From Hyphomicrobium zavarzinii ATCC 27496 (GTDB lineage Bacteria; Pseudomonadota; Alphaproteobacteria; Rhizobiales; Hyphomicrobiaceae), in contig NZ_KB911259.1 of assembly GCF_000383415.1 (NCBI RefSeq), positions 213,007-277,006 of the forward strand: 64,000 nt of DNA. The letters run 5' to 3'. Shown in pieces: positions 1 through 64,000 of the stretch (position 1 is its first letter; every line of letters begins with the position of its first letter). A model generated the notes under the pieces. It had not been told where the DNA came from and did no database searches. It saw only the letters and a program-made list of their open reading frames with translations. Position numbers and translations under genes: made by a program.

Positions 1-819
1 CACGCGCGTCGTGTACGCCTTGGCGATGCCGAGCACGAAGCCGAGCGAGCCCGGCCCCATGCCGGACCCGGTCGCGGCCTGCGCCGCTACCGTATTGGAC
101 GAGGTGACGAACGGATACGTGCCGTGATCCACATCGAGCAGCGCACCCTGTGCGCCTTCGAACAGGATGCGCTTACCCGCCTTCCGCTCTTGGTCCAGCA
201 GATCCCACGTGACATCCACGTAAGCGAGCACCTTGGGCGCGATCTCCTGCAGATCCGCCATCACCGCGTCCTTGCTGATCTCGGGCTTGCCGAGGCCGCG
301 GCGAAGCGCGTTGTGATGCAGTAGAAGACGGTCGACCTTGGGGCCGAGCGTGTCGACGTTGGCGAGATCCTGCACGCGGATCGCGCGCCGCCCCACCTTG
401 TCCTCGTAGGCCGGCCCGATGCCGCGCCCCGTGGTGCCGATCTTCCCGTCTCCGGCCGCGTCCTCGCGCATCACGTCGAGCTCGCTGTGGAACGGCAGGA
501 TGAGCGTCGCGTTCTCCGCGATACGCAGGTTGTCCCGGGTGATGGAAACGCCCTGCGCCTTGAGCTTCTCGATCTCGGCGGAGAGCGCCCACGGATCGAC
601 CACCACGCCGTTGCCGATGATGCCGAGCTTGCCCTCGCGCACCACCCCCGAAGGCAGCAGCGAGAGCTTGTAGGTTTTGTCGCCGATCACCAGCGTATGG
701 CCTGCGTTGTGTCCGCCTTGGAAGCGCACCACCACATCGGCCCGCTCGGAGAGCCAATCGACGATCTTGCCCTTCCCCTCGTCGCCCCACTGCGCGCCGA
801 CGACCACGACGTTAGCCAT
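1..819 (-). CDS. purA: adenylosuccinate synthetase, C-terminus off the left edge
   Basis: Joins IMP and aspartate with GTP to make adenylosuccinate, the first committed step to AMP, in the cytoplasm. The first 273 codons are present. The N-terminus reads [20 protein letters not shown], the family's GTP-binding loop with the catalytic Asp and Lys. GGHNAGHT (about residues 37-44), with its catalytic His, and [14 protein letters not shown] (about 126-139) follow. ATG at 819 is preceded by GGTGGAAG at good spacing. The frame stays open to base 1, so only the C-terminal third is missing. It is the last gene of a long minus-strand run, and a strong hairpin lies just upstream in its leader. Confidence 0.97.
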
Positions 820-843
820 GTCTTCCACCAATTCTCATGAAAT

Positions 844-868
844 GGCCCCGGCTGATCGAGCCGGGGCC
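844..868 (-). promoter_or_regulatory. strong hairpin in the purA leader
   Basis: A perfect 10-bp stem, GGCCCCGGCT with its complement, encloses a 5-base loop and ends 24 bases before the purA start codon. No U-run follows on the minus strand, so it is not a textbook terminator. It could end transcription from the DUF4139 gene, attenuate purA, or stabilise RNA. Confidence 0.5.
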
Positions 869-1010
869 GGAACCATCTGATTTACATTTAGCGTCGGTCG
901 CGGCCCTGGCCAACAACTATCCGCCACCGCCCGCACGGCTCCGCAGGAAGGATTTCCCGGGACAGAAATACTCCGACCAAAGTCGTGCAGCCACAACCGC
1001 GCCTGCGCGA

Positions 1011-2729
1011 TTATTGCCGGTAAATTATGGACTTAGCGGAGGGCCAGGAGACCCGGTAACCAAACTCGATGGTCTGCTCCTGGTCCGGTTCGAGTTTGCC
1101 CTCCCACACGAGAACGCCGCGCTTGTCGTCGACGTTCTGCTTGCTCGGCGTCGTCCGGCCCGTCAGCTCCACCTTGATGTCCTGGTTGGCCGAAACCGGG
1201 ATCTGATCGAACACCGCGAGCGCGATCGCCCGCTCGTGCATGCTCTTCACCGACAGCACGTAGTTGCGGCTGTCCGTGCGCGAGGTCGAGATCAGGCCCG
1301 TCTCCCCGCGCGTCTCCTGCGCAACGGCATGACGCACGCGGACGAGGTCGTCCGTGCCGAAGCCGAGCTCGTGCTCCTCGCCCGGCGAAAGCAGCGGCAA
1401 GCGCCCCGTGCCGACGAACGTGCCGTCACGGAAGAGCGCGACGGAGCCCGGCAGTAGCGGCGACCCCTTCGGCAGCGTGAACTTGGCATAGAGATAGGCC
1501 TTGGCATCGACCTTCGGCACCGCGCGGATCGTGAGCTGCGGCTCGATGGTCTCGGCGCCGAGCTGAACGCGCTTGGCTTCCCCCGTCTCCGGAATGGTGA
1601 GCCGCCCCGGCACCGCATAGAGCGCGTGGAACGGCGCCTGCACGACCTCCGCCGGACGCTCCGCCAAGGCCGCCCTCTTGCGGGGGGCCGGAGCGGCAAG
1701 GCCGTCGTTGTCCTTGAAGCGGGCTTCCGCCTCGAACTGCGGGGCGGCCTCCTCCGGCGCCATGGCGCGTCCCGCTGCGGGAGCGGTCGTCGGCATCGCG
1801 ACAGGCGGCGGAGGCGCCGGACGCACCTCCGGCTCGAAATCGACGATCAACGGCTTGAGATCCGGCGCGGCAGCCCCGGCGGTGGGGCGCGTCGTGGAAA
1901 GCGTGAGCGCGACGTTGTCCCAGCTCTCGCCCGTCTTCTGATTGATCGAAGCGCGCCGCGCGAGATCGATCTTGGGGGCAACCGTCTTGGCGCCCGTGGC
2001 GAGACGCACATCATAGAGAGGCGTCCAGGACGCATGCGAAACCTGATAGCGGATCGTGATGTCCGCTTCGAGCGGGGCCTGCGCCACCACGAACACCTTT
2101 GCTTCTGTACGCTCGGTCTTCTCCGGGGCAATCGACGCGAGCGACTTCTCGAGATCCTCGATCTTGCGGTCGGTCTCGCGAATACGAACCTGCGCATCCT
2201 GGATGGTACGCTGCGCGTCCGCCGAGCCTGCCGAGATCAAGGCCAGGATCGCAGACCAATCCTCGCCGCGCTCCGCACCCGCCGTGGGCGCCGGCCGCGT
2301 CGGAAGCTGTGTGAGATTGGAGATGAGCGTCTTCTGCGTCTCCGCGCTCTGCACCAGCGCATCGAGCCTGGCGCGATCGTCGCGCAGCGCTTCGATCTCC
2401 GTTTCGATCTTGCGCCGCTCCGTGGCGGAGACTTCCGCATCCGCGCGCGGCACGAGCAGCTTGCGCGTATCGACGGAGCCGATTTCGAGCTTGCCCGTGG
2501 CGTTGCCTTCGACGCGGATTGAGCCCTCGACCGCGCTCGCCGGCAGATCCTTGAACAGAAGCGTGTGCTCACCCTTCTCGAGCTGCACCTTGGCGACACG
2601 CAGAACCTCGGCTCCCATCGGGAACACGGTCACCGCATCGACGCGCGACTGGGCATCGACCTCGGCGGCGCGCACGAGCCCTGTGCTCGCCATGAGAGAC
2701 AGAAGCGTGACAACAAGGACTTGCTTCAC
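1011..2729 (-). CDS. DUF4139 (MuiA-like) secreted protein
   Basis: A 572-residue protein of the DUF4139/DUF4140 family (mucoidy inhibitor MuiA-like), whose molecular role is not known. From the chosen start it has a signal peptide (about residues 1-21, ending GLVRA). An N-terminal beta domain with a VTVFPMGAEVLR stretch is followed by a coiled-coil segment rich in E, R and D (about 90-150). The C-terminal domain shows VSHASWTPLYDVRLA and a WEGKLEPDQEQTIEFGYRVSWP ending typical of DUF4139. GTG at 2729 is preferred because GGAAAGG sits 8 bases upstream and the signal peptide begins there. An in-frame ATG at 2780 would add 17 residues. A proline/alanine-rich linker lies at about 300-340. Confidence 0.85.
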   Translation of the reverse strand: MKQVLVVTLLSLMASTGLVRAAEVDAQSRVDAVTVFPMGAEVLRVAKVQLEKGEHTLLFKDLPASAVEGSIRVEGNATGKLEIGSVDTRKLLVPRADAEVSATERRKIETEIEALRDDRARLDALVQSAETQKTLISNLTQLPTRPAPTAGAERGEDWSAILALISAGSADAQRTIQDAQVRIRETDRKIEDLEKSLASIAPEKTERTEAKVFVVAQAPLEADITIRYQVSHASWTPLYDVRLATGAKTVAPKIDLARRASINQKTGESWDNVALTLSTTRPTAGAAAPDLKPLIVDFEPEVRPAPPPPVAMPTTAPAAGRAMAPEEAAPQFEAEARFKDNDGLAAPAPRKRAALAERPAEVVQAPFHALYAVPGRLTIPETGEAKRVQLGAETIEPQLTIRAVPKVDAKAYLYAKFTLPKGSPLLPGSVALFRDGTFVGTGRLPLLSPGEEHELGFGTDDLVRVRHAVAQETRGETGLISTSRTDSRNYVLSVKSMHERAIALAVFDQIPVSANQDIKVELTGRTTPSKQNVDDKRGVLVWEGKLEPDQEQTIEFGYRVSWPSAKSIIYRQ

Positions 2730-2949
2730 GGGGCGCGACCTTTCCGCTGGAAGTGAGATTGAGATGAAGGCGTATGGCATACGTCGCCACGGTTGCTCAG
2801 GCGTTTATGCTCCGAAGCGCGGCAGCCATCCGATGGCTCGTGTGCGGCCGTTTCGAGACCAAATTATGGCCGGGGCGTCCTTTTCTCACGAGCGTGCGAC
2901 ACGTCAGTGTCCGCACCGGCGCACATCCGTTAACCGTACCGAAAAACGA

Positions 2950-2977
2950 AACGGGGCCGGCAACAGCCAGCCCCGTT
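2950..2977 (-). terminator. terminator downstream of the outer-membrane protein gene
   Basis: The arms AACGGGGC and GCCCCGTT pair over 8 bp and are followed on the minus strand by TTTCGTTTTTC. It lies 65 bases past the stop of the porin-like gene. The rest of 2730-3041 shows no gene. Confidence 0.75.
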
Positions 2978-3041
2978 CGAGCGGTGAAAACCAACGAAGA
3001 CGCAGCCCGGGACACGATACGTCGGGCCGCGCCTTCTATTC

Positions 3042-3875
3042 CTATTTGAACGACACCGGGTAGACCGGCTGCGGCTGATCGAGGCGATAGCGCGCGCTGA
3101 ACAGAAGGTCGTGCGAGACGATGTCGCGAATTTCGAGGCCGCTGTAGCTGCTGGACCCGTCGAAAGCCGTCGCACGGCCGGTCTTGGCGTCGCCGAGATC
3201 GGTGTAGCGATAGCCGAGGTCGAGCGTGAACTGCGGGGTCACGTCGTAGCTGATGCCCGCATAGAGCGCCCAGGCGAAGTTGGTCGTCGCGGTATCCTTG
3301 TCGCCGTAGAACACGCTGTTGTTCGGGACGTTCACGTCCTTGAAGCCCTGCACATCGAGCGAGGCGATACCGATACCGCCGCCGACATAAGGCGTGACGC
3401 CGCGCCAGGTGCCGAGGTCGATATAGGCGTTGACGAGGCCGAGCCAGCTTTCGATATCGGCGGTGTATTCGTTCGTGCCGCAGTTTCCGGGCACGCCGCA
3501 AGCGCCATGGATGTAGGAATCCTGCGCGACGAAGAGCTGCTTGCCGCGATACTCACCAGTGATGTCGAAGCGCAGCCAGCGGCTGTGCTCGATACCGATG
3601 CCGAAGCCGTAAAGAGCCGTGCTCTTGATGTCTTCGTGATGCGTGGTGAAATCGCTGTTGTAGGACGGCTCGTTGATGTTGATGCTGCCGGGCTCGGCGT
3701 TCTTCATACCGATGGTGCCCTTGAGATACCAGGCGCGGCCCGACGGCGGCGGAGGCGGAATGTCCTTCACGCTTCCGTATCCAAGATCGGCAGCCTGTGC
3801 AGGCGCGACGGAGAACGAAAGAATAGCTGCGCTGACCGCTGCGCCCGCGAGGACGCAAACGCGTGAGAATCTCAT
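3042..3875 (-). CDS. outer-membrane beta-barrel protein (Omp25/31-like)
   Basis: A 277-residue outer-membrane protein of the small-barrel family common in Rhizobiales. Residues 1-28 form a clear signal peptide ending PAQA. The mature part has alternating aromatic strands, glycine turns and conserved pieces such as GVTPYVGGGIG, ALYAGISYDVTPQFTLDLGY and a C-terminal FSARYRL strand. The last residue is lysine after VSF rather than the usual terminal Phe. A terminator follows, so it is probably a single-gene unit. Role: structural or permeability protein; the ligand cannot be read from sequence. Confidence 0.85.
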   Translation of the reverse strand: MRFSRVCVLAGAAVSAAILSFSVAPAQAADLGYGSVKDIPPPPPSGRAWYLKGTIGMKNAEPGSININEPSYNSDFTTHHEDIKSTALYGFGIGIEHSRWLRFDITGEYRGKQLFVAQDSYIHGACGVPGNCGTNEYTADIESWLGLVNAYIDLGTWRGVTPYVGGGIGIASLDVQGFKDVNVPNNSVFYGDKDTATTNFAWALYAGISYDVTPQFTLDLGYRYTDLGDAKTGRATAFDGSSSYSGLEIRDIVSHDLLFSARYRLDQPQPVYPVSFK

Positions 3876-4010
3876 GACTGTCCCTTTCGAATGCGGCCGC
3901 GCATGGGCACGCGGGCCTTAAACAGACGCAGCACTTCCTTCGAAGGACTCTGTCGGAGAACGTTTAATATACACTTAAGCGGTGTGCCGTTTCAGTGCGC
4001 ACAACATGGC

Positions 4011-4038
4011 GACACCCGCACCTTGCGGCACGGGTGTC
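4011..4038. other. 8-bp hairpin between glmM and the barrel-protein gene
   Basis: GACACCCG and CGGGTGTC pair around a 12-base loop, 41 bases past the glmM stop on the minus strand. There is no U-run, so it may be an RNA 3' stabiliser rather than a terminator. Confidence 0.4.
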
Positions 4039-4078
4039 ACACAGTCGTCGATGAAAGATTTCGTTAAGACTTGAAGCC

Positions 4079-5431
4079 CTACGCGGCCTGCGCGGCGGCC
4101 TTCACTGCTTCCACGATGTCGCCCACCACAGTGTTGACGAGCTTCTCGTCGTCACCTTCCGCCATCACGCGGATCACAGGCTCCGTACCCGAAGGACGAA
4201 TGACGAGACGTCCGGCATCGCCCAGCCGCTCCTTCGCGCCCTCGATGGCGCGGCGGACACGATTGTCGTCGAGCGGCTTGCCGTTGGCATAGCGCACGTT
4301 CTGCAAAACCTGCGGCAGCGGCGTGAAGCGCGCGCACACTTCCGAAACCGGCTTGCCCGTTGCCACCACGCACGCGAGGACCTGCAGCGACGACACGAGA
4401 CCGTCGCCCGTCGTCGTGAAGTCCGACAGCACGATATGGCCGGACTGCTCGCCGCCCACGTTGTAGCCGTGACGGCGCATGTGCTCGACAACATAACGAT
4501 CGCCCACCGGCGTGCGCACGAGCGACAGGCCGTGCGACTTGAGATAGCGCTCGAGGCCGAGGTTGCTCATCACCGTCGCGACGATGCCACCCGCGCTGAG
4601 CTTTCCGCGCCGGTGCCAGCTTTCGGCGATCACCGCCATGAGCTGGTCGCCATCCACGATGTTGCCCTTCTCGTCGACGATCACCACACGATCCGCGTCG
4701 CCGTCGAGCGCGATGCCGATGTCCGCCCGGATCTCGCGCACCTTGTCGATCAGCGCTTCGGGCGAAGTGGAGCCGCACTTGTAGTTGATGTTGCGCCCGT
4801 TCGGATCGACGCCGATCTTGATCACCTCGGCGCCGAGCTCCCAGAGCGCTTCCGGCGCCACCTTGTAGGCGGCTCCGTGCGCGCAATCGATCACGATGCG
4901 CAGGCCGTTGAGCTTGAGGTTCTTCGGCAACGTCCGCTTGGCGAACTCGATATAGCGTTCCTGCGCGCTGTCCACGCGCGTGGCCCGGCCGATGCGGTCC
5001 GCCGGCGCCAGCAATTGCTCGCTCGGCCCATCTATCAGACGCTCGATCTCGAGCTCCGTCTCGTCGGAGAGCTTGTAGCCGTCCGGATCGAACAGCTTGA
5101 TACCGTTATCGTCGTAGCGGTTGTGGGACGCGGAGATCATGACGCCGAGATCGGCGCGCAAGCTGCGCGTCAGCATGGCGACGGCAGGCGTCGGCATCGG
5201 CCCCAGCAGGAACACGTCCATGCCGACTGACGTGAAGCCGCTCATCAATGCCGCCTCCAGCATATAGCCCGAGAGGCGCGTATCCTTGCCGATGACGACC
5301 CTGTGGCGGTGCGTGCCGCTCTGGAAAAGCTTGCCGGCAGCCATGCCGACCTTGAGAGCGACCTCGGACGTCATCGGATGCTTGTTCGCCAAGCCCCGAA
5401 TGCCATCGGTCCCGAAATAGCGGCGTGTCAT
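4079..5431 (-). CDS. glmM: phosphoglucosamine mutase
   Basis: Interconverts glucosamine-6-phosphate and glucosamine-1-phosphate for UDP-GlcNAc, peptidoglycan and LPS synthesis. The protein is 450 residues, the family's normal length. It starts [13 protein letters not shown], carries the active-site serine motif [15 protein letters not shown] (about 100-114), the Mg-binding DGDADR loop (about 243-248) and the phosphate-binding [12 protein letters not shown] near the C-terminus. ATG at 5431 has GAGGGAA seven bases upstream. An in-frame extension upstream (to 5476) is not supported. In many proteobacteria glmM follows ftsH and folP, and the same order ftsH-folP-glmM is seen here. Confidence 0.97.
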
Positions 5432-5840
5432 CTGTTCCCTCACACGGAAGATCAACCCCGTGACCGCGCCCCGCAAAGGCTCCCCAGCCTCTTACCGCGA
5501 AGCGGTGTCTACGCTTTGAACCAGAGCCTGACCGGAGGATCGTTTCGACCGCCGCCCGCTACACCCGACTCTGGAAAGGAACTTTAGAGCACGTTTGTGC
5601 CCTGAAAAACGATTCCAAATTTTGCCTGTCGCAAGCCCCGGATGCTATCGGGCCGCTGTGCGCTCAACTGATCTTACGGCTGCGATTTTAAGCCGCCCGC
5701 GCCCCAGCGCCAAGACACCTTGGCGCACAAACCCCAGCCGGTTTGCGATGCCGTTTTGAACTGAAATTATTGACGGATTCGAAGACCACGCATGGGCGGC
5801 ACGTCCGGCGCAAAAAAAATGCACGCGCCGCCTCGTCCCA
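5432..5840. other. gene-free stretch between folP and glmM, with one hairpin
   Basis: No supported gene. At 5707-5726 GCGCCAAG and CTTGGCGC form a perfect 8-bp stem with a 4-base loop. On the minus strand a run of eight T lies shortly after the folP stop (near 5814-5821). Together these may end the folP transcript. The glmM promoter must lie here, but no clear boxes were identified. Confidence 0.4.
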
Positions 5841-6941
5841 TCAGACCAGATTCGCCTCCGAGCCCGCCTGCGCCGCTTCCCAAACCGCGAGCGCCTGGCG
5901 CGTTTCCGCGACATCGTGCACGCGCACGATCTGAACACCTTGCGAAACAGAGTGCAGAGCCGCCGCGATCGACCCCGGCACGCGGTCGCGAGGTGCTTCG
6001 ACATTGCAAAGCTGCCCGATCAGCTTTTTACGGCTCGCGCCCAGCAGCACCGGCACGCCGAGCCCATGATAGAGGCTCATCGCATTCAGCACGGCAACGT
6101 TGTGATGGAGGTGCTTGCCGAAGCCGATGCCGGGATCCGCGATGAGCCGCGACTTGGGAATGCCCGCCTCCATGCAGGCGCGGATGCGCTGCTCCAGGAA
6201 GTCGAACACGTCGAGCACCACGTCGCTGTATTGCGGATTGTCGTTCATAGTCTTGGGATCACCCTGAGCGTGCATCAGCATGACCGGCAGCCCGCTTTCC
6301 GCCGCCACGTCGAGAGCCGCCGGATCGTGCGTGAGCGCGGAGACGTCATTGAGAATGTCGGCTCCCGCCGCCGCCGCCCGCTGCATCACCTCCGCCTTGC
6401 GCGTATCGATGGAGATCAACGCGTCGGTCTTTGCGCGCAGCCCCTCGATCACGGGTATGACACGCCTCAGCTCCTCCTCCACCGGCACCGCATCCGAGCC
6501 GGGACGCGTCGACTCGCCGCCGATGTCCAGAATGTCGGCTCCCGCCTCCGCAAGCGCGAGACCGTGCGCCACCGCCGCTCCCCCCGTATCGTGCTGCCCG
6601 CCGTCGGAGAAACTGTCGGGCGTCACGTTCACGATGCCCATGATGCGCGGACGATCGAGCGAGAGCCCCGCGAGCCGGGGCCTGGGCGCGCGGATTTGCT
6701 CAAGGAGATCGGACGCGGCCAGCGTGTTCCGCCCCCAGTCGCGCTCGAACAGGTCTCCGAGGCCGATGGTCCGGCGCGACGTTCCGCGCGGACCACGCTC
6801 CAGCACTTCGAGCGCGGAGAAGGCAAGTGGCCCGCCCGCGAGCGGCAGACCGCCCCAGATCTCCTGCTGGGCCTCGAGCGTCTGGTCTCCCTGCCTCGCG
6901 GCATAGATCCCGAGCGGACGGATATAGAGGGAGCGTTGCAT
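5841..6941 (-). CDS. folP: dihydropteroate synthase with N-terminal extension
   Basis: Condenses 4-aminobenzoate with dihydropterin pyrophosphate in folate synthesis. The 366-residue product is about 80-90 residues longer than E. coli FolP. The TIM-barrel part begins near residue 100 with MGIVNVTPDSFSDGG, the pyrophosphate-binding loop. DIGGESTRPGSD, SIDTRKAEVM, ILNDVSAL, DPGIGFGKHLHHN and LLGASRKKLIG follow, and it closes with VRVHDVAETRQAL. The first 95 residues (SLYIRPLGIYAAR...) form a separate short domain of unknown role also known from other alphaproteobacterial FolP proteins. It lies between the ftsH terminator and glmM. Confidence 0.95.
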   Translation of the reverse strand: MQRSLYIRPLGIYAARQGDQTLEAQQEIWGGLPLAGGPLAFSALEVLERGPRGTSRRTIGLGDLFERDWGRNTLAASDLLEQIRAPRPRLAGLSLDRPRIMGIVNVTPDSFSDGGQHDTGGAAVAHGLALAEAGADILDIGGESTRPGSDAVPVEEELRRVIPVIEGLRAKTDALISIDTRKAEVMQRAAAAGADILNDVSALTHDPAALDVAAESGLPVMLMHAQGDPKTMNDNPQYSDVVLDVFDFLEQRIRACMEAGIPKSRLIADPGIGFGKHLHHNVAVLNAMSLYHGLGVPVLLGASRKKLIGQLCNVEAPRDRVPGSIAAALHSVSQGVQIVRVHDVAETRQALAVWEAAQAGSEANLV

Positions 6942-6960
6942 AATGAGACCCCGAAAAGAG

Positions 6961-6988
6961 AACGGCCGCGAAACCCTTCGCGGCCGTT
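6961..6988 (-). terminator. rho-independent terminator after ftsH
   Basis: A perfect 12-bp stem (AACGGCCGCGAA with its complement, 4-base loop) is followed on the minus strand by CTCTTTTC. It lies between the ftsH stop and the folP start, 20 bases upstream of folP, so it may separate the two genes or attenuate folP. Confidence 0.75.
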
Positions 6989-7018
6989 CGAACTCTTAAG
7001 CGAGCACCCAGTGAGGCA

Positions 7019-8944
<1,926 letters not shown>

Positions 8945-9008
8945 CTGTGTTCCCAAAAAACCGGCCCAATACCGAGGGGCCGGAACGATCCGCGTCTAAC
9001 TGGATGGT

Positions 9009-9037
9009 AAGATAGGTGCCGCGATCCTGTTTGCCAA
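9009..9037 (-). promoter_or_regulatory. candidate ftsH promoter
   Basis: On the minus strand TTGGCA is followed after exactly 17 bases by TATCTT, about 65 bases upstream of the ftsH ATG. The extended forms CTTGGCA and CACCTATCT also loosely resemble a heat-shock sigma-32 promoter, which is known to drive ftsH in other bacteria. Which sigma factor is used is inference. Confidence 0.5.
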
Positions 9038-9147
9038 GTTTATTGCCGGTCGCATCTGCCTCTATGACGAGGTAACGCTGCGGATTGGTGAAGGATATCG
9101 ACACCGCGTTCAACAATGGCCCGCCGAAGCTGCCTTTGCGGCCCCTT

Positions 9148-10497
9148 TCAGCGCGTGCCACGCTTGAGCCCCAGGAATTGTGCCGTAAACCGGCTGTCGC
9201 TTTGCAGCGAGGGTACCGCAAGCAGCCGGTCCCCGTCCCAAAAAGCCGGCAAGCCCGCCGCGGCCCGTGCCGGCGGCCGGGAATAGGGGGAAAGACCATC
9301 CTTTAGGGTTGCATAAGCGGCCAGCCCGAGCGGTCGCACACTCACCGCCTGCGGGATGGGGGCCGGCGCGCCGCCAGCCTCCCCTTCGCCGTCACCCTCG
9401 CCTTCGAGAGGCTGATGCGGCTCGTAGCGCACCCGGAACCGCCAATCCCAGAGCGCCTCCCCGCCGCGAGACAGCATCATCTCGGGAAGCGCATGATGCC
9501 CGGGCTCCCGATAAAGCCGCAGCGTCGTGCGCCCTTGCGAGACGATGCAGCCGCCGAGCGTCTGGGCGAAAGGCATGCCCTGCGCGAGCACAGCCTCGAG
9601 CGCCTCCACCTGGGAGAGCTGGGCGGGCTTGGCATCGCCGCCAAAGGCCGCCAGGAGACGGGCGAGCATACGCACCCTCACCTCGCCCGGCTCGCCCCGC
9701 CAGACCCCTTGCGCCACCGATGCGAAGACGCCGTTGTGCTGGTCGACGAGGGCCGCGAGCCGCGCTTCCGTGATCTGCTCGAGCGCATCGCGCACTCGCA
9801 GCAGACGCGCCGCGCTGAGCGCAAGCTTCTCGTTGGAAAGGCCGAGCGCGCTGAGATGCTCACGGGCCATCCGCAGCCGGACCCGCTCGAAATCGAGCCG
9901 CTCGTTGGAGGGATCGTCGAGCCACGCTCCGTCCGTCTTCTTGAGAGTTCCGGCCAACTGCTCTTTCGAAAGGCCGAGCAGCGGCCTGACGAGATGAACG
10001 GAGCCGTCCGGCAGCAGCAGGCGGGACGGCGCCATGCCCGAAAGGCCGTCGAGGCCGCTGCCCCTGCCGAGGCGCATCAACAAGGTCTCGGCCTGATCGT
10101 CGGCCGTGTGCGCCGTCACGACGGCCGAAGGTGCCCCGCCGCGTGCGTGCGCGGCCAGCAAGGCATAGCGCGCCTCGCGCGCCCGTTCCTGGATGCTCGC
10201 GTCCGGCTTGTCGCCGCTCCACACCAGCGTCGTATGCTGAAAGCCCAGCGCCTTCGCGCGGTCCGCGACCCAGTCCGCCTCGCGTGACGACCCGGCACGC
10301 AGCCGATGATCGACCGTCGCGACATCGATGACGAGATCGTGCGGCGCCTGGCCGGACGCAATCCACCGCGCCGCGAGCACCATGAGCGCCATGCTGTCGG
10401 AGCCGCCGGACACGGCGAGCACCACGCGCTTGAACGGCGCCAGCAGCGGCGCGAACAGAGTTTCCAATGAATGATCGTGAAGGGGGCGCTCGTTCAA
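9148..10497 (-). CDS. tilS: tRNA(Ile)-lysidine synthetase
   Basis: Uses ATP and lysine to convert the wobble cytidine of tRNA-Ile(CAU) to lysidine, changing AUG decoding to AUA. The N-terminal PP-loop SGGSDSMALM lies at about residues 30-39. VDHRLRAGSSREADWV, HTADDQAETLLMRLGRGSG and RPLLGLSKEQL follow, all typical of TilS. The C-terminal part (about 250-449) is more divergent and carries a short Glu/Gly-rich insert. The start is TTG at 10497, with AGGAG six bases upstream; no nearby ATG fits. It lies between cpoB and ftsH, with only 87 bases after cpoB, so co-transcription with the tol-pal genes is possible. Confidence 0.92.
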   Translation of the reverse strand: MNERPLHDHSLETLFAPLLAPFKRVVLAVSGGSDSMALMVLAARWIASGQAPHDLVIDVATVDHRLRAGSSREADWVADRAKALGFQHTTLVWSGDKPDASIQERAREARYALLAAHARGGAPSAVVTAHTADDQAETLLMRLGRGSGLDGLSGMAPSRLLLPDGSVHLVRPLLGLSKEQLAGTLKKTDGAWLDDPSNERLDFERVRLRMAREHLSALGLSNEKLALSAARLLRVRDALEQITEARLAALVDQHNGVFASVAQGVWRGEPGEVRVRMLARLLAAFGGDAKPAQLSQVEALEAVLAQGMPFAQTLGGCIVSQGRTTLRLYREPGHHALPEMMLSRGGEALWDWRFRVRYEPHQPLEGEGDGEGEAGGAPAPIPQAVSVRPLGLAAYATLKDGLSPYSRPPARAAAGLPAFWDGDRLLAVPSLQSDSRFTAQFLGLKRGTR

Positions 10498-10584
10498 AGC
10501 CCGCTCCTGCTCCCCGGACGCAGTCCACGCAGGAGGATGTCGCCCGGAGCGGCCGTCATGCTTCCCACCGGGCCGCCGGCGCCG

Positions 10585-11670
10585 TCACGGGCAGCCGATC
10601 CTCTGCCGCTCGCTGTCCGCCTTCGCCTTGAGATGCGCCGGCGCGTTCGGATACTTCGAGGTGACCGCACGCAGGCTCGTGCAGGCATCCTGACGCTTGC
10701 CGAGCTGCGCCAGCGCCATGCCGCGCTTCAACTGGGCATCGGCCGCCTTGCCGCTGGTGCCATAGGCCGAGATCACGAGGTCGAATGCTTCCGCCGCGTC
10801 CGCGTAGTTCCGCTGCACGTAGTGAGATTCGCCGAGCCAATAGAGCGCGTTCGGCGCCAGCGGATCCTGCGGATAGGACTTCAGGAAATCGCGAAACCCG
10901 GCTTGGGCCGCACCATAGTCCTGCTGAAGCAGATGCCCGTAAGCCGTTTCATAGAGCTGCTTCGGATTGCCCGCAGCAGCCGGATCCACGGCCGCGAGTT
11001 GATTGCCGCCAGTGGCAGCCCCACCCGGCGGCGGGAGAGTTTCGGCGCCGTAGGTCGAAGGAGGCACGGGCGGCGCACCGGCTTGTGTACCGGGCGCGTA
11101 ATTCGGGTCGGCGAGCGCCCCGATTGGATCGGCGTTGTCCGAGGTCACAGTGGTCGAGCCGAAGCGGCTCGTTTGCGGCTGGTCAAAGCCCGGTTGAGCT
11201 GCCCCGCCCGCATCCGAGCGGCGTTGCCCGCCAGCAGCCTGCTGGGCCCGCACCTCGCCCGCAAGCTGCTCGACCTGCGCGGTGAGAGCACGGATCTGTG
11301 TCTCAATGCTATCGAGCCGGGCGCGATCGCCGGCCGCCACACCGCCACTGGCCTCCGAACGCACCGGAGCCGGCGCAGCTCCGCCCGTGCGCGCGAGGGA
11401 TTCGAGGGTTCCGATCACCACCTGCAGATCGACGAGCTGCTCCTCGAGCTGCTCCACACGCTGACGCAAACCGGCAGACTCGCCGCCCCCCGCCGGGGCC
11501 GTCGCCGCAGGCGCCTTCTGCGCCTTTCCTTGCGCGCCCTTCACATCCGGAAGCTGCTCGCTCTGAACCGTCTGGGCCGTGGCTGCGCCAGCGCACCACA
11601 GCGCCGTGAGCAGAACGCCGGCCGCAGCTCCAAACGAGCGCCGCATGGAAAAGGACTTGACCGAATACAT
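10585..11670 (-). CDS. cpoB: Tol-Pal-associated periplasmic coordinator CpoB (YbgF)
   Basis: A periplasmic protein that in E. coli coordinates Tol-Pal with peptidoglycan synthesis at division. It has 361 residues. A signal peptide (about 1-33, ending GAATA) is followed by a coiled-coil trimerisation segment (about 65-130, including LRQRVEQLEEQLVDLQVVIGT and a second heptad stretch). A Gly/Pro/Ala-rich linker precedes C-terminal TPRs starting at LYETAYGHLLQQDYGAAQAGF (about 235), which run to the end. ATG at 11670 has AGGAGGG 11 bases upstream. It closes the tolQRAB-pal set, after an unusual extra OmpA-domain gene. Confidence 0.93.
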   Translation of the reverse strand: MYSVKSFSMRRSFGAAAGVLLTALWCAGAATAQTVQSEQLPDVKGAQGKAQKAPAATAPAGGGESAGLRQRVEQLEEQLVDLQVVIGTLESLARTGGAAPAPVRSEASGGVAAGDRARLDSIETQIRALTAQVEQLAGEVRAQQAAGGQRRSDAGGAAQPGFDQPQTSRFGSTTVTSDNADPIGALADPNYAPGTQAGAPPVPPSTYGAETLPPPGGAATGGNQLAAVDPAAAGNPKQLYETAYGHLLQQDYGAAQAGFRDFLKSYPQDPLAPNALYWLGESHYVQRNYADAAEAFDLVISAYGTSGKAADAQLKRGMALAQLGKRQDACTSLRAVTSKYPNAPAHLKAKADSERQRIGCP

Positions 11671-11883
11671 GGGCGAAACGCCCTCCTTCCCTGAAACGGC
11701 CGGATCACCGGCGAAACTCAAATCGCGAATTTCGGGCCCACCTTAGGTCGCGCCTTCGGCGAAGACCATGGCGCAGAGCCCGATGCCGCACCGTGCGCGG
11801 ACCTCTCCGCCATGGTGCTCGCAATCGGCCCTGCTGTCAGTCCTTCACACGCGCTTGTCAACTTGAACGATCCCGCCGCGGGC

Positions 11884-12954
11884 TCACTGTGTGGGCGAAA
11901 ACCCCAAATCCGAGCTTTCTCCCTGGACGCGGCGTATGGCGCCGTCGCCCAGCAACAGCCGCCCATCCAGAAGAACGGTGATCGCACGCCGGTTCTGAGC
12001 CAGACATTCGGGCGCCGGACAGTCGGAAACACGATCCTCCCGCCCCCGGCCATAGGCCGTGAGCCGGTCGGCCTCGACCCCCTCGGCGATCAGCCGGTCG
12101 CGCACGACGGCCGCCCGCTCGTCAGAAAGCCTCTGCGTCTCGGCATCCGGCAGCGCGCCGTCATCCGCGTGGCCTTCCACGGCCGCCGAAAGCTCGGGAT
12201 GGCGAATGAGGAATCGCGCCTGCGCCTGGATCACAGCCCGCGCCCGCACGCCGAGGTTCGCGCTCCCGGCGCTGAAGAACACCCGGTCACCCGCATCCGA
12301 AAGGAATTGCCCGTCGATCGCCGACGATACGCGCGCCCGGTAGAGCACGGAGCGCGGGAGCACCGGAGCGGTGTTCACCGAAGCCGTCGTGGCTGGCGCA
12401 CCCTGCGTCGACCACGGCAGCGCGCCGGTTGCTGTGTCCGGGCTCGTGAGCGGAGAGCCGGCAACAGGAGCGGCCTCGGCGGGCTGCGAGGGCTTGGCGG
12501 CGACGCCGCGATAGATTCGGCCGAGATGCTGGCGCGCCTCGGTGGCCTCGGTGCTGGCCGGCGCTTCCGCGACGAGGCGTTCGAACAGGCGCTGTGCCTC
12601 GTCCGTATGGCCGGCGTCGAGCGCCTTCATCGCGTCACTGTAGAGGTCTGCGGGCGCATCCTGCGGCGGCGAGGTCTTCTCCCATCGCTGGAAAAACCAG
12701 CGTCCGCTGCCGTTGTCGGATTCGTCGTCCTTGGCTTCCGGCACGCCCGCCGGCGGCTCGACGACCGAGAAGCCGTCATGCGGCTTGCCAATCGTGAACG
12801 TGCCGATCGGAACCTCGCGAAATTCTTGATTGTCTTGAGCTTGCGCGACCTGCGCCACGCCGCCGAGCACACTCGCGGCCGCCAAGACGCTTGCGGCGAT
12901 CGTGATCCGAAGTTTGCTGACGTCCGCCGCGCCCCGCTTGCGCATGGATGGCAT
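11884..12954 (-). CDS. OmpA-domain protein with short TPR segment, between pal and cpoB
   Basis: A 356-residue envelope protein with a signal peptide ending VAQA near residue 39. A middle region (about 120-165) has an ALDAGHTDEAQRLFERLVAE helical repeat like a TPR. The C-terminal OmpA-like peptidoglycan-binding domain (about 230-345) includes AAVEGHADDGALPDAETQRL, LIAEGVEADRLTAYGRG and AQNRRAITVLL. There is no lipobox, so it would be periplasmic. Two nearby ATGs (12954 and 12945) share the ribosome-binding sequence GGAAGGTGAGG; the upstream one is used. The gene is extra to the usual pal-cpoB pair and may be a second cell-wall anchor working with Tol-Pal (inference). Confidence 0.8.
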   Translation of the reverse strand: MPSMRKRGAADVSKLRITIAASVLAAASVLGGVAQVAQAQDNQEFREVPIGTFTIGKPHDGFSVVEPPAGVPEAKDDESDNGSGRWFFQRWEKTSPPQDAPADLYSDAMKALDAGHTDEAQRLFERLVAEAPASTEATEARQHLGRIYRGVAAKPSQPAEAAPVAGSPLTSPDTATGALPWSTQGAPATTASVNTAPVLPRSVLYRARVSSAIDGQFLSDAGDRVFFSAGSANLGVRARAVIQAQARFLIRHPELSAAVEGHADDGALPDAETQRLSDERAAVVRDRLIAEGVEADRLTAYGRGREDRVSDCPAPECLAQNRRAITVLLDGRLLLGDGAIRRVQGESSDLGFSPTQ

Positions 12955-13213
12955 CCTCACCTTCCGCGAGCGCCCGGATAGAGCCAAACGCCCAGATAGT
13001 CGGGAAAACCTGTGCGCTCGCAATGCGGCTAAACTTTGCCACCTAACAGCCGGTTTGAGCGGAAAAATAACGCGTCTCGTTAAGAGACGGAGGCGTGTGA
13101 CGCACATCGCTCACACCGCCGGCTTGCAACACAGTGCGAGCAGAGGCCATGCACCGTCACGGCCTCTAAATCATATCCTATGGAGGACTTGAGCGGATCG
13201 CGCAGAGACGCCC

Positions 13214-13723
13214 TTACGACGCGACGCGGTTGTTGAGCACCGTTTGCGCGCGGCGATTCTGCGACCAGCACGAGATGTCGTTGCACACCGCCACCGGTCG
13301 TTCCTTGCCGTAGGAGATCGTGCGAATGCGATTCGCTGCGACACCATTCTGAGCGAGATAGTTGCGAACCGTCGTCGCGCGCCGGGCGCCGAGCGCGATG
13401 TTGTACTCGCGCGTGCCGCGCTCGTCGGCGTGGCCTTCGACGGTGATCGTGAACTGCGGATACTGGCGCAGCCACTGCGACTGCTTCTGCAGGATCGACT
13501 GAGCTTCCGGCGTCAGGTCGCTGCTGTCGGACGAGAAATAGACGAGGTCGCCCACGTTCACGCTGAAATCGCGCTGCGTGCCGGGCGTGACCGGACCCTT
13601 GCCGTCCGGGCCGAGCTGAGACGAAGGATCGTTCTGAGTGTTCGCGCAGCCTGCCATGGCCGCGGCCGCAACGAGAAGCAGCAGAGCGCTAGCGAACTTC
13701 GAGGCCCGAGAAACAGGCGCCAT
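13214..13723 (-). CDS. pal: peptidoglycan-associated lipoprotein Pal
   Basis: Outer-membrane lipoprotein that binds meso-DAP peptidoglycan and TolB. The 169-residue precursor has a lipobox ending MAGC (Cys about 28). Its C-terminal OmpA domain shows VYFSSDSSDLTPEAQSIL, VEGHADERGTREYNIALG and GKERPVAVCNDISCWSQNRR, with the diaminopimelate-contacting Asp and Arg. ATG at 13723 is chosen from three close ATGs because AAAGGA lies 8 bases upstream. Two Cys (CNDISC) near the C-terminus are common in alphaproteobacterial Pal. Confidence 0.96.
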   Translation of the reverse strand: MAPVSRASKFASALLLLVAAAAMAGCANTQNDPSSQLGPDGKGPVTPGTQRDFSVNVGDLVYFSSDSSDLTPEAQSILQKQSQWLRQYPQFTITVEGHADERGTREYNIALGARRATTVRNYLAQNGVAANRIRTISYGKERPVAVCNDISCWSQNRRAQTVLNNRVAS

Positions 13724-14210
13724 AAACATCATCCTTTCATCGGCTCGACGGCGCAGCGCGATGCACACCGGAACCAAATAATCCCCACGACCGACGGAAA
13801 TAACCGAGCGATCGTACGAAAATGTGGCCACCCACTCTACCCAGTGCGGCAAATGACCATCGGAGTGGCCGTCTCCGTTGGCCCGCGGCGCATGCGAAAT
13901 CCGCAAGACTTGCCTGCCGCCCTCTGCTCCCGAGCGTTTCCCGAATGCGTCGCCCGTGTCTCTCTGGACCGTCGAGGGACAGTCGGACGCGAACGGCATG
14001 AGCCGCCACGGCATTTGCCCCCGGGCACGCTTCAGCCGCGAAAATGAGCGATCTGGTTCGCGGCGACAAGCAACGAATGCGATCCCAATCAATTCCCCTG
14101 GGGAAAGGATCACCAATGCCACGCATGGCCTTGCAGCAAACGGCGCAGGTGAAAACCACCATGCGCGAGCGGAGCTCTCCCGCACTCGTATGAGCGTGCC
14201 CAAAAAGAAA
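13724..14210. other. gene-free stretch upstream of pal
   Basis: No gene is supported. It must hold the pal promoter if the terminator at 14211-14244 is effective, but no convincing -35/-10 pair was found. A 13-base palindrome (TTCCCC-T-GGGGAA) lies at 14093-14105. Confidence 0.4.
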
Positions 14211-14244
14211 AAGAGCTGTCGCAGCATTCGCTACGACAGCTCTT
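14211..14244. terminator. bidirectional-looking terminator after the small lipoprotein genes
   Basis: AAGAGCTGTCG and CGACAGCTCTT form an 11-bp stem with a 12-base loop. T-rich runs lie on both sides: TTTTT and more on the minus strand, TTTTTT on the plus strand. It ends the minus-strand transcript of the two small lipoprotein genes and isolates them from pal. Confidence 0.85.
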
Positions 14245-14294
14245 TTTTCTCCAAGTCAGCCAGAGCTTACGCCCAAGCCAACTTTGAATTCGCT

Positions 14295-14417
14295 TTAGCG
14301 AACGTCGGCAACAGCCGGAGCGTCGACGCCGAGCTTGAGCGGAGCAGCCTCTTCACGACGGCAAGCGCCGAGAGCGACAGCAACGATAGCGGCAGCGAGA
14401 ACGATAGCGCCCTTCAT
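14295..14417 (-). CDS. 40-residue putative lipoprotein, copy 1
   Basis: An unrecognised tiny protein. It has a hydrophobic N-terminus (residues 2-17), then LGAC at 16-19, which fits a lipobox, and a short tail beginning CRREEAAPLKLGV. It would be a lipoprotein with only about 22 mature residues. The ATG at 14417 is preceded by AGGAGATACTACC, an excellent ribosome-binding site. The adjacent upstream gene encodes a clear paralogue with the identical block LGACRREEAAPLKLGV, so the pair arose by tandem duplication and is under protein-level constraint. Function unknown; lying in the tol-pal cluster suggests an envelope role (inference). Confidence 0.75.
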   Translation of the reverse strand: MKGAIVLAAAIVAVALGACRREEAAPLKLGVDAPAVADVR

Positions 14418-14457
14418 GGTAGTATCTCCTGTTGTGTCCCAAAATAAATTTCGGACG

Positions 14458-14592
14458 TTAGCGAGCCACTTCCGTGGCAGTCGGAACCTCGACGCCGAGC
14501 TTCAACGGCGCCGCTTCTTCACGACGGCAAGCGCCGAGCGCAACAGCGACAACGGCAGCCGAAAGAACGATCAGCCCCTTTACACCCTGCAT
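14458..14592 (-). CDS. 44-residue putative lipoprotein, copy 2
   Basis: Paralogue of the next gene downstream: hydrophobic residues 4-19, LGAC at 18-21 as probable lipobox, then RREEAAPLKLGVEV and a short polar tail. ATG at 14592 has AGGAGATAAGACC directly upstream, nearly the same leader as copy 1. A 40-base gap separates the two copies and a terminator follows copy 1, so they likely form a two-gene transcript. A much longer reading to 14766 is possible but lacks a ribosome-binding site and would bury the signal sequence. Confidence 0.75.
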   Translation of the reverse strand: MQGVKGLIVLSAAVVAVALGACRREEAAPLKLGVEVPTATEVAR

Positions 14593-14863
14593 GGTCTTAT
14601 CTCCTGATGCTTGTTCGGCAACGAGCCGAATATTTGGGTACTGGCCCGGCATGATTTGATCAAGAACTGAGGGTCGTGCGACACTGTTTTCCCCCCTCGT
14701 TGATGCGAAAATGCCACGCCGTTGTTGGTGCTCCTCGAGCCTCTGGACGGCCGCCGCACGCCGCATGGAAGCCCCTGATTTACAAAGATTAATGCCTCAC
14801 CCTGACGCAGAGGCGCAGATGCAAGAATACGCGCGCCCGGTTAAGCTCCGGTTAAACACTGTA

Positions 14864-16393
14864 TCAGTTTAAGAGGGGGGACCAAGCAGGGTCCGACCCG
14901 AACGAAGGGGTGTTCACGACTCGCTCGTTGTAGCCGGTGAGATCGACCGAGTAGATTCGCGCTCCGCCGGTCTCGCCCTGGCTCTCCCGGAAGAACATCA
15001 AAACACGCCCGTTCGGAGCCCAGGTCGGCCCCTCGTTGTGGTAACCCTCCGTCAGGATTCGCTCTCCGGACCCATCCGGACGCATCACACCGATCAGGAA
15101 GCGGCCAGCTAACTGCTTGGTAAACGCGATATAATCGCCGCGGGGCGACCACACGGGCGTGGAGTAGCGCCCCTCGCCCACGCTGATCCGCCGGGCTCCC
15201 GAGCCGTCAGCCCCCATCACGTAGAGCTGCTGGGTCCCCTCGCGGTCCGACTCGAACACGATCGAGCGCCCATCCGGCGAGTAGCAGGGACTCGTATCGA
15301 GCGCGCCGGAGTTGGTGAGCTGGCGCGACTGCCGGGTCCTGAGATCCATTTCGAAGATGTTGGAATCGCTTCCGTTCTGAAGGCTCATGATCACGCGCTG
15401 CCCGTCCGGCGAGAAGCGAGGCGCGAACGTCATGCCCGGAAACTCGCCGACGGCCTCACGCTTGCCGGTCTCGAGATTCATCAGGAACACATGCGGTTGA
15501 TCGCGGGTGTAGGCCATGTAGGCGATCTCGCTCGCGACCGGATTGAACCGCGGCGTCAGCACCAGCTCCTGTCCCTGCGAGAGCAGCCGCACGTTGGCAC
15601 CGTCCTGGTCCATGATCGCGAGGCGCTTAACCCGCTTCGCCTTGGGACCGGTCTCGTCCACGAACACGACACGCGTGTCGAAGTAGCCCTTCTCGCCCGT
15701 CAGACGCTCGTAGACCTGGTCGGCGACGAGGTGGCCGACGCGGCGCCAGTTCTGCGCGCCGGTCGTGAAACGCTGGCCCGCAAGCTGCTTGCCGCTGGTC
15801 ACGTCCCAAAGCCGGAACTCCGAGGTGAGACGTCCGTCCGGACCACGCGTGACGCGGCCCACGGCGAGCGCTTCCGCGCCGATCTGGCGCCAATCGGGAA
15901 AGCGCGGCAACGCGTTGACATCACGAATGTTTTCAAGGAACGACGCCGGATCCAGAGGCTGAAACAGGCCCGACCGCTCAAGGTCCGCCATCAGCACTTG
16001 CGCAACGTCTGCGGCGAGCTTCGGATCATCCCCCACGAACACCGGAATCGCGATCGGAATCGGCGCAACCGTGCCCTGTCTCTGGGTGCCGCGAAGGCCT
16101 CCGCCTTCGCCTCCCGAGAAGCCGCCCCCTCCGCCTCCGCCGCCGCCGGCGCCACCACCGCCGCCACCCGGAGGCGGCGTCTGATAGCCCTGCTGGCGAA
16201 GCTGATCCTCGAAACCACCGCCGCCGCCTCCCCCGCCGGCCGGCGGGCGATAGGCGTCATCCACTTGCGCAAACGAGGCGGGCGCGAACGTCGTCATGGC
16301 CAACAGAACGAGCGTCGCGGCGAGCAAAGGGAGCTTGAGCATCAGGGTCCGGGCCAGGAGAGCGATGTGAGAAGGGGAACGGGGATCAGTCAT
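14864..16393 (-). CDS. tolB: Tol-Pal system beta-propeller protein TolB
   Basis: Periplasmic beta-propeller that links TolA and Pal. It is about 509 residues, longer than the E. coli protein (about 430). After the signal peptide (ending SFAQ, about residue 42) there is an unusual glycine-rich stretch (about 50-105) with several runs of G interrupted by [10 protein letters not shown]. The TolB N-domain follows ([28 protein letters not shown]). The propeller has blades showing [34 protein letters not shown] and [12 protein letters not shown]. Start chosen at ATG 16393; ATGs at 16402 and 16342 are alternatives. Confidence 0.95.
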
Positions 16394-16457
16394 GGTCCTC
16401 ATCTTCAATACAAATCGTGGCACCAGAGTGCTTCCGGAAAGGTTTCAGCCGTAACGC

Positions 16458-17540
16458 TTACAGCATTTCGCGCGGATCAAAATCCCAGATGATCGATTTC
16501 CAGGCCCAGTAGCTATCGGGCGGAAGGTTGAACGGCGAGCACATCTTCACGGCGCGGATCGCCGCTTCCGCCGCGATCTGGAACACGGGCCCCGTCTGCG
16601 GCGCCTCGATAGTGGGCTCGCCGTCGAGCGAGCCGTCGGGATGAAGCCGCCAGCGGATCGTCACCACCGTCGTCTCGATACCGCCGCCACCGCCCGGAAG
16701 CTTCCAGCAACCCCGCAGCTGAGCGCTGATCTGGCTCTTGAGAATGTCCTGCTCGCGCGCCGATAGCCGCGGTGCGTCGCCCTCGCTCGCACCCGCCGTC
16801 GGCCCCGTATAGTCCGTCGGATTGGTCGGCGGTGTCGCGGAATTGGGCGCGCCCTTGCGTGTCGGATCCTTGTCCAACAACGCCGCGAGGCGGTCGGCCT
16901 GCTGCTGCTTTTTCTTCTTCTCTTCCTCTTTGCGCTTCTGCTCGGCGAGCTTTTTCTTCTGCTCCGCCTTCTTCTTCTCCTCGGCTTTGCGCTTCTCCTC
17001 GGCCTTCTTCTTTTCCTCTTCCGCCTTCTTCTGCTCTTCCGCCTTGCGCTTCTCTTCGGCCTGCCGCTGCTCCTCCGCCTTCTTCTCTTCCTCAACCTTC
17101 TTCAGCTCGTCGGGCGTCGGCCCCGGCGGCGGATCGGGCGGCATGGCAGCCAGCTTCTCCGCGATCGGATCGGATTTCGGGGGTTCCTGCTTAGGAGGCT
17201 CTTGCTTGGGAGGCTCAGGCGGGGGGGCCTCGGCCGCTTTCTTCTCCTCCGGAGGCGGCGGCGCAGGCTCGACCGGAAGCTCGGGCGCCGTCACCGGCTT
17301 GGGCTTCTCAGCTTCGAGCTTCGACACTTCGGGCTTGGGTTCGTCCTTGGCTTTCGCTTCGAGCTCCTTCGCCGTCTCGCTGCCCTTCTTGAGCGCGAGC
17401 AGCTCGGACGGCGTGATGAGCGCAACCGCAATCGGTTCGGGCTCGGGCGGCGCCAAAGGCGGCGTCGCGGCCATGGCGAGATACGCCCATAACAGGGCGC
17501 CGCCGTGTAGAAGAATGGAAACGGCCAGTCCGAACTGCAC
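16458..17540 (-). CDS. tolA: TolA-like envelope-spanning protein
   Basis: A 360-residue inner-membrane protein that spans the periplasm to reach TolB/Pal. It has an N-terminal TM helix (about 5-25), then a Pro/Glu/Lys-rich stretch (about 60-130). A long uninterrupted helix of KAEEKKKAEE-type repeats (about 145-215) matches TolA domain II. The C-terminal domain (about 255-360) has LKSQISAQLRGCWKLPGG and VTIRWRLHPDGSLDGEP, the TonB/TolA C-domain seen in alphaproteobacteria. The start is GTG at 17540. It lies 64 bases upstream of tolB and 204 bases downstream of tolR. Confidence 0.92.
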   Translation of the reverse strand: MQFGLAVSILLHGGALLWAYLAMAATPPLAPPEPEPIAVALITPSELLALKKGSETAKELEAKAKDEPKPEVSKLEAEKPKPVTAPELPVEPAPPPPEEKKAAEAPPPEPPKQEPPKQEPPKSDPIAEKLAAMPPDPPPGPTPDELKKVEEEKKAEEQRQAEEKRKAEEQKKAEEEKKKAEEKRKAEEKKKAEQKKKLAEQKRKEEEKKKKQQQADRLAALLDKDPTRKGAPNSATPPTNPTDYTGPTAGASEGDAPRLSAREQDILKSQISAQLRGCWKLPGGGGGIETTVVTIRWRLHPDGSLDGEPTIEAPQTGPVFQIAAEAAIRAVKMCSPFNLPPDSYWAWKSIIWDFDPREML

Positions 17541-17617
17541 GGCTAGCCCCCGCTACGTGGCGTGAGGAGGCCGCCGGAGTGCGCGCAAGCACGCACGCTC
17601 AACTGCGCGCGAAGCTT

Positions 17618-17638
17618 CGCCCGGAATGATGTCGGGCG
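17618..17638. repeat. small inverted repeat in the tolR-tolA gap
   Basis: CGCCCG and CGGGCG enclose nine bases inside a 204-base gap where tol genes are normally close together. No gene is seen in 17541-17744. Confidence 0.4.
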
Positions 17639-17744
17639 GCCGGCGCCTTGCGCCTCATGTGCTCGCCTGTGCTGCATCATGCCATTGTCCTCGTGCGGGC
17701 CCGGCGCCGGGCGTCGTCTCCGATCCGCGAGCCCGTCTCGATTC

Positions 17745-18203
17745 TCAAGGGGCCTTGGCCCCATCCTCCACCTCTGTTACGAGCGACACCTTCTTGAAAC
17801 CGCCGGCACTGATGCGCCCCATCACGAGCATGACCGTGCCGTAGGTGATACCCTTGTCGCCGCGCACGAAGATCTGCTCGTCCACGCCGTTCTTCGCGAT
17901 GGCCTTGAGCTTCTCCGCCACCTCGTCGAGCGCGACCTTCGTCTCACCGATGAAAACATCCCCGTTGGCCGAAACCGAGATGGTGAGCGGCTCCTTGTTG
18001 CTTTCGAGCTGCTTGCCCTGCGATTGGGGAAGCTCGATCGGCACGCCCACCGTGAGAAGCGGCGCCGCCACCATGAAGATGATGAGCAGCACGAGCATCA
18101 CGTCCACCATCGGCGTGACGTTGATCTCGCTCATCGGCGCATGGCCGCGACCGCGCCGGCCCCGGCGCCTGCCGCCACCCCCCGCTTTGATGCTCATCCC
18201 CAT
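17745..18203 (-). CDS. tolR: biopolymer transporter TolR (ExbD family)
   Basis: Inner-membrane partner of TolQ that uses the proton gradient to energise TolA. It has 152 residues: a basic Gly/Arg-rich N-terminus (5-22), then SEINVTPMVDVMLVLLIIFMV with the single TM helix (about 30-52) and the conserved membrane Asp. The periplasmic domain ends in GVDEQIFVRGDKGITYGTVMLVMGRI. ATG at 18203 touches the end of a large inverted repeat, and no strong Shine-Dalgarno is visible. A second ATG lies at 18197. Confidence 0.95.
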   Translation of the reverse strand: MGMSIKAGGGGRRRGRRGRGHAPMSEINVTPMVDVMLVLLIIFMVAAPLLTVGVPIELPQSQGKQLESNKEPLTISVSANGDVFIGETKVALDEVAEKLKAIAKNGVDEQIFVRGDKGITYGTVMLVMGRISAGGFKKVSLVTEVEDGAKAP

Positions 18204-18281
18204 CTAGTGTCCCGATTCCGAAGTTCGCTTGAGTTTGCGGCTAGGTCCCAGAGCGAACTTCGGAATCACAGGGGACACTAG
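18204..18281. repeat. 78-bp palindromic element between tolQ and tolR
   Basis: Two long arms (18204-18229 and 18252-18281) are inverted copies, both with TTCCGAAGTTCGCT or its complement and both ending in CTAG. They differ only by a 4-base insertion (CTGT) in one arm. The element ends exactly at the tolR start codon on the minus strand, so it forms the leader and could fold over the start site. Confidence 0.8.
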
Positions 18282-18301
18282 AATCAAAGATTTACTCGTG
18301 T

Positions 18302-18330
18302 GGTTCAGATCGAGAAATGCGCTCTGAACC
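18302..18330. repeat. second inverted repeat in the tolQ-tolR gap
   Basis: GGTTCAGA and TCTGAACC pair over 8 bp around a 13-base loop. With the element at 18204-18281 it fills most of the 171-base gap between tolQ and tolR. Confidence 0.65.
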
Positions 18331-18374
18331 TGATCGCTCGATATGGCGAATTTCCCGATCATCCCACGAGGTCG

Positions 18375-19088
18375 TCAGCTCCTCACGTCGATCTGGCGAG
18401 AGACGATCGCGGCGAACTCGTCCGCGAAGGCTTCGAGGCGCTGGCTGATCTGCGCCGAGTCGGCTGAGAACTTGTTGTAGAAAACCACCGCCGGAATGGC
18501 CGCCATGAGGCCGAGCGCAGTGGCGAACAGCGCCTCCGCGATGCCCGGCGCGACGACGGCGAGGTTGGTATTCTTCGAGACGGCGATGGCCTGGAAGCTC
18601 GTCATGATGCCCCACACCGTGCCGAACAGACCGACGAACGGCGCCGTGGAGCCGACCGTCGCGAGAAACAGAAGCCTGCGGTCCAGCCGCTCCATCTCGC
18701 GGCTGATGGTGACGTCCATCACCTTCTCGACGCGAAGCTGGATGCCGCCGAGCGCACGGATGTTGCCCTCGACGGAGCGCTTCCACTCGCGCATCGCGGC
18801 GACGAACAGCGCGGCCATGGTGATCGTGCGCCCGCGCGAGAGCCCATTGTAGAGCTCGTCCAGCGACTGGCCCGACCAGAAGGTCTGCTCGAAGCGGTCC
18901 GCCTCGATCCGCGCGCGCCGGAACGCGATCAGCTTCTCGATGATGATCGCCCACGACCACACGGAGGCCAGCAGCAAGCCGCCCATCACGAACTGGACGG
19001 TCGGCGAGGCCTGCATGAAGAGTTCGATGAAGGATACGCCATGCGCCTGGGGCGCAAGGGTGGTTTGCGTCACGTCTGCGGGATTCAT
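18375..19088 (-). CDS. tolQ: proton-channel protein TolQ (ExbB/MotA family)
   Basis: Three-helix inner-membrane protein forming the TolQR proton channel. It has 237 residues. TM1 is at about 31-52, TM2 at about 141-163 with LATVGSTAPFVGLFGTVWGI, the family signature, and TM3 at about 184-205 (GIAEALFATALGLMAAIPAV). The large cytoplasmic loop carries LRVEKVMDVTISREMERLDR. ATG at 19088. It is the first gene of the tolQRAB run and lies 384 bases downstream of the ynfA-like gene, so it probably has its own promoter. Confidence 0.96.
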   Translation of the reverse strand: MNPADVTQTTLAPQAHGVSFIELFMQASPTVQFVMGGLLLASVWSWAIIIEKLIAFRRARIEADRFEQTFWSGQSLDELYNGLSRGRTITMAALFVAAMREWKRSVEGNIRALGGIQLRVEKVMDVTISREMERLDRRLLFLATVGSTAPFVGLFGTVWGIMTSFQAIAVSKNTNLAVVAPGIAEALFATALGLMAAIPAVVFYNKFSADSAQISQRLEAFADEFAAIVSRQIDVRS

Positions 19089-19472
19089 TGCGTCAACCGT
19101 CTTTCGAGACTTGGACCGTGATCGCCGCGGATCCTATCCATCCGAAGCGCAACTCGCCGGCATCGTCAGAGACCGAGAGCCCGGCCGCCGAGATGCGAGC
19201 GGAGCGCGCACCGGGAGCGAAACCGGACTCGAAACCAAAACTTAGCGCACGCTCCCCCTCACGGCCCGTTTCGAAGAAGAGCGAACGTGCTCTGGAGCGG
19301 GCGGCCGAGTGCCCCGTCGACATGTTGGTGCAGAATCAGCACTCCGCCCCCTGGCGTGTGCAACGTGCACTGGCGCGCACGGACCATCAAGACCCATGTT
19401 GCCGCGCAATATGACAAAACAAGGGCCAGCGACCGGTGCGGACAGCCTCGGGACGAGCGAAAAACGACACGC
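19089..19472. other. gene-free stretch upstream of tolQ
   Basis: No gene is supported. It must contain the tolQ promoter, but no good box pair was recognised. A 13-base palindrome (GTGCA-ACG-TGCAC) lies at 19358-19370 and could be an operator. Confidence 0.35.
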
Positions 19473-19799
19473 TCAGGCTGAACGCGGTCCATAGAGAATG
19501 AGCGCCGTTCCGGCGAGGCAGATCGCCCCGCCGATGAGGTCCCACCGGTCCGGACGGAAGCCTTCGTAAGCCCACAGCCATCCGAGCGACGCCGCGATGT
19601 AGACCCCGCCGTAGGCCGCATAGGCCCGCCCGGCGAATTCCGCATCCACCCGCGTCAGGAGCCAGGCGAAAGCGACGAGCGACATCACGCCCGGAACGAG
19701 CCAGAACGCTGGCGCGCCCTGCCGCGCCCAGGCCCAGAAGGCAAAGCATCCCGCGATTTCGCACAGCGCGATGAGCACGAAGAGAGCGATCGAGGTCAT
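19473..19799 (-). CDS. YnfA family (UPF0060) membrane protein
   Basis: A 108-residue protein with four predicted TM helices (about 1-22, 30-50, 58-76 and 86-105). Family signatures [12 protein letters not shown] and [19 protein letters not shown] are visible. The family resembles small multidrug-resistance transporters, but its substrate is not established. ATG at 19799 overlaps the carbonic anhydrase stop in an ATGA junction, implying translational coupling. Confidence 0.9.
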
Positions 19800-20464
19800 G
19801 CCGTCCCCGCCGCGGCGTCCTGAAGCCCGCGCCACGCGCCGGTTTTGGGATCGTAGGCCAGGATCTCGCCCAGCTCCATGTCGTAGAGCCAGCCGTGAAT
19901 GCCGATCCGCCCTTCGGCGACGCCCTGAGCGACGATCTCGTAGGTCATCAGGTTGTCGAGCTGGAACTGGATGTGCGCCCGGATGGTCGCCGCCATACGT
20001 TCGGCCTCCGGCACGCGCGCGGCCGCCACGAGCTGATGGGCCCGCCGCGTGTACTCCACCCAGCGCCCCAGGTGCGCCTCCTGGCCGGGCGGAATAGGCT
20101 CCGCCAGCGCCTGGATGCCGCCGCATCCCGAATGTCCGCACACCACGATGTCGTCCACGCCGAGGTGCCCCAGAGCATACTCGATCGCGGCTCCCACCGT
20201 GTCGTCTTCCGCCCACGACGGCGGCACGCAGTTGGCAATGTTGCGCACCTCGAACAGCTCGCCGGGATCCGCCGAGGTGATCTGCGAGGGCACCACGCGG
20301 CTGTCGCAGCAGCCAATCCAGAGCAGTTTCGGCTTCTGCTTGCGGTTTGCGAGACCTTTGAAGAAGGCCCTGTCGCGCTCGAACTCGAGCCGGAAGCGCT
20401 CATAGCCTTCCACGGCATCCTTGATGTCGAGATCGACGCCGCGTGAATCCTTCGCGGTGGTCAT
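19796..20464 (-). CDS. beta-class carbonic anhydrase
   Basis: Interconverts CO2 and bicarbonate with a zinc ion. The 222-residue protein has the ligand set CxDSR (Cys52, Asp54, Arg56) and HSGC (His111, Cys114). The adjoining stretches are [14 protein letters not shown] and [20 protein letters not shown]. The C-terminal [15 protein letters not shown] is typical of the bacterial beta class. It is cytoplasmic. It lies between ybgC and tolQ, where it is not part of the usual tol-pal set, and is translationally coupled to the downstream YnfA-type gene. Confidence 0.94.
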
Positions 20465-20531
20465 GCTGCTCCCCCATAAACCCCTGTACGCCGGGCATCA
20501 TTCCCGCATGCGCATGACTTGTCTATGCGCC

Positions 20532-21032
20532 TCACGCGCCGGGGGGAGCAACTTTCCCAGTATCTGCGCCCTCGAAAGCACTCCGGACGGCCGTCGAGAG
20601 CCGCACCGGCTTGCCGGAGACCGCCACCAGTACCACCGTCACCTCGGCTTCGAACACGCGCCGTCCCTGGTTCACCACCGCCTGCAGAAGCGTGACGCTC
20701 GCGCCGCCCAGTTCCTTCACCCGCGTCTCCACGATCAGAAGATCGTCCATGCGCGCGGGCCGCAGGAAATCGCACGTCATCCGCCTGACCACGAACGCGG
20801 CGGGCTCATGGCTCGCCGAGCCGTCGATCAGACGGCGGGAATCGGTGCCGAGAAGCCGCAGGAAATCCGTCCGCCCGCGCTCGCACCAGCGGATGTAGGA
20901 GGCGTGATAGGCGATGCCGCCCGCGTCCGTATCCTCGAAATAGACGCGCACCGGCAGGATATGCCGCCGCCCCGTCTCGTCGTCGATGATGCGGCCCGCA
21001 ATGTCCGGCCAGGCGTTTGTCGTCTCGCTCAT
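20532..21032 (-). CDS. ybgC: Tol-Pal-associated acyl-CoA thioesterase YbgC
   Basis: Hotdog-fold thioesterase of 166 residues, traditionally the first gene of tol-pal clusters. It shows the 4-hydroxybenzoyl-CoA thioesterase-type motif VYFEDTDAGGIAYHASYIRW (about 30-49) with the catalytic Asp, then CERGRTDFLRLLG and FVVRRMTCDFLRPARMDD. ATG at 21032. A longer open frame through the neighbouring gene's region exists but is not used. Unusually, two unrelated genes separate it from tolQ. Confidence 0.93.
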   Translation of the reverse strand: MSETTNAWPDIAGRIIDDETGRRHILPVRVYFEDTDAGGIAYHASYIRWCERGRTDFLRLLGTDSRRLIDGSASHEPAAFVVRRMTCDFLRPARMDDLLIVETRVKELGGASVTLLQAVVNQGRRVFEAEVTVVLVAVSGKPVRLSTAVRSAFEGADTGKVAPPGA

Positions 21033-21067
21033 GAGGGTGTCTGAGATCCAATAGAAACGGCACTGCG

Positions 21068-22006
21068 TCAGGCGAAGTCGTGGCCCGACACGGCATCGAT
21101 GACCACGATTTCCGGCGGCGCCCCGAAGCGGATGGGCAGCGTGGAGCAGCCGAGCCCCGCCGACACGATGAGGTTGCGCTCCTCCTCGACGATATGGCCG
21201 TAAACATAGCGCCGGCCGTAGCGCGAGGGAACGATGGGCGCGAACCCTGCGATCGTCACCTGCCCGCCGTGGGTATGGCCCGCCACCGTAAGCGACACGC
21301 GCGCGGGAACCTCGGGGAAGATATCGGGCTCGTGCACCATCAGGATCACCGGCGCATCGTCGCCGATCTTGGCGAGCGTGCCCGCGAGGTCGTCGACCCC
21401 CACATAGCCATCGCTCTTGTGGGCGAGCCCGCGCGTATCCTCTTTCGGCCAATAAGCCCATTGGTCTCCGAGACCGGCGAGCCAGAACGGCAGCCCCTCC
21501 TTTTCGATGCGCACCGCATCGTTCTCGTAGACGGGGATGCCCGCCGCCTCCAGCGCCTCCCGCGACTTGATGGGACCCGAGCGCCGCTCCTGCACCTCGG
21601 GGTCCTCCCACCAGTCGTGATTGCCGAGCACCGCATGAACGCCGAGCGGCGCCTTGAGCTCCGCGAGCACTCCTGCCCAATCCTCGTGCTTCACCGCGCG
21701 GCTGAACACGCCCATGCGCCAGCCTGCCACGTAGTCGCCGAGCAGCAGCACCATGTCGGCGGACAGCGAGTTGGCGCGCGCCACGATGCGGCGCAGCCGG
21801 TCGATGCCGAGCCACGGCTCGCAGATATGAAGGTCGGTGATGATGGCGATCCGCAGCGAGAGACCAGGCGTCCAGCCCGGAGGCGAGATCCGGTAGCGCG
21901 TGATGCCGAGACGGAACGGCTCGGCCAGCGCATAGCCACCGAAGCTCATGGACGCCACGCCGGAAAGCGCGAGCCCCTTGAGCAGCGTTCTGCGGGAGAT
22001 CAACAC
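21068..22006 (-). CDS. calcineurin-like metallophosphoesterase, YaeI type
   Basis: A 312-residue enzyme with all metallophosphoesterase blocks: ITDLHICEPWLG (about 56), LLGDYVAGW, LGNHDWWEDP, MVHEPDIFPE and VAGHTHGGQV. The N-terminus SRRTLLKGLALSG resembles a twin-arginine signal or a membrane anchor, so the enzyme would act in the periplasm or at the inner membrane. Homologues hydrolyse phosphodiesters or UDP-diacylglucosamine-type lipids; the substrate here is unknown. The start is GTG at 22006 or TTG at 22003, both after AGAGG. It lies 35 bases before ybgC, suggesting one transcript. Confidence 0.88.
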   Translation of the reverse strand: MLISRRTLLKGLALSGVASMSFGGYALAEPFRLGITRYRISPPGWTPGLSLRIAIITDLHICEPWLGIDRLRRIVARANSLSADMVLLLGDYVAGWRMGVFSRAVKHEDWAGVLAELKAPLGVHAVLGNHDWWEDPEVQERRSGPIKSREALEAAGIPVYENDAVRIEKEGLPFWLAGLGDQWAYWPKEDTRGLAHKSDGYVGVDDLAGTLAKIGDDAPVILMVHEPDIFPEVPARVSLTVAGHTHGGQVTIAGFAPIVPSRYGRRYVYGHIVEEERNLIVSAGLGCSTLPIRFGAPPEIVVIDAVSGHDFA

Positions 22007-22145
22007 GGGGCCTCTGAATTGTGCCGAAATTTATCGCGACGAAATGAGCGCGCCGGACCGGCGCCAAGCTCAGCACCAAATGATGACCAGAATGTTGCTG
22101 AGGCAGCGCACCGAGGACGCATAGACCGCACACAGAGGACGCCCG

Positions 22146-23195
22146 TCAAGCCGAGCTTCCTTCGTCGTCCTCGAAGATCGGCAGCTCCGGGCTCGATGCC
22201 CGCGCCGGTCCGGAAACTCCGAGATGGCGGAAGGCCTTGAGCGTCAGCACCCGCCCGCGCGGCGTGCGCCCGATAAACCCCTGCTGCAACAGATAGGGCT
22301 CCACGATCTCCTCCAGCGCATCCCGCGGCTCGGAAAGCGCCGCCGCGATGGTCTCGATGCCGACGGGACCGCCCTCGTAGGTCGTCGCGATGCAGGTGAG
22401 ATAGCGGTGATCGAGCGCGTCGAGACCGGCGTGGTCCACCTCGAGCGCGCGCAGCGCCTTGTCGGCAATGGCAGCGTCGATGATGTCGGCCCCCGCCACC
22501 GCCGCGAAATCACGGACACGTCGCAAGAGGCGCCCTGCGATGCGCGGCGTACCCCGCGCGCGCCGCGCGATCTCGGTTGCCCCATCCGGACCGATCGGCG
22601 CGCCGAGCACGCGCGCGCCACGCGTCACCACGCTCTCCAACTCCTCGACCGTGTAGAAATTGAGCCGGATCGGAATGCCGAACCGGTCGCGCAGCGGCGT
22701 CGTCAGCAGCCCCGCCCGCGTCGTCGCGCCGACGAGCGTGAACTTCGCGAGATCGATGCGCACCGAGCGCGCCGCCGGCCCCTCGCCGATGATGAGGTCG
22801 AGCTGGAAGTCCTCCATCGCCGGATAGAGGATTTCCTCGATCGCCGGATTGAGGCGATGGATCTCGTCAATGAAGAGCACATCCCGCTCTTCGAGATTGG
22901 TCAGAAGCGCGGCGAGATCGCCAGCCTTGGAGATCACCGGCCCCGAGGTGGCGCGGAAGCCGACCCCCATCTCCTTGGCCATGATCTGCGCGAGCGTCGT
23001 CTTGCCAAGGCCGGGCGGGCCGGCAAACAGCACGTGATCCAGCGCATCGCCGCGCGTCCTCGCCGCCGCGATGAAGACGCGAAGGTTTGCGCGCGCCTGC
23101 TCCTGGCCCACGAAGTCGTCGAGCGAGCGCGGCCGGATCGACGCCTCGTAGGCATCCGCCTCGCGCTTCGCTCCGCTGATAAGGCGGTCGGTCAT
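22146..23195 (-). CDS. ruvB: Holliday junction branch-migration ATPase RuvB
   Basis: AAA+ motor that, with RuvA, drives branch migration in recombination. It has 349 residues. [20 protein letters not shown] is near the N-terminus, Walker [10 protein letters not shown] is at about residue 61, Walker [16 protein letters not shown] follows, as do [20 protein letters not shown] and the C-terminal winged helix PRGRVLT. ATG at 23195 has AGGAACAAATC upstream. The ruvC-ruvA-ruvB order is interrupted by an 80-residue membrane gene. Confidence 0.97.
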
Positions 23196-23277
23196 GATTT
23201 GTTCCTGACCGTGTTCGCACACGCCGTCAAGCGCACGGCGGCCACACGGGCGATCTCACACCAGAAAAGCAGCGAGG

Positions 23278-23520
23278 CTAGGCCCTCCGGCACACCAGCT
23301 TGCCGACAAGCAGCGCAATCGCAGGCGGTCCAGCTGCCAGCAGGCCGAACATGATCGCATGCTTGCTCGTCGCCGCCCTGAACGCCTCGAGGGTCCCCGG
23401 ATCATTGGCCGAAACGTCGAGCGGCAGATGCGGCGCGGTCGTGTAGCCAAAGTAGGCGACGAGCCCAGTCCAGATCAGCGACAGCACGAGCCACACCGGA
23501 AACGAGAAAAGCCTGCACAT
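23278..23520 (-). CDS. 80-residue two-helix membrane protein in the ruv operon
   Basis: Function not recognised. There are two hydrophobic helices (about 8-27 and 55-75) joined by a polar stretch containing LDVSANDPGTLEAFRA, and an Arg-rich C-terminus. The ATG at 23520 has GTAGGAA about 8 bases upstream. That sequence is the last unit of a 7-bp tandem repeat lying between ruvA and this gene. The orientation and spacing match the ruv genes, so it is likely co-transcribed between ruvA and ruvB. Confidence 0.6.
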   Translation of the reverse strand: MCRLFSFPVWLVLSLIWTGLVAYFGYTTAPHLPLDVSANDPGTLEAFRAATSKHAIMFGLLAAGPPAIALLVGKLVCRRA

Positions 23521-23530
23521 CGAGCCAGTT

Positions 23531-23585
<55 letters not shown>

Positions 23586-23587
23586 CC

Positions 23588-24214
23588 TCACCGCGCCAGC
23601 TCCTTGAGCCCGCGCCGGATCAGCTTCGCGGTATCCGCGTCCATTCCGAGCTCCTTCACGGCAGCCGCAACGGCCGCGGAGGCCTGCGCGGGGTTGTAGC
23701 CGAGGTTGGTCAGCGCGGAAATGGCCTCTGCAGTGGCAAGGCCGTCCGTCGGCAGCTCGGCGGCAACAGGCCCCCCCGGCCCTGCCACCGGCACGTGCAG
23801 GCCCGCAACCGAGAGCGCAGGCGCCTTGTCCTTGAGCTCCGCCACGATCCGCTGCGCGAGCTTCTTGCCGACCCCCGGCGCCTGCTCCACCGCCGCCCAA
23901 TTGCCGAGCGCGATGGCATTGGCGAGATCGTGCGTGGACAGCACCCCGAGCACGCCCAGCGCCACCTTGGAGCCGACGCCCTGCACGTTCTGCAGCGTGC
24001 GGAACCAACTCCGCTCCACCTCGCTCTGGAACCCGAAGAGGCGAATGGCATCCTCGCGCACATGCGTATCGATGGTGAGCGTCACGTCCTCGCCGAGTTT
24101 GAGATTGCGCAGCGTGCGCGCCGAAAGCTGCACCTCGTAGCCCACGCCATGCACATCGATGATCGCATGGGCTTCCCCGATGGCGTCCACTTTGCCTTTG
24201 AGCTGCCCGATCAT
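23588..24214 (-). CDS. ruvA: Holliday junction DNA helicase subunit RuvA
   Basis: Tetrameric protein that binds the four-way junction and loads RuvB. The 208-residue product starts [20 protein letters not shown] (OB fold). Helix-hairpin-helix motifs [16 protein letters not shown] and [16 protein letters not shown] lie at about 75 and 110. A three-helix C-terminal domain with [16 protein letters not shown] is the RuvB contact. ATG at 24214 overlaps the ruvC stop (ATGA) and has GGAGGAG upstream. Confidence 0.97.
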
Positions 24215-24741
24215 CCGCGCATCTCCTCCTTCAGCACGCGCCGCGCGAGCGCCGCCGCCCCGCGATGATTGGCGTGACAAATAGCGATTGCCAAGGCGTC
24301 CGCCTCGTCCGCGCTCTCGAATTTGGCCTTGGGCAGCAGAAACCCGACCATCGCCTGGATCTGCCGCTTGTCCGCGTGACCCGAGCCGACGACGGCCTTC
24401 TTGATCAGGTTCGGCGGATACTCGGCGACCCTGAGGCCCCGCATCGCAGGCGCCAGCAGCGCCATGCCGCGCGCCTGCCCGAGCTTCAGCGTCGAGCGTG
24501 GGTTCTCGTTGACGAACGTCTCTTCGACGGCCGCCTCGTCCGCTTTCGACGACGAAAGCACACCGAGAAGCCCCTCGAAAAGCTCTCGCAGCCGGTAGGA
24601 CAGCTCTTCGTCGGAGGTCGACGTGATGAGGCCCGAAGAGACATAGCTGAGCCGCACGCCATCGCTTTCGATAACGCCCCAGCCCGTGCGCCGAAGCCCG
24701 GGATCGATACCGATGATGCGAACCAGCCTGTCCTTTTGCAT
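24211..24741 (-). CDS. ruvC: Holliday junction resolvase RuvC
   Basis: Endonuclease that cuts Holliday junctions symmetrically. It has 176 residues. The catalytic acidic set is visible in [18 protein letters not shown] (Asp near 12), [20 protein letters not shown] (Glu near 70) and the C-terminal [18 protein letters not shown] (two Asp). It is first of the ruvC-ruvA-orf-ruvB group and is divergent from the small secreted-protein gene on the plus strand. Confidence 0.96.
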
Positions 24742-24839
24742 CCCTCCCGATACCGCGATTCGCGCGACGGAGACTTACGAACGCTTTTCAGAAGTTATGC
24801 CCGGGGATAGGCTCAGCATACGGAACCCCAGAGGACACC

Positions 24840-25163
24840 ATGCGCTTTTCCGCCCCCGCAGCACTTGCCGTCGCGGCCGCACTCATGACAGCGGCAAGCC
24901 CCGCCAGCGCCGGCGGCGCTTCCCCCGAATTCCTCTGCCTCAAGGATTTGAAAGCCTCGCTCGAAGGCCTGTCCATTGCCTGCTACAGCGAATCGGGTTG
25001 TGCCTACGTCGAGGCGCAGAAGGCCGAGCCCCTGCCCGATTACGACCAAGAAAGCGTGGCCTATGCCTTGGGGCGTGAGAAGATCGAGGGCATCGTCACC
25101 GCGTCCGAGCCGATCATGAAAAAGATCAAGGGCTTCGGATATTCCTGCCGCAAGCTGGATTGA
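24840..25163 (+). CDS. small secreted protein, function unknown
   Basis: A 107-residue protein with a signal peptide (about 1-24, ending PASA). The mature part of about 80 residues contains three or four Cys (FLCLKD, IACYSESGCAYVE, YSCRKLD) that could form disulfides. AGAGGACACC lies directly before the ATG. It is transcribed divergently from ruvC. No family recognised. Confidence 0.7.
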   Translation: MRFSAPAALAVAAALMTAASPASAGGASPEFLCLKDLKASLEGLSIACYSESGCAYVEAQKAEPLPDYDQESVAYALGREKIEGIVTASEPIMKKIKGFGYSCRKLD

Positions 25164-25228
25164 CGGCGCGCACGTCTCCACTCACCACCGCCGAGTTTCC
25201 AATCAACGCCGCCACACGGGGGACCCCT

Positions 25229-25576
25229 ATGCTTCAGTCGCTGACGCTCGGCACCAACGAATGGATGATGATCTGGGGCGCGGGCATCGCCCTCTTCGCG
25301 CTCTTCATCATGTGGCGGGTTTCCCGCTACGACCTTGCGGGCGCCGCCGTCGACAGCGCCTGGCAGGTCGCTACCGGCCAGCGCACATCGGAGAACCCGA
25401 CCGCGCTCGAGCAGAAGCTGCGCGACATCAATGCGGGAGCCTCCGTCGGTGGAAAGGCCAAGCGCGCAGCCGGCACCGTCATCGGCCACTTCGCCGCCAA
25501 GGTGGCGAACTTCATCGCCATTCTCATGCTGCTGGCCGGCGGTGGGCTCATCGCTGCGGGCTACTTCTGGCGCTGA
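25229..25576 (+). CDS. small two-helix membrane protein, function unknown
   Basis: A 115-residue protein with TM helices at about 14-30 and 92-112, joined by a cytoplasmic or periplasmic loop with VDSAWQVATGQRTSENP and a basic segment. ATG at 25229 follows GGGGGACCCCT; an earlier in-frame ATG at 25160 has no ribosome-binding site and overlaps the upstream stop. The gene lies between the small secreted-protein gene and the ferric-reductase-like gene on the same strand. Confidence 0.6.
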   Translation: MLQSLTLGTNEWMMIWGAGIALFALFIMWRVSRYDLAGAAVDSAWQVATGQRTSENPTALEQKLRDINAGASVGGKAKRAAGTVIGHFAAKVANFIAILMLLAGGGLIAAGYFWR

Positions 25577-25597
25577 GGCATCCGCACCCGGACCCAT

Positions 25598-25611
25598 TTG
25601 TGATCGATCAA
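25598..25611 (+). promoter_or_regulatory. weak Fnr-like box before the ferric-reductase-like gene
   Basis: TTGTG-ATCG-ATCAA matches the TTGAT-N4-ATCAA consensus perfectly in one half and partially in the other. It lies 61 bases upstream of the ATG at 25672. Weak evidence alone. Confidence 0.3.
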
Positions 25612-25671
25612 ACCGCTCCGCGCTTCGCCCGTTAGTGTTCGATCCGCAAAGAAAAAACGCGGGCCCGAACT

Positions 25672-27009
25672 ATGAGAAACATCAAGACAGCCCTCATCGC
25701 CTTCATCGCGATGCTCACGGCCCTCTGGCTCCTGGCCGATACGATCCTGCCCGACCCGCTGACCTATTTTTCGTTTCGGTCGGTGTTCGTCCAATACACG
25801 GGCATCCTCGCCATCGGCGCCATGAGCGCGGCGACGCTGCTCGCCGTCCGTCCGCTATGGCCCGAGCCGCTGCTCGGCGGCCTCGACAAAATGTACCGCC
25901 TTCATAAATGGCTCGGCATTACGGCGCTCGTCGCCGGCCTGCTCCATTGGTGGTGGGCCAAGGGCACCAAGTGGATGGTGGGATGGGGCTGGCTGACGCG
26001 GCCAGAGCGCCGGCACGGAGGCGATCAGGTCTTCGGTCCCATTGAGGGCTGGCTCAGAAGCCAGCGTGGCCTTGCCGAGTTCGTGGGCGAATGGGCCTTC
26101 TATGCCGCCGTCGTGCTGATCGCCCTCGCGCTGTGGAAGCGGTTCCCCTACCACTGGTTCGCGAGAACGCATAAGTGGATCGCGGTCGCCTACCTGATCC
26201 TCGTCTATCACGCGGTCGTGCTCACGAAGACCTCGTACTGGAACGAGCCCGTCGGCTGGGTCACCGCAATCTTGATGCTGGCTGGGTCGGTGGCTGCTGT
26301 GATGGCGCTCTTCCAGCGGATCGGCGCGGGGCGCACGGCGCAAGGCACCATCGAAACCCTCACCTACTATCCGGAGCTCCGCGTTCTCGAAACCTCCATC
26401 AGGATCGAGGATGGCCATTGGAAAGGGCACGAGGCAGGCCAGTTCGCGTTCGTGACGTCGAATGCGGTGGAAGGAGCCCATCCCTACACCATCGCATCCG
26501 CCTGGGACCCAGCCACCCAGCGCATCGTCTTCATCACCAAGGCGCTCGGCGACCACACAGGGCGCCTTCATGAGACGTTGAAAGCCGGATTGCCCGTCAG
26601 CGTCGAAGGCCCCTATGGCTGCTTCACATTCGGCGATAAGCAGCCGTGCCAGATCTGGATCGGCGCCGGGATCGGCATCACGCCGTTCATCGCGCGCATG
26701 AAGCAGCTGGCGCGATCCGGCTCACCCCAGGAGATCGTGCTCTTCCACCCGACCACCGATTTCGATCAGGCAGCCATCGACAAGCTCACCGCCGACGCCA
26801 AGGCCGCCAATGTGCGCCTGCACGTGCTCGTCGATGCCAGGGATGGCCTCTTGAACGCAGACCGCATCCGCGAGGCCGTTCCGGGTTGGCGAACGGCGAG
26901 CTTCTGGTTCTGCGGCCCGCCGCGATTCGGCGAAGCGCTTCGCAACGACTTCATCGCCCACGGTCTCGACGCCGCGAGCTTCCACCAGGAGCTGTTCGAG
27001 ATGCGCTGA
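25672..27009 (+). CDS. ferric-reductase-like flavocytochrome (ferredoxin reductase family)
   Basis: A 445-residue membrane oxidoreductase. The N-terminal half has about six TM helices with the ferric-reductase domain; heme-ligand candidates are HKWLGITALVAGLLH (about 80) and HKWIAVAYLILVYH (about 167), a pair of two-His helices. The C-terminal half is an FAD/NAD(P) reductase with HPYTIASAW (FAD binding), WIGAGIGITPFIARM (nucleotide binding) and FWFCGPPRF. It probably passes electrons from NAD(P)H across the membrane; substrate (metal, quinone or other) unknown. It is convergent with gap, and a shared terminator lies between them. Confidence 0.85.
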   Translation: MRNIKTALIAFIAMLTALWLLADTILPDPLTYFSFRSVFVQYTGILAIGAMSAATLLAVRPLWPEPLLGGLDKMYRLHKWLGITALVAGLLHWWWAKGTKWMVGWGWLTRPERRHGGDQVFGPIEGWLRSQRGLAEFVGEWAFYAAVVLIALALWKRFPYHWFARTHKWIAVAYLILVYHAVVLTKTSYWNEPVGWVTAILMLAGSVAAVMALFQRIGAGRTAQGTIETLTYYPELRVLETSIRIEDGHWKGHEAGQFAFVTSNAVEGAHPYTIASAWDPATQRIVFITKALGDHTGRLHETLKAGLPVSVEGPYGCFTFGDKQPCQIWIGAGIGITPFIARMKQLARSGSPQEIVLFHPTTDFDQAAIDKLTADAKAANVRLHVLVDARDGLLNADRIREAVPGWRTASFWFCGPPRFGEALRNDFIAHGLDAASFHQELFEMR

Positions 27010-27018
27010 ACGCAAAAA

Positions 27019-27049
27019 CGCCCGCGGTCCGGCAGCCGGACAGCGGGCG
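27019..27049 (-). terminator. terminator downstream of gap
   Basis: CGCCCGC and GCGGGCG enclose a second stem (GTCCGG-CAG-CCGGAC). On the minus strand TTTTTGCG follows, so it is a strong terminator for gap. The stem also faces the convergent plus-strand gene end. Confidence 0.85.
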
Positions 27050-27073
27050 CGAAGCGATCGGCGTAAGCCCGCC

Positions 27074-28081
27074 TTAAAGCAGCTTGCCCATGGCAACGGC
27101 CGTGTCGGCCATGCGGTTCGAGAAGCCCCACTCGTTGTCGTACCACGAGAGAACGCGTACGAGCGTGCCGTCCAGAACCTTAGTCTGGTCGAGATGGAAG
27201 ATCGACGAACGGCTGTCGTGATTGAAGTCGATCGACACGTTCGGCTGATCGGTGACGCCCAGAATGCCCTTGAGGTGCTGGGATGCGGCCACCTTGATCG
27301 CAGCGTTGATCTCGTCCTTGGTCGTCTCGTTCTTGGCGACGAACTTGAAATCAACCACGGACACGTTGGGCGTCGGAACGCGGATCGCCGTGCCGTCGAG
27401 ACGGCCGTTGAGCTCCGGCAGCACGAGGCCGACGGCCTTCGCAGCGCCCGTCGAGGTCGGGATCATCGACAGCGCCGCCGCGCGGCCGCGATAGAGATCC
27501 TTGTGCAGCGTGTCGAGGGTCGGCTGATCACCCGTATAGCTGTGGATCGTCGTCATGAAGCCCTTCTCGATGCCCACGAGATCGTTGAGCACCTTCGCCA
27601 CCGGCGCGAGGCAGTTGGTCGTGCACGAGGCGTTCGAGACGACGAGATGATCCTTGGTCAGCTTCTCGTGGTTGACGCCGTAGACCACCGTGAGGTCGGC
27701 GCCGTCCGCCGGAGCCGAGACCAGCACGCGCTTCGCGCCCGCCGTGAGATGGGCGGCGGCCTTCTCCTTGCTGGTGAAGATACCGGTGCACTCGAGCGCG
27801 ATATCGACGCCGAGGTCCTTGTGCGGAAGCTCCGCCGGGTTCTTGACCGCAGTCACCTTGATCGGCCCGCGGCCGAGGTCGATGCTGTCGCCCTTGACAA
27901 CCACCTCGCCGGGGAAGCGGCCATGCACGCTGTCGAAGCGCAGAAGATGCGCGTTCGTCTCCACCGGGCCGAGGTCGTTGATTGCCACCACGTCGATATC
28001 CGTGCGGCCCGACTCGTAGATCGCGCGCAGCACGTTGCGGCCGATGCGGCCAAATCCGTTGATCGCGACCTTGAGTGCCAT
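27074..28081 (-). CDS. gap: glyceraldehyde-3-phosphate dehydrogenase
   Basis: Glycolytic/gluconeogenic enzyme using NAD(P). It has 335 residues: the N-terminal Rossmann motif [14 protein letters not shown], the catalytic loop [16 protein letters not shown] (about 150), [15 protein letters not shown]-type [14 protein letters not shown] and the C-terminal [16 protein letters not shown]. Start ATG 28081 with AGGACTTTTC upstream. Its usual alphaproteobacterial partner tkt is not adjacent; the gene is divergent from the DUF4164/6S RNA/fthC group. Confidence 0.97.
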
Positions 28082-28271
28082 GAAAAGTCCTCCAAACCGG
28101 TGGTAAAAATTGTTGGGCGGGACGGCGCGGACAGAAGCGAAGCACCTGAAAATCCCGCCGGGCGGGCGCCATTAAGTTTGGGACCCCCCGCCCTGTCAAT
28201 GCCATCTCCCGCCACACCGCGAGCCTCTGGCAAAATTGATCGCGTTGACCATCATTCCGGAAACCTCATTT

Positions 28272-28300
28272 CTTGCGCCGCAAGATGAGATTCCTTATGC
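28272..28300 (+). promoter_or_regulatory. candidate promoter for the DUF4164 gene
   Basis: TTGCGC, 17 bases, then TATGCT, predicting a transcript start near 28307, 59 bases upstream of the ATG. It lies within the 284-base divergent region shared with gap; no other feature was seen there. Confidence 0.4.
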
Positions 28301-28365
28301 TGTTACGGGGCGGTAGGCAGATCTGTTGCGTACCGGGGCTTACGAGGGAAAACACGGGTTAACTC

Positions 28366-28617
28366 ATGGTGCAGCGGGTCAGAGAGAAAGCGAAACGTCC
28401 GGCCAGCCGCGCCAAGGAGCCGGCTTCCGCCGCTGCCCCTGCCGATCGCACCGAGGCACGCGTGAAGGCGCTCGAGCAGGAGCGCGACAAGCTCAAGGCG
28501 GAGCTCGAGATCGCCCGCTCACGGATCGCCGCGCTCGAAGAAAGCCGCAGCGCCGTCGCCAGCCGCATCGACTGGGTCATCGAGTCGCTCAGCGGCGTTG
28601 TCGACAGAACGGACTGA
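28366..28617 (+). CDS. DUF4164-type coiled-coil protein
   Basis: An 83-residue cytoplasmic protein with a basic, Ala-rich N-terminus and a coiled coil (about 28-70, including RVKALEQERDKLKAELEIAR). The C-terminus WVIESLSGVVDRTD resembles the small DUF4164 proteins encoded before zapA and 6S RNA in many alphaproteobacteria. Here no ZapA-like frame follows; the next elements are 6S RNA and fthC. Cell-division association is inference from that usual context. Confidence 0.65.
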   Translation: MVQRVREKAKRPASRAKEPASAAAPADRTEARVKALEQERDKLKAELEIARSRIAALEESRSAVASRIDWVIESLSGVVDRTD

Positions 28618-28707
28618 GCCCTCGCTTTTTTCCCGGCCGCATCCTATGTTGGAAAGGCTGCGGGGTTCGTCAGGAACACATGAATCTCCAGGGCCTATAA
28701 GATCTGC

Positions 28708-28836
28708 CTGGGAGCTGTCCCTGGCCGGGGCCGTGGCCCCGGACATATGGCGCCCACCTTACATTTGTAGGGACCCGGCGAGATCAACCGTTCCAACGGC
28801 CACCGCGGCACTTTCCCTTCCTCGTTGACCGCGCCC
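28708..28836 (+). ncRNA. ssrS: probable 6S RNA
   Basis: 6S RNA sequesters sigma-70 RNA polymerase. Position is the main evidence: directly upstream of fthC, the standard ssrS-fthC (ygfA) arrangement. A -10-like TATAAG at 28696-28701 predicts the start near 28708. The sequence contains CTGTCCCTGG, a GGCCGGGGCCGTGGCCCCGG hairpin and GCGCCCACCTT, resembling alphaproteobacterial 6S RNAs. Both ends are approximate. No long open frame covers it. Confidence 0.65.
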
Positions 28837-28847
28837 GTCTTGCGGAC

Positions 28848-29477
28848 GTGCCCAAAACCTCCGCCGGACGCCTCGTGAAAGATTCCGCTTCGCCAGCCTC
28901 TGTAGACGACCAGAAGAAAGAGATGCGCCGCGAGGCCAAGGCCACGCGTAAGGACGCGTTCGCCCGTCACGGGGCCACCGCCGCCGCGGACATCGCTCGC
29001 CATGGGATCGCCTTCGCCGGACGCGCGGCCCCTGCCGTCGTCTCGGGCTTCCTGGCCATCGGCGAGGAGATCGACCCCACGCCTCTCATGCTGCGCCTCA
29101 TGGCCGAAGGCTATCGCCTCTGCCTGCCAGTTATGGAGGCGAAGGGCAAACCTCTTCTGTTCCGCGCCTGGTCACCGGGCGATCCGCTGGGCGAAGTGAC
29201 ATGGGGCATCCGCGAGCCCCTGCCTGAGGCGCCCGTGCTCGACCCCGATATCGTGCTGGGTCCGCTGCTCGCCTTCGATACCCTCGGATACCGCCTCGGC
29301 TATGGCGGAGGCTTTTACGACCGCACCCTGGCGCGCCTCAGGGCGCTGAAGCCGGTCGTTTCGATTGGCCTCGCTTTCGACGAGCAGCGGGTCGACGCCG
29401 TGCCCCGCGTCGACTATGACGAACGCCTCGATTGGATCCTGACCCCTTCCGGGCCTCTGAAGTGCCAGTCCGCATGA
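28848..29477 (+). CDS. fthC: 5-formyltetrahydrofolate cyclo-ligase
   Basis: ATP-dependent conversion of 5-formyl-THF to 5,10-methenyl-THF. The product is up to 209 residues. The N-terminal MRREAKATRKDAFARHG segment and the C-terminal LLAFDTLGYRLGYGGGFYDR signature (about 143-162) are typical. The longest start is GTG at 28848; ATG at 28923 (MRREAK) is the alternative and matches family N-termini better. It follows the 6S RNA, as in many proteobacteria. Confidence 0.93.
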   Translation: MPKTSAGRLVKDSASPASVDDQKKEMRREAKATRKDAFARHGATAAADIARHGIAFAGRAAPAVVSGFLAIGEEIDPTPLMLRLMAEGYRLCLPVMEAKGKPLLFRAWSPGDPLGEVTWGIREPLPEAPVLDPDIVLGPLLAFDTLGYRLGYGGGFYDRTLARLRALKPVVSIGLAFDEQRVDAVPRVDYDERLDWILTPSGPLKCQSA

Positions 29478-29636
29478 CGAACAAGCCGATGATCGCCCAT
29501 TCCAAGCGTCGCGCGCGCCCTCTCCCCGTGTCCCGCAGAGCGGAGGCAAACGGCGGCGGAAAACCCACACGTGCCTGGACCTGGGCCTCCGCCGGGGTGA
29601 TGGAGCGGGGAGGACTGCAGCTTTCCCATTTTCCAA

Positions 29637-29670
29637 CGTCATCCCGACGCAGGTCGGGATCCAGACACGC
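29637..29670. repeat. REP-like palindromic repeat, copy A
   Basis: CGTCATCCCGACG, CAGG, TCGGGATCC and AGACACGC recur almost exactly at 38742-38775. The core pairs as ATCCCGAC with GTCGGGAT. It sits in the 238-base gap between fthC and the ymdB-type gene. Such extragenic palindromes are common in Rhizobiales. Confidence 0.8.
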
Positions 29671-29715
29671 ATCGACGCACGACCGGCCGCCTCCATTCCT
29701 GCGAGGGCACGCCTG

Positions 29716-30540
29716 ATGCGCCTGCTGTTTCTCGGAGACATCGTCGGCCGTGCGGGCCGTAAAGCAGCCGTCGAGGCGATTCCGCGCCTGCGCCAGCGCT
29801 ACAAGCTCGATTTCGTCGTGATCAACGGCGAGAACGCGGCAGGCGGCTTCGGCATCACCGAGGCCATCCATCTGGAGCTGATCGACGCCGGCGCCGATGC
29901 CGTGACCCTCGGCAATCACGCGTTCGACCAGAAAGACACCCTCGTCTTCATCGGCCGCCAGGAGCGGCTGATCCGCCCTCTCAACTTTCCGCCCGGCACG
30001 CCGGGACGCGGCGCAGGGCTGTTCAAGGCCAGGAACGGCGCGGACGTGCTCGTCATCAACGCCATGGGCCGCGTGTTCATGACCGAAACCGACTGCCCCT
30101 TCCGCGCCATCGACCGCGAGATCACTGCCTGCGGCTTGAAAACCGGGGCCGATGTCATCCTGATCGACTTTCACGCGGAGGCGACGAGCGAGAAGCAGGC
30201 GCTTGGCCATTTCGTGGACGGCAGGGCCAGCGTCGTGGTCGGTACTCACACCCACACCCCCACGAGCGACGAGCGCGTGCTGCCCGGCGGCACGGCCTAC
30301 ATGTCGGACGCGGGCATGTGCGGCGACTACAATTCCGTGCTCGGCATGGAGATCGACGAGCCGCTCAACCGCTTCCTGACACGCCTCCCGCGCGAGCGCT
30401 TCGAGCCGGCCCTCGGCCCCGCAACCGTCTCGGGTCTCGCGGTCGAGATCGACGACAAGACCGGCCTCGCGACCCGCGTGAAAAGCTTGCGGCTCGGTGG
30501 CGTTCTGGAGCCTACCGAGCCGCTCTTTTGGGTCGAGTGA
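29716..30540 (+). CDS. YmdB-family metallophosphoesterase (TIGR00282)
   Basis: A 274-residue cytoplasmic phosphodiesterase; B. subtilis YmdB hydrolyses 2',3'-cAMP, and the substrate here is inferred only from family. All metal-binding blocks are visible: FLGDIVGRAGR, INGENAAGGFGI, TLGNHAFDQKD, IDFHAEATSEKQALGHFVDG, VVGTHTHTPTSDERVLPGG and DAGMCGDYNSVLGM. ATG at 29716 has GAGGGCACGCC upstream. In many bacteria ymdB is near yebC-like genes, and here yebC is next. Confidence 0.93.
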   Translation: MRLLFLGDIVGRAGRKAAVEAIPRLRQRYKLDFVVINGENAAGGFGITEAIHLELIDAGADAVTLGNHAFDQKDTLVFIGRQERLIRPLNFPPGTPGRGAGLFKARNGADVLVINAMGRVFMTETDCPFRAIDREITACGLKTGADVILIDFHAEATSEKQALGHFVDGRASVVVGTHTHTPTSDERVLPGGTAYMSDAGMCGDYNSVLGMEIDEPLNRFLTRLPRERFEPALGPATVSGLAVEIDDKTGLATRVKSLRLGGVLEPTEPLFWVE

Positions 30541-30881
30541 GAGATCGTCTATGGCAACCGCTGAGGATGGGTTAACCCGCCCTCGGCGCAATGGTGAGAC
30601 ATGCTCACCCTGGTCCGCAATTGGGCAATAGCGGGATATCCGAAAGTCTAGTTGATTCTACTCGCCCCCGCGAGGCCCGGCCAAAGCGGCCGGCCCTCAA
30701 TCCGCCCCAAAACCCCTGTTTCAGAGCCGTTGCTCCCGATCAACCATCAGGACGCTTCCCTCCGCTATTTCCGGGCTTTTTGGGCCGTGAGGGGGTTGAC
30801 CGGCGGCAGACGGCCGCTCATTAAATCGGACGCAAAACACGCCCTCGGGAACCATCCCCCAAAACAGCCTCGGAAGCGGAC
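30541..30881. other. gene-free stretch before yebC, with a possible promoter
   Basis: No gene seen. At 30593-30609 GGTGAG and CTCACC form a short hairpin. At 30796-30824 TTGACC, 17 bases, CATTAA is a possible yebC promoter, about 60 bases before the ATG; the -10 is only a moderate match. Confidence 0.35.
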
Positions 30882-31631
30882 ATGGCCGGCCATTCAGCAT
30901 TTAAGAACATCATGCACAAGAAGGGCCGCAAGGATGCGGCCAAGGCCAAGATGTTCGCCAAGTTCGCGCGTGAAATCACGGTCGCCGCAAAGTCCGGCAT
31001 GCCCGACCCCACCATGAACCCGCGCCTGCGCCTCGCCATCCAGACCGCCCGCGCCGAGAACATGCCGAAAGACAACATCGAGCGCGCCATCAAGAAGGCC
31101 CAGGGCGGTGACAGCGAGGCTTACGAGACGATCCGTTACGAAGGCTACGCCCCCGGCGGCGTCGCCGTCATCGCCGAAGCCCTAACCGACAACCGCAACC
31201 GCACCGGCGGCGCAGTGCGCGCGGTGTTCAGCAAGTACGGCGGAAACCTGGCTGCCACCGGCGCCGTCGCGCACATGTTCCAGCATGTCGGCGAAATCCG
31301 CTTCAAGCCAGCGGCAGGCTCACCCGACTCCGTCCTCGAAGCCGCGATCGAAGCCGGTGCCGACGACGCCGTGTCCGATGCATCGGGCCACCTCGTCACC
31401 TGCTCGTTCGACAACCTCGGCACGGTCGCTGCGGCACTCGAGGAAAAGCTCGGCGAGCCGGAGAGCGTGAAAGCCGTTTGGAAACCCAACCTCTCGACCG
31501 AGGTCGACGAGGAGAACGCCCAATCCATCATGAAGCTCATCGCGGCCCTCGAGGACGACGACGATGTGCAGAACGTTTTCGCCAACTTCGAAGTTTCAGA
31601 AGAAATCCTGAAGAAGCTGACCGCCGCCTAG
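30882..31631 (+). CDS. YebC/PmpR-family protein
   Basis: A 249-residue protein of the YebC family, described as DNA-binding regulators and, more recently, as translation factors for proline-rich stretches. It starts [21 protein letters not shown] and continues [18 protein letters not shown] (family signature). [33 protein letters not shown] and [20 protein letters not shown] follow. ATG has GGAAGCGGAC upstream. The precise role here cannot be told from sequence. Confidence 0.93.
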
Positions 31632-31688
31632 AAGCAGCGGACCGCATCGGAATTGAACCTTTAAGAGAATGAACTGGACGAGAGGCAC

Positions 31689-32723
31689 ATGACCGAGAAG
31701 CTGGAAGACATCGCCCAAGCCATGGTGGCCCCCGGAAAAGGCATCCTGGCCGCCGATGAAAGCTCGGGAACCATCAAGAAGCGTTTCGACAAGATCTCCG
31801 TCGTCTCGACCGAGGACAGCCGCCGCGATTATCGCGAGATGCTGTTCCGCGCCAACGACGCGATGAAGAACTATGTCTCGGGCGTCATCCTGTACGACGA
31901 GACCATCCGCCAGAAGGCCAAGGACGGCACCCCGCTGGTCGAGGTCATGCGGGCCGCTGGCTCGATCCCCGGCATCAAGGTCGACATGGGCGCCAAGCCC
32001 CTCGCCGGCCCCACGGCCAAAGTCGAGACCATCACCGAAGGTCTCGACGGCCTGCGTGAGCGCCTTGCGGAGTACTACAAGCTCGGCGCCCGCTTCGCCA
32101 AATGGCGCGCCGTCATCACCATTGCCGACGGTCTGCCCACCTGGAACTGCGTCAAGGCCAACGCGCACGCACTGGCCCGCTACGCCGCCCTTTGCCAGGA
32201 AGCCGGCATCGTTCCGATCGTCGAGCCGGAAGTGCTCATGGACGGCGAGCACTCGAGCCATGACATCGACGAATGCTACCGCGTGACGGAGTGGACGCTC
32301 CGCACCGTATTCCGCGAGCTCTACGACGCCCGCGTTTCGCTTGAGGGCATGATCCTGAAGCCCAACATGGTGATCGCCGGACAGAAGTCCGCGCGCCAGT
32401 CCTCGCCCGAGGAAGTTGCCGAGAAGACGCTGCGCTGCCTGAAGTCGACGGTTCCGGCCGCCGTGCCCGGCATCGCCTTCCTCTCGGGCGGCCAGTCCGA
32501 CGAAGCGGCAACGCAGCACCTCTCCCTCATGAACGCCGCAGGCGGCCTGCCTTGGGCCCTCACCTTCTCCTACGGCCGCGCCTTGCAGGCCGCAGCCCTG
32601 TCCGCCTGGGGCGGCAAGGCGGAGAACGTCGCGGCCGGCCAGCGCGCCTTCACCCACCGCGCCCGCATGAACAGCCTCGCTGCTCTCGGCAAGTGGGAAG
32701 CGAAGCTCGAAAAGGCCGCGTGA
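31689..32723 (+). CDS. class I fructose-bisphosphate aldolase
   Basis: Cleaves or forms fructose-1,6-bisphosphate through a Schiff-base lysine. The 344-residue product shows AMVAPGKGILAADESSGTIK, NYVSGVILYDETIRQ and FAKWRAVITI. IVPIVEPEVLMDGEH and LEGMILKPNMVIAGQ (the Schiff-base Lys is in LKPN) come next. Then PAAVPGIAFLSGGQSDEAAT and WALTFSYGRALQ. It resembles the eukaryotic-type class I family found in Rhizobiales. A terminator follows 80 bases after the stop. Confidence 0.95.
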   Translation: MTEKLEDIAQAMVAPGKGILAADESSGTIKKRFDKISVVSTEDSRRDYREMLFRANDAMKNYVSGVILYDETIRQKAKDGTPLVEVMRAAGSIPGIKVDMGAKPLAGPTAKVETITEGLDGLRERLAEYYKLGARFAKWRAVITIADGLPTWNCVKANAHALARYAALCQEAGIVPIVEPEVLMDGEHSSHDIDECYRVTEWTLRTVFRELYDARVSLEGMILKPNMVIAGQKSARQSSPEEVAEKTLRCLKSTVPAAVPGIAFLSGGQSDEAATQHLSLMNAAGGLPWALTFSYGRALQAAALSAWGGKAENVAAGQRAFTHRARMNSLAALGKWEAKLEKAA

Positions 32724-32803
32724 TTTTTCTGCCGGGCCACGGAACCCAGGCACGCTGAACACGTTTCAACGAGGTCTTCGGGCCATTGGAGCGAAGGCAA
32801 AGC

Positions 32804-32840
32804 ATCAAGGCGCAACGAGCCCCCCTCGTTGCGCCTTGAT
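32804..32840 (+). terminator. terminator after the aldolase gene
   Basis: A 16-bp perfect stem (ATCAAGGCGCAACGAG with its complement) with a 5-base loop, followed by GCATTTGAG. The T-run is short but the stem is very strong. Confidence 0.7.
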
Positions 32841-32875
32841 TGCATTTGAGGCGCGCTGCGCCTCCCCCGAATGAG

Positions 32876-32916
32876 CAAAAAAAGCGCCGAACCACGAGGT
32901 CCGGCGCCTTTTTTGT
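32876..32916 (-). terminator. terminator after the L,D-transpeptidase gene
   Basis: GCGCCGAACC and GGTCCGGCGC pair with one mismatch. Seven A before and six T after make it T-rich on both strands, so it ends the minus-strand gene and backs up the aldolase terminator. Confidence 0.8.
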
Positions 32917-32930
32917 CGTTCGAGTTCGGC

Positions 32931-35324
32931 TCAGTTCAGCCAGAAGCCCGAGATGGCGTCAGCCAGCGTATCGGGCGGCGCGTAGGTGTTCTTCTTCTTA
33001 CCCTTCCGCTCCTTGGTGTTGCTGGTCGCCGTGGTCTCGGACGCGTATGGCGGCTCCGAGGACGACGTCTCGATCACCGGATCGAGCCTGAGTGCACGGC
33101 CCGTGAGCGCAGCCGAAAGCTTGCTGTCGTGGCCGTAGATGTCGGCAAAGGTAGAGACCTTACCGTGCTCGTCGGCAACCGCCGTGAAATAGGTCATGTG
33201 CACGGGAATTCTGTGATCGAGATGAACCTCGCCGCCGCCCGCCATCGCACGCTGCACGCCCGCTTCGTCGAGGCCATTACCCTCCGACAGCATGATCGCC
33301 GCGAACTGCTTCGGGTTCTGTACGCGGATGCATCCGTGCGAGAGCGCCCGGCTCGATTGCGCGAAGAGCTCCCGCTCGATCGTGTCGTGCATGTAGACGT
33401 CATGCTTGTTCGGGAAGCGGAACTTCACGATACCGAGCGGGTTCTTGCCGCCCGGCGGCTGGATGAAGCTGTAGTTGCGAAGATCCGCGGTGCTCCAGTT
33501 CACGCTCTCGGGCGACACTTCACGTCCGCCGTAATAGACCTTGAGACCGTAGGCACGGATCGACGCGGCGCCGTTGCTGCCGCCGCCGAACAGGTTCGAG
33601 AAGAAATCACCGCCGCCGATGGCCTTGAGACGCGGCGCGAGCTCGCGCATCTTGATGCCATCCGGCATGCCCCATGACGGGTTGAAGCCGACGAACTCCA
33701 TCTCCGCTGAAAACACCGGAGTGGCCCAAGCCGGAAGCCCGACGATGATCCGTTCCTTGAAGATCACCTCGTTGCCCTTGTAGACGCGGGTGATGTACTC
33801 GGGGATGTTGTTCTGCACGTAGATCTTGCCCAGGTTCTCGGGCATCCAGCGCCAACGCTCCATGTTGAGCACCAGGATCTGCGTCTTGCGCTCGGGATCG
33901 GGCGCCCTGTTGGCTTCGAACTCGCGGTTGAGCGCAGAGCGCGTCGCGTTGTTGAGCTGACCCGACGCCTTGAGACCCTTCTCGAGCTGGAAGGCCTTGA
34001 GCGCCGTCTCCACCTTCTCGTCGAACAGCGTGTCCTTGGCTCCGGCGTCCGCCGGAACCTTGAGGCGCTGGCGCAAGAGCGCGATCGCCGCGTCGTCGGC
34101 ACCGGCCTTCAGAAGTTTGCCTTCCGGGATCCGCACCTTGAGCGCGGGATCGACATCGATCTCGGTCTTGGTGGGGCCTCCGCGCGCTTCCAGAAGCGCC
34201 TTGTGCAGCAGCTTGAACTGCGGATGCTGCGGATGCTGATCGCGCAGATAGGCATCCGGAGATGCCGCCGCCGAAAGTTCCGTCAGCACCACGTTGGGAT
34301 CCTTGACGGGCGGCGTCTGATCCAGAATGCGGCTCAGCGACGTGGGATTGACGCGTCCGCCCTTGGCGAAGCGCGCATACTTGAGAAGCTCGAGCGTGAG
34401 TTTGCCCTCGGCCGCCGCGAGCGTCTCAGGCGTGTGAGAGCCGCTCAAATCCGGAAGATCGAAGGCAGCAGCCGAAAGGCCCCAGTCGTCGGCCTTGCGC
34501 ACCTCATCCATCGCGGCCTTGGCCTTGGCGTTGAAGCCGGCGCTGTCGACCCACAGCGGCCCGCCCGTGCGCGCGCCGTAGAAGGCGACCGCAGCGGCCG
34601 TGTCATCCTTGTTGGACTTGGAGACGTTCGACGAGCTGCCGAGCCAGGTGCGCGCCGCTGCGATCACCGGATCGACCACGGGCGGAGGCGTTGCGGCCGC
34701 CGTTGCGGGAGCAGGCGCAGCCGCGGGAGCGGCTGCAGGTGTCGCGGTTGCTGCGGCCGCGGGCGGAGTTGCAGCCGGCGGCGTGGCAGTGGCGGCGGCG
34801 GGCTGTGAAGCAGTGGGAGCCGCCTCTTGCACGGTTGCGGCGGGTGGCGTGGCGGCCGCCGGAGCGGAAGCCGCAGCAGGCGGCGTGGACGCTGCGGGAG
34901 CCGCGGGCGCGGCAGTGCTCGCGCTCGAAGAAGGAGCGGCAGAAGGAGCCGCGGGCGGCGCAGCTGGAGCCGGGGTCTCCTGCGCAGCCGTAGCCGGTGG
35001 CGTGGCCGAAGGCGTTGCATCCGCGGCGGGCGGCGTGGTGGCCGCAGGCGCAGGCGTTGCAGCGGGCGCCGGTGTCACCGCGTTGGCGACCGCGCCGGAA
35101 GCGGCTGGGGTTTCCGACGCTGGCTTCTCGGGCGCCACGGTCGATGCGGCTGGCAAGGCAGAAGTCTCAGGGGGCGACGAGGACGATGACGACTGCGGCG
35201 CTGGCGTGCTCGGCGTCGTGCCCACGGCCGCTGTCTGCGCCTCGGCGCTCGAAACGGAAACGGTTATCGCCACGAGCGCGGTCGTAACGGCAGCAGTGCG
35301 CAAAAAAGCAGTCGTGAACATCAA
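32931..35324 (-). CDS. L,D-transpeptidase (YkuD/YcbB type) with long Ala/Pro-rich N-terminus
   Basis: Makes 3-3 peptidoglycan crosslinks or anchors proteins to the wall, in the periplasm. It has 797 residues: signal peptide about 1-29 (ending AEAQ), then about 180 residues almost wholly A, P, T, S and Q, probably an extended linker. A scaffold domain (about 225-400) follows, with a peptidoglycan-binding segment containing LRQRLKVPADAG and VETALKAFQLEKGLKASGQL. The YkuD domain ends with the catalytic SHGCIRVQNPKQFA, where Cys is the nucleophile. The C-terminus is basic. The low-complexity region also gives long antisense frames, which are shadows. Confidence 0.93.
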   Translation of the reverse strand: MMFTTAFLRTAAVTTALVAITVSVSSAEAQTAAVGTTPSTPAPQSSSSSSPPETSALPAASTVAPEKPASETPAASGAVANAVTPAPAATPAPAATTPPAADATPSATPPATAAQETPAPAAPPAAPSAAPSSSASTAAPAAPAASTPPAAASAPAAATPPAATVQEAAPTASQPAAATATPPAATPPAAAATATPAAAPAAAPAPATAAATPPPVVDPVIAAARTWLGSSSNVSKSNKDDTAAAVAFYGARTGGPLWVDSAGFNAKAKAAMDEVRKADDWGLSAAAFDLPDLSGSHTPETLAAAEGKLTLELLKYARFAKGGRVNPTSLSRILDQTPPVKDPNVVLTELSAAASPDAYLRDQHPQHPQFKLLHKALLEARGGPTKTEIDVDPALKVRIPEGKLLKAGADDAAIALLRQRLKVPADAGAKDTLFDEKVETALKAFQLEKGLKASGQLNNATRSALNREFEANRAPDPERKTQILVLNMERWRWMPENLGKIYVQNNIPEYITRVYKGNEVIFKERIIVGLPAWATPVFSAEMEFVGFNPSWGMPDGIKMRELAPRLKAIGGGDFFSNLFGGGSNGAASIRAYGLKVYYGGREVSPESVNWSTADLRNYSFIQPPGGKNPLGIVKFRFPNKHDVYMHDTIERELFAQSSRALSHGCIRVQNPKQFAAIMLSEGNGLDEAGVQRAMAGGGEVHLDHRIPVHMTYFTAVADEHGKVSTFADIYGHDSKLSAALTGRALRLDPVIETSSSEPPYASETTATSNTKERKGKKKNTYAPPDTLADAISGFWLN

Positions 35325-35762
35325 TCAGGCTCCGTCAAGCGAGACGCGGCACCCCAAAACTCGTGAAAACACCCTCAGAACAATTCCAGACAAAAGCAGG
35401 TATCAGCGTGGCGATTTCATGCCCAAGAACGCCAGGAAACGGATCATCGAAGAGAGCCCCGGGCCCCTTCACCGCCTTCCGGCGCCGCCGCCGGGTGAGC
35501 GGCCGTTTGCCGTCCAACCCGGACCCAACCTGCTCAAAACAGAGCCAACTCGTTAAGATGTCGGCACTTTACGCTTGGATTCGCATCTGGCGACGATAAC
35601 GGAAAGGGCCAGAGGGCGATAGGGCAGAACGGCCAGCCTGCGCTTCTTTCCGCGAGTTCTCCCGCATCTCAACAGGGTGTCGCTTTTCCGCCGGATTTGG
35701 GCCAGATACGCTCGCGGAAGCAAAGCCCTGCCTCCGCTCCGGACGGAAAGAGACTGAAGGAC
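35325..35762. other. divergent gene-free region between the transpeptidase and thiE-like genes
   Basis: No gene is supported. It must hold promoters for both genes. I looked for a TPP riboswitch (THI box) before the thiE-like gene and did not see one. Confidence 0.4.
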
Positions 35763-36407
35763 ATGACCCAAAAATCAGCAGCACCGGAGATTTGCCTCGT
35801 GGCCGAGGTTCTGGGCGACAAGGACTGGCCCGCCCATCTCGCGGCCGCCATCGACGCCACGGGAGCCGTCACGCTGGTGCTGACGCCCAAGGACGCGGGC
35901 GCGATCGATCCGTCGGCCGCGCGCGCGCTGGTTGAAATGGCCCAGAAAAAGAAAGTCGCCGCCCTCGTCGCGGACGATATCGGCTTGGCCCAGAACATCG
36001 GCGCCGACGGCGTACACCTGTCCGCACGCCCCGATATCGAGGAGGCCTACGACAACGCGCGCTCCAAGCTCGGGCCCGACTTCATCGTCGGCGCCGATGC
36101 CGGCGCCTCACGCCACGACGCCATGACATTGGGCGAGGCGGGCGCCGACTACGTCGCCTTCGGCACAGCTCGGGGCGACGCCGACCCCGAGGAGACGCAG
36201 CTCGATCTCGTTGCCTGGTGGGCGGACATCTTCGTCGTGCCCGTCGTCGCCTACGGCATCGAAACCGCGGGAGAGATCCCCGATCTCGTCCACGCACGCG
36301 CCGACTTCATCGCCGTGTCCGTTCCCCGCGATATCGCGGGCGAGGCGGGCAAGGCCTGGGCAGCCGGCATCGTCGCGGCGCTCAAAGCCCCGGCGAGCGC
36401 GGCCTAG
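35763..36407 (+). CDS. thiamine-phosphate-synthase-like protein (ThiE/TenI fold)
   Basis: A 214-residue TIM barrel like ThiE, which joins the pyrimidine and thiazole moieties of thiamine. Visible blocks are ALVADDIGLAQNIGADGVHL, IVGADAGASRHDAMTLGEAG, ADYVAFGTARGD and VVAYGIETAGEIPDLV. Standard ThiE has GxS and K residues for substrate binding; here the sequence is divergent, so the enzyme may not be a true ThiE. ATG at 35763 has GAAGGAC close upstream. Confidence 0.75.
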   Translation: MTQKSAAPEICLVAEVLGDKDWPAHLAAAIDATGAVTLVLTPKDAGAIDPSAARALVEMAQKKKVAALVADDIGLAQNIGADGVHLSARPDIEEAYDNARSKLGPDFIVGADAGASRHDAMTLGEAGADYVAFGTARGDADPEETQLDLVAWWADIFVVPVVAYGIETAGEIPDLVHARADFIAVSVPRDIAGEAGKAWAAGIVAALKAPASAA

Positions 36408-36439
36408 AAGCCTCGAGGAAGCCCCAAGGAGCAGCGATC

Positions 36440-37438
36440 TTGAAAACGAGCCACCTTGTCGTTCTGGGCATTCTCGGCCTTTCCGTCGGCGTGCTGGGCG
36501 GCCTCGCCGCAACGGGCATGCTCGCCCCGTACCTTCCGCAGAGCACGGACCACACCGCCACGCCGGAGCTGAACAGCGAGCCCGCCAACCTCCCGCAGGA
36601 CGACTCCGCCTACGCCGCCTTCGACCAAGGACAGTACCTCACCGCCTTGAAGCTCGCCGAGGAAGCCGCCCGCCGCGACGACCCGCAGGCGCATACTCTC
36701 ATCGGGCGCATCTATGCCGACGGCCTCGGCGTCGCCAAGGACGAGACCACCGCCGCCCGCTGGTACGCGCGCGCCGCCGAGCTGGGCGACATCCCGGCCA
36801 TGCTGGCGCTCGGCACCTTCCTCGCCGAAGGCCGCGGCGTCGCCAAGGACATGAACCTCGCCGCCGAGATGTTCGAGAAGGCCGCCGCGACCGGCGACCC
36901 GCTCGCGAACTACAATCTCGGCCTCCTCTTCCTGCGCGGAACCGGCAAGCCCGAGAACCCCTACCGCGCCGCCCAGCACATCCGCTACGCGGCCGAGAAA
37001 GGCATCGCCGCCGCACAGTACGACCTCGCCGCCCTCTACCTCGAAGGCAACGGCGTGCCCAACGATGCGCTCGAAGCCGCGCGCTGGAGCGCGAAGGCCG
37101 CCGAGCAGGGTCTCCCCGCCGCCCAATACGATTATGCCGTCATGCTGCTGCAGGGCCGCGGCCTGAAGGTGGATGAAGGCAAGGCCGTCACGTATCTCCA
37201 GGCCGCAGCCGACAAAGGCGTGGCAGGCGCCCAGAACCGGCTTGGTCACCTCTACGCCGAAGGCGTCGGCGTAGAGGCCAACCCGGTTGAAGCCGCCAAG
37301 TGGCGCTTCATCGCCAAAGCCGCCGGCGTGACCGACGACAAGCTCGACCTCTACGTCGCCGCCTTGCCGGATGCCGATAGAACGAAAGCCGAAGCCGCCG
37401 CGACCGAATGGCGCGAAAGGAAGCGGATCATGCCCTGA
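36440..37438 (+). CDS. Sel1-repeat protein with N-terminal membrane anchor
   Basis: A 332-residue protein with an N-terminal helix (about 5-30, LVVLGILGLSVGVLGGLAA) acting as anchor or signal. At least six Sel1 repeats follow (pattern AxxxLGxxYxxGxGVxxDxxxAAxWxxKAAxxG), for example LIGRIYADGLGVAKDETTAA and RLGHLYAEGVGVEANPVEA. Such repeats bind proteins, often in envelope regulation. The start is TTG at 36440, 9 bases after AAGGAG; no ATG fits. It follows the thiE-like gene by 32 bases, likely co-transcribed. Confidence 0.85.
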   Translation: MKTSHLVVLGILGLSVGVLGGLAATGMLAPYLPQSTDHTATPELNSEPANLPQDDSAYAAFDQGQYLTALKLAEEAARRDDPQAHTLIGRIYADGLGVAKDETTAARWYARAAELGDIPAMLALGTFLAEGRGVAKDMNLAAEMFEKAAATGDPLANYNLGLLFLRGTGKPENPYRAAQHIRYAAEKGIAAAQYDLAALYLEGNGVPNDALEAARWSAKAAEQGLPAAQYDYAVMLLQGRGLKVDEGKAVTYLQAAADKGVAGAQNRLGHLYAEGVGVEANPVEAAKWRFIAKAAGVTDDKLDLYVAALPDADRTKAEAAATEWRERKRIMP

Positions 37439-37606
37439 GCGGGCTGACGGCCTTGACGGAGGGGCTCACCCGCGCCCATTAACGACGTGGTCCCGCTCAA
37501 CCCCGAAAAAGGTTGACGTTCCGTCCCGAACCCGTCAGAGCCTCGCCAATCCGTTTCCCAGCGAGGCTGCTTTCCAGCCCGCTTCAATCTCCAACTTTGG
37601 CCGATC

Positions 37607-38395
37607 ATGCCCGCTTCAGCCCTGATGAATGTGATGGTCGCCGCCGCGCGCAAGGCGGGCCGCTCGCTCGCCCGCGACTTCGGCGAGGTTGAGCACCTGC
37701 AGGTGTCGGTGAAGGGGCCCGCGAACTTCGTCTCCGCCGCCGATCACAAAGCGGAGGAGATCATCTTCAAGGAGCTGTCGAAGGCCCGTCCGGGCTACGG
37801 CTTCCTGATGGAGGAGCGCGGTGAGGTCGAAGGCGTCGACAAGACCCATCGCTGGATCGTCGATCCGCTCGACGGCACCACGAATTTCCTGCACGGCATT
37901 CCCCACTTCGCGATCTCGATCGGCCTTGAGCGCGACGGCGTTCTGGTTGCGGGCGTCGTCTACAATCCCGCGACCGACGAACTGTTCGCCGCCGAGAAGG
38001 GCAAGGGCGCGTTCCTGAACGACAAGCGCCGCCTGCGCGTCGCCGCCCGCAAGACCCTGGCCGACGCCGTCGTCGTCACCGGCATTCCCCATCGCGGCCG
38101 TCCCGGACATCCCCGCTTCATGTCGGAGATGCAGACGGTGATGATGGAGGTCGCAGGCATTCGCCGCTCGGGCTCCGCCGCCCTCGATCTCGCGTACATC
38201 GCGGCCGGCCGCTACGACGGCTACTGGGAGCGGAACCTGAAGCCCTGGGACCTCGCGGCAGGCATCGTGCTCGTGCGTGAGGCGGGCGGCATTGCAACCG
38301 GCATCGGCGGCGGCGACACGGCCCTCGAAACCGGCGACATCCTCGCCGGCAATAACGCGATCACCAAGGCGCTCTCACCCCTCCTCGCGCGCTGA
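37607..38395 (+). CDS. suhB: inositol monophosphatase family protein
   Basis: A 262-residue Mg-dependent phosphatase; the family includes SuhB, which dephosphorylates inositol-1-phosphate and also affects transcription antitermination. Motifs: FVSAADHKAEEIIF, GFLMEERGEVEG, WIVDPLDGTTNFLHGIPHFA (metal and phosphate binding) and YERNLKPWDLAAG-like WERNLKPWDLAAGIVLVREA. Substrate by family only. ATG at 37607 has no strong ribosome-binding site; ATG at 37625 is possible. Confidence 0.93.
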   Translation: MPASALMNVMVAAARKAGRSLARDFGEVEHLQVSVKGPANFVSAADHKAEEIIFKELSKARPGYGFLMEERGEVEGVDKTHRWIVDPLDGTTNFLHGIPHFAISIGLERDGVLVAGVVYNPATDELFAAEKGKGAFLNDKRRLRVAARKTLADAVVVTGIPHRGRPGHPRFMSEMQTVMMEVAGIRRSGSAALDLAYIAAGRYDGYWERNLKPWDLAAGIVLVREAGGIATGIGGGDTALETGDILAGNNAITKALSPLLAR

Positions 38396-38584
38396 GCGCG
38401 GACCACCTGGCTCGCTGACATGCTTTTTAGCTGCCCAGCGCGGCAAGGCTTGCGCTGCGAGAGTTTGCAGCAGCGCGTCTCCCCGCCAACCTACGATGGC
38501 TCGACGCGAGCAAGCGATTTAGACAAAAACAAACGTCATCCTCGTGCAGACCGCTTGTCCGAGTGAACGAACACCACGCCCCTC

Positions 38585-38609
38585 CATGGCCGGGTCAAGC
38601 CCGGCCGTG
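38585..38609. repeat. extragenic palindrome
   Basis: CATGGCCGGG and CCCGGCCGTG (one G-T pair) enclose TCAAG. It lies in the 445-base gap (38396-38840) between the phosphatase and trpE genes, about 135 bases from the REP-like repeat. No gene was seen in the gap. Confidence 0.7.
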
Positions 38610-38741
38610 GAGCTGGTGAAGGGCAGGACGAGACCGGAACCTGGAACGCGCCCGGGCAAGACCGACATGCGTGAGGCACGTCTGGGCTCCCGCCTCGCAG
38701 CAATAACGTTGTGTTTGGGCAATCGCGTCTCACAAAACAAA

Positions 38742-38775
38742 CGTCATCCCGACGTAGGTCGGGATCCAGACACGC
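38742..38775. repeat. REP-like palindromic repeat, copy B
   Basis: Matches 29637-29670 with one internal difference (GACGTAGG here, GACGCAGG there). Core ATCCCGAC pairs with GTCGGGAT. Located 65 bases past the trpE stop on the minus strand, where it may also protect mRNA. Confidence 0.8.
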
Positions 38776-38840
38776 TGCAATGAGTCGCGAAAATAACCGG
38801 TCCAGTCCTTCGACGAGGTGACGTCAGGCTCACCCTGCGC

Positions 38841-40400
38841 CTAGCGCCCCGCCTTGTCGCGCCCCTTGCCGCGCGACGCGAAGCGCACCGCTTCCTCGGC
38901 CGCGCGAACGATCGCCTTGGCCTTGTTGATGCACTCCTGCTGTTCCTTCTCGGGAACGCTGTCGAACACGATACCCGCCCCAGCCTGCACGTAGAGACGG
39001 CCGTCCTTGACGAGCGCCGTGCGCAACACGATGCACGTGTCCATCTCGCCGTCCGCCGTGAAGTAGCCGACGCAGCCCGCATAAGGACCGCGCTTGGCTT
39101 TCTCCAACTCGTCGATGATCTCCATCGAACGCACTTTCGGCGCACCCGACACTGTGCCCGCTGGGAATCCGGCCATCAGCGCATCGATCGCATCGTGCTT
39201 TCCGGCCAGCTTGCCCACCACGTTCGACACGATGTGCATCACGTGGCTGTAGCGCTCGATGACGAATTTCGCCGTCACCTCGACGGTGCCGACCTCGGCG
39301 ACGCGGCCGACGTCGTTGCGGCCGAGATCGAGCAGCATCAGGTGCTCGCTGCGCTCCTTGGGATCGCGCAGCAGAGCCTCACCCAGCGCCTTGTCCTCGG
39401 CATCCGTCGCCCCGCGCGGCGCCGTGCCTGCGATCGGACGGATGGTCACCTCGCCATCGCGCAGCCGCACCAGGATTTCCGGGCTCGACCCGACGAGGGC
39501 GAACGAGCCGAGATCCAGGTGGAACAGGAAGGGCGACGGATTGGTGCGCCGTAAAGCGCGATAGAGCGCGAATGGCGGCAGCGCGAACGGCGCCGAGAAG
39601 CGCTGCGAAAGCACCACCTGGAAAATGTCTCCGGCGCGGATGAACTCCTTGGCCTTCTCGACCATGGACATGTATTCGCGCGGCGTGGTGTTGGAGCGCG
39701 GCTCGGGCTGAGCGAGCTTCTTGGGCGTGAGCGCTCCGCTGTGAGGCAACGGCTCGTCGAGAGCCTGCACGGCGCTCTTCAACCGCTTCAACGCGGCCTT
39801 GTAGGCCTTCTCCGCGTCGGATTTGTCGCCCGGGCGCACCGGCGTCACCAGGCTGATCTCGTCTTTCACGGAATCGAAGATCACGATCACCGTCGGGCGC
39901 ATGAGAACGGCATCGGGCACGCCGAGCTCGTTCTCCTTCACCTCCGGCAGCTTCTCGATGAGCCGAACCGTGTCGTAGCCCATGTAGCCGAACACGCCAG
40001 CCGACATCGGCGGCAGCTCGGCAGGCAGAGACAAGCGCGACTGGCCCAGAAATTCGCGCAGCGAGACGAGCGCAGGCTTACCGTCCGTCTTGAAGGCGTC
40101 CGGCTTGCGAACCGGATCGCGATTGATCTCCGCGACCTCGCCGTTCGCCCGCCAGACGATATCCGGATCGAACCCGACCACCGAGTAGCGCCCGCGCGAA
40201 GCGCCGCCCTCGACCGACTCGAGCAGGAACGAGAACGGCCGGCTGCGCGCGAGCTTGAGGTACACCGAAACCGGCGTCTCGAGATCGGCGACCAGCCGCG
40301 TCCACACCACCTGCGGCTCACCGGCCCGATAGCGTTTCGTGAAGGCATCGAGCGATGGCAACGCTTCGATGCCCGAGGTTCTCTGCGAGAGCGTGCTCAA
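38841..40400 (-). CDS. trpE: anthranilate synthase component I
   Basis: Makes anthranilate from chorismate with glutamine-derived ammonia, the first step of tryptophan synthesis. It has 519 residues. RGRYSVVGFDPDIVWRANGE is the tryptophan-binding region. PFALYRALRRTNPSPFLFHL, RPIAGTAPRGATDAEDKALG and MLLDLGRNDVGRVAEVG follow. GFPAGTVSGAPKVRSMEIID and the C-terminal VQAGAGIVFDSVPEKEQQEC complete it. It follows ppiD by 15 bases. The next trp genes (trpG, trpD) are not in this window. Confidence 0.95.
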   Translation of the reverse strand: MSTLSQRTSGIEALPSLDAFTKRYRAGEPQVVWTRLVADLETPVSVYLKLARSRPFSFLLESVEGGASRGRYSVVGFDPDIVWRANGEVAEINRDPVRKPDAFKTDGKPALVSLREFLGQSRLSLPAELPPMSAGVFGYMGYDTVRLIEKLPEVKENELGVPDAVLMRPTVIVIFDSVKDEISLVTPVRPGDKSDAEKAYKAALKRLKSAVQALDEPLPHSGALTPKKLAQPEPRSNTTPREYMSMVEKAKEFIRAGDIFQVVLSQRFSAPFALPPFALYRALRRTNPSPFLFHLDLGSFALVGSSPEILVRLRDGEVTIRPIAGTAPRGATDAEDKALGEALLRDPKERSEHLMLLDLGRNDVGRVAEVGTVEVTAKFVIERYSHVMHIVSNVVGKLAGKHDAIDALMAGFPAGTVSGAPKVRSMEIIDELEKAKRGPYAGCVGYFTADGEMDTCIVLRTALVKDGRLYVQAGAGIVFDSVPEKEQQECINKAKAIVRAAEEAVRFASRGKGRDKAGR

Positions 40401-40415
40401 GAGAACGGACTCCCC

Positions 40416-42320
40416 TTACTGCTCGGTGCCTGTCCCCGCACCCGTGGCCCGCGCAAGCTCGGCCTCGTTGATGTGCACCTTGAGGTCGGCCTTGAGCGCG
40501 TTGACGTAGGCGATCAGGTCATCGTTGGCGAGCTGGTCGGCGAGCTCCTTGTTGAGCGCGTCGCTCTGTTCCTTCGTGGGAGCCCCCGCGGGAACGATGT
40601 CCTTGATCTGGAAAATGATGCGGCTCGCCCGGTCGCTCGTCTCCGCATAGCCCGCGCCGCCCTTGGGCAGGGCGAACGCCTGCTTCACCGCCTCCGTCGT
40701 GAGGCCCGGGGGCGAGAGATTGCGCTTGATCATGTCAAGCACCTCGGCCTTGCCGCCCGCTTCCCCGGCGATCTTCTCGAAAGGCTCGCCAGCCTTGAGA
40801 CGATCCACGAGCTTCTGCGCCAGATCGTTCAGGAGACGCGACTTCTCCTTGTCGATGTAAAGCGTCTTCACCTCGGCCTTCACCTCGTCGAACGGCTTCT
40901 GCTTGCGCTCCGTCACGCCGAGCACGTCGAACCAGGCAAATGCGGGGCCGGGAAGCTCCACGGCGTCGGGCTGCGTGCCGACGCCCGTCGCGAACACGTC
41001 CTTGAGCACGATGGCGGCATCCGGAATGTCGATCGCGGTCTTGCCGTCGGGCGTCTTGTTGTCCCGGTCCACGGCGTCGATGTCGAAGAACTTGAGCTTC
41101 TGCTCCTCGGCGATCTCCTTGAGAGTCTTGCCGGCGTTGCGGCCTTCCTCGATGAGATCGAAACGCTCCTGGATCAGGCCCTGCGCACGCTCACCCGCGA
41201 GCTTGTCGCGCACCTTGTCCTTCACCTCCTCGAACGTGCTTTCCTTGCCCGGATCGATCTCCACGGCTCGCACCAGCACGGTCGCGAAACGGCCCTCGAT
41301 CACGTCGGAGATCTTGTCGCGCTCCAGGCTGAAAGCCGCATCCGCGATCTTGGGATCGATGAGCGCGCTCTTCGTCACCATGCCAAGACTGACATCGGCC
41401 TCGGTGGCACCGGCTTCCTTCGCGACATCGAAGAAGTTCTTCTTGCCCTCGGCCAGGTCCTTGCGGGCCGCTTCCGCGGCAGCCTTGTCCTTGAAGGAGA
41501 TCTGCTGGATGCGGCGGCGCTCCGGCTTGTCGTAGGTCGCCTTGTGATCGGTGTAATAAGTCTTGAGCTCATCGTCGGTCAGCGTGATCTCGGACTTGAG
41601 CGCATCCGACGACAGCACCAGCATCGCCACCTTGCGATACTCGGGCGTCATGAACTCCGTCTTCTGCGCCTCGTAGGTCTCGTTCAGCTTCGCCTCGTCC
41701 GGATCGGGCACGGTGATCTTGGACGCATCGATGTTCACGAGCTCGATGGTGCGCGTCTCCTCCCGCCACTTGTGGAGGTCCTCGATCATCGGCTTCGGCA
41801 CCACGATGGCGGACGAGAGCGCGTCAGAGATCTGCCCGCGCACCTCGTCGTCACGGCGGATTGCGAGGAAGCCCTGCTCGCTGAGGCCCATCTGGCGAAG
41901 CAGACCGTCGAAGCCCAGTCGCGAGAACTTGCCGTCCGGCCCGTGGAAGTTCGGATCGTTGCGCACGCCTTCCGCCAGCGTCTCGTCAGAGAGCGAGAGG
42001 CCGAGCTTCTCGGCATGGCTCTTGACGGCCGCCTGCGCGATCAGCTCGTTGAGCGCCTGACGGTCGAGACGCAGCATCAGGCCCTGCTCGGTGGTAAGGC
42101 GTCCGCCGTCCTGGAGCTGCACCGAGCGCAGCTTGCTCTGAAATGCGCGCTGGAAGTCGGTCACCGTGATGTCGGTGTCACCCACCTTCGCCACCGATCC
42201 GCGCCCGAATCCTCGGAACACGTCGGCAACGTTCCAGAAGATACCGAAGCTCACGATCAGGACCGCGAACAGGAGCTTGGCCAGCCAGCCTTGGGCGCCG
42301 CGTCGGAGGGCGTCGAGCAT
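40416..42320 (-). CDS. ppiD: membrane-anchored peptidyl-prolyl isomerase (PpiD-like)
   Basis: Periplasmic folding factor anchored by one N-terminal TM helix (about 12-34, LLFAVLIVSFGIFWNVADVF). It has 634 residues with a SurA_N-type chaperone part (about 40-170) and a parvulin domain. Typical pieces are KVGDTDITVTDFQRAFQSKL, ALNELIAQAAVKSHAEKLGL and LTDDELKTYYTDHKATYDKP. ATG at 42320 starts MLDALRRGAQGWLAK; the in-frame extension to 42479 is not supported. The ppiD-trpE pair divergent from tpiA is a standard alphaproteobacterial layout. Confidence 0.93.
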   Translation of the reverse strand: MLDALRRGAQGWLAKLLFAVLIVSFGIFWNVADVFRGFGRGSVAKVGDTDITVTDFQRAFQSKLRSVQLQDGGRLTTEQGLMLRLDRQALNELIAQAAVKSHAEKLGLSLSDETLAEGVRNDPNFHGPDGKFSRLGFDGLLRQMGLSEQGFLAIRRDDEVRGQISDALSSAIVVPKPMIEDLHKWREETRTIELVNIDASKITVPDPDEAKLNETYEAQKTEFMTPEYRKVAMLVLSSDALKSEITLTDDELKTYYTDHKATYDKPERRRIQQISFKDKAAAEAARKDLAEGKKNFFDVAKEAGATEADVSLGMVTKSALIDPKIADAAFSLERDKISDVIEGRFATVLVRAVEIDPGKESTFEEVKDKVRDKLAGERAQGLIQERFDLIEEGRNAGKTLKEIAEEQKLKFFDIDAVDRDNKTPDGKTAIDIPDAAIVLKDVFATGVGTQPDAVELPGPAFAWFDVLGVTERKQKPFDEVKAEVKTLYIDKEKSRLLNDLAQKLVDRLKAGEPFEKIAGEAGGKAEVLDMIKRNLSPPGLTTEAVKQAFALPKGGAGYAETSDRASRIIFQIKDIVPAGAPTKEQSDALNKELADQLANDDLIAYVNALKADLKVHINEAELARATGAGTGTEQ

Positions 42321-42600
42321 AGAAAATGATCTTCCTGTTAAATGCGGGCCGACGAGCGCACATTGTTCTTTTGGGCTCGGCCGCACCGCTTGCAGAAAAA
42401 GTTTATCCCGTCCATGACGGGACGCACGGGACTGATATGAAGCCCAGCCCGCTTCTGAATGCAAGACCGAGCTGCGCAACGGACATTAAACAAAGTTCCG
42501 GCTTCCCGGCCAACCCCTTAAGGGGCAAAAGCGGGGCCGGGAGGCGCGGCCCGCGGGGCAGGCCGGCGAAACGAACAAAGATGACGGAGCATCCGAGCCG

Positions 42601-43368
42601 ATGAGCGAAGCTGAGAGCGCAATCCGCCCCTTGGTCGCCGGAAACTGGAAGATGAACGGACTCGCGGCCGCCCTCGGAGAGGCCGCCGCCGTGCGCGACG
42701 CCCTCCCGGGTCTAGGCACGGGCGCTCCAAGTGTCATGATCTGCCCGCCCGCAACCCTCCTGGCCGCCCTCGCAGCGGCCGCCAAGGGCTCGAACCTCGA
42801 GGTCGGCGGACAGGACTGCCACGCAGCGGCTTCGGGGGCTCACACTGGTGATATTGCAGCCGAAATGCTGAAAGATGCGGGCGCCGCCGCCGTCATCGTC
42901 GGCCATTCCGAGCGCCGCGCCGACCACGGCGAGCTGGACCGGGTCGTCCGCGCCAAGGCCACCGCCGCCCACCGGGCCGGGCTCACGGCCATCATCTGCA
43001 TCGGCGAGACCAAGGGACAGCGTCTCACCGGGCTAACTCTCGATGTGGTCGACCGCCAGCTCAAAGCGTCCCTGCCCGACTCCGTATCCTGCACCAATAC
43101 CGTGGTTGCCTATGAGCCTATCTGGGCCATCGGCACCGGTTTGACGCCCGAGCCCCGGGATGTGGCCGAGGTCCATGCCGCCATCCGCAAGAGCCTCGAG
43201 GCGCGCTTCGGCGAGGCTGGCCGGCGCATCCGCATTCTTTACGGCGGCTCCGTAAAACCCTCCAACGCCAAGGAGTTGCTCTCACTCCCAAACGTGAATG
43301 GCGCCCTCGTTGGCGGGGCGAGCCTCAAGGCCGCCGATTTCCTCGCCATCATCCGGGCCTACGCGTAA
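42601..43368 (+). CDS. tpiA: triosephosphate isomerase
   Basis: Interconverts dihydroxyacetone phosphate and glyceraldehyde-3-phosphate. It has 255 residues: GNWKMNG (Lys of the active site), [34 protein letters not shown] (catalytic His), [15 protein letters not shown] (catalytic Glu and flexible loop) and [16 protein letters not shown]. First gene of tpiA-orf-secG-orf-pyrG. Confidence 0.97.
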
Positions 43369-43501
43369 GACCCCTCGGCACCCGGCCGGGGCTGAAAATT
43401 CATCTCGCCGGCCGAAAACGAACGGCATAAGTAGCAGCCCTGAATTGCAGGCACACGGAGCAACGGCCATGAAGGGACACCCAAACGAGCGAGGTGGAAC
43501 C

Positions 43502-43975
43502 ATGCGGATCGGCCGTTCACGTCTGCTCGCTGCCATCCTTCTTGTGGCCGCACCCGCCGCCGCCAGCGCCGCGCCGCTCGATGCGCCAGCCTGCACCGCG
43601 CTCAAGACCGAGTACGACGGCCTCGTCTCGGGCGGCGCCAAAGCCGATATGGACCGCGGCCCGGCATGGGCGAAGACGAACCTCAGCCCCGACAAACTGC
43701 AGAAGATCGAGCGCCTGATCGCGCTTCAGGAGCAGCTGAGCTTCCGCTGCGGCGAGTTCCTGACCGCCCGCCCGCTCCTCAAGGAACCGCCCAAGCCGCC
43801 GCAGGAGGCCGGCGCGGAAGGCAAGGACGGGAAGGACGGGAAGGACGGCAAAAAGGCTACCGCCAAGGCGGCAGCCGATTCCCAAGATGGCGCAACGCCT
43901 TCCAACATTCCTCCGCCCAAGCGGAAGAACAAGGACGCCGCCTCTGCCGCGGGCAAGACCTCGAGCAGGAACTGA
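43502..43975 (+). CDS. small secreted protein with a charged C-terminus, unknown
   Basis: A 157-residue protein with a signal peptide (about 1-23, ending ASA). It has a globular core with two Cys (PACTALKTEYDGLV, FRCGEFLTARPLL) and a low-complexity tail with GKDGKDGKDGKK and basic/Pro-rich segments. ATG at 43502 has GAGGTGG upstream; an ATG at 43469 would add 11 residues. It lies in the tpiA-secG gap on the same strand. Confidence 0.65.
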   Translation: MRIGRSRLLAAILLVAAPAAASAAPLDAPACTALKTEYDGLVSGGAKADMDRGPAWAKTNLSPDKLQKIERLIALQEQLSFRCGEFLTARPLLKEPPKPPQEAGAEGKDGKDGKDGKKATAKAAADSQDGATPSNIPPPKRKNKDAASAAGKTSSRN

Positions 43976-44132
43976 CCTGGACCACTCCGCGCGCCCGCCG
44001 CCGCGACAACCCGAGCATCCTGAGGAGCCAAAGACGCGCCGCCATCTAGCCCTCGCGGCCCGGCTGGTGTAGAAGCCCAGAAAAATCCCCCCAAATGGCC
44101 CTCGCGGGAGAGGGCATGGAGCCCATCACCAC

Positions 44133-44486
44133 ATGATCACGGTTCTTCTCGTCATCCATCTTATGGTTGCAGCCGCACTGGTTGCCGTCGTGCTCTGGCA
44201 GCGCTCCGAAGGCGGCGCGCTCGGCATCGGCGGCGGTGGCGGCGGCTTCCTCACCGGCCGCGGAACCGCCAACCTGCTCACGCGCACCACGGCCATTCTC
44301 GCCGCCTGCTTCTTCCTGACGAGCATTCTCCTCACGCTCGTCTCCCAGCATTCGGCACCCAAGGGATCGGCCTTCGACAACGCGGCACCCGCTTCCTCGT
44401 CCGCACCGGCCGCGCCGGCTGGTACGCCGACGCCTGCCCCTGCCGACAACGCCCCGCGCGGCGGCATTCTCGACAAGCTGCAGTAA
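44133..44486 (+). CDS. secG: protein translocase subunit SecG
   Basis: Small subunit of the SecYEG channel. It has 117 residues with two TM helices (about 3-20 and 50-70), the family motif VLWQRSEGGALGIGGGGGG (about 22-40) and GRGTANLLTRTTA. The C-terminus is an Ala/Pro-rich tail. It stands between tpiA and pyrG, as in most alphaproteobacteria. Confidence 0.93.
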   Translation: MITVLLVIHLMVAAALVAVVLWQRSEGGALGIGGGGGGFLTGRGTANLLTRTTAILAACFFLTSILLTLVSQHSAPKGSAFDNAAPASSSAPAAPAGTPTPAPADNAPRGGILDKLQ

Positions 44487-44591
44487 GAGCCAGCAGCCGC
44501 TTGCGAGATCTGAGGATGTGGCCGGTGCGCAACTGGCCACAGCCCCGGCGTGTTGCTAGCGTGCTTCCGGGTTGGGGAGCGGAGAACGGCC

Positions 44592-45158
44592 ATGCATCGG
44601 GGACACGAGCATCGGGGCACCAGGCGTCGCGGACTGAGCAGCGCCTCCGGAGCAGCGATCGCGAGCATGGGAGCAGCCATTGCGCTGTCGGCCTGCTCGG
44701 CGGGCATGCCCGGCCTCGCACCCGGCGCGCTCCCCTATCAGCGCTCGAACGCCATCGTCACCACCGGCTTCAAGGAAACCGAGGTCGCGCCCAACCAGTA
44801 CCGCATCGAGGTCGTCGGCAACGCCAACACGCCGCGGGAACGGCTCGAGAAAATCGCAGCCACGCGCGCAGCCGAGATCGGCACTGAAAACCGCCTGGGC
44901 TATTTCCGCATCGACGGCGTGGAGCTCGCCACCCGCTGCGAGCAATACACCGTTGGCGGCCAGCGCGGCGGTAGCGGCACGGAAAAGCGCAGGCAGCAGC
45001 ACACCGTCTTGACCGCGAACGTCACCTACACCAAGCAGCCGGCGGACCCGAGCTACGTGGAAGCCAAGACGGCCTTCCCGCAGTATCGCGCCGAGCTGGA
45101 CCAGGACCTGTCGGCGCCTCTGCCCGCCGATCCCGCGCTCTCGGCCCAGTGCAGCTAG
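44592..45158 (+). CDS. CC0125/CC1285-like lipoprotein
   Basis: A 188-residue precursor with a lipobox ending LSAC (Cys about 35). The conserved block TGFKETEVAPNQYRIEVVGN and TPRERLEKIAATRAAEIG are typical of the CC0125/CC1285 lipoprotein family, function unknown. Two more Cys occur. ATG at 44592 has GGAG upstream. The long basic N-terminus before the hydrophobic segment is atypical. Located between secG and pyrG. Confidence 0.75.
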   Translation: MHRGHEHRGTRRRGLSSASGAAIASMGAAIALSACSAGMPGLAPGALPYQRSNAIVTTGFKETEVAPNQYRIEVVGNANTPRERLEKIAATRAAEIGTENRLGYFRIDGVELATRCEQYTVGGQRGGSGTEKRRQQHTVLTANVTYTKQPADPSYVEAKTAFPQYRAELDQDLSAPLPADPALSAQCS

Positions 45159-45180
45159 ACGTGCAGCTAGACGTGCAGTT
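45149..45180. repeat. 12-bp tandem duplication over a stop codon
   Basis: GTGCAGCTAGAC occurs twice in tandem plus a partial third copy, and the lipoprotein's TAG stop is in the first copy. A recent small slippage event. Confidence 0.8.
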
Positions 45181-45289
45181 AACAAGACGCGGCCGAGACG
45201 CCACGACCTAACCCCCGCCCGCCTCGCGGCGACGCCAGCCGTCCCGCCGGATGGAACGGCCCGCCCGCTCCACGCGCAATCGTGGATGA

Positions 45290-47825
<2,536 letters not shown>

Positions 47826-48355
47826 GAAGCATCTAGCGATTTGCTCTCCACCGTAACAGCGCGCATTGTGGTTGCGAGGCTCTCGGAGAACCTATAGTCG
47901 CGGGCAGCTAAGACCTCACGTGTTTCACAATCATAAAACAGGACAGCCTCGGCAGTATCGCGGAATTTTAATGAAGAAAATAAATCGACACACAAAATAA
48001 GTATGGGCAGAAGAATAAGAGCCCCAGCCGCAATAAGAACAATCCAGCTAGAGGGCGCTGCCGCAACAAACACGCTCGACAGCGAACTCACTCCAAAGGC
48101 AAGACACGCCGCGACTATGATAAGGCGAACAAGTTCTTTCCTATGAGTAAGAACACCGTCGAGCGATATCGAGCGATTGCGCAAGTTACCCCCTATTGGC
48201 CGATCTAAAACAGTGACCAACTCTAACATTCATCGGCTGAGCTTCCGCATTCAATCCCCAACCAATTCACAGCCCTTTCCACACCGCCGAACCGAATCAG
48301 AGCACACACAAAGTTGCCGCTCCCCCGTGCGCGTCGCGGCGATGAGGGCAGAGAC

Positions 48356-48604
48356 GTGCTCGGATTCATCTCCATCTTCGCGGCCAGCGTCGCGGGCTTC
48401 GCTGACGTTGGCCTTTGGGCAATCGCCGCCTGCGCGATCGCGCTCGCGTCAACATCCTACGCCGAGCACCACGCGCTCTACCGGCGCGGCCAGGAGCTTG
48501 GCCTAACCGACACGCTCCGCGGCGCCATGTTACGTAGTTTCGGGAACGGCCTGATTGCCTCCGGCGCCGCTTACTTCTGTGGCTGGTTTCTGCGCCTGAT
48601 CTGA
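48356..48604 (+). CDS. small membrane protein, unknown
   Basis: An 82-residue protein with hydrophobic stretches at about 2-20 and 20-40 (nearly continuous) and another near 62-80. The start is GTG at 48356, eight bases after GAGG. The last 75 bases overlap the 3' end of the minus-strand TPR-like gene. No family recognised; could be spurious. Confidence 0.45.
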   Translation: MLGFISIFAASVAGFADVGLWAIAACAIALASTSYAEHHALYRRGQELGLTDTLRGAMLRSFGNGLIASGAAYFCGWFLRLI

Positions 48605-49765
48605 CCAGCGCGGCAGCCACGCCCTGTCATATCGATTCTGTGTACGCGCCTGCTCGACACGCCGCCGTCCGTCCCGGATGCGTTTCCGCAACCGCGACGT
48701 TGATTTCCCGATCTCCCAGCGCTTCCTTCTGATTGCGCGGAGCGCAGCCTCATAGGCCGCATGGGCGTCTTCAAGATTTCGATCCTCGATGAGGTTGAAA
48801 TCATACTCATGGGCAAGAAAGGCCGTGAAGTAGTGCGCGTCGCCTTTCTCAACCCACTCCCACGAGGAAAGCGGCTGACAACGATCCATGAGCGGTATCG
48901 GCCCAGGCGCATAGGGACTGCCTTCTAAGCCCGCACGCATACGGAGATAGGCAGTGTAGGAACTCCCATCTATTTCCGCGAGATATCGCTTCGCTCTGGC
49001 AGTAACTATATCCCGATCCCGTTCGGATGGCAGGTTGCGCGCCAGCTCAATCACCACTTCGTACGCCTCTTGGGCGGCATCAAAGTGCCCCAGCTTGCGA
49101 AGCTGGTGCGCTTCAAGCTCCTTGATTTGAAGATCGTTCGCATGGCCGGGCAGACTGAGAGCTGTGCGAAAATGAGAGAGCGCATCCAAATGGGCTTCCG
49201 CACCTGAACGAGCGGACGCAACCGCACCGCGCAAGCTGTAGGCCGTGCAAAGTTCTTGCCTGAGCGAAACGGCCTCCCGCTCCGCGATCGAAAGCTTGTT
49301 GGAAATTGACGTGATGGCCTTGGCCAACTGCCAGTCTGCACTCATGAACACCGACGGAGCCACCGCGCTGTTGTCCCAGCGGTTTTCCCGCAGGACCGCT
49401 TTCAGATCGCGATTGACGAAGGATGGCGCAGCCAGTGTCTGCCCGGGAGCCGGCCGTTGAACGGCATCGAGCGCCTTATCCCGCACATCTCTGAGGCGCG
49501 CGTCTCTCGCGCTGATGTAGCTGTCTAAGCGCTTGTGAAGAACGCGCTCGTGATAGAGCCACCACTTCCATGCACCGAACGCGGCGCCAAAGAGGCCCAC
49601 GATCGTGGAGCCATACTTCTGTAGGAAAGCGACGACAAGCGCGGTGGTACCAGTGGTGTCCTGGCCAAACTTGACCAAGGCGTCATTGATCTTCCGCGCC
49701 GCTAGCTCATTCTCCGTGATCCATGTCAGAACATGGCAAAGCGTTTCCTGTGACCCGCACTCCAT
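48530..49765 (-). CDS. membrane-anchored TPR-like protein, unknown
   Basis: A 411-residue protein with one TM helix (about 45-65, ALVVAFLQKYGSTIVGLFGA). The cytoplasmic part is rich in helical repeats, for example AEAHLDALSHFRTALSLPG, LGHFDAAQEAYEVVIELARN and LEDAHAAYEAALRAIRR. The C-terminus is basic. ATG at 49765 is chosen; the open frame extends to 49891 without a signal. Function unknown, probably an accessory gene acquired with its neighbours. Confidence 0.6.
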   Translation of the reverse strand: MECGSQETLCHVLTWITENELAARKINDALVKFGQDTTGTTALVVAFLQKYGSTIVGLFGAAFGAWKWWLYHERVLHKRLDSYISARDARLRDVRDKALDAVQRPAPGQTLAAPSFVNRDLKAVLRENRWDNSAVAPSVFMSADWQLAKAITSISNKLSIAEREAVSLRQELCTAYSLRGAVASARSGAEAHLDALSHFRTALSLPGHANDLQIKELEAHQLRKLGHFDAAQEAYEVVIELARNLPSERDRDIVTARAKRYLAEIDGSSYTAYLRMRAGLEGSPYAPGPIPLMDRCQPLSSWEWVEKGDAHYFTAFLAHEYDFNLIEDRNLEDAHAAYEAALRAIRRKRWEIGKSTSRLRKRIRDGRRRVEQARTQNRYDRAWLPRWSDQAQKPATEVSGAGGNQAVPETT

Positions 49766-49963
49766 TGCCCACCCCGCACGACATACAAATGGCAATGGCG
49801 AGTACAATGCGCCCGCGCATTGCGCGTGTACAGACATCCGTGCACCTACCCGCACGCGAATCCACAATGTTGCGTGGCACACCGGCAACAAATCTTATCC
49901 CCGCCCTCTCCACGCGCACATACCCTCACCCCATCCCACTCATTCGGGGGCGCTCTGTTTGGG

Positions 49964-49978
49964 CGTGCCTTCGGCACG
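49964..49978. repeat. small hairpin in the repeat-rich gap
   Basis: CGTGCC-TTC-GGCACG, a 6-bp stem with a 3-base loop. It is the first of several such hairpins in 49766-50562, a stretch of 797 bases without a supported gene. Confidence 0.7.
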
Positions 49979-49996
49979 ACGTGAGCTGGGCGTGTA

Positions 49997-50021
49997 ATGC
50001 CGGAGGCATGCTTCCAGCATG
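49997..50021. repeat. double hairpin, copy 1
   Basis: ATGCC-GGA-GGCAT runs into CATGCT-TCC-AGCATG; the two hairpins share bases. The 25-base unit recurs at 50206-50230 with changes that keep the pairing. Confidence 0.8.
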
Positions 50022-50077
50022 GTGAGCGGGAGCTGCGCCTCCCCTCAACGCTGATACCATCAGCCCGGAGCATTTTC

Positions 50078-50102
50078 CGGCGAAGTGGAAACCGGTTCGC
50101 CG
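50078..50102. repeat. dispersed-repeat-like palindrome
   Basis: CGGCGAA and TTCGCCG enclose GTGGAAACCGG. Similar units (cggcgaa next to ccggtt) are common between genes in Rhizobiales, from memory. Confidence 0.6.
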
Positions 50103-50204
50103 CCCGAATATGCGACCACCAAGCAGGAGTTGGAAAGGTGCGGAGCTGCGCTGCACGACGGATGGGGCGGGCAGCCGAACGCGTGCACGGTAGATGTTCG
50201 GGGT

Positions 50205-50230
50205 CATGTCGAAGACATGCTTTCAGCATG
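50205..50230. repeat. double hairpin, copy 2
   Basis: CATGTC-GAA-GACATG runs into CATGCT-TTC-AGCATG. Compared with copy 1 the C-G pair in the first stem is T-A here and the loops differ by transitions. A third hairpin (CGCGG-TT-CCGCG) follows directly. Confidence 0.8.
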
Positions 50231-50329
50231 CGCGGTTCCGCGCCGGTGGAGGTTGCGTCACCGTGGGCCGATCCGCGCTGGAGTCATGCCCAGCGCGCCG
50301 GATTCAATTTCGCGGTGGCTCGCAGCAGC

Positions 50330-50383
50330 AGCGGAGCGGCATGGCCGCATCTGCGAATGTTACCCACGGCCTGCCGCTCCGCT
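50330..50383. repeat. 12-bp inverted repeat with 30-base loop
   Basis: AGCGGAGCGGCA at 50330-50341 and its exact complement at 50372-50383. Within the same gene-free stretch. Confidence 0.7.
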
Positions 50384-50562
50384 CCCCGAGCCGTGCCGAA
50401 AGCATGGAAACGGGTACTCAGCGCCGCTCTTTGACCCGCTTCGAACACCCGTCCGCGATCCCGGCACATCGCGGTTATCCCGCCGTGCGCGCCGTCAACG
50501 CACCGCGTCGGAGGGAACTTGTCCGCCCCGCAGCCGTTCAAACAGGCAAAGTGGAGGATCGC

Positions 50563-50796
50563 ATGGCCGAGCGCAGATTGAACCCGAACCAAATCCCGAA
50601 AGCCCACGCCAAGGAGGACCGCAACACGCCGGGCGAGAGCAGCGGCGAGCAATGCCCGGGCGGCGAGATGAGGCAGCAGTCCGGCCCCGTCGCGCCCACG
50701 CCGCACTCCGAGCACGACACCGAGGTGTGCGTGCGCCCGGCGAACGGCAAGCGCGAGACCCGCACGTCTAATCCACCGCGGCCGGCGTCTCGCTGA
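50563..50796 (+). CDS. 77-residue hydrophilic protein, unknown
   Basis: A small, highly polar protein rich in P, E, R and N with two Cys (about residues 31 and 56), probably disordered. ATG at 50563 has GGAGG close upstream, a strong ribosome-binding site, supporting translation. The last 29 bases overlap the convergent secreted-protein gene. No family recognised. Confidence 0.55.
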   Translation: MAERRLNPNQIPKAHAKEDRNTPGESSGEQCPGGEMRQQSGPVAPTPHSEHDTEVCVRPANGKRETRTSNPPRPASR

Positions 50797-51355
50797 TTGA
50801 CTGGAGAACCTGCGCGGCAAGCGCGGCGTTGCGCGTCCGCGCCATCTCCGCGAGGTCCGCCTTCGAGTAGTCGCCCACACTGTCCACCAGGCGCGGCGCG
50901 ATCTGCTCTGCGCCGAACGGACACCTGCGGAATACGAAGGCGGGAAGATCGGGCAGGCGCTCCGCGCTATCGCTCTCGCCGAGCGTCAACATCGACACCG
51001 CGTCGTCCCGGAGCACCGTCACCTTCGCGCGGTCCGGCTTCGAGTCCTCAACGTCCGCGATGTGATGGGTGTGCGTCACGCAGTTGTCGATGGCCAATGC
51101 GGCATCGAACGTGCACCTGCCGGATTTGTAGCGGATGAAACGCGCTTGCCTGTGCGCGTCCCAGTGGCGCTTGTCGAGCAGGTAGCCGCTGAAAGCGCCA
51201 TCCCGCGACTGATGCAGGATATCGAAGCCGCAGCCTTCGAGCGTCTTGCCCGGCGTCTCCAGGGCAAAATACCCCTCGAACGGATAGGGATCACTTGCAG
51301 CGGCGGCTCCGCAAAGCATCGCGCTCAGCGCAGCGAGCAAAAAACGCAGCTTCAT
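50768..51355 (-). CDS. secreted protein, unknown
   Basis: A 195-residue protein with a signal peptide (about 1-20, ending AAAAS). The mature part has Cys in EGCGFDILHQ, SGRCTFDAAL, DNCVTHTHH and RRCPFGAEQ that could form two disulfides, and His-rich THTHHIAD. Function unknown. Start ATG 51355. Confidence 0.65.
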   Translation of the reverse strand: MKLRFLLAALSAMLCGAAAASDPYPFEGYFALETPGKTLEGCGFDILHQSRDGAFSGYLLDKRHWDAHRQARFIRYKSGRCTFDAALAIDNCVTHTHHIADVEDSKPDRAKVTVLRDDAVSMLTLGESDSAERLPDLPAFVFRRCPFGAEQIAPRLVDSVGDYSKADLAEMARTRNAALAAQVLQSISETPAAVD

Positions 51356-51553
51356 TGTCCCCTCCTCCCGGCCGCACTTATGCTGGCTAGTCTATTCCGC
51401 GCACAACCGGCCACGCCTATTGGGCAAACTCGAAGAGCAGGGTCAATTCACGTTTGCCGGATCAAAGCACCGCACGAGCGAGAGGCCGCGCAGAAGAAAG
51501 CCCCGGACGCAGCGCGCCGGGGCTTCCGAGACCGAAGGCGTTTCGCAAATGCC

Positions 51554-51829
51554 TCAGTGCTTCTCCACCTCTTCCTTCACGATCGAGCCGTCGACCGGAT
51601 TGAAGTAGACCTCGACGTCCTTGCCGTCCTTGTTCTTCCCGTAGATCTCGTAGCAGTTGCCGGAGACCTTGAAGACGTCATGCGTGTAACCGAGCTCGGC
51701 GACCTTCTTTTTCATATCCGCTTCCGAAAGCCACTTGTCTTTCGGAGCCGCAGGGCAATCGGCATCCGCCAGCGCAACGCCGGAGCCCAGCGCAACCAGC
51801 ATACTCGTCAGGGTCAGTCTCAACATCAT
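51554..51829 (-). CDS. PepSY-domain small secreted protein
   Basis: A 91-residue protein with a signal peptide (about 1-22, ending VALAD), then a PepSY-like domain: KWLSEADMKKKVAELGYT, VFKVSGNCYEIYGKNKDGK and VEVYFNPVDGSIVKEE. Such proteins bind or inhibit peptidases or respond to envelope signals. Start ATG 51829 or 51826. Confidence 0.85.
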   Translation of the reverse strand: MMLRLTLTSMLVALGSGVALADADCPAAPKDKWLSEADMKKKVAELGYTHDVFKVSGNCYEIYGKNKDGKDVEVYFNPVDGSIVKEEVEKH

Positions 51830-52118
51830 CGGGAAGATCCTCTCGCTAGGAAAGCGCTTCGAGGGACGCCAACGCGCAAGCCATCCGGGAGGTTCCTGGC
51901 GGGGGCCATCACCCAGATTGCGCCCGCTGGCATCCGCCGCGCTTACCCCCTATTTCTCGACGCGGAAGATCGAAAAGGCAAGATGCTGCCACGCGGCGCT
52001 CACCCGCACCCAGCACAATCCCACAACAGAGGCGCGAGCTTAATACCGACGGAATTTTACCGATGGTGCGCCGCCTGCCGTGACACGCCGCTAGGCAATG
52101 CGGAGGTGATTACGCCGC

Positions 52119-52523
52119 TCAGAGACGTGTTAGCTTGTCGAGCAGACCGGCCAGAGTTTCGTAGCCCGAGCCTGCGCGATTGGCCTCACCCGTCTCTTCC
52201 ATGCTGGACATGGCTTTCCGCGTCTCGCCGATGAAGTCGATGCGGTCGTCGGCGTTGAGCGCGGCAGTCGATCCATCGAGGCCGATCCGCAGCCGGCCAT
52301 CGGGATGGTCGAACCGGAACAGCTCGTCCAGCGAGATTTTGCCCTGGCGGAAAAGTTCCTTGCCCGCCTCCGCGATCTCTCCCCTGGTCATGTCGGAGAA
52401 ATCATAATCGCCAGCCCCGGCTAGGACGTCGGCAAAAGCGCCGGGACGGTCGTCGCCGCCGGCCGCAGCGGCGCGGCTCGAACTCGCCTGCATCAGAGGA
52501 GGGGTAATAAAACCGACTTTCAT
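52119..52523 (-). CDS. small protein of unknown function
   Basis: A 134-residue acidic protein. It contains SDMTRGEIAEAGKELFRQGK and ISLDELFRFDHPDGRLRIG, which look like helix-loop-helix segments, and DRIDFIGETRKAMSSMEETG near the end. No signal or TM. ATG at 52523 is used; the frame opens further but without support. No family recognised. The 52-bp context gives no hint. Confidence 0.6.
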   Translation of the reverse strand: MKVGFITPPLMQASSSRAAAAGGDDRPGAFADVLAGAGDYDFSDMTRGEIAEAGKELFRQGKISLDELFRFDHPDGRLRIGLDGSTAALNADDRIDFIGETRKAMSSMEETGEANRAGSGYETLAGLLDKLTRL

Positions 52524-52618
52524 AGGCCTGCCCGCGCTCGAAATTTCTATGACCCGGGGAGTAGCGCACCAGAGACTTGCGCCAGCGTTGCGCGATCCGC
52601 GTCCGCGAGGCTCCGCCA

Positions 52619-53770
52619 TCACCGATCTGCGGTCTCTGCCCGCCCACCGGGGGCGCAGTAGCCGCGAGCGCAGAGCAGGGCCTCCGCCTCGCGAAGAACG
52701 AGCGGCTCCGTCACCAGGGCGCGGCTCGGATGGCGTTGTCCGGAATAATCCTCGAACGACGTGTCGACGACCACGAGCTTGAAGATGCCAATGGCGGGAG
52801 CGCCGGATTTATAAGTGAGAAAGGCCGTGCACGTGGCGCTCGGGATGTAGGCAGGGGTAAAAGACGCGCGCTCGGCATCGCGCACGATCTCCCGCTCGCA
52901 ATCGGGCACAGCGGCGCCCAGAACATCGTCGCGGCCGAGAATGGCCATGCGCCCATCCATGAGCCGGGCCGGGATGCCTCGGCCATCGAGCAGACCATCG
53001 AGATACGCCGACCGCGATCCGGGCGACAACGAAAGAGACTTCCAAGCCAGCGGCCACTGCCAGAAATAGAGCGCCGGCAACGCCAGCACGGTGAGGCCCG
53101 CCAATCCCGCGATCTTGAGCGCGCGCGACGGCATCCAGCCAAACAAACCCGGCGCTCGCGGAGACCACGGTACCGATGGCCGCTGGGCGTTCGGATGATT
53201 GCTGAAGGCGCGCCAACGGCTCTCGACGGCCAAGCGCAAATCACCGGGTGAAACACTCAACAGCTCGGGATGCAGTACGATCTGGATTGCATCCCCCTTC
53301 GTCACGAACAGGGAGTTCCAACTGCGCCCGCGCCGAACCCATGAGCCGACGTCGATGTTCGCAGTGTAGAACCGCTTCGAAACCACCAGAGCCGTCGCGT
53401 CGCGAAACCGCCCCGCTCCAGACCTGAGCCAGTCGATGCCTGAGATCTCGACCGCGCCAACGTCCTGAACTTCACGCCACGGGATGAGCACGTCCTTCAG
53501 GCTCGCCATTCGATAGCGCACGCCGCTGGGGGAGAGCTCGATCACGGGCCTCCCAGGATGCGAACGCCGATAGTAGGCATAGGCTATGAAGCCGAGCCCG
53601 GCGGCCAGGAGAATGCACGACGCAAGGATGCTCTCGCGGTCACGGTCGACCCAAAGAAAAAGAACAAGCCCCAGCGCGGCGATCCCCGCCGCAAAGGGAA
53701 CCTGCTTCAACAGATAGCCCTCGAACCCGAAAGCGAGCGGCTTGCGAACGTCTGAGAGATCGGGATTCAC
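52619..53770 (-). CDS. three-helix membrane protein, unknown
   Basis: A 383-residue protein with TM helices at about 22-42, 49-66 and 225-248. A cytoplasmic domain between them resembles a PH-like fold (VIELSPSGVRYRMASLKDVL and IPWREVQDVGAVEISG). The C-terminal part has four Cys (PDCERE, SATCTAFL, LLCARGYCAPG). It resembles bacterial STM3941-like or PH-domain membrane proteins, but identity is not certain. Confidence 0.6.
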   Translation of the reverse strand: MNPDLSDVRKPLAFGFEGYLLKQVPFAAGIAALGLVLFLWVDRDRESILASCILLAAGLGFIAYAYYRRSHPGRPVIELSPSGVRYRMASLKDVLIPWREVQDVGAVEISGIDWLRSGAGRFRDATALVVSKRFYTANIDVGSWVRRGRSWNSLFVTKGDAIQIVLHPELLSVSPGDLRLAVESRWRAFSNHPNAQRPSVPWSPRAPGLFGWMPSRALKIAGLAGLTVLALPALYFWQWPLAWKSLSLSPGSRSAYLDGLLDGRGIPARLMDGRMAILGRDDVLGAAVPDCEREIVRDAERASFTPAYIPSATCTAFLTYKSGAPAIGIFKLVVVDTSFEDYSGQRHPSRALVTEPLVLREAEALLCARGYCAPGGRAETADR

Positions 53771-54012
53771 GCGGCGCCTCTCCGAACCGGATCAGGTTAT
53801 AAAAGGGGACCACTCTGCAGATCACCACATCGCGCCGACGGCCCGCTGTCAACGACATCCGTCATCGGAGAGTTGACGAATGCCCCGGCCCCAAAACATG
53901 GCCGGTCCCCCCAAAACGGGAGGGCTCCACGGCAAGGCCCTCTACGCCCACCCGTCCCCGGGGCTCCCATAAAAAGGTCGATACTCGCGCCGCTTCCCGA
54001 TATTGAGGCGCC

Positions 54013-55128
54013 ATGACGACCGAGACCGACTTCGAAATATTCCTCGTGGCAGCCCCAGGCCTCGAACCCACGCTCTGCGCCGAAGCCCGCGCCAGGGGCT
54101 TCAAGGGCGCGCGGGCGGCAAAAGGCGGCGTGACATTCAAGGGAGACTGGTCCGCGGTTTGGCGGGCCAACCTCGAGATCCGTGGGGCGGGCCGCGTCAT
54201 CGCCCGTATCGGCGGCTTCCGGGCCATGCACCTCGCGCAACTCGACAAGCGTGCGCGCAAGCTCGCCTGGAGCCACGTGCTGCGCCCCGACGTACCCATC
54301 CGCGTCGAAGCCTCGTGCAAAAGCTCTCGCATCTATCATTCCGGAGCCGCCGCCCAGCGCATCGAGCGGGCCATCCACGAGGAGCTCGGTGCACCGGTCT
54401 CGCCCGAAGCGGAGGTCTGCATCCGCGCGCGCATCGAGGACGACTTCTGCAACATCGGCATCGACACCTCGGGCGAGCTGCTGCACAAGCGCGGACACAA
54501 GGAAGCCGTCAACAAAGCGCCCATGCGGGAAACGATGGCCTCCCTCTTCCTGCGCCAATGCGGTTATGACGGCGCCGAGCCCGTGCTGGACCCCATGTGC
54601 GGATCTGGAACGTTCGTCATCGAGGCGGCTGAGATCGCGGCCCGCCTGAAGCCCGGCCGCTCACGCCGTTTCGCCTTCGAGCAACTCGCAACCTTCGACG
54701 AAGCAGCCTGGCACAAACTCCGTGACACGGAGAACCCGGCGAAACCTGCGCTGCGCTTTTACGGAAGCGATCGCGACGCGGGCGCCATAAGCATCAGCCG
54801 CGCCAATGCGCAACGCGCGGGCGTCGCTGACATAACGGAATTCCACCAGCAGCAGATTATCGATCTCGTCGCACCCGGCGGACCTCCCGGTCTCGTCATT
54901 GTCAATCCGCCATACGGCGACAGACTTGGCGACAAGAAGCGCCTGCACGCGCTCTATCGAGCATTGGGACAAACGCTGGCGACACGCTTCTCCGGCTGGC
55001 GTGTCGGCTTGATCACCACCGACACCGCACTCGCCGCCGCGTGCGGGCTGCCGTTTGCGCCCCCCACGGCCCCCGTCTCGCACGGCGGACTGCGCGTGAT
55101 GTTATTCCTGACGGCGCCGCTTCCTTGA
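54013..55128 (+). CDS. THUMP-domain RNA methyltransferase (RlmL-like)
   Basis: A 371-residue enzyme likely to methylate 23S rRNA guanine or tRNA. The N-terminal THUMP domain (about 50-150) is followed by the Rossmann methyltransferase. Motif I is DPMCGSGTFVIEAAEIAARL (about 195-214) and motif IV is VIVNPPYGDRLGDKK (about 295). NKAPMRETMASLFLRQCGY is typical of the RlmL/YpsC group. Which nucleotide is modified cannot be told. Confidence 0.9.
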   Translation: MTTETDFEIFLVAAPGLEPTLCAEARARGFKGARAAKGGVTFKGDWSAVWRANLEIRGAGRVIARIGGFRAMHLAQLDKRARKLAWSHVLRPDVPIRVEASCKSSRIYHSGAAAQRIERAIHEELGAPVSPEAEVCIRARIEDDFCNIGIDTSGELLHKRGHKEAVNKAPMRETMASLFLRQCGYDGAEPVLDPMCGSGTFVIEAAEIAARLKPGRSRRFAFEQLATFDEAAWHKLRDTENPAKPALRFYGSDRDAGAISISRANAQRAGVADITEFHQQQIIDLVAPGGPPGLVIVNPPYGDRLGDKKRLHALYRALGQTLATRFSGWRVGLITTDTALAAACGLPFAPPTAPVSHGGLRVMLFLTAPLP

Positions 55129-55404
55129 AAGAACGCGCCTGAGCATTTCATGCGCGCCACACTGCTGCCTTTATGCAGCGAAGAGCAAAAGCCGATTTCA
55201 CGTTGCGACGGCGCAAAATGAAACACGGCTTGTTGCACGCCGTAACTATGACACGCGTTTGAGACGCGCAAAGCCGCTCGAACGCTTGTGCAAGTTTTCA
55301 ACGGACGCTCATATCCGCCGAGCGGGACATTCAAAAATTTCATCGCGCGGGGCGATGCGAAAATTCCAACCACTCGGATCGCGCACTCGAGCGGAGCACA
55401 TTTT

Positions 55405-56925
55405 ATGTCGGACGACTGCCAGGGCGCCCCGTCCCAGGACGATGTTGGGGCGCCCCTCACCTGTGATCAGATGCCTACGGCTGCAAGCGGAAAACCCATG
55501 CATTGGGTGTCCGCGCGTATGGCGACCCCATTCACTCCTCTCATTCCAACGCCCGCGATGGACCCGGCACCGGAGACGCCTCACGATCCGGATATCGCCG
55601 CCAAGCTCGCAGCACTTCACGAGATGCTGGCCTCCGCCATGGAGACGGCCGCGGCCGCACCGATAGCCGGAACCGATGCCGCCGATCCGCCGCGCGCGCC
55701 GCGGATACCTGCGCTGCCCGCCGCGCTGGACAGCGCAGAGCACAGTCGTGAGCCGGAAGCGGAGATGCCGAAGTTTCTGCGTGACGACGCGCCGGAACCG
55801 GAAGGCGCACGGCGGCCGCGTCCCGCCTCACGCACGCCCCTGCCGCCACCTCTGCCTCCCCTGCCTCCTCTGTCTCCGTTGCCTCCCCGCTACGGTGCCT
55901 CTCGCCTTGCGGCTTTGCGGCAGAACGAGGACGCGCCCTGGATTTTCCTCGCATCCATCTTCGGCGTCGCGGCGTTGTTCCTGGCGTTACAATCGTTTCA
56001 CGCAGCCTCGCCACAGCCGAAAGAAGCGGCTGCCGAGCTTCCACCGGCCGTCGAGCCTCCGTCACCCGAGACGCGCCTGAGCTTCGTGAGGGAGCAGGCG
56101 TGCGAGAGGCCGCCGTGCGATGCGCTCTCCACGTCCATCGTGCGCACCATCGCCACCATGCCGATTGAGCCCGCCGAGGCCGCAAGTCCCGGGCTCGTCT
56201 ACGCGACCAGCTCAGCGACCCTGGGCGACGACCCGAAAAACCTGGATTCACTCGACGTTGTCACCATCAAAGGTCTGCCTCCCGAGGTTCGCCTCTCGGT
56301 GGGGCACAAGACCTCCGACACCGAATGGACACTTGCGGCCGGCGATCTCACCGACATCGGCATGGTCGTGCCGAGCGAAATAGAAACCTTCAACACCACC
56401 ATCGAGATCAAGAAGCGTGACGGCGAGCCGCTTGCCGTGCTGGGGCTGACGATCCAGCGCGAAACGCCCGAAGAAGAGGCCACACCGCCTGCCGCCGATC
56501 CTGCCGCGCTCGTGCCGCCACTCGCCGAAGCCGCTCCGGCCATCTCCTTACCCGAGGCGAATGACAGCGCATCGGAGAACAGACAGCCGGAGCCTCGCGA
56601 AAAGCCCGTCAAGACGACATCACCCGTCCGCACGAAACCCGCGAAGGTCATGAAGGCCCGATACCGGACCCCAAGGATGAAGACGATGCCGCCGCCCGTA
56701 CAGGCGAGCATGGAGGCCCCGCCCAAGCCGCCGGCTACCCTTCTCGAAGGATTTCTGAAATCCGCAACCGAGCCTGCGGCACCGCCAGAGAAAAGCGCAC
56801 CACCGGATACAGTCGCGCATGACAAGAACGTAAAGCCAGCCCCCACCACGGCGTCGGACCGGCCGCCGGGCTTCGAAACGCTGGAGAACCTGGGTGGCGG
56901 CTTTGGATTGCAGCAGATGCCCTAG
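55405..56925 (+). CDS. proline-rich membrane protein, unknown
   Basis: A 506-residue protein: cytoplasmic Pro/Ala-rich N-terminus (1-170, with LPPPLPPLPPLSPLPPRYG), one TM helix (about 173-194, PWIFLASIFGVAALFLALQS), then a periplasmic part. The centre (about 240-370) has DSLDVVTIKGLPPEVRLSVG and WTLAAGDLTDIGMVVP, suggesting a beta-rich domain; the C-terminus is basic and Pro-rich. ATG at 55405 has GGAG 8 bases upstream. No family recognised. Confidence 0.65.
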   Translation: MSDDCQGAPSQDDVGAPLTCDQMPTAASGKPMHWVSARMATPFTPLIPTPAMDPAPETPHDPDIAAKLAALHEMLASAMETAAAAPIAGTDAADPPRAPRIPALPAALDSAEHSREPEAEMPKFLRDDAPEPEGARRPRPASRTPLPPPLPPLPPLSPLPPRYGASRLAALRQNEDAPWIFLASIFGVAALFLALQSFHAASPQPKEAAAELPPAVEPPSPETRLSFVREQACERPPCDALSTSIVRTIATMPIEPAEAASPGLVYATSSATLGDDPKNLDSLDVVTIKGLPPEVRLSVGHKTSDTEWTLAAGDLTDIGMVVPSEIETFNTTIEIKKRDGEPLAVLGLTIQRETPEEEATPPAADPAALVPPLAEAAPAISLPEANDSASENRQPEPREKPVKTTSPVRTKPAKVMKARYRTPRMKTMPPPVQASMEAPPKPPATLLEGFLKSATEPAAPPEKSAPPDTVAHDKNVKPAPTTASDRPPGFETLENLGGGFGLQQMP

Positions 56926-56992
56926 CCGCTCAGTCCGGGACGCGGTGCCGCGTCCCGGAGACAGCTTGAGGCTCGCGCATCTTTCCGCGGCA

Positions 56993-57847
56993 TCAAATGA
57001 CTTCAGTGCGGCTCACCACACGGCGATAGAGATGCCACGTGGCATGGCCGAGAATCGGGAACACGACCGCGAGCCCGAAGAAGAACGGAATCGCGCCCGC
57101 AACCAGCGATGCCGCCACGACGAGGCCCCACGCCGCCATCGGCAACGGGTTTTCGATAAAAGCGCGGATGGAGGTGCGCACCGCTGTTCCCACGCCCACG
57201 TCCCGATCGACAAGCATCGGAAACGAGACCGCGCTGATCACGAGAACCAGAAGCGCAAAAAAGAACCCGACGACGTTACCCGAGATGATGAGCTGGCGGC
57301 CTTCGGCGGTGGAAAGCTGCTGCATGAAATGTGAGAGGGAGGTGGGCAGAACTCCTTCGAAGGATTGCACGTAGAGCGCGCGCGCCGTCATCATCCAAAG
57401 AACGAAAATCGCCAGCAGCACCACGCCGAGCCGGATGATCGCCCCGAGCGAAGGCGACCGGTAGACCTCGGCGATATGCCAGACGGACACGTCGAGCCCC
57501 TGCTCGCGCCGCCGGCTGAGCTCGTAGAGCCCCACCGCTGCCACCGGCCCGAGAAGCGCAAAGCCTGCCATCAACGGATAGATCATCGGCAGCAGATGAT
57601 AGCCGAACGCGACCCGGAACAGGATCATGCCGACGATGGGATAGATGAGACAGAGGAACAGCGCGTGACTGGGCGCCGCCTTGAAATCCTCGATACCCTT
57701 GGCAAGCGCGTCCTCGACATCGGCAAGGCCGATCTTGCGGATCGCGGGCTCACCCGGTCTCCAAATGGCCGATGACGGCCAGCGGACATCGACGCCAGGC
57801 TGGTGAAGAGCGCCACCGGAATGAGGCAGTTCGCGTGAATGGGTCAT
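56993..57847 (-). CDS. DUF2189 integral membrane protein
   Basis: A 284-residue protein with about six TM helices (for example LFLCLIYPIVGMILFRVAFG, LLPMIYPLMAGFALLGPVAA, LGVVLLAIFVLWMMTARALY, NVVGFFFALLVLVISAVSFP and MAAWGLVVAASLVAGAIPFF). The cytoplasmic YELSRRREQGLDVSV loop is typical of the DUF2189 family, which is often found with respiratory or denitrification genes (family knowledge). ATG at 57847 has GGGAG upstream. It is the last gene of the nirK-side minus-strand run. Confidence 0.85.
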   Translation of the reverse strand: MTHSRELPHSGGALHQPGVDVRWPSSAIWRPGEPAIRKIGLADVEDALAKGIEDFKAAPSHALFLCLIYPIVGMILFRVAFGYHLLPMIYPLMAGFALLGPVAAVGLYELSRRREQGLDVSVWHIAEVYRSPSLGAIIRLGVVLLAIFVLWMMTARALYVQSFEGVLPTSLSHFMQQLSTAEGRQLIISGNVVGFFFALLVLVISAVSFPMLVDRDVGVGTAVRTSIRAFIENPLPMAAWGLVVAASLVAGAIPFFFGLAVVFPILGHATWHLYRRVVSRTEVI

Positions 57848-58229
57848 GGCCGTAACTCCCGAGCTTGCGCCGAGGCAATTCCGACGAGGGGAACCGGGCG
57901 TCGGACAATGCGACCGGCAAATGGCCAAGGAACAGATTGGGGCGCACGCACTAGACGATGCGCCCTCGAGCGCCTGGACAGAAGCGAAGAGGCCGAGGCG
58001 CTATTGAGTGGAGATGCGGAAGGCCGCTTCCCTATTCAATAGGCGCGACACGTCAGGAACAGCGATAAATAATCGTGCTTAAGGAAACCCACCTCTAGCC
58101 TCCCTCCTCCCAGCGGAATCTGAGGGAGAAAGTGAGCCCGCCGACAAGACCAACCTTCCGGCCCGGCGAACTAAGCCCCTAATGGCGCAAACAAGCGCAA
58201 TATCGGCCCGTGGGTCTTATGAAAAGCGC
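57848..58229. other. gene-free stretch between the regulator and DUF2189 genes
   Basis: No gene is seen on either strand. It must carry the DUF2189 promoter. TTGCGC half-sites occur near 58183-58200 on the minus strand but not as an inverted pair. Confidence 0.4.
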
Positions 58230-58925
58230 TCAATCGCGCTCGCCCTCGGCGAGCAAAGCGAGCTTCTTGAGGTCACGAATGAGGAGCTTCTGACGGCCGC
58301 CTTCTACGAGCCCGCGCGTTTCCCAGGCGCTCAGGATGCGGGATACCGTATGCAGCGTCGTGCCGGTCATCTGGGCGATATCCTGGCGGGAGATGGGAAA
58401 ATTGATCTGGATTCCCCCCTCCTCCTTTCGCCCCGCGCGCTCGGAAAGGCGCAGCACGACGTGCGCGATCCGCCGCTCCACCTCTTCCGTCGACATTTCC
58501 CGAATGCGCGTATGCGCTTCCTCGAGTTGCTTGCCGATGGTCTGAATGGCGTTGGCGGCAAGCTGCGCGTTCTGCTCGACGAACTGCGGCCAGAGCTCGT
58601 TCGGCCAGGACAGAACCTGACTTTCGGCAACGGCCGTCGCCCTCGCGGGATAGTCGACCCGCTGAAGCGCCCTCGCAAAGCCGAACAGGTCCCCGGGATG
58701 CACCATGCGCACGATGATCTGCTGGCCGTCGTCGGTCACCTGCGTAACCTTCAAGCGTCCGCTCAGCAGCAGATAGAAGCTCGTCGCCGCCTGCCCCTGC
58801 TCGAAAACCGCTTCCCCCTGCGGCACGCGCCGCACGGCTGCGCATCCGAGGAGATTGTCCAGGTCGGCATCGCTCATCCTATGGAAGACGGGGAGCGATC
58901 TGACGGCGGTTCGATCGATTTTCAC
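58230..58925 (-). CDS. Crp/Fnr-family regulator, NnrR/DNR-like
   Basis: A 231-residue transcription factor: cyclic-nucleotide-type beta-barrel (about 10-125), dimer helix (about 125-150) and a C-terminal winged helix. The HTH is ISRQDIAQMTGTTLHTVSRI, and the recognition part HTVSR is the form found in nitrite/NO-responsive NnrR/Nnr proteins, which bind TTGCG-type boxes. Only one Cys (28) is present, so no Fe-S cluster as in Fnr. The start is GTG at 58925; ATG at 58877 is an alternative. A matching box lies upstream of nirK. Confidence 0.82.
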   Translation of the reverse strand: MKIDRTAVRSLPVFHRMSDADLDNLLGCAAVRRVPQGEAVFEQGQAATSFYLLLSGRLKVTQVTDDGQQIIVRMVHPGDLFGFARALQRVDYPARATAVAESQVLSWPNELWPQFVEQNAQLAANAIQTIGKQLEEAHTRIREMSTEEVERRIAHVVLRLSERAGRKEEGGIQINFPISRQDIAQMTGTTLHTVSRILSAWETRGLVEGGRQKLLIRDLKKLALLAEGERD

Positions 58926-59057
58926 TGCCGGGCGGCCTCACCGCAGAAGGTGACAGAGACTATCAAGACGCAGGCGGTCAAGAAAGGCTCCGGCGCGCTC
59001 AAAGGAGCCCACACTCACCGCTCTGCATCGATTTCCTCCGGCCGAGCTTGATCCTGA

Positions 59058-59981
59058 TCAGAAAGTCAGCCCTCGTGCGCGCAAATGCGCGATAAGCGGA
59101 GCATACCAGCGCGTATCCTTCACAAGCCGGAACCCGAGATTGTCCGGAGGCGTGCCCACCGCGCAACCGCCACCCTTGGGATTGCGAACGAAGAACACCA
59201 TCGGCGCGCGATGCTTTCCAATGGCATGGTAGATGCCGCACGCATTGGCATCGACCGCATCCGGAACGCCGAGCCGGTCCACGTCCACGCGGCGGCTGCA
59301 GGTTGTGGTCCACTCCCAGATGTTGCCCCCGAAATCGGAAAGGCCGAACTCGTTCTCGCCGAAGCGGCCGAACGGCTGCGGGATCGGCTCGCGTGAAGCC
59401 TTGCGTTTCGCCTCGCGGTAGTAATCTGCGAGCCAGCGATCGGCTGGGTTTGCGCTGTTGGGATCCACCCCGAGGGCGTCATCCGGAAAACGCGAGCCGG
59501 CCGCGAAGGCAAGCTCCTCGTCCGTCGGCAACTGCCACACATCACCCGTGCGCTCGCTGAGCCACGCCGCATAGCCCTTTGCGTCATCGAGACTCACGCC
59601 CGTTACCGGACGATCGACGCTGGCCGCGGCCGGGTACTCCGGCTCTGCGGGCGCACACGCGCCATCCTCCACGCAGAGCGCATAGTCCGCGCTCGACACC
59701 TGATGCTTCATGATGGTGAGCGCACCCGTCATGGTAACGGTGCGCATCGGTCCATCGACCGCAAAGCCGTTCTTGTAGTAGTCGCCGGCTGCCCGGTAGC
59801 TGAAGGTGCGCGGCTCGATGACCACAGTCTCGGGCGCGGCAGGCAGCCCGACGTAGGACGGGCTTCCGGTAAAGACCTTCTTCGCTCCAATGAAGCCAAC
59901 CGCCCCCATCACCGCCACCATCAGCGACGAAGCTACGACGAGAGCCCACGAGATGTCATGCCTGGTGGAAAGCGAAGCCAT
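59058..59981 (-). CDS. nirV: NirV-like formylglycine-generating-enzyme (SUMF1) family protein
   Basis: A 307-residue protein with a signal anchor (about 10-33). Its SUMF1 domain has VTMTGALTIMKHQVSSADYA, RPVTGVSLDDAKGYAAWLSE, TGDVWQLPTDEELAFAAGS and GLSDFGGNIWEWTTTC, ending NPKGGGCAVGTPPDNLGFRL. NirV is encoded after nirK in many denitrifiers; role unclear, perhaps maturation. ATG has GGAGGAGG upstream. It follows nirK by 127 bases with a strong hairpin between them. Confidence 0.85.
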   Translation of the reverse strand: MASLSTRHDISWALVVASSLMVAVMGAVGFIGAKKVFTGSPSYVGLPAAPETVVIEPRTFSYRAAGDYYKNGFAVDGPMRTVTMTGALTIMKHQVSSADYALCVEDGACAPAEPEYPAAASVDRPVTGVSLDDAKGYAAWLSERTGDVWQLPTDEELAFAAGSRFPDDALGVDPNSANPADRWLADYYREAKRKASREPIPQPFGRFGENEFGLSDFGGNIWEWTTTCSRRVDVDRLGVPDAVDANACGIYHAIGKHRAPMVFFVRNPKGGGCAVGTPPDNLGFRLVKDTRWYAPLIAHLRARGLTF

Positions 59982-60055
59982 AAAGCCTCCTCCGCACCGC
60001 CGCCACCTAGCGACGGAGCGCGCTCATTGAAGCCGTGGAGCCTTGGTAGTGAGGC

Positions 60056-60099
60056 GGAAGGCGCGCGCAGCCGAGTTCCCCATCGGGCGCGCGCCTTCC
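60056..60099 (-). promoter_or_regulatory. 13-bp hairpin between nirK and nirV
   Basis: GGAAGGCGCGCGC and its exact complement enclose 18 bases, starting 10 bases past the nirK stop. No U-run follows on the minus strand. Likely an intercistronic stem that protects nirK mRNA or lowers nirV read-through. Confidence 0.65.
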
Positions 60100-60108
60100 G
60101 AACTGACG

Positions 60109-61245
60109 TCAGGTGCCGGTAGGAGCGACCACGGACGTCATGAGATCGCTGTTCCAATCTCCGGTGACGGTGAAGTGTGCCGCCGCCCCGAGTTCGAACG
60201 CTTCGATCAGGTTGTGGTTCACGTAGGCGTAGATGCCAGGCTGCTCGAAGGTATACAAAGCTGCACCCGCCGTTCCGCCGGGAATGAACCAGGTCTCCTG
60301 ATCGACATCCGGCGGATTGCGGAACTTGCCGGTTGCCCAGACATAGTCACCATGTCCGCCGATGAGATGCGGACGCGTGTCGCGGTTGGCCTGCGAGTGC
60401 ACGATCAACACCCGCTCGCCGACCGCCGCCTTGAGCGCATTCTCGCCCGTGAGAGCACCGACCGCGCCGTTGAACACGATGTGGCTCGGCGTGAGGGTAC
60501 GCATGACCTCGAGCACATCCGGATAGGCATCGCCCGCAGTCTTGTACTTCTTGTACTCGCCGTTCTCATCCTTCGGCACGTAGAAATCCTGCTCGCCGAC
60601 ATAATAGACGCGGTCGTAGGTGAGCTCCTTGCCGTGGCCGTCCGTCAGGCCCTCGCGCGGAAGAACCATGATGGCGCCGTTCATGCCGGACGTGACATGC
60701 CAAGGCACCATGCCCGGAGGAGCGCAATGGTAGACGAACACGCCTGCCTTCGTGGCCTTGAAGCGGAGCACCGTCTTCTCGCCGGGGTTGACGATGGTCA
60801 AACCGCCGCCGCCCAACGCGCCCGTTGCGGAGTGGAAGTCGATGTTGTGCTGGAGCGTGTTGGTCGGAGGATTGACGAGCGTGAGTTCCACGTAGTCGTC
60901 CTGGTGAACGACAATCATGGGGCCAGGAACGGAACCGTCGAATGTCATGGCGTGGACCTCAGCGCCATTGTCGTCGACGACGATCTTCTTCTCCTGAATG
61001 GTGAGCGTCACCTCGATGATCTTCGGGCCGCCCTGGGCCTTCTGCGTATGCTTGTGAACGAACGGCGGCTTCACCAGCTCGATCTTCTCGCGCGGCAGCT
61101 TGGAAATATCGACGGGAGACGCTTTCGCATTCGCAGCCGCATTCTCAGCCAACGTGGGCGTTGCGGTGAGCATAGGCGCCAAAGCGCCGACAAACGCCGA
61201 GCTCGCCAGCATTGTGCGGCGCGTCATGTTGTATTGCTCAGACAT
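60109..61245 (-). CDS. nirK: copper-containing nitrite reductase
   Basis: Reduces nitrite to NO in the periplasm. It has 378 residues. A twin-arginine-like signal ([13 protein letters not shown]) ends near ALAEN. Type 1 copper ligands are His133, Cys174, His183 and Met188; type 2 ligands are His138, His173 and His344. Asp136 and His255 match the catalytic pair. Motifs: [39 protein letters not shown] and [17 protein letters not shown] at 61245 has GGGAG upstream, and a strong regulatory site lies ahead. Confidence 0.97.
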
Positions 61246-61296
61246 CGTTTTCTCCCTTTTCAAAAGGATTGAGCGCACTACGCCCGATCTCCTTTT

Positions 61297-61338
61297 TTTG
61301 TAGGAGCATTCGCGTCATTCTCTTTGCGATGGCGCAAA
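61297..61338 (-). promoter_or_regulatory. nirK promoter with NnrR-type box
   Basis: A perfect inverted repeat TTTGCG-ATGG-CGCAAA at 61323-61338. On the minus strand, TACAAA at 61297-61302 is a fair -10. The predicted start is about 61290, so the box centre is near -40.5, the position of class II activators. The leader would be 45 bases. Confidence 0.75.
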
Positions 61339-61439
61339 CAGCGATCGCGCAACGATGCGTCATTTTCGCAGGAACCAAGACGGGCTGCGGCGGCCTGCCT
61401 CAGCCTACTGACAACGAGCGCTCGAATGCTCGCGTTGCG

Positions 61440-61766
61440 CTACTTCTCGTTAACGTTCAGCGTGCCCGTCATGTTCGGATGAACTCGGCAGAAGTAGCCC
61501 AATACGCCCGCCTGCTTCACCACCAGCCGCCCACGGCTTCCGGCGGGAAGCGCCAAGTCCCAGGCGCCGTTGCTCGCGGTCGCCGTGTGATCGATGAAAT
61601 CAACGTTCACCCACTCGATCGTGTCGCCCACGCGCGCGCTGACCTCGGCGGGAACGAACGCAAGATCCGTGATCTTCACCACGATAGTCTCGCCAGCTTT
61701 CGCGCTGGCCACATGGGCCAGCGCGACGAGAACGAATGAAAGAACGGAGAAACCGGATGCGCGCAT
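61440..61766 (-). CDS. small cupredoxin-like periplasmic protein
   Basis: A 108-residue protein with a signal peptide (about 1-24, ending SAKAG). The plastocyanin/amicyanin fold has copper ligands His60 (FIDHTATA), Cys93, His96 and Met99 (YFCRVHPNMTG). It may donate electrons to NirK; inference from adjacency. It starts 10 bases after the DUF4142 stop, so the two are an operon. Confidence 0.9.
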   Translation of the reverse strand: MRASGFSVLSFVLVALAHVASAKAGETIVVKITDLAFVPAEVSARVGDTIEWVNVDFIDHTATASNGAWDLALPAGSRGRLVVKQAGVLGYFCRVHPNMTGTLNVNEK

Positions 61767-61776
61767 GGTCTCGGCC

Positions 61777-62307
61777 TCACTTCAACGAGCCGGCAAGATG
61801 CTCGGCGTGCTTCAGGTGGCCCTGAAAGATCTTCAGGCCCGTCTCCAGCAGGCTCTTCAGCTCGCCGTTGTCGGAAGACGGGATCAGCGTCGTCTCGAGC
61901 GCCCCGTTCACCGCCTTGTGGTAGGCAACCTCGTTTTCGACATACGCCTTGTCGAACGCCGCGCCGGAAAGCGTCGCGAGATGAGCGCGCTTCTCGTCCG
62001 CGTCCTTCACCAGGCTCTTGCTGGTGTCGTTGTCCTCGGGCGAGACGTTGAGCTTCTTCACGAGCGCCAGCGCCTTGTCGTTGACGGCCTTGTGGTCGCG
62101 CACCATGTCGTCCGCGAACGCACGCACCGTCTTGCTCTGACTTTTTTCGAGCGCGAGTTCGGCCGCCTTGATGTCGAGATCGCCCGCCGTATAGGCGATA
62201 TGCGCGATCTGGGCGTCCGATGGACCGGCACCCGCGGCAAACGCGAGACCGCCGGGAACCGTCAGCAAAACCGCCGCGATTGCATAAAGTGCTTTGGGAT
62301 GACGCAT
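61777..62307 (-). CDS. DUF4142 protein
   Basis: A 176-residue secreted protein with a signal peptide (about 1-25). The ferritin-like DUF4142 helical fold shows DAQIAHIAYTAGDLDIKAAE, VRAFADDMVRDHKAVNDKAL and KAYVENEVAYHKAVNGALET. The family's role is unclear. ATG has GGAGGTCATCAG upstream. It is 86 bases downstream of the ECF sigma gene and linked to the cupredoxin gene, forming a repeating ECF-DUF4142-cupredoxin unit. Confidence 0.88.
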   Translation of the reverse strand: MRHPKALYAIAAVLLTVPGGLAFAAGAGPSDAQIAHIAYTAGDLDIKAAELALEKSQSKTVRAFADDMVRDHKAVNDKALALVKKLNVSPEDNDTSKSLVKDADEKRAHLATLSGAAFDKAYVENEVAYHKAVNGALETTLIPSSDNGELKSLLETGLKIFQGHLKHAEHLAGSLK

Positions 62308-62392
62308 CTGATGACCTCCATGTTGTGAGCCCTCTGGCTCCTGTTCACACGGAGATTTGGATGCACCTCGACGATGGAGGTTCCCGCTGCCC

Positions 62393-63082
62393 TCACGACG
62401 AGAGTTCGAGACGCGCCATCACCGCGTCGGTAATTCTCTCGCAGCGCGCCCCATCGAACGGAAACACGTCGCTCAGCATGGCGCCCAAGTGATCGGCCAG
62501 CATATCCTTGAGAAGACGCCGCGCCCGATGCAGGCGCGTCTTCACGGTCTCAGGCCGCAAGCCCAGCAGCTCCGCCGTCTCGTCCACGCTCATATCCTCG
62601 ATAGCGCGCGCAACGAGCACCATCCGGAAATCATCGGGCAACGCATCGATCGCCTTTTCAAGAAGGTGGCAGAGTTCACGTTGAGCCATGGTGCGCTCCG
62701 GATCGGAAGGTTGCCCGCCGGATAACGGAAAAGGAATGACCTGAGCTTCGCGAAGCTCCGGAAGGTTCCCGTCCGGCAACGGCGTATCGGTGCGCCGGCG
62801 AAGGCGCTGGAGCGCCTCGTTGAGCACGATGCGCGTGAGCCAGGTGGCAAGCGTAGACTCGCCGCGAAAACGGTCGAGCGCCGAGAACGCGCGCAGGTAC
62901 GCCTCCTGCAGCACGTCCTCCGCCTCCCCGTCGTCCCGCACGATGCTGCGCGCCGTTCGATAGAGCCGGCGATTGTGCGTCTGGATGATCTCACGCACCG
63001 CACGCGCGTCCTTCCTCAGGGCACGCTGCACAAGGTCCCACTCCGGAGAGTTGGGAGCGTCCTCGACTTGCAGATGGACCAT
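62393..63082 (-). CDS. ECF-type sigma factor
   Basis: A 229-residue RNA polymerase sigma factor. Region 2 includes IVRDDGEAEDVLQEAYLRAF (about 48-67) with RFRGESTLATWLTRIVLNEA. Region 4 has ALPDDFRMVLVARAIEDMSV and ETAELLGLRPETVKTRLHRA. The C-terminal tail (about 195-229) with FDGARCERITDAVMARLEL is an extension seen in some rhizobial ECF factors. No anti-sigma gene is adjacent. ATG has GGAGG upstream. Confidence 0.92.
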   Translation of the reverse strand: MVHLQVEDAPNSPEWDLVQRALRKDARAVREIIQTHNRRLYRTARSIVRDDGEAEDVLQEAYLRAFSALDRFRGESTLATWLTRIVLNEALQRLRRRTDTPLPDGNLPELREAQVIPFPLSGGQPSDPERTMAQRELCHLLEKAIDALPDDFRMVLVARAIEDMSVDETAELLGLRPETVKTRLHRARRLLKDMLADHLGAMLSDVFPFDGARCERITDAVMARLELSS

Positions 63083-63177
63083 GGCGAAACCTCCGGGGCA
63101 ACGAGCCGCCTGCGTCCTTGGATGCCACGATCCGGATTCGGTTCCCGAAGCCGTCTAGCGGCCGGATAAAAATGAGC

Positions 63178-63576
63178 CTAGCGGCCCATGTTTTCGAGCA
63201 CCGCCTTGAGAACCACGGCATTGTTGTGGTCCTCGTCGCGGGCGGCGAACAGCAGCGTCACCACCCCGAGATCGCGCCAGACCTTGAGCACGTTCAACAA
63301 CTCGGCATTACCGCGAAGCTCCTCGCGATACCGGCGCTCGAACTCCTCCCAGCGCCTCGGATCATGCCCGAACCAGCGCCTCAGTTCGGCGCTCGGGGCA
63401 ATGTCTTTCAGCCAGATGTCGACCTTGGCGCGCTCCTTTTGCAGGCCCCGCGGCCAGAGCCTATCCACCAGCACCCTGACCCCGTCGCTCTCCTGTGGCT
63501 CGGCATAGGCGCGCTTGAGGCGAACACGGCTGGTTTGGACCTTTGAGGCAGCATCCGGGGAAGCGGTCACGCGCAT
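63178..63576 (-). CDS. DUF488 family protein
   Basis: A 132-residue protein of the DUF488 family (YeaO-like). Motifs VRLKRAYAEPQESDGVRVLV, DRLWPRGLQKERAKVDIWLK, APSAELRRWFGHDPRRWEEF and VTLLFAARDEDHNNAVVLKA are all present. Function unknown; homologues are often linked with nitrite or NO stress genes. ATG at 63576 has GGAGA upstream; an earlier ATG at 63630 would run through the NsrR-like site and is unlikely. Confidence 0.9.
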   Translation of the reverse strand: MRVTASPDAASKVQTSRVRLKRAYAEPQESDGVRVLVDRLWPRGLQKERAKVDIWLKDIAPSAELRRWFGHDPRRWEEFERRYREELRGNAELLNVLKVWRDLGVVTLLFAARDEDHNNAVVLKAVLENMGR

Positions 63577-63590
63577 ATCAAATCTCCGAT

Positions 63591-63613
63591 AAGATGTATG
63601 CAACGGTTGTCTT
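63591..63613. promoter_or_regulatory. NsrR-like operator, weaker copy
   Basis: AAGATGTATGC, one base, then ACGGTTGTCTT: the 11-1-11 NsrR layout, with a good first half and a partial second half. It covers the -35 of the P460 promoter and lies 15-37 bases upstream of the DUF488 start codon. Confidence 0.6.
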
Positions 63614-63635
63614 TGCGGGGTGCGAGCCATAAGAT
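63607..63635 (+). promoter_or_regulatory. promoter of the cytochrome P460-like gene
   Basis: TTGTCT, exactly 17 bases, then TAAGAT. The predicted start is near 63642, about 103 bases upstream of the ATG. The -35 lies inside one NsrR-like site and the -10 inside the other. Confidence 0.6.
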
Positions 63636-63653
63636 GTATAAGTAATGCATCTT
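63631..63653. promoter_or_regulatory. NsrR-like operator, strong copy
   Basis: AAGATGTATAA, one base, then TAATGCATCTT. It matches the known NsrR pattern (AAGATGYATTT and its complement) at most positions on both halves. The centre is 40 bp from the other copy, so both would face the same side of the helix. Confidence 0.75.
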
Positions 63654-63654
63654 A

Positions 63655-63670
63655 ATCACAGACCTGTGAT
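63655..63670. promoter_or_regulatory. perfect 16-bp inverted repeat next to the operator
   Basis: ATCACAG-AC-CTGTGAT follows the strong operator by one base, just downstream of the predicted transcript start. It could be a second regulator's site or a leader hairpin. Confidence 0.5.
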
Positions 63671-63744
63671 CGTGCAACGCCACGTCTCGCAAGCAACGCG
63701 TCGCGGCGCGAACCGAGAGAACAAAAGACCTGGGAGGAAACTAA

Positions 63745-64000
63745 ATGTCTCGACTAGCTACGCTGCTCATACTCGGCCTCGTGGCCGGCACGGCCTACGC
63801 AGCCGACGAGCGCATCTCGTTCCCCGCGGACTACAAGACGAGTTTCACTAACTACCTGAGCCTCGATCGGGTTCAGAACGAGGACCAGATCATTCGCCTC
63901 TTCGCGAACCCCGTTGCACTGGAAGCCGCAGCCGCCGGAAAAGAGCTGCCCAACGGCTCCGTGCTGGTGGGCGAGATCTATGCCGCCAAGAAGGACAAGG
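63745..64000 (+). CDS. cytochrome P460-like protein, C-terminus off the right edge
   Basis: Only the first 85 codons are present. A signal peptide (about 1-19, ending AYA) is followed by ERISFPADYKTSFTNYLSLD, VQNEDQIIRLFANPVALEAA and GKELPNGSVLVGEIYAAKKD, which match the N-terminal domain of cytochrome P460, a c-type heme protein that oxidises hydroxylamine and NO. The heme site would be beyond the window. ATG at 63745 has GGGAGGAA upstream. Confidence 0.85.
   Translation, partial: MSRLATLLILGLVAGTAYAADERISFPADYKTSFTNYLSLDRVQNEDQIIRLFANPVALEAAAAGKELPNGSVLVGEIYAAKKDK

Follow-up and report, generated by a model that had tools for sequence, protein, structure and literature searches.

The NsrR regulon of proteobacteria and Bacillus, as presented in PMC1274295, includes hmp, nirK, hcp and norB; its binding consensus is the palindrome gATGyAT-N5-ATrCATc, and the paper's main text never uses the term P460. 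The Pfam family PF16694 spans both cytochromes P460 and cytochromes c'-beta. The N. europaea cytochrome c'-beta (PDB entry 7s5o) is treated in a 2025 review (PMC11928373), according to which its Met79, Ala109 and Arg46 occupy the positions of the P460 crosslinking Lys, the distal carboxylate and the capping residue, respectively; the word NsrR is absent from that review. No report of NsrR control of the cytochrome P460/c'-beta family was found in the open-licence literature, judged mostly by title, and a literature search on fdxA gave no mention of this gene among the matches listed. Control by NsrR, globin-type targets and sites in tandem are all known already, and the new part of the case described here is the target, a cytochrome c'-beta, and the lineage.

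The window, i.e., the whole 64-kb stretch of Hyphomicrobium zavarzinii DNA analysed, ends within a cytochrome gene preceded by what is very probably an NO-responsive, NsrR-repressed promoter of a cytochrome c'-beta/ferredoxin (fdxA-like) operon. The predicted elements are the following:

63178 to 63576, minus strand: divergent DUF488 gene (PF22752/PF04343)
63591 to 63613, plus strand: predicted auxiliary NsrR-like site with a perfect left half and a weak right half
63607 to 63612, plus strand: -35-like hexamer TTGTCT, covered by the auxiliary site
63630 to 63635, plus strand: -10-like hexamer TAAGAT, sharing five bases with the start of the downstream site
63631 to 63653, plus strand: predicted main NsrR-type operator, AAGATGTATAAGTAATGCATCTT, extending over part of the -10-like hexamer and over the probable transcription start
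63655 to 63670, no strand assigned: short inverted repeat ATCACAGACCTGTGAT directly 3' of the operator, with arms of a length reached in 3.8% of 500 shuffles
63732 to 63737, plus strand: ribosome-binding-site-like GGGAGG
63745 to 64000, plus strand: cytochrome c'-beta-like gene (PF16694, 82 bits), continuing past the window (full gene L005:2752-3255)

The half-site AAGATGTAT is present twice, at 63591 and 63631, 40 bp apart, just as the earlier note on this DNA had it, and both copies fall in the gap that separates the cytochrome gene from the divergent DUF488 gene. The downstream copy belongs to a complete dyad, AAGATGTATaagtaATGCATCTT, which has no mismatch to AAGATGYAT-N5-ATRCATCTT and contains the palindrome known for NsrR operators exactly. 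It is the sole match in the window at up to three mismatches, with none in 100 shuffles, and the 4.65-Mb genome (15 contigs) holds three sites at up to two mismatches and one more at three, while a reversed control pattern has no site across the whole genome. On a matrix made of 33 family sites with at most one mismatch, the own promoter's site being left out, the main operator scores 37.9, the mean of the training sites being 35.1.

The earlier note had read both copies as dyads, which stands for the downstream one; the upstream one is a half-dyad matching at 9/9 positions in its left half and at 4/9 in its right half, GGTTGTCTT, i.e., with five mismatches in total, so that the locus does not have a tandem pair of full NsrR operators. 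The upstream copy is not a second good operator but is probably more than chance: its score of 8.7 on the family matrix ranks second in the window, ahead of 6.5 for the next position (61226), and exceeds every maximum from 30 order-1 simulations of a 64-kb sequence (top score 8.05, mean of the maxima 1.2). The opposite reading, of a chance remnant beside a downstream site at which one NsrR dimer suffices, is possible, if less probable. It agrees with the five mismatches, with the single site found in G063, the sole other genome of the genus with the cytochrome gene (of seven others), and with the lack of a second site scoring at least 5 within 150 bp at 26 of 32 other strong family sites; it has to contend with the rank of the half-dyad and its position 40 bp from the best site in 64 kb, with two other genomes having sites 41 bp apart, and with the distances of the second sites at the remaining six strong sites, five of which are 42–46 bp away (two of the five in one genus) and one 35 bp.

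The two promoter-like hexamers are separated by 17 nt, and the placement proposed for them earlier holds, with the -35 inside the upstream site and the -10 at the edge of the downstream one; however, they match sigma-70 hexamers at only 8/12 positions (a poor fit), and a promoter scan of 63400–64000 found nothing. Tandem NsrR sites are also predicted to overlap the B. subtilis hmp promoter (PMC1274295). A repeat search of 63400–64000 found nothing of at least 12 bases. The inverted repeat past the operator is a possible 5' leader hairpin. Inverted repeats just past the operator are also seen in F. insigne (L016) and in the Methyloceanibacter loci L011 and L014 (one shared sequence), and the lengths of the repeats here and at these loci are each reached in 2–4% of shuffles; at eight other promoters examined for inverted repeats nothing unusual was found.

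The target is a protein of 167 amino acids (167 codons) with a CRQCH heme site, presumably exported, whose named relatives come mostly from Methyloceanibacter, Hyphomicrobium and Filomicrobium. A ferredoxin gene (fdxA-like), possibly co-transcribed with it, starts 42 bp after the cytochrome stop, beyond the window. The best-matching solved relative is 7s5o, and in the alignment with it Gly76, Ala106 and Arg42 stand at the positions of Met79, Ala109 and Arg46, the equivalences being taken from this alignment and the table of PMC11928373, between which a numbering offset of 20 was derived by hand. A set of 12 sequences shows no variation at Ala106 or Arg42. The protein resembles the N. europaea cytochrome c'-beta in its family, the absence of a crosslinking Lys, the distal Ala and the capping Arg, and differs from it in having Gly in place of Met at the crosslink position. 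With the cytochromes P460 of N. europaea and M. capsulatus it shares the Pfam family, but not the Lys crosslink and distal carboxylate (Lys70 and Glu96 in N. europaea), as judged via 7s5o and not from N. europaea P460 directly. Neither of two PDB searches with the target listed the latter (2je3), and chains named cytochrome P460 (6hiu, 9hrk) gave weak partial matches only.

Because Gly and Ala replace the crosslinking Lys and the distal carboxylate, the target is best called cytochrome c'-beta-like and not a strict cytochrome P460. A P460-type enzyme, as it was first described, is right at the superfamily level (PF16694), and a P460 hydroxylamine oxidase is rejected owing to the two missing residues. 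The protein should be free of a heme crosslink and, by analogy, should not oxidize hydroxylamine.

The genome has four Rrf2 genes, and a search of it for the NsrR (Rrf2) gene, expected by the earlier note to lie outside the window, found the NsrR-type one at C5:126544-126978, on the same contig and 86 kb from the window start, so that operator and nsrR gene occur together in one genome, as in an NsrR regulon. Its product has Asp8 and three cysteines arranged as C-x6-C-x5-C, and its best PDB match is the NsrR entry 5n07, the S. coelicolor protein (80 bits, against 36 for the best IscR entry). The NCBIfam models of NsrR and RirA give it 142.6 and 143.7 bits, respectively, both below cut-off (182 bits for the NsrR equivalog). 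An NsrR-type site with one mismatch lies between the regulator gene and a globin-like gene, the latter scoring 20.9 bits with the Pfam globin model against a cut-off of 21.

Binding of the operator by another Rrf2 regulator, e.g., a RirA-like iron sensor, in which case the operon would answer to iron or oxygen, is highly unlikely. Such a regulator could be argued for from the equal scores of the two models and from a second Rrf2 gene (L004), for which RirA is the best model. The product of L004, however, has Asn8 and is devoid of the C-x5/6-C-x5-C motif, while the gene adjoining the matching site codes for a protein with Asp8, and in relatives the genes found as neighbours or co-targets are globin-like ones, presumed flavohemoglobin-like ones and nsrR itself. 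Asp8 supplies the fourth ligand to the cluster in S. coelicolor NsrR, RirA has Asn8 instead, and the two proteins can be told apart by this residue (PMC10510648). Moreover, the motif equals the NsrR consensus (PMC1274295). RirA was set aside on Asp8 and the motif, though the HMM scores tie. In a check of residue 8, 33 of 42 rows were resolved, comprising 32 Asp and one Asn (L004), with nine rows lacking an assigned residue and several representing the same gene twice.

Across the family set of 103 genomes, the own one included, there are 34 sites with at most one mismatch, in 21 genomes. All 21 fall among the 39 genomes with an NsrR-type match (E <= 1e-30, genome lists compared by hand), at p about 1.5e-11, a value that is too small since it ignores the kinship of the genomes, and 22/34 sites are within 300 bp of an NsrR-type gene. 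The fdxA-like genes in G015 and G043 carry a strong site of their own. Another of the three sites in the own genome is the following:

G000:C4:482077-482099: NsrR-type site 17 bp before a 54-residue membrane-protein-like ORF (L007:1320-1484, minus strand)

This ORF has 17 family matches, four of them (own, G064, G017 and G018) with a site scoring at least 5 within 700 bp upstream and 13 without; Pfam gave no match for the ORF or its G064 and G017 homologues, nor did NCBIfam for the G064 homologue. Further gene types stand behind NsrR-type sites in relatives (L015, L019, L058, L059, L079 and L086), namely those for a rubrerythrin-domain protein, 5-formyltetrahydrofolate cyclo-ligase, a presumed MOSC-like protein and, next to nsrR, a presumed membrane-like protein with a DDGLL motif. 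L103 looks like a norB, NCBIfam giving it only a weak cbb3-type match. In the Methyloceanibacter sites L011:2415-2437 and L014:1956-1978, AGGTAT (AGGTAA in L014) and ATACCT replace ATGYAT and ATRCAT, and these variant half-sites may reflect a shifted NsrR specificity.

Homologues of the cytochrome at E <= 1e-10 number 26, in 22 of the 103 family genomes. A site scoring at least 5, a low threshold reached in the window by one position besides the two sites, lies upstream of 12/16 close homologues (at least 57% identity, own included) and of none of the 10 distant ones (32–51%; Fisher p about 2e-4, calculated by hand). Some of these 12 sites score low (6.5 in L017, 9.6 in L034), and the farthest is about 1 kb from the cytochrome gene, separated from it by further genes of the apparent operon. 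For six homologues the scoring used a named copy of the contig. The close homologues in G035, G087, G089 and G020 have no upstream site. Five further named loci divide into two with a site, L011 and L014 (the latter scoring only 5.1), and three without, L010, L013 and L018; the L010 contig reaches no more than about 185 bp upstream. The 12 homologues (36–49% identity) found among 384 other genomes of the class are all without a site, and conservation over the class is rejected on this count. Conservation in relatives, the absence of which for the pair would have counted against the earlier note, is broad for one site, found at 11/15 other close homologues, and limited to two relatives for the pair.

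The order nsrR-like gene, site, globin-like gene, cytochrome gene occurs in L017, L030, L031, L033, L034 and L036; L020 has the same gene order, but without a site. In M. marginalis (L011), and also in L014 (score 5.1), nsrR and the cytochrome gene diverge around the site. In L015 the site is followed by a presumed MOSC-like gene and then the cytochrome gene, and in L019 the intervening gene is presumed to be 5-formyltetrahydrofolate cyclo-ligase-like, its G017 counterpart being identified by Pfam. G017 has nsrR, a small protein gene, the cytochrome gene and fdxA together. The two relatives with a pair are F. insigne (L016) and G017 (L032), in which the sites have the same location, a spacing of 41 bp (40 bp here) and a -10 (TAACAT in L016, TAAGAT in L032) overlapping the downstream site in the same register as here; the F. 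insigne -35 is TTGCTT, with the same 17-nt spacer, and that of G017 is poor. NsrR-type control, the core of the earlier proposal, is well supported by the nsrR-type gene, the three genome sites and the conservation at homologues.

The divergent DUF488 gene may share control with the cytochrome gene. That the sites mainly serve DUF488, the cytochrome being controlled in passing, is unlikely: the strong site overlaps promoter-like sequence pointing toward the cytochrome gene, and a site precedes the cytochrome gene also in F. insigne, G017 and M. marginalis, where the stretch searched gave no match to DUF488. Such a role for the sites would accord with the weaker one being 14 bases from the DUF488 start at 63576, a start chosen from the GGAG at 63584–63587, and with G063, where DUF488 (divergent), the cytochrome gene and fdxA follow in the same order, the pair is not kept, and the single site is nearer the DUF488 match (about 131 bp) than the cytochrome start (275 bp).

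The operon is preferably regarded as an NsrR target in its own right, working as follows. In the absence of NO, NsrR with its Fe-S cluster in place would bind the full operator, covering the -10 and the region of the transcription start. It would probably occupy the weaker site too, 40 bp farther upstream and over the -35, where a second dimer may be added on the same face of the DNA, and the promoter would be shut. NO would attack the cluster, NsrR would be released, and the heme protein and the ferredoxin would be made, the former then binding NO or turning it over. The source of NO could be, for instance, NirK, encoded nearby:

60109 to 61278: nirK (copper nitrite reductase gene), 2.5 kb from the cytochrome gene
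61323 to 61338: NnrR-like palindrome TTTGCG-atgg-CGCAAA, upstream of nirK

This palindrome fits the NnrR consensus quoted in PMC1274295, and nirK may thus be under a different NO regulator; a looser NnrR-like pattern was found seven times in the window, with 4.1 expected, and so is not rarer than chance. A Crp/Fnr-type gene is present in the same window, at 58230–58925.

The locus shares with the known NsrR regulon (PMC1274295) the palindrome, an Rrf2 regulator and globin-type targets, and differs from it in the target, a cytochrome c'-beta gene followed by one for a ferredoxin. The NsrR-type site at this promoter, kept in several relatives, suggests that the haem protein is of help to the cell in coping with nitric oxide. 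The chances are about even that cytochrome c'-beta is a dedicated NsrR-controlled NO-defence protein in this methylotroph-related family of Alphaproteobacteria, encoded with a ferredoxin or behind a globin, and that part of the family relies on a pair of NsrR sites spaced by about four helical turns, with two dimers on one DNA face giving a sharper switch. A c'-beta gene behind a predicted NsrR operator, beside a globin-like or ferredoxin gene in relatives, ties cytochrome c'-beta to NO defence, a role that becomes testable, and the NsrR regulon is outlined for this family of Alphaproteobacteria.
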